64,000 nt of DNA from an uncultured Actinomycetes bacterium (lineage in GTDB: Bacteria > Actinomycetota > Acidimicrobiia > Acidimicrobiales > RAAP-2). The DNA is taken from positions 1-64,000 of the forward strand of contig CAIQWC010000012.1 in assembly GCA_903875425.1 (NCBI GenBank). The letters run 5' to 3'. A program made the position numbers and the translations under genes. Under the pieces are notes generated by a model that was not told the DNA's origin, did not search any database, and worked only from the letters and a program-made list of their open reading frames with translations. Each line of letters opens with the position of its first letter. The stretch's first letter is position 1. Shown one piece after another: positions 1 to 64,000 of this stretch.

Positions 1-82
1 AGACGACCACGTTGATAGGCCGGAAGTGTAAGTGCGGTAACGCATTCAGCTGACCGGTACTAATCGGCCGAGGGCTTGGAGA
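1..82 (+). rRNA. rrl: 23S ribosomal RNA, 3' end (partial)
   Basis: The first ~80 bases match the conserved 3' end of bacterial 23S rRNA, including GACCGGTACTAATCGGCCGA followed by GGGCTTG. The gene enters from outside the window, so only the last part of domain VI is present. The exact 3' end is an estimate. A 5S gene follows about 70 bp later, as expected for a 16S-23S-5S operon. Confidence 0.9.
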
Positions 83-152
83 TGACGCTCGTGCTCGCTC
101 TAGAACGCTTGAGGATCGCGTTGGCTTTTTAGCCAGCGGTCCCCAGCAAAAT

Positions 153-270
<118 letters not shown>

Positions 271-275
271 TTCTT

Positions 276-306
276 AAAAACCCCCCGCCTCAGGCGGGGG
301 GTTTTT
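276..306 (+). terminator. rRNA operon terminator
   Basis: AAAAACCCCCCGCCT and its complement around a CA loop form a near-perfect GC-rich stem flanked by A and T runs. It lies 6 bp after the 5S gene. The A/T symmetry would let it work in both directions. Confidence 0.93.
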
Positions 307-347
307 GCATGCGGGAGCCAAAACTCAATAATACCTCCCTTTGCTCC

Positions 348-353
348 TACACT
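348..353 (+). promoter_or_regulatory. TACACT -10-like box before the GTG at 361
   Basis: TACACT ends 7 nt before the GTG start at 361 and no Shine-Dalgarno is present, fitting a leaderless transcript. It is a variant (C at position 3) of the TAGNNT box seen at other genes. Confidence 0.45.
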
Positions 354-360
354 TAAGGCC

Positions 361-1941
361 GTGTCCGGGTCTTTGCCTTCATCTCGAACGAAGATCGCTT
401 GGTGGTCGCTGGTCGTAGCAGTGCTCTTGGTGGGATGCTTCGAGCGTTTTTGGTTCCTCGCCCACGTGCCCTTCAACTCCGATGAAGCCATCGTGCTGCT
501 GCAGACACAAAGTGTGCTCCATGGTCACTTTGTTTCTTTCTACTGGGGGCAGTTCTATGGTGCTGGTCAGCCTTATATCGCCGCTCCCTTCGTTGCCATG
601 TTCGGTGCGAAGGTGTGGGTGATTCGGGGTTCAAGCATTGTGCTTTCAGCCCTCGGGAGCATGCTTGTTTGGCGCATCGCACGCCGGGTGCTCGACCACA
701 AGTACCTAGCGCTACTCGTAGGCGCCCTGAGTTTTTCGATACCTCTAGCTGCGGTGATGCAGATGAGTTATGCCTATGGGTTCCGTCCCATCACCTATGT
801 GTGTGCCCTCGCCACTATTTTGCTGGCCATCAAGGCGACCGTGGAGAACAAGACACTGTGGTTTTGGGCTTTGCTTGGTCTCGTCGCGGGGATAGGTTGG
901 TGGTCGAGCCCCGAAGTGGTGTGGGGACTGATTCCCGCAGGCCTTGTTGTAGCGAATGCTTGGTGGCCGCACCCTCAGTGGGGTCGCGTGTTGAAACAAG
1001 CCACGGTGATGGCGAGTGGCTTTGTGATGGGAGCCTTTGTTTGGATTTGGGTGACGATCACCTCGAGTGGATCAACCCTCAAGCCCCAACCGGCCCAGCA
1101 AGGGGTTCTGCTCCGTTTTGCTGGATTTTTCAGACACACCTTGCCCCAAGAATTTGGATTCCGTGTCTATTCGACGGGTAGTTACACCATCCCAAGCCAT
1201 GCCATAACGTGGTTTCTTTACGGTGTGGCCCTGGTGTTTCTGGGGTCCTGCACCTATGGTGCCTTGCGGGCGGGGGGCGTCGCTAGGGCTTTGGGTATCA
1301 CCGTGGTGCTTTCGCCAGTTATTTACGCACTCAATCCAGCCACGTGGTACTGGCTTGACGGGCGCTATGCACTCTTCTTGGGTCCGCTGTATCTCACGGT
1401 CATCGCCATTGGCATCGAATCGTTCACCTCACGCTATCGAGGAAAGCCTTGGGCCCGGCTGCCACTAGTCACCGGGATACTTGTCGCGATGAGTCTCGCC
1501 ATCTCGGTTGCTACCTTCGCGTCCTACTCGTCGTCACAGTCATCGTCGAGGGCGTTTGCGGCAGACAACGGCTCTAGGTCCGCAGCATTGGCGCTGGTAT
1601 CCCACGGAGTGACAGCGGGTTGGGCCGATTACTGGCTGGCGTACCGTCTCGACGCCTTCTCAAATGGCCAACTCCACCTCTCGCCCATCCCGGGAGATTT
1701 GGATCGCATTCTGAGTGACAGCGTGATTACCAAGTCACATCGTCCTGCAATCTGGATATTCCAAGGTGGAGGATCAATCTCGACACCTCAAGGCAACGCC
1801 AAGGGCCCAGAGGGGATGCGTTTTGATTCGTTCGAGCGGCAATTGAGAGCGCAGGGGAGAACCTGGGAGGTTCGAAAAATTGCTGGCCTCTGGGTGATTA
1901 TCGTTCGACCGGCGATTGCTCCTTCCCTTATTCATCCCTAA
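361..1941 (+). CDS. GT-C fold membrane glycosyltransferase-like protein (ArnT/PMT style)
   Basis: This 526-aa polytopic protein has about ten hydrophobic segments. An Asp-Glu pair sits in the first extracytoplasmic loop (FNSDEA, about residues 39-44), the typical place for the acidic motif of GT-C transferases that use polyprenyl-phosphate sugars. A YWLDGRYALFLGP stretch near residue 330 lies in a later loop. The family role, moving a sugar from a lipid carrier to an acceptor on the outer face of the membrane, is inferred from this topology; the substrate is unknown. The start is GTG with no Shine-Dalgarno. The gene stands alone between the rRNA terminator and a convergent minus-strand pair. 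Confidence 0.7.
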   Translation: MSGSLPSSRTKIAWWSLVVAVLLVGCFERFWFLAHVPFNSDEAIVLLQTQSVLHGHFVSFYWGQFYGAGQPYIAAPFVAMFGAKVWVIRGSSIVLSALGSMLVWRIARRVLDHKYLALLVGALSFSIPLAAVMQMSYAYGFRPITYVCALATILLAIKATVENKTLWFWALLGLVAGIGWWSSPEVVWGLIPAGLVVANAWWPHPQWGRVLKQATVMASGFVMGAFVWIWVTITSSGSTLKPQPAQQGVLLRFAGFFRHTLPQEFGFRVYSTGSYTIPSHAITWFLYGVALVFLGSCTYGALRAGGVARALGITVVLSPVIYALNPATWYWLDGRYALFLGPLYLTVIAIGIESFTSRYRGKPWARLPLVTGILVAMSLAISVATFASYSSSQSSSRAFAADNGSRSAALALVSHGVTAGWADYWLAYRLDAFSNGQLHLSPIPGDLDRILSDSVITKSHRPAIWIFQGGGSISTPQGNAKGPEGMRFDSFERQLRAQGRTWEVRKIAGLWVIIVRPAIAPSLIHP

Positions 1942-2034
1942 GTCATTATCTGGCCCATAGTCAAGGCACGCCGAGCATCAAGCAGGATCGTCCTTCGACC
2001 CCACTTCAGTACTGACCGTTACCCCTGATGGTCG

Positions 2035-2715
2035 CTAGCCGACATCGGCTAAGGCGGCGGTGAGTCGTTCGAAAGCTTCTGGAGTTCGGGTTCCCCACCA
2101 AAAGAGATCTTGACCATCGATGAACCTGACTGGTGCGACTGGTTCGAGTTCCGGTAATTGTCGTTTCGTGAACTTATAGGGTTCGGTTGGAGCGAGAATG
2201 ACATCTGGCCGCAAGGTCTTGACCGATTCAAGGGTGACGGTTGGATAGGGGCCTTCATCGAAGGGTACGACCATGATGCCGAGGTGGGCAAGGAGCGACG
2301 CTGCGTAGGTAGGTCTTCCAAGTGCCATCCATGGTTTTCGCCATATGGGGACGAAAGCTCGGACGCGCAACGCCGCGGCTTCTCCAAAGTTCATCACCTG
2401 TGGCGTGACACCGACTGCCGTCGCCAAGGACTTAAGTTCTGATGAAAGTCCGGCAAGGCTGTCGACATGCATGACATGGACGCGAATACCTTCGGCTGTT
2501 AACTCCTCGTAGTGCTCGCGTAAGTTTTCTTCTCGCTCCATGACCACGAGGTCGGGAGCAAGTTGGATAATGGTTTCGAGTTTCGGATCCTTGGTGCCGC
2601 CGACACTCTGAATAGAAGCTTGTTCGCAAAACCGCGTGCAAGCGAGGGGAGTAACGTTCCACGAGAGTAGCGTCTCGGTCACCGAGGGAACGAGAGAAAT
2701 AACTCGGGGAGCCAT
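2035..2715 (-). CDS. Helical-backbone metal-receptor (BtuF/TroA-like) protein without signal peptide
   Basis: The N-terminus PRVISLVPSVTETL is the signature of the BtuF/FhuD-type periplasmic-binding fold, which binds cobalamin, haem or ferric siderophores. LAPDLVV and LRPDVILAPTEPY are later hallmarks of the two lobes. There is no signal peptide or lipobox, so at 226 aa it is probably a cytoplasmic stand-alone version. I chose ATG 2715 rather than an upstream GTG at 2766 because homology begins at the MAPRV methionine and the upstream gene stops at 2718. It is probably translationally coupled to that gene. The ligand cannot be read from sequence. Confidence 0.75.
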   Translation of the reverse strand: MAPRVISLVPSVTETLLSWNVTPLACTRFCEQASIQSVGGTKDPKLETIIQLAPDLVVMEREENLREHYEELTAEGIRVHVMHVDSLAGLSSELKSLATAVGVTPQVMNFGEAAALRVRAFVPIWRKPWMALGRPTYAASLLAHLGIMVVPFDEGPYPTVTLESVKTLRPDVILAPTEPYKFTKRQLPELEPVAPVRFIDGQDLFWWGTRTPEAFERLTAALADVG

Positions 2716-2717
2716 AG

Positions 2718-3176
2718 TTAGCAGGTTGTCTTGATTTGGTGCATCAAACTGGTTAGTTGTGACCATTGGGTCTGGAACCGAGTAACCGCATCTTCGCTAA
2801 TTGCAGATTCAACGGATGCAACCAAGTACTTAACGTTGGCCAAGAAGCGTGAAGACGTCCCCGTCGCCGATTGCTCCGAAAGGCGCAAATCGGCATTCAT
2901 CACCGATAATGACGTGAGGGCATCACTGGCAGTCCCCGTCGTATTAGCGTAGGACAATACAGCGGTGGTCACTCGTTCGGCATCGGCTTCTAGAGCGATA
3001 CAGCGTGGCTTGTGCCCCGCAGCGGGAGCGCTACTCGGTAGCGTCGTGAGGGTCGTACCGTGATGATGGGACGAGTATCCAACGGCTGTACTTACGACGA
3101 GTGCAATGACGAGGAGAGGAGCTAGGACAATGCCAACAGTCAGGAGATGCCGTTTTGCTGTGTTTGGTGTACCCAT
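2718..3176 (-). CDS. Hypothetical membrane-anchored protein
   Basis: This 152-aa protein has one N-terminal hydrophobic segment (about residues 10-32) followed by a Ser/Thr/Pro-rich spacer and an extracytoplasmic part predicted to be helical. It has only two cysteines, one near residue 58 and one at the C-terminus. ATG 3176 was chosen because AAGGAG lies 5 nt upstream and the signal anchor begins there; the reading frame is open further upstream to 3371. It ends 2 bp before the BtuF-like gene, so the two probably form an operon. I recognise no family. Confidence 0.6.
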   Translation of the reverse strand: MGTPNTAKRHLLTVGIVLAPLLVIALVVSTAVGYSSHHHGTTLTTLPSSAPAAGHKPRCIALEADAERVTTAVLSYANTTGTASDALTSLSVMNADLRLSEQSATGTSSRFLANVKYLVASVESAISEDAVTRFQTQWSQLTSLMHQIKTTC

Positions 3177-3295
3177 CAATGCTCCTTGTTCAAATCGTAC
3201 CCTAGTGGTCCTACCAACCTTCGGGTTAGTGTCAAACTCTGTGACTGCTGCGCAGCCATAATGGGCAAGCAGCGATCTCGGTAAGGATGGACCAG

Positions 3296-3769
3296 ATGAA
3301 GAAGCGCTATCAACACGCTTCAGGACTTGCGTTGGTGCTGAGCGCGCTTTCGTTGTGCGCGTGTTCATCATCGATGGCTACCGCGCCGACAACGACCACC
3401 GTGCAGACCACCACCACCATCCCGGCAACGACGACGACCGTGACGGCAGTCGGTGGATTCATTAGTACGCAGTGGTGCCCTCAATACGAAGTTATTGGTG
3501 ACGGGTCCTTCGCCTTGGCCAGTGCCGGCGCGGAAATCTATTACAGCGTCAATGCACCCGCAGATAAGATTTATTCGGCTTGTAGGGCTAACTTGCTCGC
3601 TCAGTCATGGACGGTAGATGAAGCCAATTCCCACCAAGGGCTCACCGGCGGCTTCATTCAGGCCACGCAAGGTAAGGCATGGGCGCTGATTACGATCACG
3701 AGTACAGCGACACCGACGGTGAAGGTCTGCACGTGGCCTGGACGGCCGGTCACACTCTCGTGTCCCTAG
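3296..3769 (+). CDS. Putative lipoprotein, function unknown
   Basis: This 157-aa protein has a charged N-terminus (MKKR), a hydrophobic core and LCAC, which can serve as a lipobox with the second Cys lipidated. A Thr-rich linker (TTTT repeats, about residues 30-50) follows, then a small domain with four Cys that could form disulphides. ATG 3296 is preferred over ATG 3287 because AAGG lies 9 nt upstream of it. It is divergent from the 2718-3176 gene. Extracytoplasmic anchoring is inferred; no family was recognised. Confidence 0.6.
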   Translation: MKKRYQHASGLALVLSALSLCACSSSMATAPTTTTVQTTTTIPATTTTVTAVGGFISTQWCPQYEVIGDGSFALASAGAEIYYSVNAPADKIYSACRANLLAQSWTVDEANSHQGLTGGFIQATQGKAWALITITSTATPTVKVCTWPGRPVTLSCP

Positions 3770-3773
3770 GAGA

Positions 3774-3808
3774 ATGACTGAGCGATTCCTAAGGAATGAC
3801 TCGGTCAT
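3774..3808 (+). terminator. Stem-loop after the lipoprotein gene
   Basis: ATGACTGAG pairs with CTCGGTCAT around an inner ATTCC/GGAAT stem, with two mismatches between. It begins 5 bp after the lipoprotein stop codon. There is no T-run, so a terminator role is only possible. Confidence 0.35.
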
Positions 3809-3868
3809 GACCAGGTGCGGTGGGGCTGGGGTTTAAAATGAGCAGACAAAGCCACGAAAGGTCAGGCA

Positions 3869-5065
3869 ATGGTCGTTGCAACCGCGAAGACATCCTCACG
3901 AACCGTACTCAAGGTCGCACTTGCGTTCGTTGGTGCCGCATCATTGTCGCTCTTTGGCACGCTGGTGGATGTAACGGCGTCGCACGCAGCACCGGCATCG
4001 CTCGCCGTAACAACGATATCAGTCAAGAAAAATTCAACCATCAACCCAAATACGACTATTTCGGTTTCCTTTAATGAAGCCTTGGCGCCCACGATGAGCT
4101 CACTAGCGACTACATCGAGCACTACGAGTACGTCGACGTCGACGTCGACGTCGATAACCTCGACAACGGTCGCAAGTTACTACTCGGGTACACCGGTCCT
4201 CTCACCTTCCGTCGTCGGCGGGACATGGGTGGAAACGTCATCTCGAACCTTTACCTTTGAGAGTACGTACGGTCTCGTTAGTGGGGTCCGCTACAGCTTG
4301 AGGGTTCCTTCGGGTGCTGCGGGTCCGCGTTCAAGCACCGGGGGAGCGCTCAGTACGAGCACCACGATTCACTTTTCGGTCGGGGTAGGCTCAACCACAG
4401 CTTTGAATCGAGACTTGGCTCAACTGAGATACATACCGCTGTCCTATGCGGTAGCGAGCGGAACAAAGTATCCAGGTGGTCTTGGTGGAGCGTCAAAGGG
4501 AACTTGGGCCTGGCGTTTCAAGTTGCCCAAGCAACTGACGACGCAGTGGAATGCATCGCAGTACACCGTGATCACAAAAGGTGCAGTGATGGCTCTGGAG
4601 AACACGAACGCGATGACAACGGACGGATTAGCAAGTACTGCCGTATGGCATGTTGCCACGGCGAACCTACAAAAGCACATCCTTGATAAAAGTCCTTGGA
4701 ACTATGTACTTGTTCGCCAAGCCCTGCCCCAGCAGCTCCACCTCTACGTCAATGGTAAGGACGTCTACGACTCGCTCGTTAATACGGGAATTCCTTCGTC
4801 TACCTCTGACGTCGGAACCTTTCCTGTCTACCTTCGGTTTACCTCAACGACCATGTCAGGTACCAATCCAGACGGATCTCACTACAACGACACGGGCATT
4901 CCTTGGGTTTCTTACTTCAGTGGTGGCGATGCACTGCACGGATTTATTCGATCAGGGTATGGATGGCCACAGTCTCTGGGCTGCATTGAAATGCCCTTTG
5001 CCAATGCCGGGATTGTTTGGCCACACACCCCCATCGGAACACTTGTTACGGTGCAGCCCTTCTAG
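3869..5065 (+). CDS. L,D-transpeptidase (YkuD domain), secreted
   Basis: This 398-aa protein has a signal-like N-terminus (hydrophobic about residues 14-40), an Ig-like/Big_5-type region, a Ser/Thr repeat linker (about residues 80-100) and a C-terminal YkuD domain. The catalytic motif is readable: His at about 357 (HGF) and Cys at about 372 in SLGCIEMP. The family makes 3->3 peptidoglycan cross-links using an acyl-Cys intermediate and acts outside the membrane. ATG 3869 has GAAAGG 7 nt upstream. Its last 20 bp overlap the end of the convergent DUF167 gene. Confidence 0.88.
   Translation: MVVATAKTSSRTVLKVALAFVGAASLSLFGTLVDVTASHAAPASLAVTTISVKKNSTINPNTTISVSFNEALAPTMSSLATTSSTTSTSTSTSTSITSTTVASYYSGTPVLSPSVVGGTWVETSSRTFTFESTYGLVSGVRYSLRVPSGAAGPRSSTGGALSTSTTIHFSVGVGSTTALNRDLAQLRYIPLSYAVASGTKYPGGLGGASKGTWAWRFKLPKQLTTQWNASQYTVITKGAVMALENTNAMTTDGLASTAVWHVATANLQKHILDKSPWNYVLVRQALPQQLHLYVNGKDVYDSLVNTGIPSSTSDVGTFPVYLRFTSTTMSGTNPDGSHYNDTGIPWVSYFSGGDALHGFIRSGYGWPQSLGCIEMPFANAGIVWPHTPIGTLVTVQPF
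4132..4155 (+). repeat. Hexanucleotide tandem repeat inside the L,D-transpeptidase gene
   Basis: Four consecutive copies of GTCGAC (the last copy ends in T) encode part of a Ser-Thr-Ser-Thr tract. The unit is a multiple of three, so copy-number change would alter linker length without a frameshift. Confidence 0.85.
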
Positions 5066-5396
5066 CGAGCACGGTATCGAGCTCGGGAGAATTCGCTCCT
5101 AAGGCCTGACGAACTCTCGCGATAGGTGGCGGCGTGGCGAGTAACGCGCTGAGTATCTCGCGATGGTGTTCCTCGCCCCCAAGGAGTTCAAATACTTTTC
5201 GTGGGCTGCTTCGGCCAAGGATAAGCCGTAGCGATGCTTTGGTGACACGAAATGATTTCGACAAGATCTCGAGCGCTGCCGCATTGGCTGCGCCGTCAAT
5301 AGCGGGAACCCTGACGCTGACTACGAGCGCACCGGCGTACTGACCGCCTACCGTGTCGCGGTTGGATCCGGGCCTTAGGAGTACCGAAAAGCGCAT
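5046..5396 (-). CDS. DUF167/YggU family protein
   Basis: This ~116-aa protein matches the small DUF167 (YggU) family: LLRPGSNRDTVGG near the start, then VRVPAIDGAANAAALEILS and LILGRSSPRKVFEL, the conserved core. The biochemical role of the family is unsettled. ATG 5396 was chosen because the family starts at this point; an upstream in-frame start at 5432 would overlap the dehydrogenase gene by 29 bp. It probably shares a transcript with mmsA. The C-terminal ~25 residues extend past the usual domain. Confidence 0.8.
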   Translation of the reverse strand: MRFSVLLRPGSNRDTVGGQYAGALVVSVRVPAIDGAANAAALEILSKSFRVTKASLRLILGRSSPRKVFELLGGEEHHREILSALLATPPPIARVRQALGANSPELDTVLARRAAP

Positions 5397-5403
5397 GGCC
5401 CTG

Positions 5404-6900
5404 CTAGCGCGTCTTAGGGAATCCGAGGTCAACCTCTGAGGTGGCAGGATCAGGCCAGCGGGTAGTTACGACTTTGCCTCGGGTATAGAACGAGACACCT
5501 TCAGGGCCGTACATGTGGGCATCGCCAAAGAGCGAATCTTTCCATCCACCGAAACTGAACGATGCGACGGGCACGGGAATGGGAACGTTAACCCCGACCA
5601 TGCCGCAGCGCACCTCATTGGTAAAGCGTCGAGCTGCCCCACCATCGCGGGTAAAGATGGCGACGCCGTTGCCATAGGTGTTGGCATTAATCAAGGTGAC
5701 CGCTTCTTCGTAGGTATCGACGCGAATAACGCTGAGTACGGGGCCGAAGATTTCGTCCTCGTAGCAGCTCATACCGGGTTTGACATCATCGATCAGCGAA
5801 ACTCCCAAGAAAAACCCGTTTGCCTCGTCACCGTCGAAAATTTGATCGCGTCCATCAACAATGACCGTGGCACCTTGTTCCGCCGCACCGGCGACATAGC
5901 CCGCGACGCGATCACGGTGCTCGCCGGTAATCAGCGGTCCCATTTCGTTCTTAGGGTCCGTTCCTGGTCCAATGGCCAGCGCGTCCATTCGGGAAGCAAT
6001 TTCGGGGACGAGTCGGTCAGCGACACCTCCAACTGCGACAACGACCGATACGGCCATGCACCGCTCACCAGCAGATCCATACGCTGCCGACACCGCAGCG
6101 TCAGCCGCGATTCGAAGATCAGCATCGGGGAGCACCAACATATGATTCTTGGCGCCGCCTAATGCCTGAACTCGCTTCCCAGCCTTGGTGCCACGCTCAT
6201 AAATGGACCTAGCGATAGGCGTGGATCCAACGAAACTCACTGCGTCAACCAAGGGGTCTTCAAGGAGTCTCCCCACGGTATCGGCGTCACCTTGGAGCAC
6301 GGTAAAGACCCCGGCGGGAAGGTTGGCTTCGCGAAGGAGTTCGGCGATAAAGAGTGCCGCTGAAGGATCTTTCTCTGAAGGCTTCAAGATGAAAGCGTTC
6401 CCGCAGGCAATCGCATTTGCCATCATCCACAGGGGGACCATTACCGGGAAGTTGAACGGCGTAATGCCGGCTACGACGCCGACGGGCTGGCGAAGGGAGT
6501 ACACATCAACCCCGGTGGAGACCTGTGACGAGAAGGCTCCTTGAAGGTGAGTGCCGAGTCCGCATGCGTACTCGACATTCTCGAGGCCTCTACTAATTTC
6601 GCCGAGCGCATCGGCGTGCACTTTTCCATGTTCGGCCGTAATGATGGATGCGAGATCATCACGGCGCTCATGGAGAAGGTGGCGAAAGGCGAAGAGCACC
6701 TCGGTTCGGTGAGATAGAGACGATTGCCCCCAGGAGTCGGCGGCGCTACGAGCAGAATGCAATGCAGCGTCGAGATCTTGCGCAGTGGCGAAGGGTACTT
6801 CTGCACTGACGGCACCCGTTGCGGGGTTGTAGACCGGAGCAGTCTTGGTGGAAACGGATTCGTGGGCCTTTCCATCAATCCAATGGGTGAGTCGCTTCAT
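5404..6900 (-). CDS. mmsA: Methylmalonate-semialdehyde dehydrogenase (acylating)
   Basis: This 498-aa aldehyde dehydrogenase carries ITPFNFPVMVPLWM, the VSFVGSTPIA nucleotide-binding motif, GGAKNHMLV (the MmsA-type replacement of ELGGK) and catalytic Cys at about 281 in GERCMA. The family oxidises methylmalonate semialdehyde or malonate semialdehyde to propionyl-CoA or acetyl-CoA with NAD+ and CoA, as in valine and myo-inositol breakdown. Length fits. The ATG is preceded by GGAG 8 nt upstream. No valine or inositol pathway genes are adjacent, so the physiological substrate is open. Confidence 0.92.
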   Translation of the reverse strand: MKRLTHWIDGKAHESVSTKTAPVYNPATGAVSAEVPFATAQDLDAALHSARSAADSWGQSSLSHRTEVLFAFRHLLHERRDDLASIITAEHGKVHADALGEISRGLENVEYACGLGTHLQGAFSSQVSTGVDVYSLRQPVGVVAGITPFNFPVMVPLWMMANAIACGNAFILKPSEKDPSAALFIAELLREANLPAGVFTVLQGDADTVGRLLEDPLVDAVSFVGSTPIARSIYERGTKAGKRVQALGGAKNHMLVLPDADLRIAADAAVSAAYGSAGERCMAVSVVVAVGGVADRLVPEIASRMDALAIGPGTDPKNEMGPLITGEHRDRVAGYVAGAAEQGATVIVDGRDQIFDGDEANGFFLGVSLIDDVKPGMSCYEDEIFGPVLSVIRVDTYEEAVTLINANTYGNGVAIFTRDGGAARRFTNEVRCGMVGVNVPIPVPVASFSFGGWKDSLFGDAHMYGPEGVSFYTRGKVVTTRWPDPATSEVDLGFPKTR

Positions 6901-6998
6901 GGCTATCGCTCCAGTTATGTCTCATCATTGAGGGTGGTTGTCAGCCTACAAGGAAGGCTAGGGGAACTCTTGATGAAGGGGCGCCGCTTGCGCGAGCG

Positions 6999-7994
6999 CT
7001 ACACCCGCTCAGCGGGGCTAATGGTGAGCGCTGGGTCAAACTGAGCAACGGGGGCCAAGGCTGCTTCGATTGCCGTTACGAAGTCGTCTTCGAGCACGAG
7101 ATCGACGGCGCCGACATTGTCGATAATTTGTTCGGGACGCGATGCGCCAACGATGGCTGAAGCCACGTTCTTATTGCGCAGCACCCACGCTAAGGCCACC
7201 TGAGCTGGCTGGAGTCCGGCTTGGTCGCACAGCGCTACGTAGGCGGCAACGGCGCGCAAGGTGTCATCGGCTAGAAAACGACTCACCATATTGGCGTCTT
7301 TGGACGCCCCTCTCGAGCCTTCAGGAATGGCGCCACCAGGGAGGTACTTTCCGGTTAGCACCCCCTGAGCGATGGGAGACCAGACAATTTGTGAAATACC
7401 ATTGGCCTCGCACGTGGGCACTACTTCCTCCTCGATGACGCGCCACAATAGCGAGTACTGAGGTTGCGAGGAGACAATCCGGTCAAGGCCCATATCCTTG
7501 GCGATCACGAGTGCTTGATCGATCTCGGAAGCCTTCCATTCCGACACACCGATGTAGTGAACTTTGCCCATGCGAACCAAATCATCGAAGGCACGTAGTG
7601 TTTCGTCTAAGGGCGTGGCGTAGTCAAAACGGTGCGCTTGAAGCAAATCCACGTGATCGGTACCAAGGCGCTTGAGTGACGCATCGAGTGATTCGATAAT
7701 GTGTTTGCGAGACAGACCACGGTTGTTTGGGTTTGGCCCGGTTGGCCAATAAACCTTGGTAAAAATTTCTATCGAGTCCCGACGCACGCCCTTGAGCGCG
7801 GTACCGAGTACTTCCTCGGCTTTGCCGATGGCATACACATCGGCAGTATCAAAGGTAGTGATACCGAGGTCGAGCGCCGCTTTCACACACGCGATGGCTT
7901 GGTCCTGCTCGATTTGGCTGCCATGGGTTAGCCAGTTGCCATAGGACAACGAGGAGACGAGCATTCCAGTACGGCCAAGGTGTCGGTAATCCAT
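6999..7994 (-). CDS. Aldo/keto reductase (Kv-beta/YghZ-like)
   Basis: This 331-aa TIM-barrel reductase begins MDYRHLGRTGMLVSSLSYG, typical of the Kv-beta-like AKR group. The catalytic tetrad is readable: Asp in FDTADVY, Tyr of the same motif, Lys in IFTKVYW and His in LLQAHRFD. NADPH is expected to bind near the C-terminal IVGASRPEQI motif. The substrate is unknown. It lies about 100 bp upstream of mmsA on the same strand but has its own promoter-like box, so a shared operon is only possible. Confidence 0.88.
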   Translation of the reverse strand: MDYRHLGRTGMLVSSLSYGNWLTHGSQIEQDQAIACVKAALDLGITTFDTADVYAIGKAEEVLGTALKGVRRDSIEIFTKVYWPTGPNPNNRGLSRKHIIESLDASLKRLGTDHVDLLQAHRFDYATPLDETLRAFDDLVRMGKVHYIGVSEWKASEIDQALVIAKDMGLDRIVSSQPQYSLLWRVIEEEVVPTCEANGISQIVWSPIAQGVLTGKYLPGGAIPEGSRGASKDANMVSRFLADDTLRAVAAYVALCDQAGLQPAQVALAWVLRNKNVASAIVGASRPEQIIDNVGAVDLVLEDDFVTAIEAALAPVAQFDPALTISPAERV

Positions 7995-8001
7995 GTCAGG
8001 A

Positions 8002-8007
8002 AACTTA
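8002..8007 (-). promoter_or_regulatory. TAAGTT -10-like box before the aldo/keto reductase
   Basis: On the minus strand TAAGTT is followed by 7 nt and the ATG at 7994. No Shine-Dalgarno is seen, which fits a leaderless start. Confidence 0.4.
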
Positions 8008-8142
8008 ACCGATGCTGACTATTTCGGGGACGCCATATAGGTCAGAGTCTTGGTCCTTGATGCACTACTCGCTTGTTTCATCGAGTTTTGCCGTCCAAGT
8101 TGAGAACCCCTAAAGGTCCTTAGCCTCAGCGCAGAAGCCAAT

Positions 8143-8217
8143 TGGTGCGCCCCTCGGGATTCGAACCCGAAACCTGCGGATTAAGAGTCCGTTGCTCTGC
8201 CGTTGAGCTAGAGGCGC
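8143..8217 (-). tRNA. tRNA-Lys (anticodon CTT)
   Basis: Cloverleaf on the minus strand: acceptor GCGCCTC/GGGGCGC, D-arm with AGCTCAACGGCAGAGC, anticodon loop CTCTTAA giving CTT, and T-arm TCGGG-TTCGAAT-CCCGA. The 3' CCA is encoded after discriminator A. Confidence 0.96.
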
Positions 8218-8335
8218 GGTGCAACTTTAGCGCAGGCTTGAGCTCGGGATCACCTTGATGGCTAAGAATTCTGCTGGCCTTGAGGCCCCAAGCAGGCGTG
8301 CGCCAAGCGGTGGGATTTGTTTTCTTCGAAGAACT

Positions 8336-8372
8336 CACCGCGGCCCCCGTATTGCTATCGGGGGCCGCGGTG
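8336..8372 (-). terminator. Perfect 14-bp GC-rich hairpin after tRNA-His
   Basis: CACCGCGGCCCCCG and its exact reverse complement flank a 9-nt loop. It begins 2 bp past the CCA end of tRNA-His in that gene's direction. No clear U-run follows, so it may be a terminator, a processing element, or both. Confidence 0.6.
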
Positions 8373-8374
8373 AC

Positions 8375-8451
8375 TGGGGTGAACGAGGGGACTTGAACCC
8401 CCGGCCTCCAGGGCCACAACCTGGCGCTCTAACCACCTGAGCTACGCCCAC
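8375..8451 (-). tRNA. tRNA-His (anticodon GTG)
   Basis: Minus-strand cloverleaf: acceptor GTGGGCG pairs with CGTTCAC, D-arm GCTCAGGTGGTTAGAGC, anticodon GTG in the loop between CCAGG and CCTGG, and T-loop TTCAAGT. Discriminator C and CCA are encoded. The extra G-1 of tRNA-His would come from processing at the adjacent G. Confidence 0.95.
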
Positions 8452-8527
8452 CAAGGTCTTTTAGTTTGCCACAGGCGAGGCCCACCGCTGCGCTCGGCCA
8501 ATCCTGGCCTAACGTGGTTACCGCAGC

Positions 8528-8604
8528 GCCTCTGTAGCTCAACTGGATAGAGCGGGTGGCTTCTACCCACCAGGTTGCGGGTTCGACTCCTGCCGGGGGC
8601 ACCA
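8528..8604 (+). tRNA. tRNA-Arg (anticodon TCT)
   Basis: Cloverleaf: acceptor GCCTCTG/CGGGGGC, D-arm GCTCAACTGGATAGAGC, anticodon loop CTTCTAC giving TCT (reads AGA/AGG), and T-arm GCGGG-TTCGACT-CCTGC. CCA is encoded. It lies upstream of the iron permease gene on the same strand. Confidence 0.95.
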
Positions 8605-8635
8605 TGGTGACAGAGTTCCGACTCTGGGCGCTAAG

Positions 8636-8649
8636 TTAGGGCGACCTAA
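8636..8649 (+). promoter_or_regulatory. TTAGG-N4-CCTAA palindrome, possible iron-regulator operator
   Basis: TTAGGGCGACCTAA is an inverted repeat of TTAGG half-sites, 46 bp before the FTR1 start and overlapping a TAATAT -10-like sequence. DtxR/IdeR boxes use TTAGG/CCTAA half-sites, though the classical box has a wider spacing. A DtxR-family gene is present at 27905-28558. Iron control of the permease is inferred. Confidence 0.5.
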
Positions 8650-8694
8650 TATTAAGGCGTACCGCTGGAGTCGGCGCCGCGAGAGGAACATCCC

Positions 8695-9594
8695 ATGATT
8701 CCAAGTTTTGTCATCTTCTTACGTGAAGGTTTCGAAGCTTCGCTCATCATCTCTATTCTCTTGAGCTACTTGAATCGAACTGGACAGCGTCGCCATTTCC
8801 GAGACGTCTTTGTTGGGGTTGGTGCGGCCCTGCTGTTAATAAGCGCTGTAGGTGTCGTGATTTACCTCACTGTGTCGAGCTTTGTGGGTTCACGCGGTCA
8901 GTTGATCTTTGAGACGGCGACCTTTGTGCTTGCGGCAACGTCGCTTACCTACATGACGTTTTGGATGCGGAACCACAGCAGGGGACTTTCGCGCAATCTC
9001 GAGACTAAAAGTTCTGAAGCGCTGTCGAACGGATCACGCTTTGCCATTGTGTCGTTATCGTTTTTGAGCATCGCCCGTGAAGGGCTCGAAACCATGATCT
9101 TCATGCTCGCCATTATTTTCGCTTCGAGATCGCAGTCTCCGGTAGCGGGACACTCTCCTTGGATATTGGTCGGTGCAATTCTCGGACTTGTCGTCGCCTT
9201 GGCTATTGCCTATGCCATGTTTAAATTAGGAACGCGAATCAACCTGAAACGCTTCTTCTTAATCTTAGCAATTGCTCTCCTAATATTTGCTGCGGGCCTG
9301 CTCGCCGACGCGGTGGAGAACCTTCAAAAGCTGGGATGGATCACGGCAGGAAATCAAGCGCTGTGGCACTCAGGTTCGGCGCTTGCAGAAAATAGTTCAT
9401 TCGGGGACGTTCTGCACATGCTCTTTGGCTATGCCCAAAGTCCGACGGTACTTCAAGCAATCGTCTGGGTTGGTTTCTTGGCGACAACGGTCACCTTGTT
9501 TATTCGGAAGCCTCGGGCCAAGGCGACCGCACCAAAAGCCGACACACCCGCACCGACAGCCACAGCCCCTGAGGCTGTAAGCGCCAAAGCCTAA
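8695..9594 (+). CDS. efeU: FTR1/EfeU family iron permease
   Basis: This 299-aa membrane protein has seven or so hydrophobic segments and two REGxE motifs, REGFE at residues 10-14 and REGLE at 128-132, which are the iron-binding signatures of FTR1/EfeU permeases. Known members move ferric iron produced by a partner oxidase or peroxidase (EfeB, EfeO), but none is encoded nearby, so this copy stands alone. The last ~30 residues form an Ala/Pro/Thr-rich cytoplasmic tail. ATG 8695 has AGGAAC upstream. The TTAGG palindrome at 8636-8649 suggests repression by iron. Confidence 0.88.
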   Translation: MIPSFVIFLREGFEASLIISILLSYLNRTGQRRHFRDVFVGVGAALLLISAVGVVIYLTVSSFVGSRGQLIFETATFVLAATSLTYMTFWMRNHSRGLSRNLETKSSEALSNGSRFAIVSLSFLSIAREGLETMIFMLAIIFASRSQSPVAGHSPWILVGAILGLVVALAIAYAMFKLGTRINLKRFFLILAIALLIFAAGLLADAVENLQKLGWITAGNQALWHSGSALAENSSFGDVLHMLFGYAQSPTVLQAIVWVGFLATTVTLFIRKPRAKATAPKADTPAPTATAPEAVSAKA

Positions 9595-9606
9595 CTTCAG
9601 CCTTCT

Positions 9607-9683
9607 TGGTCGGGGAGAAGGGACTCGAACCCTCGACCTCCTGCTCCCAAAGCAGGCGCGCTACCAAGCTGCGCCACTCCCCG
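9607..9683 (-). tRNA. tRNA-Pro (anticodon TGG)
   Basis: Minus-strand cloverleaf: acceptor CGGGGAG/CTCCCCG, D-arm GCGCAGCTTGGTAGCGC, anticodon loop TTTGGGA between CCTGC and GCAGG giving TGG, and T-loop TTCGAGT. Discriminator A and CCA are encoded. Confidence 0.96.
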
Positions 9684-9754
9684 TAGCTCGCCCACTCGCG
9701 GACGTCAGCCTTTCGAGGTTAGTCGCGCGGCGAGTACCTTCGCGATTCGATGGC

Positions 9755-9907
9755 TCAGGTTTTTTTGCCGAGAATCCTGTTCATCTTCGTTCCGCAGCTG
9801 GGACATACCCCCTGGGCGGCACGTCGACCATTAGCTAGCGAAACTTCTTGACCTTCAAAGTCTCGCTTTTCACGACACTTCACGCAGTATCCGTTGTACG
9901 TTGCCAT
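9755..9907 (-). CDS. DUF5679 zinc-ribbon-like small protein
   Basis: This 50-aa protein has two CxxC pairs (YCVKC near residue 7 and CPSC near residue 38) and the RAAQGVCPSCGTKMNRILGK ending typical of DUF5679. Such proteins are predicted zinc ribbons with unknown function. ATG 9907 has AAGGGGG a few nt upstream; the longer open frame to 10081 runs into the divergent gene and is not needed. It is divergent from the MDMPI protein. Confidence 0.8.
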   Translation of the reverse strand: MATYNGYCVKCREKRDFEGQEVSLANGRRAAQGVCPSCGTKMNRILGKKT

Positions 9908-10005
9908 GGCCCCCCTTGGCATCTCTTGGCTCGGACTATCCAGCCCAATTCCGCGATGCCATGACCATACATCCAAGAAAGTGCGCCGTGCAGCAATGGC
10001 GTGGG

Positions 10006-10011
10006 TATATT
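10006..10011 (+). promoter_or_regulatory. TATATT -10-like box before the MDMPI gene
   Basis: TATATT ends 6 nt before ATG 10018, and no Shine-Dalgarno is present. It fits a leaderless start. Confidence 0.5.
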
Positions 10012-10017
10012 CGGCAT

Positions 10018-10830
10018 ATGAAAGCGCTCGACCCCACCGACACCATTGCAGCCTTGGGCCGGGTGTGGCAATCGATAGCAAGCGTTACCGATGGACTCAA
10101 TGACGGGGAGTGGGCTAGAGCCACCGAGTGCCCCGGTTGGGATGTGGCAGACCAAGTTATTCACCTCATGGGGGTAGAACGCCAGATCGAAGGCGAGCAA
10201 CCCCCCCGGGGGGACGTCAGCGACGTTGCCTATGTGAAGAACGAATTCGGCGCTTATAACGAGCGATGGATTCGGGATCGACGCCCTCGTGGCGGGGTGG
10301 CTATTCGTGAGGAGTTCATAGAAGTGACGACAAGGCGCCTTGCGACGCTGTCATCACTCCGCCCCTCAGCATTTGATGCCACTGTCTGGTCGCCCATGGG
10401 GGACCGCAGCATGGCGGAACTGCTCACGATGAGGCTCTTTGATTCTTTTGTCCACGAGATCGATATCCGCCGCGCCTTAGATAAGCCTGGACAACGAGAT
10501 GACGTGGCTGAACAGGTAGCCCTTACGTGGATGGCTAAGGCCATCCCGGGCGTGCTCGGCAGGATTGGATCTCTAGCTGAGGCCGAATCACTAACGCTGG
10601 AATTGGGTCCCGGAGCGAAGGGGCCGTGGTCGTGGGTAAATAATGGGGAGCGGATAGTGCCGGGGTCTGGGACAATTCGCGCAACGATTACGGTCTCGCC
10701 GGAGTCGCTTTTGCTCCGCTATTGCGGCCGAGTGGGGGTCAGCGAGACACTGGCAGAACCCCGAGTGTCAATCACGGGCGATCGAGAGTTGGCCGAGGTG
10801 TTTTTGGAGAGGCTGAACGTCGTTCCCTAG
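10018..10830 (+). CDS. Maleylpyruvate isomerase / mycothiol-dependent (MDMPI/DinB-like) family protein
   Basis: This 270-aa protein has an N-terminal MDMPI helical domain: the ATECPGWDVADQVIHLMG motif is the conserved WxVxD...HL region whose His can bind metal, and a second His lies in DSFVHEIDIRRAL. The C-terminal half resembles the small domain often paired with it. Members include mycothiol-dependent maleylpyruvate isomerases, but most are uncharacterised, so no reaction is assigned. ATG 10018 was chosen over upstream in-frame starts because family homology starts here and a -10-like box lies just upstream. Confidence 0.75.
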   Translation: MKALDPTDTIAALGRVWQSIASVTDGLNDGEWARATECPGWDVADQVIHLMGVERQIEGEQPPRGDVSDVAYVKNEFGAYNERWIRDRRPRGGVAIREEFIEVTTRRLATLSSLRPSAFDATVWSPMGDRSMAELLTMRLFDSFVHEIDIRRALDKPGQRDDVAEQVALTWMAKAIPGVLGRIGSLAEAESLTLELGPGAKGPWSWVNNGERIVPGSGTIRATITVSPESLLLRYCGRVGVSETLAEPRVSITGDRELAEVFLERLNVVP

Positions 10831-10876
10831 TCCGGTGGCACCTCGATGGAGCGTCTGCGGGCTCAAGCAGCGCCGG

Positions 10877-10882
10877 TAGACT
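10877..10882 (+). promoter_or_regulatory. TAGACT box before trigger factor
   Basis: TAGACT lies 10 nt before ATG 10893, and the intervening bases are pyrimidine-rich with no Shine-Dalgarno. It fits a leaderless or near-leaderless start. Confidence 0.5.
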
Positions 10883-10892
10883 AATCCTCCTT

Positions 10893-12224
10893 ATGCGCGC
10901 TACTGCTGAATCCATGGAAGACAACAAGGTCAAGTTGATGGTTGAGGTCGAAGAGACCGAGCTCGACGAGGCCCTCGACGAGGTCGTGAAGGAGATCAGC
11001 CGGTCGGCTCGCATCCCAGGCTTCCGACCGGGTAAGGCGCCCCGACGCGTTCTCGAAGCACGCATGGGTGGCGCGGGGGCACTTCGTGCGGAAGCGCTGC
11101 GTGAGTCTCTCCCCAATTTCTACGCCCGAGCGATAGTGGTCGCTGATATCGATCCCATCTCGTCGCCTGAGATTGACATCACCGCTGGCGAAGAGCAAGG
11201 CCCCATTGCCTTTGAAGCAGTGGTTGATGTTCGTCCCATCGTGTCTATTCCTGGCTACGCCGGACTGGTCGCTACTGTACCGAGCATCGATGTACTCGAG
11301 GCCGACATTGAAGCCCAAGTCGATCGACTTCGTGAAAATGAAGGTGAGCTGACCGATGTTGACCGACCTATCGCCGGTAGGGATTTCGTAACCCTTGACC
11401 TCATTGGAAAAGATACCGAGGGCAATGTCGTCGCTGATGTCTCGGATTATCTCTACGAGGTGGGCTCTGGAGCCATTGTTGAAGAACTAGATGATGCATT
11501 GCGAGGACTCAAAGCAGGCGAAACCACGAGCGTCACCAGCACTATGCCTGATGACAGAGAGGTCACCTTTGAGGTCACCATTTCGGGTGTTCAAGAAAAA
11601 CTTTTACCCGAACTCACGGATGCTTGGGTTGCCGAGGCTTCTGAATTCGAAACTATTGAAGCCCTCCGTGGTGACATCATCGATCGCCTCAGTCGAATGA
11701 AGATCATGCAGGCTCAGTTCTCGCTGCGCGAATCGGCAATGTCGGCCCTAGCCAATCTGGTGGATGATGTCCACGTGTCTGACCTCCTCGTGGACGCTGA
11801 AGTAAATGAGCGTCTCAATGATCTCGGTCACCGCCTCGAGAGTCAAAAGCTCAGCATCGAGCAATTCTTGACGGCGACGAACCAGACCGGTGAGGCCCTT
11901 GTGGAGTCTTTGCGAGGGGAGTCAGTTACGGCCGTGAAGGTTGATCTTGCCTTGCGTGCTGTGGCCGCCGCGGAGGGCCTGGGCGTAAGTGAAGCGGAAC
12001 TCGATGAGGAGATTGTCAAACTGGCCGAGCAGTTCTCAACGACGCCTGCTCGTTTGCGTGAACAACTCGACAATAACGGTCGTACGGTTTCGCTCAAAGG
12101 GGAATTAGGAAAGACCAAAGCAAGCGCCTGGTTGCTCGATAACGTCGAGGTGGTAGACGAAGAGGGCAAGAGTGTTGACCGGGAGTTACTGAAGCGCAAC
12201 GCCGCTGAAGAGGGGGAATCATGA
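10893..12224 (+). CDS. tig: Trigger factor (ribosome-bound chaperone, peptidyl-prolyl isomerase)
   Basis: This 443-aa protein has the ribosome-binding signature [17 protein letters not shown] (about residues 39-55), a middle FKBP-like PPIase part ([13 protein letters not shown] onward, about 150-240) and the long helical C-terminal arms. It binds at the peptide exit site near L23 and shields nascent chains. The frame is open upstream to 10722, but homology begins at ATG 10893. Its TGA overlaps the clpP ATG (ATGA), placing it first in a tig-clpP-clpX unit. Confidence 0.95.
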
Positions 12225-12841
12225 TCCATGAAAATTTGAGCCCTAAGAATTACTTAGTCCCGACGGTTGTCGAGTCTTCAAGCAGGGGTGAACGGGCCTA
12301 CGATCTCTATTCGCGACTCCTCAAAGAGCGAATCGTCTTTCTCGGTACACCCGTTGACGACACCGTTGCGAACCTTATTTGTGCACAGTTGCTGTTCTTG
12401 GAGTCGGAAGACCCCGATAAAGATATCCACTTGTACATCAACTCACCTGGCGGCGATATCACCGGTTTAATGGCGATCTACGACACCATGAAGTTCATTC
12501 GACCGGACGTGTCTACGTTCTGCTTCGGCCAAGCTGCGTCAGCAGCAGCGGTATTGCTGGCAGCGGGAACTAAGGGAAAGCGATTTGCCCTGCCCCATGC
12601 CCGTATTTTGCTCCACCAGCCCTGGGGTGGCGCGGGTGGACAGGCTTCTGACGTTGAGATCCAGGCAAAAGAAATCCTCCGCATGCGCGATTTGCTCAAC
12701 GAGATGCTGGCTCACGACACGGGGAGTACCGCAGAGAAAGTGGCGGCGGATACTGATCGTGACTTTATTTTAACGGCGGCTGAGGCAGTTGAGTATGGGG
12801 TTGTTGATGAAGTCATAACCTCGCGGGATATGACCGCCTAA
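12221..12841 (+). CDS. clpP: ATP-dependent Clp protease proteolytic subunit
   Basis: This 206-aa serine protease has nucleophile Ser at about 107 in [14 protein letters not shown], His at about 132 in [11 protein letters not shown], and the Asp of the TDRDF motif near 180. It would form the barrel-shaped chamber fed by ClpX, whose gene follows. The ATG overlaps the tig stop by 4 bp. Many actinobacteria have two ClpP paralogues that work as a mixed complex; only one is in this window. Confidence 0.96.
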
Positions 12842-12906
12842 GGCCGTGGGTCAGCCTAGGCTTGACCGAGAAAGTAGTCCGGCTCAAAGGTAGGAGAGGG
12901 GGCGTC

Positions 12907-14175
12907 ATGGCAAAGTTCGGTGAAAGCATTGAGTTGGTTAAATGCAGTTTCTGCAACAAGACTCAAAAGCAGGTCAAGAAGCTCATCGCGGGACCTTCGG
13001 TCTACATCTGTGATGAGTGCATCGACCTATGTAATGACATCATCGCCGAAGAGCTCGCCGAAGGCCCGGAGCTCTCCTTCGAGGATCTGCCGAAGCCCCG
13101 CGAAATTTTTGACTTCCTCAACGACTACATCGTGGGGCAAGAGAGCGCCAAGAAGGTGCTCTCGGTAGCGGTTTACAACCATTACAAGCGCGTCGAGGCC
13201 GGACCCAAGGGCGATGAGGCTATCGAGCTATCCAAGTCGAATATCTTGCTGCTCGGCCCGACAGGTTGTGGCAAAACCTTGCTTGCTCAAACCTTGGCAC
13301 GTATGTTGAATGTCCCTTTTGCTATCGCAGACGCCACGGCGCTGACTGAAGCAGGCTACGTAGGAGAAGACGTAGAGAACATCTTGCTAAAGCTCATTCA
13401 AGCTGCTGACTTTGACATCGCGAAAGCCGAAAAGGGAATTATCTACATCGACGAGATAGACAAAGTCGCGCGAAAGTCGGAGAACCCCTCAATTACTCGA
13501 GACGTTTCTGGTGAAGGCGTTCAGCAAGCACTACTCAAAATTTTGGAGGGTACGACCGCTTCGGTTCCCCCGCAGGGTGGACGTAAGCATCCCCATCAGG
13601 AGTTCCTCACCATCGATACGACCAATATCTTGTTTATTTGCGGCGGAGCCTTTGCCGGTCTTGACACGGTGATCTCACAACGAGTTGGTCGCAAGTCCAT
13701 TGGCTTCCGTGCTGAAGTTGGACGCATCGATGCTGGAGATCCCGACATTTTGCGTGGCGTCCTGCCTGAGGACTTGATCAAGTTCGGACTGATTCCTGAA
13801 TTTATTGGACGGCTTCCCGTAGTCTCGGCAGTGTCTCCGTTGACGCAAGAGATGCTCGTGGAGATCCTTACCGAGCCAAAGAACGCGTTAATCAAGCAAT
13901 ACCAGCGGGTGTTCCATCTCGATGGTGTTGAGCTTGAGTTCTCCGCCGACGCCCTTGAGGCCGTAGCCGACCAAGCACTACTTCGAGGAACTGGCGCGCG
14001 TGGACTTCGGGCAATTCTCGAGGAGGTCTTGCTCGACCTTATGTATGACCTTCCGAGTCGCGACGATATCTCCAAGGTGGTCATCGACGCGGCAGTGGTG
14101 CGTGACCGCGTAGCACCCTCACTGGTGCCTCACGAGAAGAAGAAGCCGACGCGCGCACGTCGTCAAGCTTCCTAG
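12907..14175 (+). CDS. clpX: ATP-dependent Clp protease ATP-binding subunit ClpX
   Basis: This 422-aa AAA+ unfoldase has an N-terminal C4 zinc finger (Cys 13, 16, 35, 38), Walker A GPTGCGKT at 117-124, Walker [10 protein letters not shown], and sensor/arginine motifs in the C-terminal part ([12 protein letters not shown]). It unfolds tagged substrates and passes them to ClpP. ATG 12907 has AGGAGAGGGGG upstream; the open frame from a TTG at 12862 is not needed. A TAGGCT sequence at 12857-12862 could provide an internal promoter. Confidence 0.96.
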
Positions 14176-14188
14176 ATCTCGACGGCTG

Positions 14189-15517
14189 TTGAGCGGTTTC
14201 TCAAGCATTGACGATGCCCTAGCGTGGTTAGACGATCACATCGATTTTGAACGGGTAGCCCCTACTCGTCGTGCCCTACCAAGTCTTGAAGGAATGCACG
14301 GCGCCCTTGGAATCCTTGGCGAACCACAGCGTGATATTCGTACTATTCACGTGACGGGCACGAACGGAAAAGGGTCCACCTCGGCGATCATCGCGGCCCT
14401 ACTGCTCGAGGCCGGACTCCGCGTTGGTACCTACACGAGCCCGAATGTGCACCTTGTTAACGAACGCATCGCGGTGAACGGGCAGATGATCCCCGACGGA
14501 ACACTCCGCGATCTGCTTGGACGTCTCGCTGATGCCGAGGCAAGCTTCCCCGTAGCGCTCACTCGCTTTGAAATCTTGACGCTTGCGGCGCTCGTTCACT
14601 TTGCTGACGAAGCGGTAGACGTGGCCGTCGTGGAAGTAGGGATTGGGGGAACCTGGGACTCCACCAATGTACTTGGGGCTGAGGTTGCAGTGATCACCAC
14701 GGTGGCGCTCGACCACATACAGGTGCTGGGCAACACGCCTGCCGAGATCGCTCGAGATAAAGCCGGAATCGTGAGCCCTGGGTCGGTGGTGGTCATTGGG
14801 GATCTTGACGATGAATTGGTCGCGATTGTTACCGAGGTGGCCGAGGGGGTTGCAGCGGAGCGCATAGAAGTGTTCGGCCGAGACTTTGGCATCAAGGCGA
14901 ACGCCCTTGCCGTGGGTGGTCGTATGGTCGAACTCTTCGCCACGGGGACCTCGTATTCAGAAGTTATGGTGCCGCTTCACGGCGCTCACCAGGGTCGCAA
15001 CGCCGCCGTCGCCGTGGCGGCAGCCAACGCCTTCCTCGGCTTTAGCTTGGGCGAAGACGTCATCGATGCTGGGCTCGCTGAGGTTAGAGTTCCGGGTCGT
15101 CTCGAAGTGCTGGGGCGTAAACCTCTGGTGATGGTCGACGGAGCACATAACCCTGCAGGAGCGCGGGTTCTCGCAGCGTCACTCGTTGAAGGATTTAACG
15201 TTGACGGCCCTCGTGTGGCGATACTTGGGATGTTGGAAGGCCGCGATCCGGCGGCGATGCTAGAGCCGCTGGTATCGGTTGGTTTTTCGAGACTCGTGAT
15301 TGTTGAGCCTGTTAGTCCCCGGGCCATGTCGGCCAAGAAGATCGAGGGGGCTGCGACGCGCCTGGGCATAGAGACGCTCGTGCGAACCGATATCGCTCAA
15401 GCCTGCGCGGAGGCGCTGAGTACTGTGGGCGAAGACGGCATGGTCCTCGCAACGGGATCTCTCTATGTCGTCGGGCCAGCCCGTTTGGCTCTACGCGAAT
15501 TGCTCGCAAACCGCTAG
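14189..15517 (+). CDS. folC: Folylpolyglutamate synthase / dihydrofolate synthase
   Basis: This 442-aa Mur-ligase-family enzyme has the ATP loop HVTGTNGKGSTSAI, then TYTSPNVHLVNERI and VVEVGIGGTWDSTNV, and the C-terminal VDGAHNPAGA motif. FolC adds glutamates to folates and often also makes dihydrofolate from dihydropteroate. The start is a TTG 13 bp after the clpX stop, with a weak ribosome site, so the N-terminus is the least certain part. It is probably co-transcribed with clpX. Confidence 0.92.
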   Translation: MSGFSSIDDALAWLDDHIDFERVAPTRRALPSLEGMHGALGILGEPQRDIRTIHVTGTNGKGSTSAIIAALLLEAGLRVGTYTSPNVHLVNERIAVNGQMIPDGTLRDLLGRLADAEASFPVALTRFEILTLAALVHFADEAVDVAVVEVGIGGTWDSTNVLGAEVAVITTVALDHIQVLGNTPAEIARDKAGIVSPGSVVVIGDLDDELVAIVTEVAEGVAAERIEVFGRDFGIKANALAVGGRMVELFATGTSYSEVMVPLHGAHQGRNAAVAVAAANAFLGFSLGEDVIDAGLAEVRVPGRLEVLGRKPLVMVDGAHNPAGARVLAASLVEGFNVDGPRVAILGMLEGRDPAAMLEPLVSVGFSRLVIVEPVSPRAMSAKKIEGAATRLGIETLVRTDIAQACAEALSTVGEDGMVLATGSLYVVGPARLALRELLANR

Positions 15518-15552
15518 GGAACAGCGATGTGCGCTAGTGGCTCTGAGTTTGC

Positions 15553-15558
15553 TAGGTT
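15553..15558 (+). promoter_or_regulatory. TAGGTT box before ndk
   Basis: TAGGTT ends 7 nt before the GTG at 15566, with no Shine-Dalgarno between. It fits a leaderless start. Confidence 0.5.
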
Positions 15559-15565
15559 CGCCACC

Positions 15566-15976
15566 GTGAATCGCACCCTAGTAATTGTGAAACCAGATGG
15601 CGTTGAGCGTAAGCTCACCGGTCAGATCATCGCTCGACTCGAAGCAAAGGGACTCACCTTGGTCGCGGGAGCGTTGCGGACCATTTCGCGAGAGATGGCT
15701 GAGAAGCACTACGCGGAGCACGCCGATAAGCCATTTTTTGGGGAACTCGTTGACTTCATCACCAGGTCCCCTGCGTTTCCCTTCGTTGTTGAAGGTCCTG
15801 AAGACACCTACAAAATTGTTCGCACACTCATGGGCGCGACCAACCCCGTTGATGCTGCCCCCGGCACGATTCGTGGCGATTGGGCGACGCAGATGGGTGA
15901 GAACTTGATTCATGGCTCAGACTCGAATGAGTCCGCCGAGCGTGAAATCGCACTGTTCTTCCCCGAATTGCCCTAA
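15566..15976 (+). CDS. ndk: Nucleoside diphosphate kinase
   Basis: At 136 aa this has the usual length of the family. The catalytic His at about 116 lies in [16 protein letters not shown], the classic signature. The enzyme equalises NTP and dNTP pools through a phospho-His intermediate. GTG 15566 was chosen because homology starts at [10 protein letters not shown]; the open frame from 15527 adds unrelated residues. It sits just upstream of the shape operon but apart from it. Confidence 0.95.
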
Positions 15977-16106
15977 AACTGAGGTTAGAGCGCCCGATGG
16001 TGCTGCCCGACGACTGCGTGATGGCTGTAACCTTAAGGCGTGATTCTCTTTAGTTCTGCCGCCGCCGCATTCGAAGGCACCGTATTTTTGGTACGTAGGA
16101 CCCCTT

Positions 16107-17138
16107 ATGGCCGATAGAAGCCTCTCGCTACTTGGTCGCGACATGGCGGTGGACTTAGGGACTGCGAATACCTTGGTCTACGTACGTGGCCGCGGCATCA
16201 TCCTCAACGAACCGTCGGTCGTCGCCATTGACGTTAAGGACGGACGCCCCCTGGCAGTGGGAGCCGAAGCCAAACGCATGATTGGCCGTACGCCCAGCAA
16301 TATCCAAGCTGTACGACCTCTCAAAGATGGTGTGATCGCTGACTTTGAGATTTGCGAAAAAATGTTGCGCTACTTCATCCATCGCGTTCACCAACGACGC
16401 TTTGCAAAACCCCGGATGGTAATTTGCGTGCCTTCGGGCATCACTGGCGTTGAGCAACGTGCGGTTATGGAAGCGGCCGAGTACGCAGGTGCGCGCCGTG
16501 CCTACATCATCGAAGAGCCCATGGCGGCTGCGATTGGTGCTGGCCTGCCCGTTCATGAACCAACCGGAAACATGGTTGTCGATATTGGCGGCGGAACCAC
16601 CGAGGTTGCAGTTATCTCTCTCGGCGGCATTGTCACCGCCCAGTCAATCCGCATCGGTGGTGATGAACTCGATGAGTCAATCGTCGCCTACGTCAAGAAA
16701 GAATTTAGTTTGGCCCTTGGTGAGCGGACCGCCGAAGAGATCAAGATCGCCCTTGGCTCGGCCTTCCCGCTCGAAGAGGAGTTGAGAGCGGAGATTCGTG
16801 GTCGTGACCTCGTGACAGGTCTCCCCAAAACCGTCGTAATTACGACAGAGCAGATCCGCGAAGCCATAGAAGAGCCGGTTACGGCCATTATTGATGCGGT
16901 TAAATCCACCTTGGACCGCACACCGCCTGAATTGTCTGGCGACATTATGGAGCAAGGCATCGTGCTCACCGGAGGCGGAGCCTTGCTTCACGGTCTCGAT
17001 GCTCGCCTTCAAGACGAAACAGGCATGCCCATTGTGGTGGCCCGTGATCCACTGAACTGCGTGGCAATCGGCTCGGGACAGTGCCTAGAGGAGTTCGAGG
17101 CACTCAAGCGAGTGCTGATCACCTCGAAGTCGCGATAG
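16107..17138 (+). CDS. mreB: Rod shape-determining protein MreB (actin homologue)
   Basis: This 343-aa actin-fold ATPase has the phosphate-1 loop [15 protein letters not shown], connect-1 and phosphate-2 regions ([18 protein letters not shown]), and the adenosine motif [12 protein letters not shown]. It would polymerise beneath the membrane and guide side-wall peptidoglycan synthesis. AGGA lies about 6 nt before the ATG. It is the first gene of mreB-mreC-mreD-mrdA. MreB is missing from many rod-shaped actinobacteria that grow from the poles, so its presence suggests a lateral elongation mode (inferred). Confidence 0.96.
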
Positions 17139-17153
17139 TCGACCGGCTCTGTC

Positions 17154-17972
17154 GTGGCATCTCGTCAGGCCCGTAAGCGTTTCACGATTTTAGGCGTGCT
17201 CATTGCCGTCTCTGTTTTGTTGATCACCACCCAGTCGAGCGTTGGTGGTTCGGTGAAGTCATTTGGTTCGATCTTACTGAGCCCCTTTGCCGCCGTCGTT
17301 AACACGGTCACGAGACCGATCGGGAACTTCCTGTCGGGAGCGCTGAACTACTCGTCCGTCACCTCCGAGAACGCTAAACTTAGAGCGCAGATTGCGCAGC
17401 TACGCATGGGTCAAAGTGAAGTGGCCTACGAACGTCGTCAGGTAGCGAATGTACTGGGACTACAAAACCTTCCATTCTTAAATCAGCTTCCGACCCAAAC
17501 TGCCCAAACGACGGGAATTACCCAATCGAATTTCTCTTCCACGATCACGATTTCGAAGGGATCGAGTTCAGGGATTGCTCCCGGTATGGCTGTTGTTGGG
17601 GCTGGTGGCTACGTCGGCCAGGTCGTCGGAGCATCTTCCAAGAGTTCATCGGTGCGTTTAGTCACCGATGGGCGAACCCGTATTGGTGTTTCCTTCGGCC
17701 AAACATCGGTAATGGGCGTCCTTCAAGGCGGCGGACCGAGCCATGCGCTCACGGTGTCCTATGTTCCCATCGGCTCACTGGTCCATGTGGGTGAGACGGT
17801 CTACACCAATGGGCTCAGCGGTTCTGAGTTCCCTGGAGGTATCCCCATCGGCCACGTAACCCTTGCTCGCTCTCGCTCTACGGCTTCGGAGATGCAAATC
17901 GTGATTGCGCCCAACGCCAACTTGGGAAACCTTTCCTACCTCAACGTGGTTCTGTGGGAGCCGCTCAAGTAA
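17154..17972 (+). CDS. mreC: Rod shape-determining protein MreC
   Basis: This 272-aa protein has one N-terminal membrane segment (about residues 9-28), a coiled-coil region with ENAKLRAQIAQLR (about 77-100), and the two beta-barrel domains of MreC with GIAPGMAVVGAGGYVGQV in the middle. MreC links MreB to PBP2 on the outer face of the membrane. The start is GTG, 15 bp after mreB. Its stop overlaps the mreD start (TAATG). Confidence 0.92.
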   Translation: MASRQARKRFTILGVLIAVSVLLITTQSSVGGSVKSFGSILLSPFAAVVNTVTRPIGNFLSGALNYSSVTSENAKLRAQIAQLRMGQSEVAYERRQVANVLGLQNLPFLNQLPTQTAQTTGITQSNFSSTITISKGSSSGIAPGMAVVGAGGYVGQVVGASSKSSSVRLVTDGRTRIGVSFGQTSVMGVLQGGGPSHALTVSYVPIGSLVHVGETVYTNGLSGSEFPGGIPIGHVTLARSRSTASEMQIVIAPNANLGNLSYLNVVLWEPLK

Positions 17973-18505
17973 TGCCTAGTTCCTGGCTTCGACTCGGTAT
18001 GGTTTGTCTTTTGGTGGTCCTCGCCCAAGAGACGCTTGCGACACATATTCAGGTGTGGAGCGTCCACCCTGAATTCGCTTGGCTACTCGCCCCCTCCATT
18101 GGGCTCGTCGGGGGAGCTGAAGCCGGGGCAATCGGGGGACTCTTGATTGGTCTCAGCGTGGATTGCTTTGTACCCACGCCCTTTGGACTGAGCGCTCTCG
18201 TGATGGTGATAGTTGGTTTTGCGGTGGGAATCGCCGCTGAGCGGGGAGCCTTGGCAAGTATTCGAGAAGTGTGGTGGCTCCCCGTTGGGCTCGGAGCAGC
18301 GTCGGGTCTCATTGGGGTAATTCTTTACTTTTTATTGGGAATCTTGTTTGGCCAGTCCCAATTCGTAAACTCGCCGATCCTGGCCATCAGTGTGATCACC
18401 GTGCTGTCGTGTGCGGTACTGGCAGTACCCGTAGCCGTCCTGGTGACCTGGGCCTGGGGCTCTGACCAGCCCCGTAGGCGCCATCGTTTGCGCAGGATGA
18501 GCTGA
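17972..18505 (+). CDS. mreD: Rod shape-determining protein MreD
   Basis: This 177-aa protein is highly hydrophobic with five or six membrane segments. It has no enzyme motif but fits MreD in length, topology and place between mreC and the PBP2 gene. ATG 17972 overlaps the mreC stop by 1 bp, and its own stop overlaps the next ATG, so tight translational coupling is likely. Confidence 0.88.
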   Translation: MPSSWLRLGMVCLLVVLAQETLATHIQVWSVHPEFAWLLAPSIGLVGGAEAGAIGGLLIGLSVDCFVPTPFGLSALVMVIVGFAVGIAAERGALASIREVWWLPVGLGAASGLIGVILYFLLGILFGQSQFVNSPILAISVITVLSCAVLAVPVAVLVTWAWGSDQPRRRHRLRRMS

Positions 18506-20598
18506 TGAGCGTCCTTGGTCGTATTCGAAATCGTGAGTCGCGGCTTCGATTGCGTGTGAAGCGAACCTTGAGAATGGCTGACGTGGTCCCGTCGCCCGAT
18601 GATGTGGCCTCGCGTCCAGAAATTCGACTCCTCGTCATCGGCGCCGTCGTTGCGGTGCTCTTTGCGGTGATGGTAATTCGTCTTTTTTCCCTCCAAGTGG
18701 TTCATAGTGCCACAGCCAAAGCAAATGCCAATGGCAATGCACTCCGAGTAGTTTCACTACCTGCTCCTCGAGGCATCATTGCTGACAGAACGAATCACGT
18801 CATGGTTGGTAATGGAGTAACACAAACCGTTGTGTTATCGCGGGAGTATGCAATTCAAAATCCAACGGTGGTTGGCCAGCTCGCAGCCTTGATAGGCGAG
18901 ACTCCCAAGCAGCTGTGGGCGCTGCTGTATTCGAATCAATACTTGCCCTATCAACCAGTGCCCGTGGTGCGGGCAGCCAGTCTTTCTCTGATTCAGTACC
19001 TCGAGGAACACGCACGCGATTTTCCTGGCGTCAGCGTCGAGACGACAACGCAGCGGGTCTATCCCCTAGGGGGAACGTCAGCTGCGCACCTGCTTGGCTA
19101 CGTAGGATCTATTTCTGCAGCTCAACTTGCAGCACATTCGAATGATGGATACACCGCGGCGTCAAGGTATGGACAGGCCGGGGTTGAGAATTTTTATCAG
19201 TCACAGCTTCGAGGTGTAAACGGTTCTGAATCAGTAGCAGTGAACTCTCATGGCCAAGACCTTGGAGTCGTTAAGTACGTGGCACCAAGGACGGGTACCA
19301 CGGTCGTACTCAACGTCGATGCAGGGTTGCAAGCGGATATGACGACGGTGTTGGCTCAGCAGATCAAGGCCGACCGCCAGACAATCGATCCAATCTCACA
19401 CCTGTATCCGAAGGCCATCAACGGTTCAGCAGTGGTGCTTGATCCTAATACCGGAGCGGTACTTGGCCTTGTTAGCTATCCAAGTTTTGATCTCAACGGT
19501 TTCGTAACGGGCCTGACGCAGACGCAAATCAATGGAATTTTGAATTCTGGAGCGTTGAATAACTACGCCATTGGTGGTCTCTACGCGCCGGGATCTACCT
19601 TCAAAATGATTACTGCTACCGCAGCACTGCAGCATCACATCATTAATCCCTATCAAACGATCAATGACACCGGGACCTTCAGAGTACCAACATGCCAAAA
19701 ACATGGGGCGGGATGCTTGTTTCACGATGACGATAACCATGCATTGGGCTACGTCGACATGCCCATGGCGTTAACCCAAAGTTCTGATTATTACTTCTAC
19801 AACCTGGGCTATCTCTTCGGGGCATCCTCAGCCTTCGGTTCGACGCCAATTCAAGATGTGGCAGCACTTTATGGACTCGATAGTGTGACCGGCATTGATT
19901 TACCCGGAGAGGTTGCTGGTCGTGTCGACTCACCAAAAGTTCGCCTCGTGCTCCACGCCCAGGCGCCTAAGGCATTTCCCAACACCACCTGGTACATCGG
20001 CGACAACGTTGAGATGGCATTCGGTCAAGGTGCAACCGCCGTCACGCCTCTCGCAATGGCTGATGCTTATGCCACCTTGGTTAACGGCGGAACTCACTAT
20101 GCGCCCGAGGTTGCAGCAGGCCTTGCGACACCCGCAGGCAAGGTGATTCTTCGCTACGGATCGAGGGTGACGAGTCACGTATCGTTGCCAAGTTCTGTTC
20201 AAGCGCCCATTATCCAAGGACTCCTTGGCGTGGTCAATAATTCCAAGGGAACGGCCTATCCCAGCTTCCAGCGCTACGCCACCTACAACCAGGCATCGTT
20301 CGTCGTAGGGGGCAAGACCGGTACTGCTTCGAATGGCCCCGGCCTAGAGCCAAACTCTTGGTTCATCGGTTTCGGACCTTGGCCACACCCTAAGTACGTC
20401 ATTGCCTGCGTGATTGGTCAAGGTGGCTACGGTGCTTCGGCTGCAGCCCCCGTTGTGGCACAAATTTTTAGTTACCTGAACCAGCACCCCATACAACCAG
20501 TGGCCTTTCCCTCACTGGCTCACCCGCCGCAGCTGCCCGTTATGAATCCTAAAACGGGGACCGGGAGCAAGACTAAAACCACGACCACGACCGGCTGA
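18505..20598 (+). CDS. mrdA: Penicillin-binding protein 2 (class B transpeptidase, elongation)
   Basis: This 697-aa protein has a cytoplasmic basic N-terminus, one membrane anchor (about residues 40-65), a dimerisation domain and a transpeptidase domain. The active-site motifs are SxxK (STFK, Ser at about 364), SSD at about 426 (Asp in place of Asn, as often seen in PBP2) and KTGTAS near residue 605. It cross-links side-wall peptidoglycan with the MreBCD complex. The last ~40 residues are Pro/Thr-rich low complexity. The family's usual partner gene rodA is not next to it. Confidence 0.93.
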   Translation: MSVLGRIRNRESRLRLRVKRTLRMADVVPSPDDVASRPEIRLLVIGAVVAVLFAVMVIRLFSLQVVHSATAKANANGNALRVVSLPAPRGIIADRTNHVMVGNGVTQTVVLSREYAIQNPTVVGQLAALIGETPKQLWALLYSNQYLPYQPVPVVRAASLSLIQYLEEHARDFPGVSVETTTQRVYPLGGTSAAHLLGYVGSISAAQLAAHSNDGYTAASRYGQAGVENFYQSQLRGVNGSESVAVNSHGQDLGVVKYVAPRTGTTVVLNVDAGLQADMTTVLAQQIKADRQTIDPISHLYPKAINGSAVVLDPNTGAVLGLVSYPSFDLNGFVTGLTQTQINGILNSGALNNYAIGGLYAPGSTFKMITATAALQHHIINPYQTINDTGTFRVPTCQKHGAGCLFHDDDNHALGYVDMPMALTQSSDYYFYNLGYLFGASSAFGSTPIQDVAALYGLDSVTGIDLPGEVAGRVDSPKVRLVLHAQAPKAFPNTTWYIGDNVEMAFGQGATAVTPLAMADAYATLVNGGTHYAPEVAAGLATPAGKVILRYGSRVTSHVSLPSSVQAPIIQGLLGVVNNSKGTAYPSFQRYATYNQASFVVGGKTGTASNGPGLEPNSWFIGFGPWPHPKYVIACVIGQGGYGASAAAPVVAQIFSYLNQHPIQPVAFPSLAHPPQLPVMNPKTGTGSKTKTTTTTG

Positions 20599-20624
20599 TC
20601 TAGCCGGTGTCGTCTCTGTCGCCG

Positions 20625-20630
20625 TAGAAT
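20625..20630 (+). promoter_or_regulatory. TAGAAT box before the radical SAM gene
   Basis: TAGAAT ends 6 nt before ATG 20637, with no Shine-Dalgarno. It fits a leaderless start. Confidence 0.55.
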
Positions 20631-20636
20631 GAAGCC

Positions 20637-22574
20637 ATGACTTCCGTTTTTGAGCAACTAGAGCCGCTTTTATTTAGCGTCGAGAAGCCAGCCCGCTACG
20701 TAGGCGGCGAACTTGGTAGTCAAGAACCTGAACACGGTCCAGGTATCGTCTCGTGGTTATTGGCCTATCCCGATACCTATGAGATTGGTTTACCGAACCA
20801 AGGCCTCCAAATTCTCTACGAGATCTTGAACGAGCGATCCGATGCGGCCGCCGAGCGAACCTACGCACCGTGGCATGATCTCGAGAAGTTGATGCGAGAT
20901 GAAGGCATTCCTCTCTTCAGTGTTGAATCCCACAAGCCCGCCCATGAATTCCATGTGATTGCCTTTAATTTGTCAGCCGAGTTGACCTACACCAACCTGT
21001 TGAACATGGTTGATCTAGCGGGTATTGCAGTGCGAACCGAGGATCGTGGCCCAAACGACGCCGTGATTATTGCCGGCGGACACTGCACGTACAACCCCGA
21101 GCCACTTGGCGATTTTCTCGATGCAGCCGTACTGGGCGATGGCGAAGAGGTCGTCTCTGAAATAAATGAGGCGGTAGCAGCGTGGCTGGCCCTAGAGGAA
21201 CCACAACGCAGCCGTCGCGCGCTACACCGCCTCTTGAGTGACGTTGAGGGTGTCTACGTACCGAGTCTCTACCAGCCTGTCTACGAGGGACCAATTCAAA
21301 TTGGTCTTGAGCGAGTTGCTGATTGGGTGCCTGACCGTATCGAGAAGCGAAGTGTTATGGACCTAGGGGAGTGGCCCTACCCGAAGCAGCAATTAGTCCC
21401 GCTCATTGAAGTAGTCCACGATCGACTAAACGTCGAAGTCTTTCGCGGTTGTACGAGAGGATGTCGATTCTGTCAGGCTGGCATGATTACGAGACCGGTA
21501 CGCGAACGACCAGCTGAGCAGGTCATCGAAATGGTGCAGCGAGGTATTGAGCGAACAGGGTACGACGAAGTGGCTCTCACGTCGCTCTCTACCGCAGATT
21601 TTTCCGGCATCGAGTCGGTAGTAGCAGCTGTTGTGGATAACGAGTGCAATGCTGGCCGCGTATCGGTGTCGCTGCCGTCGCTGCGCGTCGATGCCTTCAC
21701 GGTGGGTACGGCAGCTAAAATCCAGCAGGTAAAACGCACGGGTTTAACCTTTGCCCCCGAAGGCGGAACGTGGCGTATGCGTCGAGTTATCAACAAGCTC
21801 ATCACCGATGATGACCTCTATGCGGCCGTCGATGCAGCGTTCTCCCAAGGGTGGCGTCGTGTCAAGTTGTACTTTCTCATTGGTCTTCCCTCGGAGCGCG
21901 ACGAAGACGTCTTGGGTATCGCCGAACTTGGACGGCGCTGCGTGGAGATTGGTCGCAAGTACCACCAGACGGTTACGGTGACGGCATCGGTGGGAGGATT
22001 CGTACCTAAGCCGCAAACCCCCTTTCAGTGGCATGCGCAAGACAGCGGGGAGGAGTTGCAGCGCAAAATTTCCATGCTTCGCGCCAAGGCTCATGAGACC
22101 CGCGGACTCACCATTCGGTGGCATGAGCCGAGAGCGTCGGTGGCCGAGGCCCTAATGAGTCGAGGCGATCGCCGAATGGGCGCGGTAATTGAGGACGTGT
22201 GGCGCCAAGGTGGCATCTTCCAAGAGTGGGGTGAATTCTTCGATCTTGGACGCTTTGAGGCAGCCATGGATCGCGCTGGCCTCAAGGTTGAAGATGTCAC
22301 CACGAGGCAGCGAAGCGTTGATGAGGTTCTTCCCTGGGATCACCTGTCGGCGGGTCTCCACAAAGACTTCTTGGTTGCCGAATATCAAGACGCTCTTGGT
22401 GAACTCGGCGTGGAAGATTGTCGGTGGACTCCCTGTTACGACTGCGGCGCTTGTACGAGCTTGGGTCTAGAACACCACGTGGCATCAACCGTGCCGCCGG
22501 CGGGCGGTTCGCAAGGAACGGGTCAGGGAATTGATCTGAGCGTCCCCGTAAGCGTCGGGGCGAAACCGAACTAG
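20637..22574 (+). CDS. B12-binding-type radical SAM protein, TIGR03960 family
   Basis: This 645-aa protein has an N-terminal cobalamin-binding-like Rossmann region (DTYEIGLPNQGLQILYEILN, about residues 43-62) and a radical SAM core with the Fe-S cysteines in CTRGCRFC (Cys at about 272, 276, 279). The C-terminal segment has CxxC-type cysteines (CYDCGACTS) that may hold a second cluster. The target is not established. It is coupled by a 1-bp overlap to the DUF2344 gene and lies next to RNase E/G and L21/L27 genes, which suggests, without proof, a role in RNA or ribosome modification. Confidence 0.9.
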   Translation: MTSVFEQLEPLLFSVEKPARYVGGELGSQEPEHGPGIVSWLLAYPDTYEIGLPNQGLQILYEILNERSDAAAERTYAPWHDLEKLMRDEGIPLFSVESHKPAHEFHVIAFNLSAELTYTNLLNMVDLAGIAVRTEDRGPNDAVIIAGGHCTYNPEPLGDFLDAAVLGDGEEVVSEINEAVAAWLALEEPQRSRRALHRLLSDVEGVYVPSLYQPVYEGPIQIGLERVADWVPDRIEKRSVMDLGEWPYPKQQLVPLIEVVHDRLNVEVFRGCTRGCRFCQAGMITRPVRERPAEQVIEMVQRGIERTGYDEVALTSLSTADFSGIESVVAAVVDNECNAGRVSVSLPSLRVDAFTVGTAAKIQQVKRTGLTFAPEGGTWRMRRVINKLITDDDLYAAVDAAFSQGWRRVKLYFLIGLPSERDEDVLGIAELGRRCVEIGRKYHQTVTVTASVGGFVPKPQTPFQWHAQDSGEELQRKISMLRAKAHETRGLTIRWHEPRASVAEALMSRGDRRMGAVIEDVWRQGGIFQEWGEFFDLGRFEAAMDRAGLKVEDVTTRQRSVDEVLPWDHLSAGLHKDFLVAEYQDALGELGVEDCRWTPCYDCGACTSLGLEHHVASTVPPAGGSQGTGQGIDLSVPVSVGAKPN

Positions 22575-23353
22575 TGGATCGTGTTCCCGAGCGGCTTCGT
22601 ATCCGCTACACCAAGCGAGGGCGCATCCGCTACACGTCACAGCGCGACATGGCGCGAATTATTGAGCGAGGGTTACGTCGATCGCGCCTACCCATTGCTC
22701 AATCGCAGGGATTTTCACCCAGGCCGCTCCTTGCGTTCTCACTGGCGCTACCTACGGGCTGCGAGTCCTTGGCGGAATATATCGATCTTCGATTTGCCGA
22801 AGGAGGAGGCGCAGGCTTTGCTGCCATCGCCGACCCAGAGGCCGGTAGCGACGGTGCTGCCTATGTGGCTCGAGCACTCCAATCGACGATGCCGGAGGGC
22901 ATTGAGGTAGTGAGCGCCGGGGTTTTGACCGGTGCCGAGGGGTCTTTGCAAGAGCAAGTAACATCGTGCGATTGGGTTTTGGAGGTCATTGGCATGGGCG
23001 CTGATCAGCTGAGCGAGCGAGTAGGGACTCTGCTCGAGCATGATCAAGTCCTTGTTGAGCGAGTTCGTAAAGGCCGTAAAGCCGAAGATAATTTGCGTCC
23101 CAGTATTGTCACGCTCTTCCACCGGGGTTCGGGATCAACCCCAGGAACGCAGCGAATAGAAGCGGTACTTTCGACTAAGCCCCGCGGGGTTCGCCCGGTC
23201 GAACTGCTTGAAGGAATTGATCCCAGCCTGCGTTTGGTTCGAGGAACTCGAACCGGACAGTATGAAACAGTCGATGGGGAGCGCTATGAACCGCTCTCCC
23301 CGCTAGGCCTAGTTCGCGCACCCGCGGTGGCAGTGGGGGCGCAAGGCCGATGA
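22574..23353 (+). CDS. TIGR03936/DUF2344 family partner protein
   Basis: This 259-aa protein begins with LRIRYTKRGRIRYTSQRDMA and continues with AQSQGFSPRPLLAFSLALP, the core of the DUF2344 family. In many genomes this domain is fused to, or encoded beside, the TIGR03960 radical SAM protein, as here. The function is unknown. The GTG start overlaps the upstream TAG stop by one base, so the two are probably made at matched levels. Confidence 0.88.
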   Translation: MDRVPERLRIRYTKRGRIRYTSQRDMARIIERGLRRSRLPIAQSQGFSPRPLLAFSLALPTGCESLAEYIDLRFAEGGGAGFAAIADPEAGSDGAAYVARALQSTMPEGIEVVSAGVLTGAEGSLQEQVTSCDWVLEVIGMGADQLSERVGTLLEHDQVLVERVRKGRKAEDNLRPSIVTLFHRGSGSTPGTQRIEAVLSTKPRGVRPVELLEGIDPSLRLVRGTRTGQYETVDGERYEPLSPLGLVRAPAVAVGAQGR

Positions 23354-23374
23354 GAACGAGGAGGGTCTGGTTCC

Positions 23375-24991
23375 ATGGAGGAGCAAGACAACACGACAGT
23401 CAACGGAGTTCCCGAAGTTCGGGATGAACTCGCGCCGGGTCAGCCGCGTATCGGTGATACCCGACCCGCCCCGGTAGGACCGGTGGAAGAGACTCAGACG
23501 GCGGAGCCTGTGGCACCGAGTCAAGAGGCTGCCCCGGTTGCGCCGGTTCCGAAGATCGGCGACACCATGGTCGGTGAAGCAGTGGTTAGCGCGGAGCCAC
23601 AACGGGTGCCGGGGAGGGCACCAACCCCGGTTCCCGCTGGCTTAGCCACGACAGCCGGTGAGGGTTCTGGTAAAAAACGACGCCGGCGCGGTAGCCGTGG
23701 TGGCGATCGAAAGAGTAAATCAACTGGTCGCTACCTCATGTGCGTACACGTCGATGGGCCTACGACGCATATCGCGATGCTCGAAGGTCGGAGCTTGGTC
23801 GAGCACTACGTCGTCAAAGAATCAGATGAAACGAACCAAATAGACGGCAATTTGTACTTGGGCCGCGTCCAAAATGTACTTCCGGGCATGGAAGCAGCGT
23901 TCGTAGACATTGGAATCCCCAAGAATGCGGTGCTCTACCGTGGTGACGTTCGTTATGAATCAGAAGATTCCGACCATGTCCCCGAGGCTTCGGCACGCAT
24001 TGAAGATGTGATTAAGGCTGGCCAGCTCGTTGTGTGCCAAGTCACCAAAAATCCCATTGGCGCTAAGGGCGCACGCTTAACGCAAGAGGTATCGCTTCCC
24101 GGAAGATTTGTCGTTTTGGTTCCTAACTCATCAACCATTGGGATCTCGAAGCGCTTAGGAGACTCGGAGCGACGACGACTTCGAAAGATTCTCGACGAGG
24201 TTCGCCCCCAAGGACATGGCCTCATAGTTCGAACAGCCGCCGAGGGGGCGAGCGCCGAAGAACTCGCCGCAGACGCCGCTGAGCTGACAGAGCGCTGGGC
24301 CAAGATTGAGTCGGAGGCTAAGAAATCATCGAAGCCGGGCCTGCTCTATCGAGAACTTGAATTAGCCGTTCGAATGTTGCGCGAGGAGTTAACTGCTGAG
24401 TACCGTGGGGTCATCATCGACAACCGACAGCTCTATGAGCAGGTGCGCGCATACGTCGCCCAGGTAAGCCCAGAGTTGACCGAGCGCGTTGAGTACTACG
24501 ACCCGAAGGCGGAGTCGTTGCCAGTCTTTGAGCGCTACTTCGTCCACGAGCAGCTTCATAAAGCGCTCGACCGAAAGGTGTGGCTGCCCTCAGGAGGTTC
24601 GTTGATTATTGAACGCACCGAAGCGCTAACCGTTATCGACGTCAACACCGGCAAGAACGTTGGCACCACCAACCTCGAAGAAACGGTTTTTAAGAATAAT
24701 CTTGAAGCTGCTGACGAGGTGGCTCGACAACTTCGCATTCGAGACATTGGTGGCATCATCGTTATTGACTTCATCGACATGGAGTCCAAGGAGAACCGTG
24801 CGGCGGTAGCCAACCAACTCAGGGCGGCCTTGAGCCGTGATAAGACCAGGACTCAGGTGTTCGATATCTCGGAACTTGGACTCGTGGAGATGACGCGAAA
24901 GCGTATTTCCGAGGGTCTCCTTGAGTCAGTTTCCGCAATTTGTACGGTTTGTGAGGGTCGGGGCATCGTGCTTGACCCCCACGTCGTTTGA
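23375..24991 (+). CDS. rne: Ribonuclease E/G family endoribonuclease
   Basis: This 538-aa protein has a ~100-residue Pro/Ala/Glu-rich N-terminal extension ending in a basic KKRRRRGSRGG patch, then an S1-like domain (DGNLYLGRVQNVLPGMEAAFVDIG) and the RNase E/G catalytic core with metal-binding Asp in VIDVNTGKNVG and IIVIDFIDM. A zinc-link CTVCEGRG lies near the C-terminus. It cuts single-stranded AU-rich RNA in mRNA decay and rRNA/tRNA processing. There is no long C-terminal scaffold, so the basic N-terminal tail may take over RNA or partner binding (inferred). GGAGGG precedes the ATG. Confidence 0.9.
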   Translation: MEEQDNTTVNGVPEVRDELAPGQPRIGDTRPAPVGPVEETQTAEPVAPSQEAAPVAPVPKIGDTMVGEAVVSAEPQRVPGRAPTPVPAGLATTAGEGSGKKRRRRGSRGGDRKSKSTGRYLMCVHVDGPTTHIAMLEGRSLVEHYVVKESDETNQIDGNLYLGRVQNVLPGMEAAFVDIGIPKNAVLYRGDVRYESEDSDHVPEASARIEDVIKAGQLVVCQVTKNPIGAKGARLTQEVSLPGRFVVLVPNSSTIGISKRLGDSERRRLRKILDEVRPQGHGLIVRTAAEGASAEELAADAAELTERWAKIESEAKKSSKPGLLYRELELAVRMLREELTAEYRGVIIDNRQLYEQVRAYVAQVSPELTERVEYYDPKAESLPVFERYFVHEQLHKALDRKVWLPSGGSLIIERTEALTVIDVNTGKNVGTTNLEETVFKNNLEAADEVARQLRIRDIGGIIVIDFIDMESKENRAAVANQLRAALSRDKTRTQVFDISELGLVEMTRKRISEGLLESVSAICTVCEGRGIVLDPHVV

Positions 24992-24996
24992 TCAGG

Positions 24997-25002
24997 TAGG
25001 AT
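24997..25002 (+). promoter_or_regulatory. TAGGAT box before rplU
   Basis: TAGGAT ends 9 nt before ATG 25012. The spacer is pyrimidine-rich and lacks a Shine-Dalgarno. Confidence 0.55.
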
Positions 25003-25011
25003 GTACCCCTT

Positions 25012-25323
25012 ATGTACGCCGTAATTCGCACTGGATCGTCTCAAACCCGCGTGGAGCAGGGGCAGGTTGTTCGTATTGACCGCCGCAGCGAAGCAGAGGG
25101 TTCGACCATTTCCCTGGTCCCCGTCATGATTGTTGACGGTGACACCGTCTTGTCTACCCCGAGCGACCTGGCAGCAGCCACGGTGACTGCTCAGGTGATG
25201 GGTGAGGAAAAAGGCCCCAAGATCCGGGCCATGACCTACAAGGCAAAGGCCAACGTTCGCAAGCGCTGGGGTCATCGCCAGAAGTACACCGCCGTTGAGA
25301 TCACGAAGATCTCAGCGAAGTAA
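25012..25323 (+). CDS. rplU: 50S ribosomal protein L21
   Basis: At 103 aa it has the standard length. [19 protein letters not shown] and the C-terminal [19 protein letters not shown] are characteristic of L21, which binds 23S rRNA domain II. It is followed 11 bp later by rpmA. The upstream TAGGAT box suggests its own leaderless promoter behind the RNase gene. Confidence 0.97.
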
Positions 25324-25334
25324 GGAGCAAAACT

Positions 25335-25589
25335 ATGTCAAAGACCAAAGGTGGCGGTTCAACAAGGAACGGCCGTGATTCCAATGCACAGCGACTTGGC
25401 GTGAAGACCTTTGATGGCACTGCCGTGACGGCGGGTTCGATCATTGTTCGCCAGCGGGGGACTCGCTTCCATCCAGGCATCAATGTTGGTATTGGTAAGG
25501 ATGACACGCTGTTCGCCTTGACCGACGGAACCATTAAGTTTGGCTCTCGCAAGGGACGCAAGCTCGTAGACGTGCTGAGCGCCTCCTAA
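25335..25589 (+). CDS. rpmA: 50S ribosomal protein L27
   Basis: This 84-aa protein starts [20 protein letters not shown], the conserved L27 N-terminus that reaches the peptidyl-transferase centre. There is no cleavable N-terminal extension of the Firmicutes type. The ATG has AAGGAG upstream. The usual next gene, obg, is displaced by about 3 kb. Confidence 0.97.
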
Positions 25590-25627
25590 TCTCATCGAGG
25601 CCTCTCGAGGCTTTGAACCGCTTTTCG

Positions 25628-25655
25628 GCCCCGGCTCTCGTTCGAGATCTGGGGC
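25628..25655 (+). other. Strong hairpin downstream of rpmA
   Basis: GCCCCGGCTCTCG and CGAGATCTGGGGC pair at 12 of 13 positions around a 2-nt loop. No T-run follows. It may protect the L21/L27 transcript 3' end or be part of a small RNA. Confidence 0.5.
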
Positions 25656-25767
25656 TGATTGCTTGGGGGAGATCTAGGGCCTGGCGCGTTCCTCTGTTGG
25701 CGCTAGAGGCTCAGAAGGTTCTTGGCTGACCAACACGGGCTCCAGACGCAAGCGAGGTGGCTCTCTG

Positions 25768-25782
25768 GCCCCTCTCGGGGGC
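25768..25782 (+). other. Short GC-rich hairpin between rpmA and hup
   Basis: GCCCC pairs with GGGGC across a 5-nt loop. It is the second of three hairpins in the 288-bp gap between the two convergent genes. Confidence 0.35.
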
Positions 25783-25800
25783 TCTAAGGGCAGATAGACG

Positions 25801-25840
25801 CAAAGAACCCCGGCCCTCTCAGGAGAGCCGGGGTTCTTTG
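25801..25840 (+). terminator. Bidirectional terminator between rpmA and hup
   Basis: CAAAGAACCCCGGC and GCCGGGGTTCTTTG pair perfectly over 14 bp. The stem has A-rich and T-rich outer ends, so it can end transcription of both convergent genes. Confidence 0.8.
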
Positions 25841-25877
25841 CTGAGCCACAGTCAGAGCTGGAGCTGTAATCGAAGGG

Positions 25878-26153
25878 CTAACCCTTGATGGCCTTCTTGA
25901 AGCTGGCACCAGCTGAGACCTTGGGGGCCTTGGAAGCGGCGACCTGGATCTCCGCACCCGTTTGGGGGTTACGAGCAACGCGGGCCTTGCGGTCAACGCG
26001 CTCGAAGGAAACGAAACCAGTAATGGCTACCTTCTCGCCCTTTTTCACGTTGGCAACGACGATGTCCTCAAGGGCTGCCAGGAAATCGGCGGCCTGAGTC
26101 TTGGGGGTGTCAGTCTTCGCTGCGAGCGCTTCGATGAGTTCAGTCTTGTTCAC
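25878..26153 (-). CDS. hup: DNA-binding protein HU
   Basis: This 91-aa histone-like protein starts MNKTELIEALAAKTD and has GFVSFERVDRKARVARNPQT, the DNA-gripping beta arm. It lacks the long Lys/Ala-rich tail of mycobacterial HupB. HU bends and compacts DNA as a dimer. The start is GTG with AAGGAG 6 nt upstream. A TATAAA sequence about 90 bp upstream (26243-26248, minus strand) is a plausible -10 element, giving a leadered transcript. Confidence 0.95.
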   Translation of the reverse strand: MNKTELIEALAAKTDTPKTQAADFLAALEDIVVANVKKGEKVAITGFVSFERVDRKARVARNPQTGAEIQVAASKAPKVSAGASFKKAIKG

Positions 26154-26536
26154 AGATTTCTCCTTGGTAGATATGCCCTTTCGGACTTAGCGTGCCCATT
26201 GTTAGCGCTGAGAACCCTCTATGGGCGGATGCTTTGGCGGTTTTTATAGGAAATTAGCCTTTTTTATGATTTTTTTGGCCAAAATGGGCCCAAAATGAAC
26301 GTTTTGAGCGTTTCTAAGCGCCAAGCATGGTTTGTACGTTTGAGGCTTTGGGCGGTGCGCAGGGCCGAAAACCCGTGCACGACGGCTGTGAGAACGGCAA
26401 GCGCCGCGACGCTTGTTCGAGTCCTTGGGTTCACCGTTTCATTGTTGCACCAAAGCTTGCTCTCGAAGCAACAGCGGTCGTCGCTAACCTGCGTAGCGAG
26501 ATTCTTCTCTTTCAAAGGTTAGGGGCGTTGGTATCC
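26154..26536. other. Divergent intergenic region between hup and the aminotransferase
   Basis: This 383-bp gap holds the hup leader with TATAAA at 26243-26248 (minus strand) and an AT-rich core at 26255-26300 with a TTTTTT run. The plus-strand frame of the aminotransferase is open back to 26327 but does not resemble the family there. A 75-codon frame at 26295-26522 has no ribosome site or recognisable content. No RNA gene was seen. Confidence 0.5.
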
Positions 26537-27901
26537 ATGGTCACGGTCGACCGCAATCGAATCAAGGCTCTACTCGAACGTGAATTCTTCGAGTTCGAGC
26601 GGGAGAACCCCACGTCTCGACGTATCCACCAGCAGGCCACGCACCTCGTTGGAGGCGTACCGATGACCTGGATGAGTAAATGGTCCGGAGGTTTCCCCTT
26701 GGCCTTTCGCGAAGCTCATGGCAATCGCATCATCGATGTCGATGGTCGAAGCAGAATCGACTTTGCTCTAGGAGATACCGGAGCAATGGCCGGTCATTCA
26801 CCGCGCGCCACCGTAGAAGCAGTGAATCGAAGGATAGGTGAGCTCGGAGGCATCACGACGATGCTCCCGACCGAGGACGCCGAGTGGGTGGCCGAGGAAT
26901 TAACGAAACGGTTCGGTCTTGGACATTGGAGCTTCACCCTCTCCGCCACGGACGCAAATCGATGGGCCCTGCGGCTGGCTCGTTTGGTGACGGGGCGTCC
27001 CAAGATTTTGGTGTTTTCCTACTGCTACCACGGCAGCGTGGACGAGACCTTTGTCGTGCTTGACGAAGATGGCATGGCCGTCAGTAGGCCAGGCAATGTC
27101 GCTCCAGCAGTCAATCCCACGCAGACGACGAGAGTCGTTGAATTCAACGACTTGGAATCCTTGGAGCGAGAACTCAGTTATGGCGACGTGGCCTGCGTAT
27201 TGGCTGAACCGGCACTAACCAACATTGGCATCGTGTTGCCCGAACCTGGTTTCCACGAAGCACTGCGAGCGCTAACGCGCCGCTATGGCAGTTTGCTGAT
27301 GATCGATGAGACACATAGCTTCTCGGCCGGATGGGGTGGTGCGACCTCTGCATGGAACCTTGAACCAGACATTCTCACAATCGGAAAATCTATTGGCGGT
27401 GGCGTTCCCTGCGGCGCGTATGGCCTCTCAGACGCGGTACGCAGCCAACTCACCGATGCCCTCAAAGAGGGTGCCGACATTATTGACGTAGGGGGAGTCG
27501 GGGGCACGCTCGCAGGGAGCGCACTATCGATGAGTGCAATGCGGGCCACCCTAGGTGACGTGCTGACTCCTGAAGCCTTTGCCCACATGATTGCCTTGGC
27601 CACACTCTTTAGCGATGGTGTCAACGAGGCGTTGACCAGGAGTGGATTACCCTGGAGCGTGAGTCAACTTGGTGCTCGAGCCGAGTACCGTTTCGCCTCG
27701 CCCGCGCCTAAAACGGGCGGAGCCTCGGCACATGCGGCCGACGAGGATCTCGATACCTTGGTACACCTCTACATGGCAAATCGGGGCGTCTTAATTACCC
27801 CCTTCCATAACATGGCATTGATGTGTCCTGACACGAGTCGACGAGACGTTGAGCGTCACAGTGAACTTTTTGCTTCCCTGTGCACAGAGATTGTGGGATA
27901 A
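26537..27901 (+). CDS. Class III (PLP) aminotransferase, GSAM-like
   Basis: This 454-aa enzyme resembles glutamate-1-semialdehyde aminotransferase: DFALGDTGAMAGHSP, YCYHGSVDETFV for the cofactor phosphate region, the Asp of MIDETHSF that holds the pyridine nitrogen, and the Schiff-base Lys in GKSIGGGVPCGAYG. The substrate is unclear, since true HemL usually sits with haem genes. ATG 26537 has AGGGGCG 9 nt upstream; a TTG at 26528 in frame is an alternative. It lies 3 bp before the DtxR regulator, so the two probably share a transcript. Confidence 0.82.
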   Translation: MVTVDRNRIKALLEREFFEFERENPTSRRIHQQATHLVGGVPMTWMSKWSGGFPLAFREAHGNRIIDVDGRSRIDFALGDTGAMAGHSPRATVEAVNRRIGELGGITTMLPTEDAEWVAEELTKRFGLGHWSFTLSATDANRWALRLARLVTGRPKILVFSYCYHGSVDETFVVLDEDGMAVSRPGNVAPAVNPTQTTRVVEFNDLESLERELSYGDVACVLAEPALTNIGIVLPEPGFHEALRALTRRYGSLLMIDETHSFSAGWGGATSAWNLEPDILTIGKSIGGGVPCGAYGLSDAVRSQLTDALKEGADIIDVGGVGGTLAGSALSMSAMRATLGDVLTPEAFAHMIALATLFSDGVNEALTRSGLPWSVSQLGARAEYRFASPAPKTGGASAHAADEDLDTLVHLYMANRGVLITPFHNMALMCPDTSRRDVERHSELFASLCTEIVG

Positions 27902-27904
27902 GCG

Positions 27905-28558
27905 ATGTCTGATGGTTTTCACCCCCCCGTAGAGGAATACCTTTCGGCAATTTTGGAATTAGGTTCCGACGGAACGCCCGTAATCTCGGCGAGACTATGC
28001 GAACACTTGGCGAGATCAGCACCGACGGTTAAAGAAATGGTGGATCGCCTGGAAGATGACGGTTACGTCATTCGAGAGGGCCGACGCCTGGTGCTGACCG
28101 ATGCGGGTACGGAGGTAGCGGAGCGCGTTGTTCGGCGTCACCGCTTAGCGGAGCGGCTCTTGCACGACGTGATCGGTCTCGAATGGCACAAGGTTCACGT
28201 CGAAGCTGGCCGATGGGAGCACGTGATTTCAGATGACGTCGAGCAGAAATTAATCACCCTTCTCGGCGACCCGGCCACCTGCCCTCACGGGAATCTCATT
28301 CCAGGTTCCCGTTCGAGTACCCCAGAGCCCAAAACGACGTTGCTGGAAAGCGCGGTGGGCTCGAGCCTGGAAATCGTTCGTATCGCCGAAAGTATTGAAC
28401 ACGATGACGAGATCATGCTGTTACTGGGAACCGCAGGGCTTATTCCCGGGGCCATGGTGACGGTAACGAGCTTGAAGGCCGGTGTCGTGAGCGTCGAGGG
28501 TCCGCGGGGATCTACGCAACTTCCTGGGCGCTGTGCTCAGGGAGTTCTTGTGCGCTGA
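27905..28558 (+). CDS. ideR: DtxR/IdeR family metal-dependent regulator
   Basis: This 217-aa protein has an N-terminal winged helix (SARLCEHLARSAPTVKEMVDRL, about residues 28-49), a metal-binding dimerisation domain with His/Glu residues (RRHRLAERLLHDVIGLEWHKVHVEA) and the CPHGNLIPG motif near residue 125. A C-terminal FeoA/SH3-like domain follows. Members use Fe(II) or Mn(II) to bind TTAGG-type operators and repress metal uptake. Whether it senses iron or manganese cannot be decided here. A candidate target is the FTR1 gene at 8695. Confidence 0.85.
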   Translation: MSDGFHPPVEEYLSAILELGSDGTPVISARLCEHLARSAPTVKEMVDRLEDDGYVIREGRRLVLTDAGTEVAERVVRRHRLAERLLHDVIGLEWHKVHVEAGRWEHVISDDVEQKLITLLGDPATCPHGNLIPGSRSSTPEPKTTLLESAVGSSLEIVRIAESIEHDDEIMLLLGTAGLIPGAMVTVTSLKAGVVSVEGPRGSTQLPGRCAQGVLVR

Positions 28559-28591
28559 GGCAGCCTCCGGAGGGGGATGGGCCCAGAACCG

Positions 28592-31001
<2,410 letters not shown>

Positions 31002-31024
31002 GGAGGGGTCCTCGAGGCCATTGG

Positions 31025-31030
31025 TAGGCT
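31025..31030 (+). promoter_or_regulatory. TAGGCT box before proA
   Basis: TAGGCT ends 6 nt before GTG 31037, with no Shine-Dalgarno in the spacer. It suggests that proA can be transcribed separately from proB. Confidence 0.5.
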
Positions 31031-31036
31031 TGAGCC

Positions 31037-32284
31037 GTGACGGTGCGTGACCTTTCTGAGCTTGGCGAGCGAGTGCGTGCCGCTGCTCGTGTGCTTGGCA
31101 CATCGAGCGACGCACAGCGATGTGATGCGCTGCGCGCCGCCGCTGCTCGATTGCGTGACCAAGCGAGCGTGGTATTGACGGCCAACGCGAGCGACATCGA
31201 ACGGGCCCGAAGCGATGGGGCCACTACGACGGCCATCGATCGCCTCACGCTGAGCGACCAGCGACTCGAAGCCATGGCTCAAGGTCTCGAGACGGTGGCG
31301 ATGCTGTCGAATCCTCTAGGTGAGAGAGTCGATTCCAAAACTCTGGCTAATGGCTTACGCGTCGAGCGTGTTCGCGTGCCACTCGGCGTCGTGGGCATCA
31401 TCTACGAGAATCGTCCCAATGTCACTTCTGATGCAGCAGCGCTCTGTCTGCGAGCCGCTAACGCCGCGTTTTTGCGAGGCTCCTCCGGAGCGCTGGCTTC
31501 GAATCAAGCCATCGTCTCGGCTCTGCGCTTCGGCCTCGCCCAAGCGGGTCTGCCAGAAGATGCTATTTCGCTCGTGGAGGATGTCAGCCACGAGACCGCG
31601 GTGCATTTCATGCAACTCAATGGGGTCATCGATTGTCTGATTCCACGAGGAGGACCGTCACTCATCGCGTCCATGCGTGAGAATGCGACCGTTCCCTATG
31701 TGCTCGATGGTGACGGCATATGTCACGTCTATGTCGATGCCGCCGCAAATCTTGACATGGCGGAACGTATTGTCATCAATGCCAAAGTCCAACGACCAGG
31801 GGTCTGTAACGCCATGGAGTCGTTGGTACTTCACGCCGATATTGCTCAAGAGTTGCTCGAACGACTGAGTATCTCGATGCCTGAGGTTTCCTTACTCGGA
31901 GACGAACGCGCCGTAGCGCTTCTGCCGTCCCTCCACGCTGCAGCCGAAGGCGATTTTGACCGCGAATTCCTTGATTTAATCGCTAGCGTCAAAATCGTGG
32001 ATGGGCTACCGGAAGCCATCGCCTTTATCAACGAGCATGGCTCCGGTCACTCCGAAGCCATCGTGACCGACGACGGTGTGGCGGCAGAAATGTTCCTGGC
32101 TCACGTTGATGCTGCAGCGGTACTCCATAACGCCTCAACGCGATTTGTTGATGGCGGCGAACTTGGTCTTGGCGCCGAAGTTGGTATCTCAACTCAGAAG
32201 CTTCACGCTCGGGGGCCTATGGGTCTAGAGGCCTTAACAAGCGTTCGGTGGGTCATTCGAGGAGAAGGTCAGGTTCGGTCGTGA
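31037..32284 (+). CDS. proA: Gamma-glutamyl phosphate reductase
   Basis: This 415-aa enzyme of the ALDH superfamily has PLGVVGIIYENRPNVTSDAA, FLRGSSGA, and the catalytic Cys in VQRPGVCNAMESLV. It reduces glutamyl-5-phosphate to the semialdehyde with NADPH in proline synthesis. The start is GTG. Its stop overlaps the moxR GTG by 4 bp. Confidence 0.96.
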   Translation: MTVRDLSELGERVRAAARVLGTSSDAQRCDALRAAAARLRDQASVVLTANASDIERARSDGATTTAIDRLTLSDQRLEAMAQGLETVAMLSNPLGERVDSKTLANGLRVERVRVPLGVVGIIYENRPNVTSDAAALCLRAANAAFLRGSSGALASNQAIVSALRFGLAQAGLPEDAISLVEDVSHETAVHFMQLNGVIDCLIPRGGPSLIASMRENATVPYVLDGDGICHVYVDAAANLDMAERIVINAKVQRPGVCNAMESLVLHADIAQELLERLSISMPEVSLLGDERAVALLPSLHAAAEGDFDREFLDLIASVKIVDGLPEAIAFINEHGSGHSEAIVTDDGVAAEMFLAHVDAAAVLHNASTRFVDGGELGLGAEVGISTQKLHARGPMGLEALTSVRWVIRGEGQVRS

Positions 32285-33159
32285 GTTCACGATTTACGGG
32301 TCCAGACGTCGTGGCTGAGCAACTGCGTGCCGTCGATTACCTACCAGACAACGCCATTGCTTCAACAGTATTCCTTGCCGATCAACTGGCGAAGCCTGTT
32401 TTGGTTGAGGGTCCTGCAGGTACCGGCAAAACCCAGTTGGCAAAGTCTGTTGCGCAAATTACGGGCGCGCGTTTGATTCGCTTGCAATGCTATGAAGGCC
32501 TCGACGAGTCAAAGGCACTGTACGAATGGAATTACCGTAAACAGCTTCTGCGTATCCAAGCCAGTCAGATCTCAGGTGAAGACCAAGCGTGGTCGGATCT
32601 CGAGGGAGATATTTTTTCGGAGGAATTTCTCTTAACTCGCCCGCTCCTCGAGGCGATCCGCGCTGACGATCCCGTCGTGTTATTGATCGATGAGATCGAC
32701 CGCGTAGAGCTAGAGACCGAAGCACTGATGCTTGAGGTGCTGAGCGAGTACCAGGTATCGATTCCTGAGCTCGGTACGGTCACCGCAAAGCAAACACCGA
32801 TGGTGTTCTTGACCTCGAACAATACGAGGGAACTATCTGAAGCACTCAAGCGTCGCTGCTTGTTCTTGCATGTGGGATATCCCACCATTGAGCGGGAGCG
32901 CGAAATTATTCAAACACGAGTTCCAGGTATCTCGTCTGAACTTGCTGACCAGGTGGCTCGTATCGTGGCCTCGCTTCGAGACATTGATCTTCGCAAAACT
33001 CCGTCCGTCTCAGAAACGCTTGATTGGGCAAGAACGCTTGTCATCCTCGGGCAAGAAACGGTGAGCGAACACGAGACGCTAGAAACCCTGCACGTGTTGC
33101 TTAAGTACCAAAGTGATATTGACAAAGTTCGCAACGAGTTTTTGGCGACCAAGAAGTAA
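32281..33159 (+). CDS. MoxR-family AAA+ ATPase
   Basis: This 292-aa ATPase has Walker A GPAGTGKT at about residues 44-51, Walker B VVLLIDEIDRVE, and a sensor region VFLTSNNTRELSEALKRRC. MoxR proteins work with VWA-domain partners to mature or remodel protein complexes, such as CO dehydrogenase in the Cox systems. GTG 32281 overlaps the proA stop. The VWA partner follows 5 bp later. No dehydrogenase genes are nearby, so the client is unknown. Confidence 0.9.
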   Translation: MSSRFTGPDVVAEQLRAVDYLPDNAIASTVFLADQLAKPVLVEGPAGTGKTQLAKSVAQITGARLIRLQCYEGLDESKALYEWNYRKQLLRIQASQISGEDQAWSDLEGDIFSEEFLLTRPLLEAIRADDPVVLLIDEIDRVELETEALMLEVLSEYQVSIPELGTVTAKQTPMVFLTSNNTRELSEALKRRCLFLHVGYPTIEREREIIQTRVPGISSELADQVARIVASLRDIDLRKTPSVSETLDWARTLVILGQETVSEHETLETLHVLLKYQSDIDKVRNEFLATKK

Positions 33160-33164
33160 TCACC

Positions 33165-34595
33165 ATGCTCGACGTCATTGCAGCCTTCGTCGGAGAGTTG
33201 CGTAGCGCTGGCATCGGGATCTCGGTCACTGAGCATGTAGACGCCGCTCAGGCAATAGGTGTCATTGCTTTGGAAGATCGTGAGCTGCTGCGAGAAACCT
33301 TGGCGGCCACCTTGGTTAAGTCCCAGGACCACCGTGCGGCCTTCGACGTGGCCTTTGATATCTATTTTTCGACTCGACGAGCTTTGAACGCCGGCGGGGA
33401 GTTTGGGGATGGAGAGTTCGACCACGCTGAGGCGGATGACGGCGACGACGACGTGCTTGGAGTCGGAGAAGGAGTTGGTCATCGCCGCGAGATGAGTACG
33501 GAAGAACTCATGCGAATGCTCGAAGATTCCATGCTTCACGACGACATAGCACTGCGTAATCGCGTGGTTCAAGAATCTGTGACACGCTTCGCCGGTATGA
33601 CGCCGGGACGACCGGTCGGAGGGACGTACTACCTCTACCGCGTACTGCGTAGCCTCGACCTTGAGACCCTGCAGCAGCGAATTATCGAACAAGAGGGCAC
33701 TGCTCGTGCTCCCCTTGGTACCCTGCAGCAGCGATTGATCCTCGATGACGTGGTTCGACGTATTCGGGGTTTGAAATTGGCCATCGAGGCCGAGATTCGC
33801 CGCAGGTTGGTCGAGGATCGAGGAGCCGAAGCCTTGGCGCGGTCGGTACGTAAACCCCTACCAGAAGATATTGATGTGATGCACGCAACGCGCGAAGAGA
33901 TTCATGCGCTTGAACGCAGTTTGCTCCCCTTGAGTCGTAAATTAGCCGTTCGCCTAATGCGGAAGCGTCGCCATGGCCGACACGGCCCCTTGGATGTGCG
34001 GGCCACGATGCGCCATAGTCTCTCGACGGGCGGGGTGCCGATAGATCCGAAGTATAAACACCCGCGTCCATCGAAACCGGAGATTTTTATTATCGCTGAC
34101 GTTTCAGGCTCCGTGGCAAGTTTTGCCCGATTTACGCTGCACTTAGTTTACGCCCTCGGGTCGTCGTTTTCGAAGGTTCGGAGCTTCGTCTTTGTTGACG
34201 GAATCGACGAGGTAACCCACCACTTCGAAGAAGCCTTGGGGCCGGCCGAAGCTGCCAACCGGGTCAACGAAGAAGCGTCGGTGGTGTGGGTTGACGGCCA
34301 CAGTGACTATGGCCACGCACTCAGTGACTTTCATGAGCGCTTCTCACAAGACGTCACGTCTCGAAGCACGGTGATGATTCTCGGCGATGCTCGGAATAAC
34401 TACCATCAGTCCTCAGCGTGGGTAGTCGCTGATCTTCAAAAGCGAGCGAGACATGTCTTTTGGCTCAATCCCGAGCCCCAGCCGTACTGGAATTCAGGCG
34501 ATTCCATCATCGCTGAGTACGCTATGCACTGTGATTCAATCACCGAGGTTCGCACATTGCGGCAACTCGAAGCATTTATCGCGGAGCTGGCATGA
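33165..34595 (+). CDS. VWA-domain (CoxE-like) partner of the MoxR ATPase
   Basis: This 476-aa protein has an N-terminal helical region, an acidic Asp/Glu-rich stretch (about residues 78-105) and a C-terminal VWA domain. The metal-binding MIDAS motif DVSGSVASF begins at about residue 312, and GDARNNYH is the second conserved piece. CoxE-type proteins pair with MoxR ATPases as metal-insertion or remodelling factors. Its stop overlaps the phosphatase ATG by 4 bp. Confidence 0.88.
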   Translation: MLDVIAAFVGELRSAGIGISVTEHVDAAQAIGVIALEDRELLRETLAATLVKSQDHRAAFDVAFDIYFSTRRALNAGGEFGDGEFDHAEADDGDDDVLGVGEGVGHRREMSTEELMRMLEDSMLHDDIALRNRVVQESVTRFAGMTPGRPVGGTYYLYRVLRSLDLETLQQRIIEQEGTARAPLGTLQQRLILDDVVRRIRGLKLAIEAEIRRRLVEDRGAEALARSVRKPLPEDIDVMHATREEIHALERSLLPLSRKLAVRLMRKRRHGRHGPLDVRATMRHSLSTGGVPIDPKYKHPRPSKPEIFIIADVSGSVASFARFTLHLVYALGSSFSKVRSFVFVDGIDEVTHHFEEALGPAEAANRVNEEASVVWVDGHSDYGHALSDFHERFSQDVTSRSTVMILGDARNNYHQSSAWVVADLQKRARHVFWLNPEPQPYWNSGDSIIAEYAMHCDSITEVRTLRQLEAFIAELA

Positions 34596-35266
34596 GCAAA
34601 GTAGAACCCCCTCCAGGGCTACGGACAACCTTCGATGAGGACCCGAGCGCGACAAGAATTATTTTGGTGCGCCACGGTGAGGCTGTTGTCAATATTTCAG
34701 GAGTTATCGGCGGCCATGAGGGTTGTACTGGTTTGACGCCAAAGGGTCGAGAACAGGTGTCGGCGTTGGCTCATCGCTTGAAGATCAGCCACGAGCTCGA
34801 CGCGGCAAGGGTACTGGTGTCCTCGGAACTGTCTCGAGCCAAAGAGACGGCAGATATTTTGAAAACGGCACTGCCAGGACTTGGTGATATCGAAATCGAA
34901 TGCGATCTGTGCGAGCTCCACCCTGGGGTGGCCGACGGGTTGACGTGGGACGAATTGATCGAGCGCTATGGCGCTGCTGACTGGCGTGGCGATCCGACCG
35001 TCGCCTTTGCTCCGGAAGGCGAGAGCTGGGTTGGCTTTGTCAAGCGCGTGACTAACGGGCTTGAGGCTCTTTCACGTCGCCACCCAGGCGCCACCATCGT
35101 CGTCGCCACGCACGCCGGCGTTATTGAAGCGTCGGTGCTGGGATTGATGCTTATGGCGCCCGAACGGCGGATGGGCCTATCGACCAAGCACGCATCGATT
35201 ACCGAATGGGAGCGCAGTGATCGTGGGTGGCGCCTTATGCGCTACAACGACGCGTACGTAGGCTGA
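34592..35266 (+). CDS. Histidine phosphatase (phosphoglycerate mutase-like)
   Basis: This 224-aa protein has the RHG motif at about residues 27-29 (IILVRHGEAV), SELSRAKETADIL with the second Arg, and the late His in VVATHAGVI. The superfamily forms a phospho-His intermediate and includes mutases and many phosphatases; the substrate is not predictable here. It overlaps the VWA gene by 4 bp, so it may serve the MoxR-VWA unit. It ends 1 bp before the convergent aroG. Confidence 0.87.
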   Translation: MSKVEPPPGLRTTFDEDPSATRIILVRHGEAVVNISGVIGGHEGCTGLTPKGREQVSALAHRLKISHELDAARVLVSSELSRAKETADILKTALPGLGDIEIECDLCELHPGVADGLTWDELIERYGAADWRGDPTVAFAPEGESWVGFVKRVTNGLEALSRRHPGATIVVATHAGVIEASVLGLMLMAPERRMGLSTKHASITEWERSDRGWRLMRYNDAYVG

Positions 35267-35267
35267 G

Positions 35268-36626
35268 TCAAGCGTCTGCGCGAAGCAGCGTAGAGATCTC
35301 GAACGCAAGGTCAAGGGATTGGCGAGCGTTGAGTCTGGGATCACACGTGGTGGTGTAACGATCGGGGAGATGCGATTCAAGAACCTCTTCGACGCCGCCT
35401 AGGCATTCCGTGACATCGTCACCGGTGAGCTCAATATGGACGCCTCCGGGCCAGGTTCCCTTGGCACGGTGAACCTCAAAGAACCCGGCAATTTCGGCCA
35501 TGACGTCAATGAACCGACGAGTCTTATGGCCGCTCGCCGAGGTGATGGTGTTGCCGTGACAAGGATCGCACACCCAGACCACCGGATGGCCCGATGCGTC
35601 AATGGCGTCGATGAGGTCGGGCAACATCGCGCGAACTTTATCTGCACCAAATCGCGTGATGATGCTGATGCGCCCTGGCGTCAGACTGGGGTCGAGCTTG
35701 TCGAGAATGGTTACGATGTCTGCGATGTTGGCCGAAGGACCGACTTTTATTCCAAGTGGGTTCTTAACACCCGAGAGAAACTCCACGTGGGCTCCATCGA
35801 TTTGACGGGTCCGATCACCAATCCAGAGTTGGTGGGCGGAGCAATCGTAGAAATCTCCGGTGAGCGAGTCGCGGCGAGTCAAGGCTTCTTCGTAGGGCAA
35901 AATGAGCGCTTCGTGACTCGTGTAGAAATTCACTTGATGGAGGCTGGGCTCCGCATCGAGATCGATACCACACGCTCCCATGAACGACAGTGCGCGATCG
36001 ATTTCTGAGGCTACGAGGTCGTACCGTTGGCCCGCACTTGAACTGGCGACGAATTCCAAGTTCCAGGCATGCACTTGGCGTAAGTCGGCGAAACCACCCA
36101 TCGTGAAAGCGCGGAGCAGATTCAAGGTGGCCGTTGCGTGGTGGTAACTCTCCAAGAGTCGCTGTGGATCAGGTGTACGTGCCGCGGCGTTAAAGGTCTC
36201 GTCATTGACCATGTGGCCACGGAAACTAGGAAGCGTGACGCCATCGATAGTTTCGGTGTCGCTAGAGCGTGGTTTGGCGAATTGACCAGCGATACGGCCA
36301 ACCTTGATCACCGGCACGCCCGAGGCGTAGGTCAACGCTACGGCCATCTGCAAGATGACCTTTAACTTGTCTCGCAGGTGATCAGCGTCGGATTCAGCGA
36401 AGGATTCTGCGCAATCGCCCGCTTGGAGCAAAAATGCCTTTCCTGCAGCGACTTTGGCGAGCGAAGCGGTGAGTGAACGAGATTCACCCGCAAAGACAAG
36501 GGGGGGAAGTTGCGAGAGCCGCTGCTCGACTACCTTGAGAGCGACGTCATCAGGCCATGAGGGCTGTTGAGCCGCGCTGTGGTCGCGCCAAGAGGCCGGG
36601 TGCCATGCAGCTGACGGATTACTCAT
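35268..36626 (-). CDS. aroG: 3-deoxy-7-phosphoheptulonate synthase, class II
   Basis: This 452-aa enzyme is a plant/actinobacterial class II DAHP synthase: LLQAGDCAESFAE, KVGRIAGQFAKPRS, and VWVCDPCHGNT for metal binding. It joins phosphoenolpyruvate and erythrose-4-phosphate as the first shikimate step. Length matches the family. A TAGCAT box lies 6 nt before the ATG. It stands alone on the minus strand among plus-strand genes. Confidence 0.96.
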   Translation of the reverse strand: MSNPSAAWHPASWRDHSAAQQPSWPDDVALKVVEQRLSQLPPLVFAGESRSLTASLAKVAAGKAFLLQAGDCAESFAESDADHLRDKLKVILQMAVALTYASGVPVIKVGRIAGQFAKPRSSDTETIDGVTLPSFRGHMVNDETFNAAARTPDPQRLLESYHHATATLNLLRAFTMGGFADLRQVHAWNLEFVASSSAGQRYDLVASEIDRALSFMGACGIDLDAEPSLHQVNFYTSHEALILPYEEALTRRDSLTGDFYDCSAHQLWIGDRTRQIDGAHVEFLSGVKNPLGIKVGPSANIADIVTILDKLDPSLTPGRISIITRFGADKVRAMLPDLIDAIDASGHPVVWVCDPCHGNTITSASGHKTRRFIDVMAEIAGFFEVHRAKGTWPGGVHIELTGDDVTECLGGVEEVLESHLPDRYTTTCDPRLNARQSLDLAFEISTLLRADA

Positions 36627-36632
36627 GGCTCC

Positions 36633-36638
36633 ATGCTA
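36633..36638 (-). promoter_or_regulatory. TAGCAT box before aroG
   Basis: On the minus strand TAGCAT is followed by 6 nt (GGAGCC) and then ATG 36626. GGAG is present here but is too close to the ATG for a normal ribosome site. Confidence 0.5.
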
Positions 36639-36680
36639 GGGCCAACGAGGTCATGATTATCACCGTTGTCGGTGAGGTTC

Positions 36681-36686
36681 TAGGCT
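36681..36686 (+). promoter_or_regulatory. TAGGCT box before nadD
   Basis: TAGGCT ends 7 nt before GTG 36694. No Shine-Dalgarno is present. It is the same hexamer as at proA. Confidence 0.55.
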
Positions 36687-36693
36687 TTCGTTT

Positions 36694-37281
36694 GTGACGT
36701 CCTCGCCCATCGGCTTGTTTGGAGGCACCTTCGACCCGCCACACCTCGGCCATGTGGCGGCAGCGAAGCGCTGCCGAGACGCCTTGGGCCTAGAACGGCT
36801 CCTCCTGGTGGTCGCGAATGATCCATGGCAAAAATCCCCTAGCCGGACCATCTCGCCGGCTTCGCAGCGCCTCGCCATGGTGGCACTGGCCATCGAAGGT
36901 GAGCAAGGTCTAGAAGTGTGTGATTTTGAGGTCGCGCGTGGGGGAGAGAGCTACACCATCGATACGGTCGAAGAATTAGAAGCCCAGGGATATCGGGACC
37001 CTTGGATCATCGTGGGTTCAGATCTGTCGGCCACGATGGATACCTGGGAGCGAGCCCGAGATCTGCAGCAACATGCCCGCCTGGCCGTGCTGTCGAGGCC
37101 AGGTAGTCCCCTCGAACTGCCTGAGGGGTGGCGGGCGGTGGCGTTGGAATCCGATGAACTCGATATCTCGAGTTCCATGATTCGCCAGCGCTTAGCGCAA
37201 GGCGCCGATGTTTCCGAATTACTGCCTGAAGGGGTAATCCGACATCTCGGAGACCATGATCTGTACAGTGGGCAAGGATGA
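36694..37281 (+). CDS. nadD: Nicotinate-nucleotide adenylyltransferase
   Basis: This 195-aa nucleotidyltransferase has GLFGGTFDPPHLGHV with the HxGH motif at the N-terminus, WIIVGSDL in the middle and the ISSSMIRQRL motif near the C-terminus. It adenylates nicotinate mononucleotide in NAD synthesis. The start is GTG. Its stop overlaps the next ATG (ATGA). Confidence 0.95.
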   Translation: MTSSPIGLFGGTFDPPHLGHVAAAKRCRDALGLERLLLVVANDPWQKSPSRTISPASQRLAMVALAIEGEQGLEVCDFEVARGGESYTIDTVEELEAQGYRDPWIIVGSDLSATMDTWERARDLQQHARLAVLSRPGSPLELPEGWRAVALESDELDISSSMIRQRLAQGADVSELLPEGVIRHLGDHDLYSGQG

Positions 37282-37502
37282 GTACTCGGACTAGGCGCTC
37301 TGGAACATCGGGAACACGAGGGGGACAGAGCGCCTCTAGTGCCCCTGGCTTCTCGCACCGCCATACCATGCCCTCTCGCCGTGCCCGGAGAGCTGCGCAA
37401 CGCTTGCAGGCTCGCCAGCGTCGTAACTGGATGATTGCCGGCGCGGCTGCTTTGAGCCTTCCCTTCGCGGTTACGATGCTTGTTATGGGGCTACTCCGCT
37501 GA
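37278..37502 (+). CDS. Small basic single-span membrane protein
   Basis: This 74-aa protein has a Ser/Arg-rich, strongly basic first 50 residues and one C-terminal membrane segment (about residues 51-72) ending in LLR. The ATG overlaps the nadD stop by 4 bp, so translation is coupled. I recognise no family. The charge pattern predicts a cytoplasmic basic tail with the C-terminus outside. Confidence 0.65.
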   Translation: MSTRTRRSGTSGTRGGQSASSAPGFSHRHTMPSRRARRAAQRLQARQRRNWMIAGAAALSLPFAVTMLVMGLLR

Positions 37503-37549
37503 CTGATTTTCTTTCATCCCGCGCAGTGCAAGCGCAGGAAGAATCGCGC

Positions 37550-37909
37550 ATGCTGGTGCTCACCGCAGCCCAGGCTGCCGACGATAAGCTCGCTCACGAA
37601 CCGGTGGCGCTCTATGTCGGCGATCTGCTCAGCGTTGTGGACTATTTCTTGGTGGTCTCAGGGCGCAATGATCGACAAGTCCATGCGATCTGCGACGCAA
37701 TAGAAGAGCGGGTTAAATCAGATGGAGGACGCTCTCCTCTTCGCATCGAAGGCCTGCGTGAGGGCACATGGATCCTTATGGATTACGGCGACGTGGTGGT
37801 TCATATCTTTGAAGAAGAGGCCCGGCGCTACTACGACCTTGAACATCTATGGCTCGCGGCTCCTCGCCTCGCGTTACCTGAGTTTTCTAGGATCAACGCC
37901 GAGGACTGA
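37550..37909 (+). CDS. rsfS: Ribosomal silencing factor RsfS
   Basis: This 119-aa protein matches the Iojap/RsfS family: AAQAADDKLA, YFLVVSGRNDRQVHAI and the EGLREGTWILMDYGDVVVHIF core. It binds L14 on the 50S subunit and blocks joining with 30S under starvation. ATG 37550 has AGGAAG 8 nt upstream; the in-frame GTG at 37526 has no ribosome site. The order nadD-rsfS is widely conserved. Its last 36 bp overlap the antisense lipoprotein ORF. Confidence 0.92.
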   Translation: MLVLTAAQAADDKLAHEPVALYVGDLLSVVDYFLVVSGRNDRQVHAICDAIEERVKSDGGRSPLRIEGLREGTWILMDYGDVVVHIFEEEARRYYDLEHLWLAAPRLALPEFSRINAED

Positions 37910-38050
37910 GAGTGAGTGACTCAACCGGTGCGTTTGGTGCGCAGGGGGCTTTTGAATAATCTGCGGAGCGGTGTCGGTAGGGATAGCGCAGGCGCTCATA
38001 GTAAGAACAACGCTGAGCAGACTCACAATTACCAAGAATCGCCTAGCCAC
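37874..38050 (-). CDS. 58-aa lipoprotein, LpqB N-terminus-like (truncated or mini LpqB)
   Basis: A 59-codon frame starts at GTG 38050, overlapping the mtrB stop by 8 bp, with GGAG 6 nt upstream. It encodes a signal peptide (MARRFLVIVSLLSVVLT) with lipobox MSAC and then AIPTDTAPQ, which resembles the start of mature LpqB/GerMN-domain lipoproteins. Actinobacteria commonly have mtrA-mtrB-lpqB in this order. The GerMN and beta-propeller domains (about 500 aa) are absent and the frame stops inside antisense rsfS. Either lpqB has decayed to a stub, or a mini-lipoprotein remains in use. Confidence 0.6.
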   Translation of the reverse strand: MARRFLVIVSLLSVVLTMSACAIPTDTAPQIIQKPPAHQTHRLSHSLSVLGVDPRKLR

Positions 38051-39446
38051 CGTCTACTCCGTCGACGATAGGGAGTACCAAGGTGGCTGTTAGGCCAGGG
38101 CCGGGGTCATTGTTGGTTAACTCAATTGTGCCATGGAGGTGCTGAACTTGGGTCGCGACGATAGCGAGTCCGAGCCCCGAACCTTCGCCGGACCGGCGTT
38201 GTCCCGCCGCTGATCCTCGATAGAAGCGCTCGAAAACTCGAGGTAGGTCACTGGCAGTAATGCCTGGACCAGCATCCGAGATGGAAATGACGAGACCTCG
38301 GGCGCTTCGAGCAACGATGATGGCGCGACATCCATTCCCATACTGCGCGGCGTTCTCTAGCAAGTTACCGACGATGCGTTCGAAACGACGTTTATCGACA
38401 GCGATGACGATATCGGCAGCATCGCCCGTGAGGGTGAGAAGGGGTGGCACAACATCGGGATTATTGCGCTGAAATGAAGCGACGCTCTGATTGAGTAGTT
38501 CACCGACGGTCACCTGTTGAACCGTCAAGGGTGTCTTTGAGCCGTCGAGGCGCGCGAGTTCTATGAGATCTTGTAGGAGTTTCTCGAAGCGACGAACCTC
38601 TGCGGCAAACAAGGCAAGGGCTTCACGGCTCCGTGGATCGCCATCTTCCGTCGTTCGTTGCACCACGTTGAGTGCTCCGATCATGGACGTAAGAGGCGAA
38701 CGCATTTCATGGCTGACATCGGAAGCGAAGCGGCTATCTCGTTCGATGCGCTCAGAAAGGTGTTCTGCCATTTCGTTAAACGAAGTGCTGAGTCCGCCAA
38801 GATCGGGGTCTGCGCCTCGATCGGGGAGGCGAATGGTCAGGTCACCTCGAGCGATCGCTTGTGCGGCTTGCGAAACTTCCTTAAGGGGTGCCATAGATCG
38901 GCGTGCGGCGAAGGCTCCTGCGAGGGCTCCGAGACTCACGATAATGATGGAGGTTCCTAGGAGTGCGCCGAATAGGACGCTGAGTGTGTGTTGCAGGTTT
39001 GCCAAGTTGGTTGAGAGCAGATAACCATCACCGCTGCTGCCAATGCTGACCGCGACCACGAAGTAGGGATAGCCGGTAATTTTGGTGGTCTGAACTGCGC
39101 TTTGGCCCTTGCGCAGCGCTGCTCGGATCGATGGTGAGAATGCTTGTTCCACATGCAGCGGGCCCGACAGGTACCAGCTCCCCCCGACGTAGAGACCAGC
39201 AGTTTGTCCAGCGTTAAGCAGAGCACCGTCGAGACTCGTTGCTGGCGAGATTCCTGTACGAAGTTCTCGCTCTATTGCTGACGCTTGCTGGAAGGCTTGG
39301 GTTTCGAGGGAATGCTGCTGATCAACAATGAGGAAATGACGGGTGGTGAAGTAACTTAAGACACCGCTCGCGGTAGTGAGAGCAATGACGACGACGCAAA
39401 TGGTTACTGCTAGTTGCGTTCGTAGTCTTCGGGGTCGTCGAGCCAC
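38043..39446 (-). CDS. mtrB: MtrB-like sensor histidine kinase
   Basis: This 467-aa kinase has two membrane segments (about residues 12-32 and 157-180) bounding a ~120-aa extracytoplasmic sensor, then HAMP (about 182-235), HisKA with phospho-acceptor His at about 246 in SDVSHEMRSPL, and a HATPase domain (NLLENAAQYG, DAGPGI, GSGLGLAI). The start is GTG, 5 bp after the regulator stop. In mycobacteria MtrB controls cell-wall and division genes; that role is inferred from synteny. Confidence 0.88.
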   Translation of the reverse strand: MARRPRRLRTQLAVTICVVVIALTTASGVLSYFTTRHFLIVDQQHSLETQAFQQASAIERELRTGISPATSLDGALLNAGQTAGLYVGGSWYLSGPLHVEQAFSPSIRAALRKGQSAVQTTKITGYPYFVVAVSIGSSGDGYLLSTNLANLQHTLSVLFGALLGTSIIIVSLGALAGAFAARRSMAPLKEVSQAAQAIARGDLTIRLPDRGADPDLGGLSTSFNEMAEHLSERIERDSRFASDVSHEMRSPLTSMIGALNVVQRTTEDGDPRSREALALFAAEVRRFEKLLQDLIELARLDGSKTPLTVQQVTVGELLNQSVASFQRNNPDVVPPLLTLTGDAADIVIAVDKRRFERIVGNLLENAAQYGNGCRAIIVARSARGLVISISDAGPGITASDLPRVFERFYRGSAAGQRRSGEGSGLGLAIVATQVQHLHGTIELTNNDPGPGLTATLVLPIVDGVDGG

Positions 39447-39451
39447 AGAAA

Positions 39452-40156
39452 CTAAACCGAGAACTGATAGCCCCGACCCCTAATGGTCAGGAGATAACGG
39501 GGGGCGGAGGGATCAACTTCTACTTTTGTACGAAGTCGCCCAATGTGAACGTCGACAAGCCGAGAATCTCCAAAGTAGTCATATCCCCACACTCGCTCAA
39601 GAAGATCTTCCCGAGAAATAACCTCGTCAGCGTGCTCTGCGAGTTCTAGGAGCAGTTTGAATTCGGTGCGGGTGCATCGAATATCGACACCATCGGGTCG
39701 CGTGACCGTTCCATTGATGGGATGAAATTCGAAGGCGCCCAGACGAACGACGGAACTTGTTTCGGACTCGGTACGAGTGCGACGAAGCAGGGCACGGATG
39801 CGGGCGACTAAGACGGTGGGGACGTAGGGCTTGGTGACGTAGTCGTCAGCGCCGGCTTCGAGGCCAGTTACGACGTCATGGGAGTCATCTCGAGCGGTCA
39901 CCATGATGACGGGTACGTCAGAACGCAGCCGCAGGTGACGGCAACATTCAAAACCATCGATGCCAGGCAACATCACGTCAATGAGCGCGAGATCATCGCC
40001 CGTGGGTTCGAATGAAGCGATGGCATCTTCGCCCGTGGCAAACGCTCGAACGGAGAAACCCTCTGACTCGAGCAACATACTCAGAAACGTGCGGATGCGA
40101 TCATCGTCCTCGACGACAAGAATGGTCGGTTGGTGGGCCATGCTGGCATCAGTCAT
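39452..40156 (-). CDS. mtrA: MtrA-like OmpR-family response regulator
   Basis: This 234-aa regulator has a receiver domain with phospho-accepting Asp at about 60 in ALIDVMLPGIDGFE and the Lys of DDYVTKPYVP, then an OmpR-type winged helix (RCTRTEFKLLLELAEHADEVI, YDYFGDSRLVDVHIGRLRTK). ATG 40156 lies 8 nt after a TAGCGT box; GTG 40159 is adjacent and possible. It is transcribed with mtrB and is divergent from xerC. Confidence 0.88.
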   Translation of the reverse strand: MTDASMAHQPTILVVEDDDRIRTFLSMLLESEGFSVRAFATGEDAIASFEPTGDDLALIDVMLPGIDGFECCRHLRLRSDVPVIMVTARDDSHDVVTGLEAGADDYVTKPYVPTVLVARIRALLRRTRTESETSSVVRLGAFEFHPINGTVTRPDGVDIRCTRTEFKLLLELAEHADEVISREDLLERVWGYDYFGDSRLVDVHIGRLRTKVEVDPSAPRYLLTIRGRGYQFSV

Positions 40157-40164
40157 CACCTGTG

Positions 40165-40170
40165 ACGCTA
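40165..40170 (-). promoter_or_regulatory. TAGCGT box before mtrA
   Basis: On the minus strand TAGCGT is followed by 8 nt and ATG 40156. A matching TAGCGT faces the other way before xerC. Confidence 0.45.
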
Positions 40171-40209
40171 ACGCTTCTTAGATGGCACGCGAAAGCGGGC
40201 GCGTGGATC

Positions 40210-40215
40210 TAGCGT
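40210..40215 (+). promoter_or_regulatory. TAGCGT box before xerC
   Basis: TAGCGT ends 7 nt before ATG 40223. The GTG at 40214 lies inside the box, which argues for the ATG as the real start. Confidence 0.5.
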
Positions 40216-40222
40216 GAGCGGT

Positions 40223-41116
40223 ATGGAAATCGAGGAGGCGCTAAGGGATCTTGGGGCGTATCGCCTTGAGGACTACGCCCTTAATCTGGCCTCGCTATCG
40301 CCAGCAAGTCAACGTGCCTATCTCGGTGATGTCATACAACTTCTTAGCTTTTTGCGAGATCGAAGTGTCTATGATCCTCGAGCAGTCACCAGAAACGATC
40401 TGAGGTGGTGGCTGGCGGAGCTTTCGAGTCACGGCCTGGCAAAACCATCCATCGCTCGGAAGGTGGCGGCGGCGCGGCGCTATTTCACGTGGCTCTCGCG
40501 TAATGGCCTCATCGAGCGCGATCCCTCGCTTCGCTTGAGCGCACCAAAAGCCGGATCTCGCCTACCGGACCTGGTTCATGCTGAAGACCTTGAAACCTTG
40601 CTCCACCTCGACGAGTCGCCCAGTGCATGGGATGTGCGTGATGTGGCCATTGTGGAACTGCTCTACGGGGGAGGTTTGCGCGTTGGTGAACTCTGCGGCC
40701 TTGATGTTGATGCTCTTGATGGAAGTAGTGGATCACTTCGAGTGATGGGAAAGGGTTCCAAGGAGCGGATTGTGCCACTCCATGATTTGGCCTGTGATGC
40801 AGTCGAGCGCTACCTAGCTGTCCGCGAGTCCCTCCTGAACGAGCAGAGCCCAAGCGCAGCTCTCTTCGTTAATCGCCGGGGGAACCGGCTTGGACCCCGA
40901 GATGTGTCCCGCATTTTGAATCGTCGGTCACTTCGGCCCACGCATCCCCACGCTCTTCGCCACACCTATGCCACGCACCTCCTCGACGGGGGAGCGGATC
41001 TGCGCGTTGTCCAGGAACTCTTAGGGCATGCAAGCCTTGCGACAACTCAGATCTACACGCATGTCTCCAAGGAACGGCTTCAGCAGGTCTATGACCGGAC
41101 ACATCCGAGGGCGTGA
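40223..41116 (+). CDS. xerC: Tyrosine recombinase XerC/XerD
   Basis: This 297-aa recombinase has an N-terminal SAM-like core-binding domain (SPASQRAYLGDVIQLLSFLR) and a catalytic domain with Arg in GGGLRVGELCGL, HALRHTYATHLLDGG (HxxR), GHASLATTQIYTHV and the nucleophile Tyr in that last motif. It resolves chromosome dimers at dif. Its place beside rpsB is the usual actinobacterial one, which argues against a mobile-element integrase. A GTG at 40214 would add three residues. Confidence 0.92.
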   Translation: MEIEEALRDLGAYRLEDYALNLASLSPASQRAYLGDVIQLLSFLRDRSVYDPRAVTRNDLRWWLAELSSHGLAKPSIARKVAAARRYFTWLSRNGLIERDPSLRLSAPKAGSRLPDLVHAEDLETLLHLDESPSAWDVRDVAIVELLYGGGLRVGELCGLDVDALDGSSGSLRVMGKGSKERIVPLHDLACDAVERYLAVRESLLNEQSPSAALFVNRRGNRLGPRDVSRILNRRSLRPTHPHALRHTYATHLLDGGADLRVVQELLGHASLATTQIYTHVSKERLQQVYDRTHPRA

Positions 41117-41148
41117 GGTCCGATTGGTGAGGATCCCCCCGAGCGACT

Positions 41149-41162
41149 AGCCTAGAGAGGCT
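41149..41162 (+). other. Hairpin after xerC
   Basis: AGCCT-AGAG-AGGCT forms a short stem-loop 33 bp after the xerC stop. No T-run follows; it may be a weak terminator or part of the rpsB leader. Confidence 0.3.
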
Positions 41163-41236
41163 CTTCAAAGGAAGGGCATGAGAGAAGTCCCCGGCACGTT
41201 TCTTGCGGTCGCTCCTTGTGAGTGCTGATGCCGTGG

Positions 41237-41248
41237 GGTTGATCAACC
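41237..41248 (+). promoter_or_regulatory. Perfect 12-bp palindrome in the rpsB leader
   Basis: GGTTGATCAACC is self-complementary and flanked by GTGG and AC, allowing further pairing in RNA. It ends 23 bp before the rpsB ATG. It may be an operator, or an RNA element for S2 feedback as known in other bacteria. Confidence 0.4.
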
Positions 41249-41271
41249 ACAAGACTAAAAGGAGAACGACC

Positions 41272-42123
41272 ATGGCTGTGGTCACGATGCGCCAGTTGCT
41301 TGACTCTGGCGTCCACTTGGGTCACCAGACCCGTCGGTGGAACCCGAAGATGCGCCGCTTTATTTACGGGGAGCGCAATGGCATCTACTTGATCGACTTG
41401 CACAAGACCCTCAAAGGTGTTGAGAGCAGTTACACCTACGTCCGCGACCTCGTCGCTGGCGGAGGAACCATTTTGTTCGTAGGTACGAAGAAGCAGGCTC
41501 AAGGGCCCGTCGCTGATTTCGCTGATATGTGTGGAATGCCCTACGTGAACCAGCGTTGGCTGGGCGGCATGCTCACTAACTTCCAGACCTTGTCTGGTCG
41601 AGTCAAGCGCATGGGCGAACTTCGACTCATGCAGCGTGCTGGTGACTTTGACGGCATGCCCAAGCGCGAAGCCCTGCGACACACCCGTGAACTCGAGAAG
41701 CTCGAGCGAAACCTTGGCGGTATTGCCAAGCTAGACAAGCTCCCCGATGCCGTGTTCGTGATTGACACCAACAAAGAACACATTGCGGTCAATGAAGCCA
41801 ACAAATTAGGACTTCCCGTCGTGGCCATTGTCGACACCAACTGTGATCCGGATCTGATTAAGTTCGTGATTCCAGGCAACGATGACGCCATTCGGTCTGG
41901 AGCGCTGCTGTGTCGCATCATCGCTGACGCGGTCACCGAGGGCCGATTCATTCGCGAGAACCGTCCGGCAAAGCGAGCCGCAGAGCCGGACGCAGCCCTA
42001 GAGCCTGCGGTAGCCGCAGCACCCGTGCCCGCAGCTGCCCCTGAGCCGGTCGCTGAGGCCGCCGCTCCATCCCCTGAAACCATCGAACCAGCAGTTGTTG
42101 GTTCCGCTACAACGGAGGCGTAA
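41272..42123 (+). CDS. rpsB: 30S ribosomal protein S2
   Basis: This 283-aa protein has [29 protein letters not shown], and [13 protein letters not shown], all S2 signatures. The last ~55 residues are an Ala/Pro/Glu-rich tail beyond the usual S2 length. ATG 41272 has AAAAGGAG upstream; the open frame from 41203 is not needed. It starts the rpsB-tsf-pyrH-frr unit. Confidence 0.96.
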
Positions 42124-42129
42124 GCAGCA

Positions 42130-42921
42130 ATGGCAGCAATCTCAGCCAAGGACGTACAACAACTCCGCAAGGCAACGGGCGTTGGCATGATGGACGCCAA
42201 GAGTGCGCTCGAAGCCTGTGACGGCGACGTGACCAAGGCCACGGTCTGGCTTCGCGAAAAAGGTCTTGCCGGAGCTGCAAAGCGCTCAGATCGTGAAGCC
42301 GCTCAAGGTGCGGTTGCAGCCGTTAAGGACGGTATGGCCGCGTCCATTGTGCAGCTTCGCAGCGAGACGGACTTCGTTGCCAAGGCGGAAGAATTTCTCC
42401 CCTTGGTCGAAACGATTGCCGCAGCGGTTGCCAAGGATGGACCTAGCGCCGTGGACAACTTCTCGGATCAAGTCGACACGCTGCGCACGACGCTCAAGGA
42501 GAACATCTCCGTCGGGGAAGTGGTGTATCTCAAGGCCAGCGATGGCGAAGTCATTGATACCTACCAACACAACCAAGCAGGCCGTGGCGTGAACGCAACG
42601 GCGGTGGTGCTCAAGGGTGGAAGTCAAGAACTTGCCCATGACATAGCTGTGCACGTGGCCTTCGCTCGGCCCTCGTACCTGAGTCGTGACGATGTGCCAG
42701 CGGCTGAGGTCGATGCGGAGCGCCAGACCATTGAGCAGATTTCTCGCAATGAAGGTAAGCCCGACGCGGCGCTTCCCAAGATCATCGAAGGCCGTCTCAA
42801 CGGATGGTTTAAAGAGAGAGTCTTGCTCGAGCAGGCCTACGCCAAAGACGAGAAGCAAACGATTACCGATCTTCTCAACGGTGCTGAACTCGTAGCCTAC
42901 GCTCAGGTTCTCATCGGATAG
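42130..42921 (+). CDS. tsf: Elongation factor Ts
   Basis: This 263-aa protein starts with the UBA-like domain VQQLRKATGVGMMDAKSALE and has the core LRSETDFVAKAEEF that contacts EF-Tu. It recycles EF-Tu by releasing GDP. It follows rpsB by 6 bp. Confidence 0.96.
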   Translation: MAAISAKDVQQLRKATGVGMMDAKSALEACDGDVTKATVWLREKGLAGAAKRSDREAAQGAVAAVKDGMAASIVQLRSETDFVAKAEEFLPLVETIAAAVAKDGPSAVDNFSDQVDTLRTTLKENISVGEVVYLKASDGEVIDTYQHNQAGRGVNATAVVLKGGSQELAHDIAVHVAFARPSYLSRDDVPAAEVDAERQTIEQISRNEGKPDAALPKIIEGRLNGWFKERVLLEQAYAKDEKQTITDLLNGAELVAYAQVLIG

Positions 42922-42942
42922 TTGGTAAACGGAGGACGAGCC

Positions 42943-43650
42943 ATGCGAGTCGTACTGAAGCTGTCAGGCGAGGCACTGGCTTCATCCGCGAGAGATGAAA
43001 CCATTGACGCAAGCGTCGTGGATCACTTGGCGTGTGAAATTATCGCAGCCAAGCAAGACCAAGATCTCGAAATCTGCGTCATGGTCGGTGGCGGCAATAT
43101 CTGGCGTGGCGCCACGGGCGCGATGGAGGGTATGGATCGTGCGACATCTGACACCATGGGGATGCTCGGTACGGCAATTAATGCGCTCGCCCTCCAAGAC
43201 GCTCTCGAACAGCACGGGCAGAATACGCGGGTCCTCTCTGCCGTTGCGATGGCGGAGGTGGCTGAGCCCTATATCCGTCGGCGTGCAGTCCGACATCTTG
43301 AAAAAGGTCGTGTCGTGGTGTTTGCCGCTGGTATGGGAAGTCCGTATTTTACGACCGACACTTCGGCAGCACTGCGGGCCGCTGAGATGGAGGCGGAAAT
43401 TCTCTTAAAAGGAACCCATGGGGGAGTTGATGGCGTCTACAGCGCTGATCCGCGTTTAGACGCGTCAGCGACTCGCTATCAAGAGATCTCCTTTGAAGAA
43501 GTGATTGCCAAGGATCTAAGGGTGATGGATCTGACCGCCATCACCTTTTGTAAAGATAACGGCATTCCTATACGAATCTTCGACCTCATGGGGGACAAGA
43601 TTCTGCGCCGCGCCCTTGCGGGTGACTCCGTGGGTACGCTGGTTCAGTGA
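42943..43650 (+). CDS. pyrH: UMP kinase
   Basis: This 235-aa amino-acid-kinase-fold enzyme has LKLSGEAL, VVGGGNIWRG-type loop (MVGGGNIWRG), MDRATSDTMGMLGT and the DPRLDASATRY region. It phosphorylates UMP and is usually regulated by UTP and GTP. ATG 42943 has GGAGGACGAG upstream; the TTG at 42922 is not needed. Its stop overlaps the frr start (TGATG). Confidence 0.96.
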   Translation: MRVVLKLSGEALASSARDETIDASVVDHLACEIIAAKQDQDLEICVMVGGGNIWRGATGAMEGMDRATSDTMGMLGTAINALALQDALEQHGQNTRVLSAVAMAEVAEPYIRRRAVRHLEKGRVVVFAAGMGSPYFTTDTSAALRAAEMEAEILLKGTHGGVDGVYSADPRLDASATRYQEISFEEVIAKDLRVMDLTAITFCKDNGIPIRIFDLMGDKILRRALAGDSVGTLVQ

Positions 43651-44216
43651 TGGATGACTCAATGACGCAGCTAGTGCTGGACGACGCCAAGGATAAAATG
43701 GCCAAGGCGCTCGATCACCTAAAGGCTGAATTTGCTTCGGTGCGCACGGGACGCGCTACACCGGCTCTCGTCGAGGGGCTGGTCGTTGACTACTACGGAG
43801 CGCCGACGGCTCTGAAGAGTCTCGCGAGCTTTACGGTGCCCGACGCCAAGATGCTGATCATCTCTCCCTTCGATAAAACTGCCATGGCGGTCATTGAAAA
43901 GGCGATTAGCGCCTCGGACCTAGGCATCACACCATCGAACGATGGACAGGTTATCCGTCTAGGCTTTCCTCCGCTCACCGAAGAACGGCGCAAGGAAATG
44001 GTGAAAGTGGTCAAGGCTAAGGCAGAGGATGCCAGAGTTGCCATGCGCAATCATCGCCGCAGCGCTCGCCAAGAACTTGAACAAATGGAAAAAGATGGTC
44101 TCAGCAGCGATGATTTGGAACGCGCTGAAAAGGCCCTTGACAAGATCACCCAAGGTGCCGTCGACAATGTTGATGAGCTAACCGCGCATAAGGAGAAGGA
44201 ACTCCTTGAAGTCTGA
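43650..44216 (+). CDS. frr: Ribosome recycling factor
   Basis: This 188-aa protein has the three-helix-bundle and hinge motifs of RRF: SVRTGRATPALVEGL, YYGAPTALKSLASF and ARVAMRNHRRSARQELEQ. It splits post-termination ribosomes with EF-G. ATG 43650 overlaps the pyrH stop; its 3' end overlaps cdsA by 11 bp. The gene for undecaprenyl diphosphate synthase, often next, is missing. Confidence 0.96.
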   Translation: MDDSMTQLVLDDAKDKMAKALDHLKAEFASVRTGRATPALVEGLVVDYYGAPTALKSLASFTVPDAKMLIISPFDKTAMAVIEKAISASDLGITPSNDGQVIRLGFPPLTEERRKEMVKVVKAKAEDARVAMRNHRRSARQELEQMEKDGLSSDDLERAEKALDKITQGAVDNVDELTAHKEKELLEV

Positions 44217-45651
44217 CGACGAGAACCTATTTATGTTTGGTGAATCCACCGACACCCCTGCACATGGCGTGAGCATTACGGGCGCTAACCGCGTGGGCGA
44301 TGGCGAAGCTGACGACCGTGAAGGAAACTCGGCTAGCCAGCCTGAATCGTCGTTTGAGATGCCCCATTGGACCGATGAGCCCACAGGCATTGTGCCAGCG
44401 GTGCTTCGCCAAGAAACTGAGACCAGTGATGATCCGTGGTCTTCGGTACCGGCGCCATCATGGCGGGAAGAGTCAAGCGACTGGGTAGCTCAAGAAGAAG
44501 TGTTCGACATGGGGATGCTTTCCGATGAAGAGCATTCGTCGACCAGTGCTGACCCGACGAGCACTCCGACGGATCAAGCGTGGGACTTTGATTTCTCGAC
44601 AGAGACCTCCGAGATGAGTACCGAGCGTGTCGAGTCGAAGCGGGCGCCGGATCCTTGGGATTTTGAGGACTTTGAAGACCTGGTCGCTGGGGCATCCCCG
44701 GCGTCTGTAAGTCACCGAGAAGAAGAGCCAGAAGAAGCGGATCTGCCCAGTGCAGGCTTCGAACGGGAACGACCCGCTGGTCGCAGACCGAGGCGTCCAA
44801 CCCGATCTTCTCGAACTGACGGCGACGTAGTCCCTGGGGACCGCAACATGGTCACCGCTGCCATTACGGGCGCCGTGATTTTGATACTTGTGCTGGTGGC
44901 CTTTGACCTAGGAACGGTTCTTGCTATGGCGCTCGTCCTCGTCGTGGTGACCATGGCGAGTGCAGAGACGTTCGCTGCCTTCCGTCGGGGCGGACAGCAC
45001 CCGGCCACCTTGCTCGGTTTGGTGGCCACCGTAGGTCTCTTGCTTGGTGTCTATAACCGTGGCGCGCAGAGTTTTGCCCTGGTTGCGGTGCTCCTGTTTG
45101 CGTTTACTGGTCTGTGGTTCCTATCGAGCGTTGAAAAAGCCGATGCGCTAACGGGGCTGTCGTCAACCATGCTTGTCTTCGTATGGGTCTCGACCTGTGG
45201 TTCTTTCGCCGCATTGCTGTTGAATCCCAATGAATTCCCGAATCGCCATGGCTTGGCGTACCTCCTGGCAGCCATTGTTGCCACCGCAGTGTATGACACG
45301 TCATGTTTGTTTATTGGACGAGCCATCGGCAAGCGACCACTTTCCACGATCAGCCCTAAGAAAACGTGGGAGGGACTCATCGGCGGTTCCATTGCCGTTG
45401 TGCTCTTCTGCGCCATCGTGGTTCCGCTTATGCACCCATGGACGGAATCGGCTGGAATCGTATTGGGCCTCGTCGTGATGATCGTGGCTCCTTTGGGCGA
45501 CCTCACTGAATCGTTGATTAAACGCTCGTTGAAACTGAAGGACATGGGAAAGCTTTTGCCGGGTCATGGCGGCATGCTTGATCGGATTGATGGCCTTTTG
45601 TTCGTGTTGCCCGCGACGTACTTCCTCGTGAAGGCATTCCACCTCGGCTAA
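44206..45651 (+). CDS. cdsA: Phosphatidate cytidylyltransferase with long acidic N-terminal extension
   Basis: The C-terminal ~270 residues are a polytopic CdsA domain with the SPKKTWEGLIGG start and the signature GDLTESLIKRSLKLKDMG through LPGHGGMLDRIDGLLF. It makes CDP-diacylglycerol from phosphatidate and CTP. Residues 1 to ~210 are hydrophilic, very rich in Asp/Glu/Ser/Trp, and not part of the usual enzyme; DPWDFEDFEDL is typical of this part. The start is TTG 44206 with AAGGAG upstream, inside frr. The extension is continuous in frame with no stop. Confidence 0.93.
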   Translation: MKSDDENLFMFGESTDTPAHGVSITGANRVGDGEADDREGNSASQPESSFEMPHWTDEPTGIVPAVLRQETETSDDPWSSVPAPSWREESSDWVAQEEVFDMGMLSDEEHSSTSADPTSTPTDQAWDFDFSTETSEMSTERVESKRAPDPWDFEDFEDLVAGASPASVSHREEEPEEADLPSAGFERERPAGRRPRRPTRSSRTDGDVVPGDRNMVTAAITGAVILILVLVAFDLGTVLAMALVLVVVTMASAETFAAFRRGGQHPATLLGLVATVGLLLGVYNRGAQSFALVAVLLFAFTGLWFLSSVEKADALTGLSSTMLVFVWVSTCGSFAALLLNPNEFPNRHGLAYLLAAIVATAVYDTSCLFIGRAIGKRPLSTISPKKTWEGLIGGSIAVVLFCAIVVPLMHPWTESAGIVLGLVVMIVAPLGDLTESLIKRSLKLKDMGKLLPGHGGMLDRIDGLLFVLPATYFLVKAFHLG

Positions 45652-45681
45652 GGCCGAGTTCGTGGCGTGTCCGTTTCGGTC

Positions 45682-46848
45682 ATGAAAACGTCGACGCAAA
45701 CGAGCGTCGGGATCTTCGGATCAACGGGCTCTATTGGTGTTCAGGCGATTGATGTCGTAGGTGCCCACCACGATGTCTTTACGGTAGGCGTCTTGGCGGC
45801 CCGACGGGCGTCGGTGGAACTCGTGGCGCAGATTTCGAGCCTCAAGCCATGGTGCGTGGTGGTGGAGACGGCTGCTGAGGCTGCATCGTTAGAGACGGTG
45901 ATCGATGCCTCAGTGGAGATTCGATGGGGATCAGAAGCCCTGCACGAAGCCGCCGGCAGCGTCGATATCGCAGTCAATGCCGTTGTCGGTTTCGCTGGCC
46001 TTCCCGTGACCATTGGTGCGTTGGAATCGGGCCGCAGGCTTGCGTTAGCGAATAAGGAATCTCTGATCGCGGCGGCTCGTGTCGTGGCCGAGGCCAAGGC
46101 TCGCGGCGGAGGAGAGATTGTTCCCGTCGACTCAGAGCATTGCGCCATTCACCAATGTCTCGGTAGCGATGTAGGGAGTGTTGATCGCTTGATTCTGACT
46201 GCATCGGGTGGTCCCTTTCGGGGGCGCACGCTTTCGGAGCTGGCTACGGTCGGTATCGAAGAAGCGCTCACGCACCCGACATGGTCTATGGGGCCAAAGA
46301 TCACGATCGATTCTTCGACCCTGATCAATAAGGGGCTAGAAGTGATTGAGGCCCAAGCGCTGTTTGGTTTATCGCTCGATCGCATTAACGTTGTGGTCCA
46401 TCCTCAATCCATCGTGCACTCCATGGTCACGTTTGTTGATGGCTCGACGATCGCTCAGCTTTCGCGGCCTGACATGCGACTACCCATTGCCTATGCCTTG
46501 GGCTACCCCGATCGCCTGGATGGCTCCTACGGAACGCTTGATTTTTCTCAAGCGCTGGATCTTCACTTTGAAGCCCCTGATCGCCAGACGTTCCGAGGTT
46601 TGGACCTGGCCTATGAGGCTGGACGACAAGGTGGTACTGCTCCGGCCTGGCTTAGTGCGGCCAACGAAGTGGCCGTACAGGCGTTTCTGGAGGGAAAAAT
46701 TCGATGGCCGGCCATCACTGAGGTCATTGAAGAGACCATGCTGCGCTACTCAAGCAACAGCGGCGAGAGTCTCGAATCGGTTCTTGAAGCAGATTCTTAT
46801 GCTCGTGACGTCGCATCGGAACTAATTACCGACAGAATAAGAGCGTGA
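45682..46848 (+). CDS. dxr: 1-deoxy-D-xylulose 5-phosphate reductoisomerase
   Basis: This 388-aa enzyme has the NADPH motif GIFGSTGSIGVQA, ALANKESLIAA, the metal/substrate region VPVDSEHCAIHQCL, and ASGGPFRG with the flexible-loop SMGPKITIDSSTL. It makes 2-C-methylerythritol 4-phosphate in the MEP isoprenoid pathway. ATG 45682 was chosen; GTG 45667 is possible and adds five residues. Its stop overlaps rseP by 4 bp. ispG of the same pathway lies two genes on. Confidence 0.95.
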   Translation: MKTSTQTSVGIFGSTGSIGVQAIDVVGAHHDVFTVGVLAARRASVELVAQISSLKPWCVVVETAAEAASLETVIDASVEIRWGSEALHEAAGSVDIAVNAVVGFAGLPVTIGALESGRRLALANKESLIAAARVVAEAKARGGGEIVPVDSEHCAIHQCLGSDVGSVDRLILTASGGPFRGRTLSELATVGIEEALTHPTWSMGPKITIDSSTLINKGLEVIEAQALFGLSLDRINVVVHPQSIVHSMVTFVDGSTIAQLSRPDMRLPIAYALGYPDRLDGSYGTLDFSQALDLHFEAPDRQTFRGLDLAYEAGRQGGTAPAWLSAANEVAVQAFLEGKIRWPAITEVIEETMLRYSSNSGESLESVLEADSYARDVASELITDRIRA

Positions 46849-48155
46849 GTACGCTTACCCCCGAAGCCCCTGGCCACGAGACCTTAGAGCCAGAGCGACA
46901 AGAGCCTCGCTTCGCCTTGCTGAAACTCTTTGTTGGCTTAACCGCCATCGTGGCGCTGTTCTTGGGTTTCGGTGCTGGTCCACTTCTTGCCGTGATTGTT
47001 GGGCTGATCGTGATGATCATGCTTCACGAGTTAGGTCACTTCGCTACCGCGAAGTGGTCCGGTATGAAGGTCACTGAGTATTTTGTAGGGTTTGGTCCTC
47101 GCTTGTGGTCGGTGCGTAAGGGCGAGACTGAATACGGCGTAAAAGCAATTCCAGCTGGCGGTTACGTTCGTATTATCGGTATGTCATCGGTTGAAGAAAT
47201 AGATCCCGACGATGAGCCAAGGGCCTATCGCAATCAAGCGTTTGGCAAACGCATCTTGGTAGCTTCAGCTGGTTCGATCATGCACGTGATTATCGCGTTT
47301 GTGTTGGCACTTATCGTCGTATGCGCCATCGGCAGGCCCAACCCTTCCGCAGTGAGTGTATCTAAATTCCTGAGTTTTGGATCGGGAGAAACGCCAGCGC
47401 AGGCAGCGGGACTACTGCCGGGTGACCGTATTGTTTCGGTGAACGGCCACGCCGTGACATCGCCCGATACTCTCAGTGCTGTAGTAGGAAGTCATGCTGG
47501 TCGCGCGGTCTCGGTGACGGTGAGTCGATCCGGTGTTGAGCACACATACCGCGTGGTCCCCGTTGATGGTCGTCGTGTCCGCGTCGACGGATCCCCCTTG
47601 GTTTCGGCCTCTCGTCCAGCCCGGGGTTACCTTGGCGTGAGCTTATCCGAGGGGTCTATGACCACCAATGTGCTGGCTGGAATTCCAGCTGCGGGATCCA
47701 TCGTGTGGAACGTGACGACGGGCTCGGTAGCGGCCATAGGTCATTTATTCAGCCCTTCGGGAATTAGCTCGTACGTGCATGTCATCACCCATCCAGGAGC
47801 AACCCAAAACGCTACGAGTACCGCCGCGCAGAATCGTCCCGAATCTATTGTCGGTGCTGTCCGTACTGCCACGCAGGCTGCGCAAGCGGGCTGGTTGCCC
47901 ATATTTGAAGTCTTCATCGCCTTGAATATCTTTATTGGCGTGATCAATATGTTGCCAATGCTCCCGCTCGACGGCGGCCATGTCGTGATTGCACTCTATG
48001 AGTGGATTCGTACGGGACGTTCGAAGACCCGTTATCGTGCTGACGTTTCTAAGTTGATGCCCGTGGTGTACGCCTTCGTTGGGGTTCTGCTGCTCCTCGT
48101 CATTTCGTCGCTCTATCTCGACATTGCTCACCCCATATCCAATCCCTTTAAGTAA
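46845..48155 (+). CDS. rseP: RseP/RIP1-like site-2 metalloprotease
   Basis: This 436-aa intramembrane protease has HELGH at residues 61-65 in the first membrane region, a PDZ domain (AAGLLPGDRIVSVNGHAV, about 180-240), and the second zinc motif MLPLDGGHV near residue 375. It cuts membrane-bound anti-sigma factors and similar targets. The start is GTG overlapping dxr. A ~40-residue hydrophilic N-terminus precedes the first membrane segment. Confidence 0.94.
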   Translation: MSTLTPEAPGHETLEPERQEPRFALLKLFVGLTAIVALFLGFGAGPLLAVIVGLIVMIMLHELGHFATAKWSGMKVTEYFVGFGPRLWSVRKGETEYGVKAIPAGGYVRIIGMSSVEEIDPDDEPRAYRNQAFGKRILVASAGSIMHVIIAFVLALIVVCAIGRPNPSAVSVSKFLSFGSGETPAQAAGLLPGDRIVSVNGHAVTSPDTLSAVVGSHAGRAVSVTVSRSGVEHTYRVVPVDGRRVRVDGSPLVSASRPARGYLGVSLSEGSMTTNVLAGIPAAGSIVWNVTTGSVAAIGHLFSPSGISSYVHVITHPGATQNATSTAAQNRPESIVGAVRTATQAAQAGWLPIFEVFIALNIFIGVINMLPMLPLDGGHVVIALYEWIRTGRSKTRYRADVSKLMPVVYAFVGVLLLLVISSLYLDIAHPISNPFK

Positions 48156-48183
48156 GGATGCTCGATGGTGACGTCCGAGCAGG

Positions 48184-48189
48184 CAGAAT
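48184..48189 (+). promoter_or_regulatory. CAGAAT box before ispG
   Basis: CAGAAT ends 6 nt before ATG 48196. It differs from the TAGNNT pattern at the first base. No good Shine-Dalgarno is present. Confidence 0.35.
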
Positions 48190-48195
48190 GGAACC

Positions 48196-49440
48196 ATGCT
48201 GACGCCCGCTGAACTTCTGACCCCTCGGGTTGCGACGCGCCAAATTTCGGTAGGCAATGTGAAAGTTGGCGGAGACGCGCCTATCTCGGTGCAGTCGATG
48301 ACGACCACGAAGACCGCTGATGTCGAAGGGACCCTTGAGCAGATCTATCGCCTCGCGGCAGCCGGGGCTGACATCGTTCGTTGCACGTGTAACGAAGAAG
48401 AAGCGGCAGCCGGTTTGGCGCACATCGTTCCTCGATCACCGGTCCCGATCATCGCCGATGTTCACTTCCATCAGGAAATGGCCTACGCAGCGCTCGAAGC
48501 GGGCGTTCATGGACTGCGTCTGAATCCTGGGAATCTACGAAAGCCCGAAGAGATTAAAGGAATCGCGGCAGAAGCCAAAGATCGAGGCGTCCCGATTCGT
48601 ATTGGTGTCAACGCTGGTTCGCTGCACCCCGAAATCGCCAAACGTCACGGGGGAGCCACCCCTGAGGCGCTGATCGAGTCTGCGGAACTCGAGTTGGCTT
48701 ACTTTCGAGAAGTTGGCTTCGAGGACGTCAAAATTTCAGTCAAAGCATCGTCAGTGCCGCTCATGATCGCGTCGTATCGGCTGGCGTCGGAGCGTTTCGA
48801 TTTTCCCCTCCATCTTGGGGTCACCGAAGCAGGCCCCCCACCGGCTGGGCTCATTAAAGGGACCGCGGGAATCGGTGCACTCCTCAGCGAGGGTATCGGC
48901 GACACCATTCGTTATTCACTCACCGCGGATCCGGTTGAAGAGGCTCGTGCTGGGCGCCAGCTCCTTGAGGCCTTAGGTCTTCGTGAGCGAAAGGGCCTTG
49001 ACTTGATTGCCTGCCCTAGCTGTGGTCGCGCGGAGGTAGACGTGATCGGTATCGCCGCAGCGGCCCAAAGTGCCCTTGAAGCACTCTCTTTGCCGATTCA
49101 GGTTGCGGTTATGGGCTGTGTGGTTAATGGGCCAGGGGAGGCAAAACACGCCGATATCGGCATAGCCGGTGGGAAAAACAAAGGCCACTTGTTTATCAAG
49201 GGCCAAATTGTCAGAGTGGTCCCAGAGGCAGACATGGTCGAAGCGCTTGTTGAAGAAGCCCAGAAGCTCGTCAGCGAGGGGGTGGAGGCTCGCTTGGCCG
49301 CCGCTGACGCCTCAGCCGAGGACGAAGCCCGTCGCGACCGAGAGGAACTCCTAGAAATGAAGGGTTCTGACGCAAATCACGCCAGTGAAAAGATTGAGGC
49401 CATCCACCTTCGCCTGGCAAAGGAGCGAGAAGCCCGCTGA
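48196..49440 (+). CDS. ispG: 4-hydroxy-3-methylbut-2-enyl diphosphate synthase
   Basis: This 414-aa Fe-S enzyme has SVQSMTTTKTADVEGTLEQI, LRLNPGN, IRIGVNAGSL, and the cluster ligands in ACPSCGR and VMGCVVNGPGEA. It carries out the penultimate step of the MEP pathway. The C-terminal ~45 residues form a charged helix beyond the usual end. It lies 40 bp after rseP. Confidence 0.95.
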   Translation: MLTPAELLTPRVATRQISVGNVKVGGDAPISVQSMTTTKTADVEGTLEQIYRLAAAGADIVRCTCNEEEAAAGLAHIVPRSPVPIIADVHFHQEMAYAALEAGVHGLRLNPGNLRKPEEIKGIAAEAKDRGVPIRIGVNAGSLHPEIAKRHGGATPEALIESAELELAYFREVGFEDVKISVKASSVPLMIASYRLASERFDFPLHLGVTEAGPPPAGLIKGTAGIGALLSEGIGDTIRYSLTADPVEEARAGRQLLEALGLRERKGLDLIACPSCGRAEVDVIGIAAAAQSALEALSLPIQVAVMGCVVNGPGEAKHADIGIAGGKNKGHLFIKGQIVRVVPEADMVEALVEEAQKLVSEGVEARLAAADASAEDEARRDREELLEMKGSDANHASEKIEAIHLRLAKEREAR

Positions 49441-49450
49441 TCTGGGCTTA

Positions 49451-49481
49451 TTGAGTGCGACGCAGGGGGTCGTGCTATCCT
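49451..49481 (+). promoter_or_regulatory. Candidate promoter of the rimP-nusA-infB operon
   Basis: TTGAGT (49451-49456) and TATCCT (49476-49481) resemble -35 and -10 hexamers with a 19-bp spacer, slightly wide. They give a ~125-nt leader containing two hairpins. Confidence 0.4.
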
Positions 49482-49515
49482 TGGAGCCCAGTCCGGTCTC
49501 GGTGTTGACATCGGT

Positions 49516-49546
49516 AGGGAGCGCAGGCCATCGGCCCGCGCTCTCT
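49516..49546 (+). other. Leader hairpin 1 upstream of rimP
   Basis: AGGGAGCGC pairs with GCGCTCTCT (one G-T pair) and an inner GGCC/GGCC stem extends it. No U-run follows. It may be a processing or attenuation element. Confidence 0.5.
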
Positions 49547-49554
49547 CTATTAGT

Positions 49555-49569
49555 GGCCACCTCGTGGCC
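49555..49569 (+). other. Leader hairpin 2 upstream of rimP
   Basis: GGCCAC-CTC-GTGGCC forms a perfect 6-bp stem with a 3-nt loop, 27 bp upstream of the GAGGAGGT ribosome site. Confidence 0.45.
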
Positions 49570-49612
49570 GGCCTGGAGACAGGCGCGGCGAAGCGAGAGG
49601 AGGTGGCGACAG

Positions 49613-50131
49613 ATGAACAAGACAGACACGGTGCAGAACGCCATTGTTCCGATCGTTGAGGGTCTGGGACTTAATCTTTACGACCTTGAGTTGAACCGCG
49701 GAATACTGAGAATCAGTCTCACCAAAATTGGGGGAATCAACCTTGACGAACTCGCTCGGGCCAACAACGCCATCGGCGCGAAACTCGATGAGATCGATCC
49801 CTTTAATTCGCGCTACACCCTAGAGGTTTCATCACCCGGACTCGAGCGCAAGTTGCGAACCCCCGAACACTATGCGCAAGCCAATGGGGAGTCCGTGAAA
49901 ATCCGCACACTAGAAGATTCAGAACTGGATCGTCGACTAGACGGCGTGATCGTGGATGCGGATCAAGATTCGGTGACGATTGAATCGGCCGACGGCGAGC
50001 GTATCCGCGTGCAACTCGACCTGATTGAACGTGCTCGCACCACCTTCGAGTGGGGTGCGGAGAAAAAAGTATCGCCATCGAAGGCCAAAGTCGGCGCTGG
50101 TCGCCGCGAAAAATCTGTAGGAAGGAAATAA
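49613..50131 (+). CDS. rimP: Ribosome maturation factor RimP
   Basis: This 172-aa protein has the RimP core: IVEGLGLNLYDLEL, INLDELARANNAIGAKLDE and YTLEVSSPGLERKLRTPEHY. It assists 30S assembly. The C-terminus has a basic ~25-residue tail. ATG 49613 has GAGGAGGT upstream; the longer frame to 49385 overlaps ispG and is rejected. nusA starts 3 bp later. Confidence 0.93.
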   Translation: MNKTDTVQNAIVPIVEGLGLNLYDLELNRGILRISLTKIGGINLDELARANNAIGAKLDEIDPFNSRYTLEVSSPGLERKLRTPEHYAQANGESVKIRTLEDSELDRRLDGVIVDADQDSVTIESADGERIRVQLDLIERARTTFEWGAEKKVSPSKAKVGAGRREKSVGRK

Positions 50132-50133
50132 TC

Positions 50134-51375
50134 ATGAGCAAGAACTTCGAGTTTCTTGACGCCCTAGGTCAAATTGCCCGAGATAAAGGCATTTCCGTAG
50201 ACACCTTGCTTGACGCCCTAGCAAATGCACTCGTCGCTGCATACAAGCGTCTACCGGATTCAGCCGAAGAAGCTGTTGTCACGATTGACCCGGATAACGG
50301 AGATATCCGGGTCTATGGTCAAGAGCTCGATGAGCACGGCGAAGTGGTACGCGAGTGGGATGACACCCCTGAAGATTTTGGTCGCATCGCCGCTCAAACT
50401 GCCAAACAGGTGATCATGCAAAGAATCCGTGAAGTAGAGCGGGACATGAAGTACGACGAGTACGCAGGCCGCGAAGGTGACATTGTCACGGGCATTGTTC
50501 AGCAGGCTGATAACCGCTACACCCTGTTGGATCTTGGCAAAGTAGAAGCGCTCATGCCCCAGGCCGAGCAGGTTCCCTACGAGCACTACAAGCATGGCGA
50601 GCGCCTTAAGGCGTACATTGTGGAAGTTCGAAAGACGTCGAAGGGTCCCCAAATCGTCGTGAGCCGAACGCACCCCGGCCTTGTCAAGCGGCTCTTTGAG
50701 TTGGAAGTACCAGAAATTTCTTCGGGGCTTGTAGAGATTCGTGCTGCGGCGCGAGAGCCTGGCCACCGTACCAAGATTGCGGTTTGGAGTAACGATCCTC
50801 ATGTAGATCCTGTCGGTGCCTGTGTGGGTGCCCGAGGTAGTCGCGTTCGCATGATTACCAATGAGCTCCGCGGTGAGCGTATAGATGTGGTGCCCTACTC
50901 AGATGACGCAACCGAATTGATCCAAAACGCTTTAGCTCCGGCCCGAGTTCGCGAGGTTCGACTTGATGAGGAGACGGGTATCGCCACGGTAATCGTGAAT
51001 GATTTCCAACTTTCCTTGGCCATCGGCAAAGAAGGTCAGAACGCGCGGTTGGCCGCTCGGCTTACGGGATGGCGAATCGACATCAAATCGGAGAGTCAAA
51101 TCGAAGCCGAGGAGAATGGTATCGATGGGGCTGAATGGGCTCAGGGTGAGTGGATCGAAGATGCCGATGGTAAGCAGGTTTGGCATCCTGCTGAAGGTGG
51201 AGCAGAACTAACCGCCGAGGAATATGCGCAAGAGGTTGTCGTTGAAGTGGCCGCCGATGCCGTGGTGGAAGCGGAAATCGAAGCCGAGGTCATCGACGAA
51301 CTCGTCGAGGAGGGCGGAGAAGAAGGACTGGAAGAAAAGGCTGTCGAAGTCGCCGCTGAAGGAGAAGAGGCATAG
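50134..51375 (+). CDS. nusA: Transcription termination/antitermination protein NusA
   Basis: This 413-aa protein has the NusA N-terminal domain (FLDALGQIARDKGISVDTLL), an S1 domain (GDIVTGIVQQADNRYTLLDLG), and two KH domains (DPVGACVGARGSRVRMI and LAIGKEGQNARLAARLTGW). It binds RNA polymerase and modulates pausing. Residues after ~345 form a strongly acidic Glu/Val/Ala tail instead of the AR repeats of E. coli. The ATG has GGAAGGAA upstream. Confidence 0.95.
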   Translation: MSKNFEFLDALGQIARDKGISVDTLLDALANALVAAYKRLPDSAEEAVVTIDPDNGDIRVYGQELDEHGEVVREWDDTPEDFGRIAAQTAKQVIMQRIREVERDMKYDEYAGREGDIVTGIVQQADNRYTLLDLGKVEALMPQAEQVPYEHYKHGERLKAYIVEVRKTSKGPQIVVSRTHPGLVKRLFELEVPEISSGLVEIRAAAREPGHRTKIAVWSNDPHVDPVGACVGARGSRVRMITNELRGERIDVVPYSDDATELIQNALAPARVREVRLDEETGIATVIVNDFQLSLAIGKEGQNARLAARLTGWRIDIKSESQIEAEENGIDGAEWAQGEWIEDADGKQVWHPAEGGAELTAEEYAQEVVVEVAADAVVEAEIEAEVIDELVEEGGEEGLEEKAVEVAAEGEEA

Positions 51376-51384
51376 GCCTTGGTC

Positions 51385-51416
51385 CGCGCCTCGCCTGTGA
51401 AAGCGAGGTGTGGCGC
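51385..51416 (+). other. Hairpin in the nusA-infB gap
   Basis: CCTCGC (51389-51394) pairs with GCGAGG (51403-51408) around an 8-nt loop, with partly paired flanks CGCG and CGC. No T-run follows. Confidence 0.4.
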
Positions 51417-51417
51417 C

Positions 51418-51445
51418 CAGGTCGCGCAATCCCATGATTGCCTGG
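51418..51445 (+). other. Second hairpin in the nusA-infB gap
   Basis: CAGG pairs with CCTG and, inside, GCAAT pairs with ATTGC around CCCATG. The two hairpins fill the first 75 bp of a 196-bp gap. Confidence 0.35.
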
Positions 51446-51571
51446 CAGGGCTGCGTAGCGCTTTGAGATCGCTTGGGGCGGTCAAGAACGTAGGCTGCGC
51501 CGGGAACTGTGTGAGAATAGGAAGCCTTGTTCTGCAAGAGAGACAAGGGAATTTAAGTAACTGAGGACGTT

Positions 51572-54301
51572 TTGGCAAAAAAGATTCGTGTCTATGAGCT
51601 CGCAAAAGAGCTAGGTCTGACGAACAAAGAGACCGTCGATCTATCACTGACGCTGGGTATCGACGTCAAGAGTCACTCGTCTTCGATTGAAGATGCCCAG
51701 GCTGACCGCGTTCGCCGGAAGGCTGATGCTGAGGGTCTGCGCCGCGAAGTGCAACCTGAAGAGCCGACACCCGCCAAGAAGACTCCGGCGAAGAAGGCGG
51801 CAGCCGCCAAAAAGGCGGTAGGCGCCAAGAAGGCGGCGGATCCAACGACGGCTGTCGATGGAGAGCAAGAGCCTGCGGCGCCTGCTCGACGCGTTATTTC
51901 ATCGCGCCCCGTATCGGATGTGACCCCCGCTCCCGCACCTACGGCGAAGCCGTCCGTTCCCGATGTCGCAGCGCAAGCATCGCCAGCGCCAGCCGCACCG
52001 GCACCCACGGCAACGACTGAAGTGGTAGGCGATAGCGACGTTTCAGATACTGCACCCGTAAGACGACCATTGCCGCCTCGACCGCCAGTTTCAGGCTCAG
52101 GGCGTGCAATTCCGCCACCTCCGCGTGGCGCGGCTCCGACGAGTGCAACGGGTCGTCCTATCCCTCCACCTCCTGGACCGCCAGGTCGTCGACCGCCGAC
52201 CCCGGGTACTCGCCCTGGCGGGGGCCAAGGTGCCGGATCTCGACCCGGTTTTCAACGTCCCATGGGTGGCCCTAGTGCTGGCCCGCGCCCCGGTGGCGCC
52301 GGTGGTGGCGCTCGATCTGGCGGGGGTCCCGGTAGCGGTCCCGGTGGCGGTCCGGGCGGATTTGCTGGAGCAGGCGGCCCCCCACCTGGTGGCCGCGGTG
52401 GTCCTCCCGGTCGTGGAGGTCAACGTCCTCCACAACGCCGAGCCAAGCGTCGTCGGCGCAACCAAGAAGAGCTCGAGCCCACTCGTCTCGTCGCGTATCA
52501 ACCTTCAACAGCTCCGGTTCCCGATGGCGAAATCATTATCGAGCGTGGATCGACGGCTCGTGATTTAGGATCAAAGCTCAATCGTTCGGCAACGGATGTC
52601 ATCCGCTTTTTGCTCTTGCAGGGCGAAATGGTGACTGCGACGCAGTCGCTTACCGACGACATGATGGAGTTATTCGCGGCTGAACTAGGTGCGGAAATCA
52701 AGCTCGTTGATCCAGGCGAAGAGCAAGAGGCGGAACTGCTCGCGAAGTTCTTCGAAGAAGATGACGAAGAAGACGAGGGTGAATCCCTCCCACGCCCTCC
52801 GGTGGTCACGGTGATGGGTCACGTGGACCATGGGAAAACCTTGCTCTTGGACCGTATTCGTTCGGCGAACGTGGTGGCGGGTGAGGCTGGTGGCATCACG
52901 CAGCACATCGGGGCGTACCAGGTGGTCTGGAATGGCCACCCCATCTCATTTATCGATACACCAGGTCACGAAGCCTTCACGGCCATGCGTGCTCGTGGAG
53001 CACAGGTGACGGACATCGTTATTTTGGTAGTGGCTGCTGACGATGGGGTTATGCCTCAGACCGTCGAGGCCATTGACCATGCGAAGGCTGCTGATGTTCC
53101 CATTATCGTCGCTGTCAACAAGATGGATCGTCCCGATGCCAATGCTGATCGCATCCTCCAACAACTCGCGGAGCGAGAACTGGTTCCTGAAAAGTGGGGC
53201 GGTGAAACCATTGTGGTCGAGGTATCCGCCTTGCAAAGTACCGGCATCGATGAATTACTCGAACAAGTGGTTTTGGTAGCGGAAGTCGAAGAGCTCACGG
53301 CTCCGATTAGCGGACGCGCGCGGGGAACCGTGCTCGAGGCCAATTTGGAAGTGGGTCGTGGTCCTGTTGCAACGGTGATGATGCAGCGCGGGATTTTGAG
53401 CGTTGGCGATCCCGTGGTGGCGGGTGCTGCGTGGGGCAAGGTGAAGGCCTTGATTAACGATGCCGGGCAGCAGGTTAAGAGTGCTGGACCATCGACTCCG
53501 GTTCAAATTCTTGGTTTCTCCGAACCCCCACAAGCTGGCGACGAAGTTCGAGCGGCAACGGACCTCGCTCACGCACGAACCCTCGCCGAAGCTCGCGAGC
53601 AACGTATGCGTCTTTCATCTCACGCTCCGGCACCGTTCGGAGCGGGTGGTCGACTCGAGGACCTCTTTGAGCAAATTCAACGTGGTGAGACGGTAACGCT
53701 CAACGTTGTGCTCAAAGCTGACGTTCAAGGATCGCTAGAAGCCTGTACTGAATCACTCCGCAAACTTGAGCGCGAAGACGTGAAGTTGTCCTTTGTGCGA
53801 CGTGGTGTTGGTGGTATCAACGAAAACGATGTTCAGTTGGCAAAGGCGTCGAACGCGACCATCATCGGATTCAACGTTCGCCCAGACCGCCGCAGCCGTG
53901 ACATGGCTGAGTCAGAGGGCGTCCAGATTCGCACCTACGAGATCATCTACAAACTCATCGAAGATATTGAAGCAGCCATGCTCGGCATGCTCGCGCCCGA
54001 GTATGAAGAGATCGTTACTGGTGAAGCCGAGGTTCGCGAAGTCTTCCGTATCCCCAAGATTGGCGCCATCGCGGGTTGCTACGTGCTCGACGGCGTTATT
54101 ACTCGAGGTTCTAAAGTTCGATTCTTGCGTGAAGGTACGATCATATGGCGCGGTTCGGTTAACTCCTTGAGGCGCTTCAAGGAAGACACGCGCGAAGTTG
54201 CCAGCGGTTTTGAGTGCGGTATCGGTCTTACCGACTACCAAGATCTCAAGGAGGGTGACATCATTGAAACCTTCGAGGAGCGCGAGATCGCGAGGACGTA
54301 G
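51572..54301 (+). CDS. infB: Translation initiation factor IF-2
   Basis: This 909-aa GTPase has an N-terminal IF2_N domain (IRVYELAKELGLTNKE), a Lys/Ala then Pro/Gly/Arg-rich linker (about residues 60-300), a second IF2_N-like part, and a G domain with GHVDHGKT, DTPGHEA and NKMD. Domains II to IV follow. It delivers initiator tRNA. The start is TTG 51572 with GAGGACG upstream. Gly-rich repeats around residues 215-285 are low-complexity. Confidence 0.95.
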   Translation: MAKKIRVYELAKELGLTNKETVDLSLTLGIDVKSHSSSIEDAQADRVRRKADAEGLRREVQPEEPTPAKKTPAKKAAAAKKAVGAKKAADPTTAVDGEQEPAAPARRVISSRPVSDVTPAPAPTAKPSVPDVAAQASPAPAAPAPTATTEVVGDSDVSDTAPVRRPLPPRPPVSGSGRAIPPPPRGAAPTSATGRPIPPPPGPPGRRPPTPGTRPGGGQGAGSRPGFQRPMGGPSAGPRPGGAGGGARSGGGPGSGPGGGPGGFAGAGGPPPGGRGGPPGRGGQRPPQRRAKRRRRNQEELEPTRLVAYQPSTAPVPDGEIIIERGSTARDLGSKLNRSATDVIRFLLLQGEMVTATQSLTDDMMELFAAELGAEIKLVDPGEEQEAELLAKFFEEDDEEDEGESLPRPPVVTVMGHVDHGKTLLLDRIRSANVVAGEAGGITQHIGAYQVVWNGHPISFIDTPGHEAFTAMRARGAQVTDIVILVVAADDGVMPQTVEAIDHAKAADVPIIVAVNKMDRPDANADRILQQLAERELVPEKWGGETIVVEVSALQSTGIDELLEQVVLVAEVEELTAPISGRARGTVLEANLEVGRGPVATVMMQRGILSVGDPVVAGAAWGKVKALINDAGQQVKSAGPSTPVQILGFSEPPQAGDEVRAATDLAHARTLAEAREQRMRLSSHAPAPFGAGGRLEDLFEQIQRGETVTLNVVLKADVQGSLEACTESLRKLEREDVKLSFVRRGVGGINENDVQLAKASNATIIGFNVRPDRRSRDMAESEGVQIRTYEIIYKLIEDIEAAMLGMLAPEYEEIVTGEAEVREVFRIPKIGAIAGCYVLDGVITRGSKVRFLREGTIIWRGSVNSLRRFKEDTREVASGFECGIGLTDYQDLKEGDIIETFEEREIART

Positions 54302-54306
54302 CGGTT

Positions 54307-54711
54307 ATGGCATCTAAGCGTCGCAGCGATCGTGCCTACGGAGGAGCAGCTTCCTATCCGCGGACTCTTCGAGTGAATCGTCTTCTTCAGGAGGTGATTG
54401 CTGAAGAACTTGAGCGTCTCGCCGATGCTGACGAACGGCTGCGCTTCCTCACGATCACTAGCGTTGAGACGTCTACGGATATTCGTAGTGCGAAAGTCCT
54501 GTTTGCAAGTCTTAGCCCTGAAGCGGCGGAAGCCCTCGATGAGAGGCGTGTCTCGATCCAAAAGGTCATCGGCAGTCAATCCACGATGAAGCACACGCCC
54601 AAACTCAGCTTTGATCTCGATCCTGTCTACAGTTCAGCGGCTGTGATCGAAGAAAAAATTCGACTTCTCTCGGAAGCTCGCCAAGCAGATCCTGACATCG
54701 ACCGAGCATGA
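54307..54711 (+). CDS. rbfA: Ribosome-binding factor A
   Basis: This 134-aa protein has RVNRLLQEVIAEELERL and TITSVETSTDIRSAKVLFA, the KH-like RbfA core. It matures the 16S 5' end and 30S subunit. It follows infB by 5 bp and overlaps truB by 4 bp (ATGA). Confidence 0.94.
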   Translation: MASKRRSDRAYGGAASYPRTLRVNRLLQEVIAEELERLADADERLRFLTITSVETSTDIRSAKVLFASLSPEAAEALDERRVSIQKVIGSQSTMKHTPKLSFDLDPVYSSAAVIEEKIRLLSEARQADPDIDRA

Positions 54712-55631
54712 GTCGAGGTCGAAACCCAAGTGGTCTCAGCGGCCTCGTGGTAATCGACAAAGATCTCACATGGACGAGTCACGACGTCGTCGCGAAACTA
54801 AGAGGCTTGCTAGGGGAGCGCAGAATCGGTCATGCCGGAACCCTGGATCCAGCTGCCACAGGTCTTCTGCTCGTCGGGGTAGGGCCGGCCACGCGGTTGC
54901 TTCGTTATCTCCAAGGTTCGTTTAAGACCTACGAGGGCGCTATCCGATTCGGGGCCACAACCGACACGCTCGACGCGGATGGGTCAGTAACGCAACGTTT
55001 TGAGATGGATGGGCTGTGTCACCGTGATGTCGAGGAGGCAGCCTCGGCAATGATTGGAGAATCGCTCCAGGTACCTCCCATGGTTTCAGCGCTCAAAGTC
55101 GATGGCGTCCGCCTCCATGAGCTTGCGCGTCAAGGCATAGAAATTGAGCGGGTGTCTCGTCCCATCACGATTGAAAGCTTCGAGCTACGACCGAGTAGCG
55201 ATCCGATGGTGTGGCACTTCGAGGTTCGCTGCTCGAGTGGAACCTACGTGCGAAGTATCGCCGACGACCTGGGGCGAACTCTCGGTGGCGGGGCGCACTT
55301 GGCTCGCTTGCGCCGCACGCGTAACGATCGATTTAGTGCTGACGATGCGGTGACGCTTGGGGTACTAGAACAGCAACTCAGAGAGGGAGCCACACCGGCA
55401 TCGTTGGTCATGTCACCGCTTGACATGCTTGGGTCTCTTCCCCTACGCCTGGTGGACGAGATAACGGCCGCTTCAGTAGTCAATGGCGCGAGTATCGCCC
55501 ATGAGGGGGATGAACCCGAGGGATCACTGCTGAGAATTGTGAATAGTGAGGGTGATCTCATGGGGGTCTATCGCCGAAACGGATCCACGTTACGGGCGGA
55601 CGTCGTCCTAGCTAAGGCAGCGAGCGTCTAA
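54708..55631 (+). CDS. truB: tRNA pseudouridine-55 synthase
   Basis: This 307-aa enzyme has catalytic Asp at about residue 47 in GHAGTLDPAATGLLL, KTYEGAIRFGATTDTLDADG, and CSSGTYVRSIADDLG. It converts U55 in the T-loop of tRNA. The C-terminal ~65 residues match the actinobacterial TruB tail. The ATG overlaps rbfA. Confidence 0.95.
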   Translation: MSRGRNPSGLSGLVVIDKDLTWTSHDVVAKLRGLLGERRIGHAGTLDPAATGLLLVGVGPATRLLRYLQGSFKTYEGAIRFGATTDTLDADGSVTQRFEMDGLCHRDVEEAASAMIGESLQVPPMVSALKVDGVRLHELARQGIEIERVSRPITIESFELRPSSDPMVWHFEVRCSSGTYVRSIADDLGRTLGGGAHLARLRRTRNDRFSADDAVTLGVLEQQLREGATPASLVMSPLDMLGSLPLRLVDEITAASVVNGASIAHEGDEPEGSLLRIVNSEGDLMGVYRRNGSTLRADVVLAKAASV

Positions 55632-55635
55632 GTTC

Positions 55636-56619
55636 ATGAGCATCATGGATGTGTATTCCCTCGCTCGGCAGCGTCCGGCATTCTTGCCTGGAAGTTCGAT
55701 TTTGACCATCGGCGTTTATGACGGAGTTCACCTGGGCCACCAAGCGACGATCCAGCGTGTTGTCAACGAGGCGCGGACGAGGGGGCTGCGTTCAGTGGTC
55801 GCGACCTTTGACCCTCACCCCATGACGGTGGTACGTCCCGAAGCCGCTCCAGAGTTAATTGGCACGCTAGAACAACGCCTTTCATGGCTTGAGGCGACCG
55901 GCGTTGACGCAACGGTCATCATCGATTTCGATCACGATCGTTCGCAAGAATCGGCAATTGATTTCATTGACGAAGTAGTCGTAGGCGAGATCGGTGCCGC
56001 TCACGTGATCGTCGGTGAAGGATTTCACTTCGGCCACGACCGTGTTGGTGACCTCGGACTCCTACAGTCGGCGGGAGCGGAGCGTGGCTTTACGGCAGAA
56101 TCCGCCCCTCTTATCGCCTTGGAGGGAAAGACGATTTCTTCGACGAGAATTCGAGCTGCTATCGCAGCCGGGGATGTGGTTTCAGCCAATGCGATGCTCT
56201 GTCGGTCACACGAAACGATTGGCGTAGTCGATCACGGCGATGGTCGTGGAGGCAAGGAGCTTGGTTTTCCGACGGCCAACCTCGCAACGGACCGAACCGT
56301 GGTCTACCCAGCCGACGGCGTCTATGCGGGATGGTATCGAGACGACGACCTTGGCCTCCGCAATGCTGCTATCTCGGTGGGACGGCGCCCGACCTTTCTT
56401 GATGGGGCGGAGCCTCTGATCGAGGTATTTGTCCTTGACTATGACGGTGATCTCTACGGACACCAAGCAACCGTATATTTCCTCGAGCGGCTTCGAAGCC
56501 AAGAGCGCTATCAAACGGTCAGCGAGTTGGTCGCACAAATGCGCGCCGATGTGTTGCTGACGCGAAGCAAGCTCGCTGAAGCCCATGAATTTGCCCCTTC
56601 TGCCCCACATAAATCCTAA
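55636..56619 (+). CDS. ribF: Bifunctional riboflavin kinase / FMN adenylyltransferase
   Basis: This 327-aa protein has an N-terminal adenylyltransferase domain (TIGVYDGVHLGHQATI, FDPHPMTVVRP, ISSTRIRAAI) and a C-terminal flavokinase domain (HGDGRGGKELGFPTANL, YPADGVYAG). It makes FMN and FAD from riboflavin. It follows truB by 4 bp. No FMN riboswitch is seen near it. Confidence 0.95.
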   Translation: MSIMDVYSLARQRPAFLPGSSILTIGVYDGVHLGHQATIQRVVNEARTRGLRSVVATFDPHPMTVVRPEAAPELIGTLEQRLSWLEATGVDATVIIDFDHDRSQESAIDFIDEVVVGEIGAAHVIVGEGFHFGHDRVGDLGLLQSAGAERGFTAESAPLIALEGKTISSTRIRAAIAAGDVVSANAMLCRSHETIGVVDHGDGRGGKELGFPTANLATDRTVVYPADGVYAGWYRDDDLGLRNAAISVGRRPTFLDGAEPLIEVFVLDYDGDLYGHQATVYFLERLRSQERYQTVSELVAQMRADVLLTRSKLAEAHEFAPSAPHKS

Positions 56620-56691
56620 GTACGCAGTCAAGAAGGCCCCTGCTATCATGGGTATCGCACGAGTGGGGCTCCTGGCGGGCTCTCTCGATGT

Positions 56692-56711
56692 GGAATCCGT
56701 TCTTGGATTCC
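56692..56711 (+). promoter_or_regulatory. Hairpin in the rpsO leader
   Basis: GGAATCC and GGATTCC pair perfectly over 7 bp around a 6-nt loop, 35 bp before the rpsO ATG. A TATCAT at 56644-56649 is a candidate -10. S15 represses its own mRNA through leader structures in several bacteria, so a regulatory role is plausible. Confidence 0.45.
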
Positions 56712-56746
56712 GTCCGTTACCTGCATAGTTCGAAAGGGAACGCGCA

Positions 56747-57004
56747 ATGGCCGAAAAGCAAACCATCATCGCTGAGCACAAGCTCCACGACACCGACACC
56801 GGTTCTTCCGAGGTGCAAATCGCAATCTTGACGGATCGCATCTCACACCTGACTGAGCATCTCAAGATCCACAAGGGTGATCATCACTCTCGTCGTGGCC
56901 TCATGAAGCTCATTGGTCGCCGCCGGCGTCTCTTGGATTACGTGCGTGACAACGATGTGGAGCGCTATCGAACCATCATCGCCAAATTGGGGATTCGTCG
57001 CTAG
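56747..57004 (+). CDS. rpsO: 30S ribosomal protein S15
   Basis: This 85-aa protein has [22 protein letters not shown] and [21 protein letters not shown], which are S15 signatures. It binds 16S rRNA early in assembly. GAAAGGGAA precedes the ATG. pnp follows, the common order. Confidence 0.97.
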
Positions 57005-57069
57005 ACGATCCCTACGTCGCTGGGGAAGGTCCCCATCGACATCCATGGACACCACCGCTGACTGGCGCT

Positions 57070-57112
57070 CAGTGGTCGGTGCGCTGCTTTCCCGGGAGCG
57101 TGCCGACCACTG
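57070..57112 (+). promoter_or_regulatory. Long stem-loop in the pnp leader
   Basis: CAGTGGTCGG (57070-57079) and CCGACCACTG (57103-57112) pair perfectly over 10 bp, and CGC/GCG extends the stem. It lies 40 bp before the pnp ATG. In E. coli a leader stem-loop cut by RNase III mediates PNPase autocontrol; a similar role is inferred. Confidence 0.6.
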
Positions 57113-57152
57113 GGATCCAGGGGTGAGGTGTCCTCTACCCCATAGGAGCATC

Positions 57153-59543
57153 ATGGCTGAAGCCATCGTTGTGAGTGGACCGATCAGTGGAACTGATCGA
57201 ACCATCACGTTTGAAACGGGCAAGCTTGCCCAATTAGCCGACGGAGCCGTTCAGGTTCGAATCGGTGACACCATTGTTCTGGCTACCGCCACTGCATCTC
57301 GTTCAGTTCGACCCGGAGCTGATTTCTTCCCGCTCACGGTCGATATCGAGGAGCGCACCTACGCCGCAGGGAAGATCCCGGGATCTTTTTTCCGTCGAGA
57401 AGGCAAGGCCTCGGACCAAGCAGTTTTGATCTGTCGGCTCATCGACCGGCCCCTGCGCCCGAGCTTCCCGAAGGGCTTTCGCAACGAAGTCCATATTGTT
57501 GGTACTGTCTTTGGCGCTGACCAAAAGAATCCTCACGACATCATTGCCATTAACGCAGCTTCGGCCGCGCTGATGATTTCGGGTATCCCTTTCGAGGGGC
57601 CAGTAGGCGCTGTCCGAGTCGCGTATACCACCGATGGCACGTGGATTCCCCACCCCACCTTCCAAGATGGTGACGAGTCGACCTTCGAATTAGTGGTCGC
57701 TGGCCGCGCGCTCGATGAGTCTGCGGACTCGGAGATCGCGATCATGATGGTCGAAGCCGGTGGAACCGAAGGTAGCTTCGAGATGTACGCAGCGGGAGCT
57801 CCCAAGGTCGACGAGGATGTTCTCGCCGCGGGCTTGGAAGCTTCCAAGAAGTGGATCCGTGAATCGATCGAGCTGCAGCGGCAGATGGTCAAGGCCTATG
57901 TGGCCGAGCGCGGAGCTATCGACATGATCCCTTACGAGACCTTCTCGGACTACGCCGATGATGTGTTCGAGGCGGTTGATCGTGTCGGGCGTAGCCTTTT
58001 GGCAGATGCCAACGTTCAGTCACCAAAAGCAGCGCGAAACGCCGCGCTAGAAGACGCTGGCGCCAAGATTCTTGAACAACTCACTGGACAGTTTGAAGAG
58101 CGTGACGGCGAAATCAAGGGAGCCATCCGCTCCCTAACCAAGAAACTGGTTCGCGAGCGCGTGATCAACGAGAAGATCCGTATCGACGGCCGTGGGGTGG
58201 CCGACATTCGTCCCCTCCACGCAGAGATTGACTTATTCCCGACGGCACACGGCTCGGCCCTGTTCGAGCGTGGAGAGACGCAAGCGATCAACGTAACCAC
58301 CTTGGGTATGCCGCGTATGAACCAGCTCATCGACACCATTACTCCCGATGAGACCAAGCGCTACATGCATCACTACAACTTCCCGCCCTATTCGACGGGT
58401 GAGACTGGTTTCATGCGTGGACCAAAGCGTCGCGAAATTGGTCACGGGATGCTTGCCGAGCGTGCCTTAGTACCCGTGATCCCGTCGCCGGAAAAGTTCC
58501 CCTATACCTTGCGCGTCGTTTCCGACATCATGGCCTCGAATGGTTCGACCTCCATGGCTTCGGTCTGTGGCTCAACCTTGTCGCTGATGGCAGCGGGCGT
58601 TCCGATCGCAGCCCCCGTCGCTGGTATCGCTATGGGTCTTATCTACGAAAACGGCGAATACGTGACCTTGACTGACATCTTGGGTGCTGAAGATGCCTTC
58701 GGCGACATGGACTTCAAGGTTGCTGGTTCTGCTGACGCAGTCACCGCGCTGCAGCTCGACACTAAAATCGATGGTTTGCCAGCCAATGTTCTGGCTCAGG
58801 CGCTCAACCAAGCCAAGGTGGCGCGTTTGGCCATCCTCGACGTGATCACCGCGTGCATCTCGGCTCCTCGGGGTGAAGTGGCTGCGAGTGCTCCGAAAAT
58901 TGTGTCCTTGGAGATCCCGATTGACAAGATCGGCGAAGTTATTGGTCCGAAGGGCAAGGTTATTAACACCCTGCAGCAAGAAACGGGTGCTGATATTGCC
59001 GTTGACGACAACGGCGTCGTTGGTACGGTGACGATTGGTGCTGTTGACGGCCGGGCCGTAGAAGAGGCTCGTCGCCGCATAGCGCTCATCCTTGATCCCC
59101 CCACCGCCGATGTAGGCGAGGTGTATCAGGGCAAGGTCGTGAACATTACCAAGTTCGGAGCCTTTGTATCCATTCTTCCTGGTCGTGATGGCCTGCTTCA
59201 CATCTCGAAAATGTCAGTCTTGAATGACGGCAAGCGCGTCGGGCAAGTCGAAGACGTTGTTGAGTTAGGTCAAGCGATTGAGGTCCGCGTCGACGATATT
59301 GATCCCCAGGGGAAGGTATCGCTCTCCGTTGCTGGAGCCGAGTCCGCTGTCTCGCGTGACGATTCTGAGCCTGTGCGCGAGACACTCAAGCCCAGTGCCG
59401 CTGCAGCGAGTGCGTCGAGCGCCTTCGAGGCCAGTTTCGAGGCTGAACTCGAGGCGGAGCTTGGTGACTTAGGTCCCGGTGGGCCCTTGCCCCGCGAAGA
59501 CCGTGGTCCGTCGCGTGGTGGGCGTAATCGTCGTCGTAGTTAA
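57153..59543 (+). CDS. pnp: Polyribonucleotide nucleotidyltransferase (PNPase)
   Basis: This 796-aa enzyme has two RNase PH-like domains (first with PGADFFPLTVDIEERTYAAG and FRREGKASD, second with FPPYSTGETGFMRGPKRREI and SNGSTSMASVCGS), a KH domain (KIGEVIGPKGKVINTLQQE) and an S1 domain (GKVVNITKFGAFVSILPGRDG). A Ser/Glu-rich then Arg-rich tail follows (about 735-796). It degrades RNA 3' to 5' with phosphate. ATG 57153 has ATAGGAG upstream; the open frame back to 56913 overlaps rpsO and is rejected. Confidence 0.96.
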   Translation: MAEAIVVSGPISGTDRTITFETGKLAQLADGAVQVRIGDTIVLATATASRSVRPGADFFPLTVDIEERTYAAGKIPGSFFRREGKASDQAVLICRLIDRPLRPSFPKGFRNEVHIVGTVFGADQKNPHDIIAINAASAALMISGIPFEGPVGAVRVAYTTDGTWIPHPTFQDGDESTFELVVAGRALDESADSEIAIMMVEAGGTEGSFEMYAAGAPKVDEDVLAAGLEASKKWIRESIELQRQMVKAYVAERGAIDMIPYETFSDYADDVFEAVDRVGRSLLADANVQSPKAARNAALEDAGAKILEQLTGQFEERDGEIKGAIRSLTKKLVRERVINEKIRIDGRGVADIRPLHAEIDLFPTAHGSALFERGETQAINVTTLGMPRMNQLIDTITPDETKRYMHHYNFPPYSTGETGFMRGPKRREIGHGMLAERALVPVIPSPEKFPYTLRVVSDIMASNGSTSMASVCGSTLSLMAAGVPIAAPVAGIAMGLIYENGEYVTLTDILGAEDAFGDMDFKVAGSADAVTALQLDTKIDGLPANVLAQALNQAKVARLAILDVITACISAPRGEVAASAPKIVSLEIPIDKIGEVIGPKGKVINTLQQETGADIAVDDNGVVGTVTIGAVDGRAVEEARRRIALILDPPTADVGEVYQGKVVNITKFGAFVSILPGRDGLLHISKMSVLNDGKRVGQVEDVVELGQAIEVRVDDIDPQGKVSLSVAGAESAVSRDDSEPVRETLKPSAAAASASSAFEASFEAELEAELGDLGPGGPLPREDRGPSRGGRNRRRS

Positions 59544-59575
59544 CGAAGTCTAAGAGGGCGGAGGAGCCTTCTTCT

Positions 59576-59610
59576 AGAAACGGCCCGGACCATAAGTCCG
59601 GGTCGTTTCT
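59576..59610 (+). terminator. Terminator of the rimP-pnp run
   Basis: AGAAACGGCCCGGAC and GTCCGGGTCGTTTCT pair at all 15 positions (one G-T) around a 5-nt loop. The TTTCT tail forms the 3' strand. It lies 33 bp after the pnp stop. Confidence 0.9.
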
Positions 59611-59638
59611 ATGTATGGGTAAGAATGGCAAGGTAATG

Positions 59639-62395
59639 ATGACGAAAATAAACCAAACGCTCACTCTTGATAGAGATTCCTCGAAGCAGCTTCGGCTCGC
59701 TGATTTAGTTTCCACGAGAAGTGATTGGATTGGTATTGGCATCTTGCTGATCTCGGTGACCGTAGTCTTCGCTATCCCGGCCATCTTGAATCATCCGTCA
59801 ATTTCTGCCGACAATTTGATTCAGAATTTTCCATTACGGGTTCTCTCCGGTCAGCAGATTGCTCATGGCCACCTTCCGCTCTGGAATCCTTTGAGTTTTA
59901 GTGGAACACCCCTGCTTGGATCCATGAATGCCGGATCTCTGTTCCCCTTGACGATCCCGTTCGCTTTTTTGCCCGGCGTGCTGGTTTGGACTATCAATCT
60001 GATGGCCTGCTACTGGGCTGCTGCTATTGGCGTCTTTTTGGTTGCTCGGTATTTTGGCATCGACGCGTATGGATCGCTGTTGGCTGGTGCGGTATTCGCT
60101 TTCATGGGCGCTCAGTGGGGACAGATGGTCCACTTGGGGGTCATTCAAGGGCAAGGGCTTTTACCATGGGCGCTGCTCGCCATGGTCATGATTGGGGACC
60201 GGATTCGTGCTCCTCGCTCGTTACGAGAGCGTTCAATGCTCAGAAACGTAATGTGGCCGACACTTGGGCTCAGCGTGGTGACCGGCCTGGTGATGCTCAG
60301 TGGTGAGCCACGAGCCATCGCGGATCTTGAGATGCTGGTTTTCCTCGTCGGAGTGTATGGAGCCTTTATAGCCAAGGGTCTCCGCGGCTGGCGGAGTGTG
60401 TGGACGCTTGGTGCTTATGGCCTAGCGCTGATTTGGGGAGCGCTCCTTGGTGCGGTTCAATTACTGCCTGGCTATGCCTTTATCGGTATCTCTCAGCGTT
60501 CAGTCGAGAACTACGACTTCTTTAGGTCAGGCTCAATCGCCCTCCACCACGTCGTACTCCTAGGAATACCTCTGTTCTTTGGCACGAACGGTGTGCTCGG
60601 GCAAGACCGATTTTTCTCTGACTACAACCTGCCCGAGGTCACCGGTTACATCGGACTCGTTGGTCTCGTCGCTGTCGCGGCCGGGGTATTGCAAGTTGTG
60701 CGACGCGGATCGAGAAGTGCCCCAAGACATCTCTGGCTGCTGGTGGGCATGGCTATTGCTGGTTTGCTTTTGGCGACGGCATCGGTCACGCCGCTTGGTC
60801 ACTTGTTCTATGCAATACCGTTGTGGGGTAAGACGCGCCTTCAGAGCCGCAGCATCGTATTTTTTGACCTCGCAGGTGCTCTCTTGCTCGGCTGGTTTGT
60901 TCAAGGCTTCATCGAGGGTAAGCGCGAGCTCATTTCCATGACGGGTTGGCGACAGTGGGTCTCTCTTTCCCCACTTTTCGCAGTTTTGGCATCGCTGATT
61001 GTGGTACTTGCCGCACCGGCACGCGTGCTCGCTCACTTAGACGTGCCTCCCGCATTGGTTTTTAACGGCAGTTTGTTGCGCGGTCTTTTCCTTTGCAACC
61101 TCGCCTTGGTTGTGGCGGCGCTGGTCGTGTTGATTCGAGGGCGTAGTTCCTCGTCCCGACATAGAGCGATTGCAATCTGCAGCTTGGTTGTGGTGGATCT
61201 GTTGTTTTTTGCACTCTTCGCTGCAACGGGCTTAACGTCAGGGAATTCGCAGGTGACACCATCGAAAACCTATGCCGCCAGCATCTTAGGGACGCATGGG
61301 CGCTTTGCCATCGTCGATAATCCCGGTGCCAATATCGATCAAGTAGTGGCGCTTGGTTTACCTAACTTGAACGTGTTTACGCAATTGCCAAGCGTCCAAG
61401 GCTACGGATCGCTTATCGCGAGCCAATACAACAGTGTCACTCAGGACCATACGCAGCAGACGCTGGGAGCGTGTGAATTCGCCAGCGGAAATTTCCGTGA
61501 TCTTCGCCTGGCCACGATGTACATCGGTAGTGAACAGTTGCTGATGAGGTTCTGGCCCTCTAACGGCATACCGGCGCCGGCGGCACCACTGTGTGTCGGA
61601 ACGCCAAGCCCCACTATTCGTGGCGCTCGGGTGTTCTACTTCGGATCCCCGATCACCATGGCCAATGTCTCGCTGGTGATTAGTAATGCCGCTGGGGTCC
61701 AAGCCTCCGATGTGCATATCTCGCTCCGCACCACGGTGGGTAGGGATGGTGTCGTAGGGCCTTGGTTCTCCCCGGCCCAGAAAGCCCAGATCACCAGCAG
61801 TGGCGTCAGCGTAGATCTGCCAACGCAGCCGGCAGCTGTCGAGATGCGCGTATCGCTGGGAGGAGTTTCTGGGCCACGAGTCGAGATTGCCGATTCGTCG
61901 CAGATCACCGGAACCGGCGGCGGTAACCACTGGGTCTTGGGTGGCCCCATGCAAGACGTGATGGACGCATCGGACTGGAACTTAACTCGAATGGTGACGG
62001 GAGGCGGAATCTTTAAAGCTCCGTTCGTCAAACCTTTCGCGTGGTTGTCCTCGGGAAGGGTTCTCGCGTCGTCAATGAGTAATTACGGCCAAGAACAAGC
62101 CACCGTGAAGGTGGACCATACCTCAACGCTCTACCTATCGGAGTCCGCGCTTCCGGGCTGGCGCGCAACCATAACGCCGCTTAGCGGAGGGCAAAGCAGG
62201 GACGCCGTAATCGGAAGTAGTAAGGGGATTCAAACGATTTCGATACCAAACGGAACCTGGAAGGTCCGGCTCTGGTACCGCGCGCCCCATTTAACCGTGG
62301 GCCTCGCTGCTTCTGGCCTCGGCTTCCTCGCTTTGGTATTGGCTTTTGGCTTTCTCGCATGGGATCGTCGCCGGCGAGCAAGCTCGCGGAACTAG
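59639..62395 (+). CDS. YfhO-like polytopic membrane protein
   Basis: This ~918-aa protein has about 12-14 membrane segments in its first 530 residues, an extracytoplasmic mixed region (about 530-880) and a last membrane segment (about 885-910) before a short RRRR-type basic tail. HLPLWNPLSFSGTPLLG near residue 70 and SALPGWRATI near residue 835 resemble the YfhO family, GT-C-like proteins linked to lipoteichoic-acid glycosylation in Firmicutes. Its role here is unknown. The start could also be ATG 59636 or ATG 59615, the latter directly after the terminator. Confidence 0.75.
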   Translation: MTKINQTLTLDRDSSKQLRLADLVSTRSDWIGIGILLISVTVVFAIPAILNHPSISADNLIQNFPLRVLSGQQIAHGHLPLWNPLSFSGTPLLGSMNAGSLFPLTIPFAFLPGVLVWTINLMACYWAAAIGVFLVARYFGIDAYGSLLAGAVFAFMGAQWGQMVHLGVIQGQGLLPWALLAMVMIGDRIRAPRSLRERSMLRNVMWPTLGLSVVTGLVMLSGEPRAIADLEMLVFLVGVYGAFIAKGLRGWRSVWTLGAYGLALIWGALLGAVQLLPGYAFIGISQRSVENYDFFRSGSIALHHVVLLGIPLFFGTNGVLGQDRFFSDYNLPEVTGYIGLVGLVAVAAGVLQVVRRGSRSAPRHLWLLVGMAIAGLLLATASVTPLGHLFYAIPLWGKTRLQSRSIVFFDLAGALLLGWFVQGFIEGKRELISMTGWRQWVSLSPLFAVLASLIVVLAAPARVLAHLDVPPALVFNGSLLRGLFLCNLALVVAALVVLIRGRSSSSRHRAIAICSLVVVDLLFFALFAATGLTSGNSQVTPSKTYAASILGTHGRFAIVDNPGANIDQVVALGLPNLNVFTQLPSVQGYGSLIASQYNSVTQDHTQQTLGACEFASGNFRDLRLATMYIGSEQLLMRFWPSNGIPAPAAPLCVGTPSPTIRGARVFYFGSPITMANVSLVISNAAGVQASDVHISLRTTVGRDGVVGPWFSPAQKAQITSSGVSVDLPTQPAAVEMRVSLGGVSGPRVEIADSSQITGTGGGNHWVLGGPMQDVMDASDWNLTRMVTGGGIFKAPFVKPFAWLSSGRVLASSMSNYGQEQATVKVDHTSTLYLSESALPGWRATITPLSGGQSRDAVIGSSKGIQTISIPNGTWKVRLWYRAPHLTVGLAASGLGFLALVLAFGFLAWDRRRRASSRN

Positions 62396-62398
62396 GGT
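62393..62398 (+). promoter_or_regulatory. TAGGGT box before dapB
   Basis: TAGGGT begins with the stop codon of the upstream membrane protein and ends 6 nt before ATG 62405. AGGG inside it could also act as a weak ribosome site. Confidence 0.4.
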
Positions 62399-62404
62399 TT
62401 GACC

Positions 62405-63178
62405 ATGCGTATAGCGGTGCTTGGTGCTAGCGGCAAAATGGGTAGGGCGGTAATCGAAGCCGTGGAAGCGGCCCCTGATTTAGAACTCGTGGCCGCTATC
62501 GATCAAGATCCACGGTCGATTCCGGGGCCCGCAACGATGCAGCGCTTATCGACGATTGAGGAACTCGGTGAAGTGGACGTCGTCGTTGATTTCACTGTTG
62601 CGAGCGCAGCGCGTGTTTCCCTTCCACAATTGCTTCGCCGAAACATAGCTGTTGTCTCTGGTACGACGGGTCTGAGCGAAGTTGATCTACTCGAGATTGA
62701 AAAGGCGAGCAGCGAGGGAAACTGCGCTGCAGTGGTCGCCGCAAATTTTGCGATTGGCGCTGTTTTGCTCATGAAGTTCGCCGAGATGGCCGCTCCGTAT
62801 TTTTCCGCCGTGGAAATCATCGAACTACACCACGACGAAAAAAAAGACGCCCCCTCGGGGACGGCCATGGTCACCGCGGAACGTATCGCTCGAGGCCGCA
62901 GCGAGGCGGGTATGCCTGGCATTGTTGATCCGACGGAGCACGAGGTACTCGGGGGAGCTCGTGGGGCGGTGGGTCCCGGGGGAGTTCACCTGCATTCGGT
63001 ACGATTGCCCGGTTTCGTGGCTCACGAAGAAGTTATTTTAGGAGACCAGGGCCAAAGTTTGACCCTTCGTCATGATTCGATGGACAGAAGTTCTTTCATG
63101 GCCGGCGTACTCCTCGCTGTGCGCAACGTGGGCGGCATGCACGGCCTCACGCGTGGCATCGAATCACTCTTGACCTGA
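62405..63178 (+). CDS. dapB: 4-hydroxy-tetrahydrodipicolinate reductase
   Basis: This 257-aa enzyme has the dinucleotide-binding GASGKMGRAV, VVDFTVASA, and the catalytic HHDEKKDAPSGTA motif. It reduces the product of DapA in lysine and diaminopimelate synthesis, which feeds peptidoglycan. ATG 62405 was chosen; a TTG two codons upstream is possible. dapA follows 42 bp later. Confidence 0.95.
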   Translation: MRIAVLGASGKMGRAVIEAVEAAPDLELVAAIDQDPRSIPGPATMQRLSTIEELGEVDVVVDFTVASAARVSLPQLLRRNIAVVSGTTGLSEVDLLEIEKASSEGNCAAVVAANFAIGAVLLMKFAEMAAPYFSAVEIIELHHDEKKDAPSGTAMVTAERIARGRSEAGMPGIVDPTEHEVLGGARGAVGPGGVHLHSVRLPGFVAHEEVILGDQGQSLTLRHDSMDRSSFMAGVLLAVRNVGGMHGLTRGIESLLT

Positions 63179-63204
63179 TCCCAAAACAGCCATAGGGGTG
63201 GCGG

Positions 63205-63210
63205 TAGCAT
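63205..63210 (+). promoter_or_regulatory. TAGCAT box before dapA
   Basis: TAGCAT ends 10 nt before ATG 63221. It is the same hexamer as at aroG. Confidence 0.45.
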
Positions 63211-63220
63211 GTGAAGCACG

Positions 63221-64000
63221 ATGTCTGTTGCCTCACCCCGTTTCGGTCGCGTCTTGACGGCGATGGTGACTCCTTTCGATAGCGACGGTGGGCTCGATCT
63301 TGATGGGGCAGCGAGTTTGGCTCGCTGGCTGGTGTCGACTGGTTCAGACGGCTTAGTCGTAGCAGGAACCACGGGTGAAGCTCCGGTGCTTACCGATGAA
63401 GAACGAATGGATCTCATCGAAGTCGTGGCGGCGGCGGTAACGGTCCCGGTACTTGCTGGGACGACTACGAATGACACGGCTCATTCAGTTGGTTTAACGA
63501 AACGGGCTAGGGATTTAGGAGCCGCTGGCGTGCTGGCGGTGACACCGTATTACAACCGGCCGAGTCAACGAGGCCTGATAGGCCACTTTGGTGCCATCGC
63601 TCAAGCTACTGATTTGCCTGTTGTGCTCTATGACATCCCCATCCGTACTGGGCGCAAGATTGAGAGTTCGACGGTCTTGGCGTTGGCCGGTTCCCATAGC
63701 AACGTGGTAGGCCTCAAAGACGCTGCCGGCGACGTGGCAACGACGGCTGAATTTATTCGCCAGGCACCGCAGGCCTTTGAGGTCTACGCCGGAGATGATG
63801 GCCTGATTATTCCGCTGATGGCTGTTGGCGCGGTTGGTGTGATCTCGGTTGCGTCTCACTGGGTAGCTGCACCGATGAAGGCCTCGATGGAAGCAATGGT
63901 CGAGGGCCGACTCGCCGAGGCAGTACTGCTCAATCAAGGTTTGTTGGCTTCGTACAGATTTGAATCACAGACCGATTGGCCGAATCCAATTCCGACGAAA
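63221..64000 (+). CDS. dapA: 4-hydroxy-tetrahydrodipicolinate synthase (3' end outside window)
   Basis: The frame stays open for 260 codons to the window edge, so about 30-40 residues are missing. It has VLTAMVTPF, VAGTTGEAPVLTDEER, Tyr in AVTPYYNRPSQRG, and the Schiff-base Lys in VGLKDAAGD. It condenses pyruvate with aspartate semialdehyde. It forms the dapB-dapA pair for lysine and peptidoglycan precursors. Confidence 0.95.
   Translation, partial: MSVASPRFGRVLTAMVTPFDSDGGLDLDGAASLARWLVSTGSDGLVVAGTTGEAPVLTDEERMDLIEVVAAAVTVPVLAGTTTNDTAHSVGLTKRARDLGAAGVLAVTPYYNRPSQRGLIGHFGAIAQATDLPVVLYDIPIRTGRKIESSTVLALAGSHSNVVGLKDAAGDVATTAEFIRQAPQAFEVYAGDDGLIIPLMAVGAVGVISVASHWVAAPMKASMEAMVEGRLAEAVLLNQGLLASYRFESQTDWPNPIPTK

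Follow-up and report, generated by a model that had tools for sequence, protein, structure and literature searches.

In mycobacteria the lipoprotein LpqB modulates the kinase MtrB (PMC5487470), and the sense of this effect is disputed: early mycobacterial work suggests activation, whereas CRISPRi in M. tuberculosis supports LpqB as a restraint on MtrB (PMC9159947). We analysed a window of 64,000 nucleotides of DNA from a small acidimicrobial genome (1.61 Mb, 98% complete; G000), in which the place directly after mtrB is taken by a frame of 58 codons. Is this frame a decayed gene or a minimal lipoprotein associated with MtrB? The first-pass annotation had left both readings standing and had proposed that the frame replaces lpqB.

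The frame after mtrB and its counterpart in a second species

The features of the locus are collected in Table 1. The names MtrA and MtrB rest on best hits and gene order, because both proteins score under the NCBIfam equivalog cut-offs (top match MtrB, 215 bits against a cut-off of 450, for the kinase; top match MtrA, 249.5 bits against 300, for the regulator). Many relatives share the gene order xerC-mtrA-mtrB-lipoprotein, with rsfS and nadD convergent to it. The comparison included one other genome of the same genus, G001, and the short form is thus known from two genomes. Between nadD and rsfS, the window also encodes a very basic 74-aa protein with a single C-terminal hydrophobic segment (37278-37502, plus strand), which had no match in a Pfam search; its counterpart in G001 is likewise 74 aa long and lies at the equivalent place (L061:4057-4281, minus strand).

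Table 1 Features around the 58-codon frame, in coordinates of the 64,000-nucleotide window
Feature	Position	Strand	Remarks
58-codon small lipoprotein gene	37874..38050	minus	GTG start, TAA stop; from the ORF list, equal frame and length in G001
GGAG ribosome-binding-like box	38057..38060	minus	6 nt before the GTG, within the 3' end of mtrB
Signal peptide, residues 1-20	37991..38050	minus	Hydrophobic core: letters diverged, character kept
Lipobox MSAC (VSAC in G001), Cys21 invariant	37988..37999	minus	
Mature residues 21-46	37913..37990	minus	Conserved C[AG]IPTxxxPQII..PPxHQTH; 14/26 identical, synonymous distance saturated
3' end of the short frame (11 codons plus stop)	37874..37909	minus	Overlaps the final 11 codons plus stop of rsfS in antisense
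mtrB-type histidine kinase, 467 aa	38043..39446	minus	HAMP, HisKA and HATPase_c above cut-offs
mtrA-type response regulator (OmpR-type), 235 aa	39452..40159	minus	
rsfS	37526..37909	plus	Convergent; PF02410 1.8e-31

The frame encodes the protein MARRFLVIVSLLSVVLTMSAC-AIPTDTAPQIIQKPPAHQTHRLSHSLSVLGVDPRKLR. Its GTG, its upstream box and its 8-bp overlap with mtrB (mtrB stop at 38043-38045) lie where the first-pass annotation had placed them, and the signal peptide, the lipobox, the mature start AIPTDTAPQ and the stop inside antisense rsfS that it had described were likewise recovered. The signal peptide junction reads …LTMSAC/AIPTDTAPQII…. Judged by eye and by pattern, the protein has the hallmarks of a bacterial lipoprotein, with an Arg in the n-region, a hydrophobic core and a lipobox of the form [LVI][ASTVI][GAS]C in which one position (-3, M in the window) is slightly non-canonical. 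The stop codon (37874-37876) lies opposite a rare Leu codon of rsfS, which is TTA in the window and CTA in G001; no other Leu codons would give a stop at this place, and the two account for 10-12% of the Leu codons of each species, which is suggestive only.

The frame was picked from the window alone, so G001 served as an independent test. At the equivalent location G001 carries a frame with a GTG start, 58 codons, an 8-bp overlap with mtrB and a GGGAG box, and the stop-to-stop gap between mtrB and rsfS is 133 nt in both genomes, with no indel. The two short proteins are 48% identical, sharing both signal-peptide ends, the Cys and the motifs IPT, PQII, PP, HQTH and LSVL. Where the frame runs antisense to rsfS, 7/11 of its residues are identical between the two species compared with 5/11 for rsfS, although these are small numbers.

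Selection on the short frame

The two species are distant enough for neutral sequence to have been largely rewritten. Synonymous sites of the flanking genes mtrA, mtrB, rsfS and nadD are saturated (pS 0.69-0.81), and four-fold sites in five flanking genes are 33.5% identical, compared with 60% identity for the part of the short frame that lies outside mtrB and rsfS. Within the mature protein, pN was 0.19 against a pS of 0.67 for residues 21-41, and 0.26 against 0.57 for residues 21-46, the latter pN being near that of mtrB itself (0.27); because synonymous sites are saturated and only two genomes are available, these rates are rough. The signal peptide has retained 3/17 residues between the species, and residues 5-20 are without a charged, polar-amide, His or Pro residue in either of them. 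Its codon differences fall at the second position 4 times and at the first position 13 times.

The mature identity that we observed was reached in 0/30,000 neutral simulations run at the four-fold distance, and a hydrophobic core lacking charged and polar residues arose in 0.05% of neutral simulations. When the simulated distance was instead matched to the region's own overall identity, the joint outcome had a frequency of 4e-4 to 3e-5. None of the five other reading frames was open in both species and patterned like coding sequence. Together, this comparison indicates that the 58-codon frame is under purifying selection at the protein level and is not a decaying remnant.

Full-length relatives and the origin of the short form

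Comparison of the mtrB 3' regions of relatives, as the first-pass annotation had advised, placed the short frame in a wider family. In 40 other family genomes with a readable, adjacent mtrB–rsfS pair, the gap holds a lipoprotein of 163-255 aa (14 + 26 genomes), lengths that carry some uncertainty in the choice of start; those of these proteins that were examined for the domain usually contained GerMN (PF10646). The full-length gene is present in 6/6 sampled members of the nearest genus, g7, with which the genus of G000 and G001 groups in the mtrB tree (92/99), and for these reasons we regard the truncation as the derived state. The first-pass annotation had held that a full-length gene in close relatives with a frameshift or deletion here, combined with a lack of conservation of the short frame, would refute its reading. 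The full-length gene does stand at the same place in other genera of the family, but the short frame is conserved.

In those genera the lipoprotein (e.g. L065:3457-4041) shares with the short protein its position, the overlap with mtrB, the convergent rsfS, a signal peptide and a C-G-I-P-T start, but the short protein lacks both the GerMN domain and the VPFxLL motif and is encoded by 58 rather than 163-255 codons. Reciprocal profile searches showed N-terminal homology, with weak matches that nevertheless fell at the syntenic position. With a profile built from the short-protein pair, the best family matches outside the genus were mostly N-termini of gap lipoproteins, including syntenic GerMN lipoproteins of eight genomes (G003, G022, G026, G009, G004, G034, G023 and G012; E 1.6e-4 to 6e-3), the contigs and strands being those of the Germane matches. 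Conversely, with a profile of six full-length g7 proteins, the short frame was the sole match in G001 (E 0.023). The order mtrA-mtrB-lipoprotein, convergent with rsfS, and the homologous N-terminus thus agree with orthology to the acidimicrobial GerMN lipoprotein, from which the short protein departs in having no GerMN domain.

LpqB (NF010141 / PRK13616), which joins MtrAB as the third component in mycobacteria, corynebacteria and streptomycetes, occupies the same place in the same gene order. Residues 7-39 of the short protein weakly match the N-terminal part of the LpqB model (E 0.045, 12.3 bits, far under the cut-off of 602), while the protein has neither the GerMN domain nor the beta-propeller of LpqB, is one tenth of its length and gave no match in a Pfam search. 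Of the proposed replacement of lpqB, what stands is that the syntenic lipoprotein has been reduced and its large domain is gone; what does not stand is the identity of the larger gene, since the family gene is a GerMN-type lipoprotein without a beta-propeller. The ancestral gene is a GerMN-only lipoprotein and not a full LpqB with GerMN and propeller.

A GerMN gene relocated to another part of the genome, which the first-pass annotation had also recommended looking for, was ruled out by searches with the Pfam model and the six-protein g7 profile, neither of which found a Germane domain elsewhere in G000 or G001. The profile gives the better negative, as it recovered the control genes of G016 and G027, which the Germane family search had missed. 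A search of G000 for the LpqB propeller (Gmad1) also gave no match.

The locus also varies elsewhere in the family. In G010 there is no room for a lipoprotein gene between mtrB and rsfS (L062:3884-3901, the rsfS match ending 15 nt from the mtrB stop), so the gene can be dispensable; the MtrB of G010 also forms the longest branch in the mtrB tree. Three genomes of genus g10 (G079, G101 and G133; L216:1933-2424, L220:1948-2448 and L222) encode lipoproteins of 163-166 aa after mtrB that score weakly or not at all with the GerMN model, and domain loss in this family may therefore be repeated and gradual. No mtrB was recognised beside rsfS in genera g11, g15, g18 and g19 and in some g10 genomes (L205-L210, L212-L214, L217, L221, L224), and in g15 some members may retain the lipoprotein, judging by matches of the short-pair profile on contigs with rsfS. 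When the N-terminal motif was surveyed over Actinomycetota via mtrA loci, mtrB was recognised in close groups only.

In the genomes with the short frame, the deletion has left no visible scar. The best reading of these comparisons is that the short frame reflects a genus-specific domain deletion that left behind a selectively maintained small lipoprotein. In the ancestor of the genus, a GerMN-type lipoprotein gene after mtrB would have lost about 450 bp that encoded the linker motif VPFxLL together with all of the GerMN domain, after which the reading frame would have continued into rsfS antisense and come to its stop at a Leu codon (TTA/CTA). The gene would have kept its coupled translation with mtrB, its signal peptide, the lipidated Cys and the mature start IPTxxxPQII, and would have gained a new tail of about 25 residues.

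Probable action on MtrB and alternative roles

We propose that the short gene is still translated and that its product is a lipidated peptide of 38 mature residues kept by selection, most likely placed next to MtrB at the outer surface of the cytoplasmic membrane. There it could contact MtrB and tune it through its N-terminal segment, as LpqB does in mycobacteria, and would do so with no sensory domain. Since production with MtrB, anchoring and the mature start have all been retained, the short protein probably still acts on MtrB. Taken as a whole, this account of an ancestral GerMN loss and a lipopeptide that is still made, selected and most likely tunes MtrB seems to us reasonably probable.

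Two alternatives deny the frame a function as a protein. It could be the passive remnant of a recently truncated GerMN lipoprotein gene, a view that the absence of the GerMN domain would suit, as would the tendency of related small genomes to shorten the gene, as in the three g10 genomes, or to lose it, as in G010. Yet with synonymous sites saturated, a frame free of constraint would not have survived the time since the species split, while the frame, the lipobox, the hydrophobic core and over half of the mature residues in Table 1 persist with no indel; we consider decay, the first of the two possibilities raised by the first-pass annotation, largely refuted and quite improbable, and its second, the minimal lipoprotein, favoured. 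Alternatively, since the frame sits in the short space separating two convergent genes, the conserved DNA might be a non-coding element such as a terminator or the 3' end of convergent transcripts. This is the least probable reading of all and is disfavoured, as no terminator-like site was found in the gap in G000 or G001, the region folded no better than its shuffles (z -1.4 to 0.5), and the differences between the species follow the codon positions of the short frame.

The main rival accepts a real small lipoprotein but moves its function away from MtrB, for example to envelope structure, and treats the coupling to mtrB as an inherited expression unit. It would account for the loss of the sensory domain and of the VPFxLL motif and for the newly conserved HQTH tail, and it is also compatible with the faster evolution of MtrAB: MtrA and MtrB have diverged faster in this genus than rsfS, nadD and xer (ratios of distance to g7 of about 1.65-1.73 against 1.13-1.27), which fits a changed system without showing the cause. 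We nevertheless find such a role unlikely, as the gene remains in the operon and overlaps mtrB, its conserved start is the one common to the mtrB-linked family, and the divergence of the MtrB sensor loop is not unusual for that of the kinase. A relaxed MtrB sensor domain following loss of its partner was considered separately and rejected, with a sensor identity of 0.51 at a kinase identity of 0.61, within the range of other pairs.

If the short lipoprotein does act on MtrB, it would resemble MgrB, a small single-pass membrane protein that tunes the sensor kinase PhoQ, in that a few dozen residues outside the membrane would modulate a kinase. MgrB is not a lipoprotein and, to our knowledge, is unrelated to the short protein in sequence. 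By extension, the membrane-anchored N-terminal tip of MtrB-linked lipoproteins may be an active part by itself, with this genus having reduced the third component of MtrAB-LpqB to a kinase-regulating lipopeptide of 38 residues that lacks a sensory domain; we offer this idea tentatively.

For annotation, the locus carries a caution, in that GerMN or LpqB profiles would report the gene as lost although its product is probably still made. For the biology of MtrB, a natural domain deletion kept by selection shows which part of the lipoprotein is indispensable, and a simple question becomes testable, namely whether the anchored N-terminal segment alone affects MtrB. That an acidimicrobial genus with small genomes has lost the folded domain and kept the 58-codon remainder suggests that the membrane-anchored tip has a function by itself.
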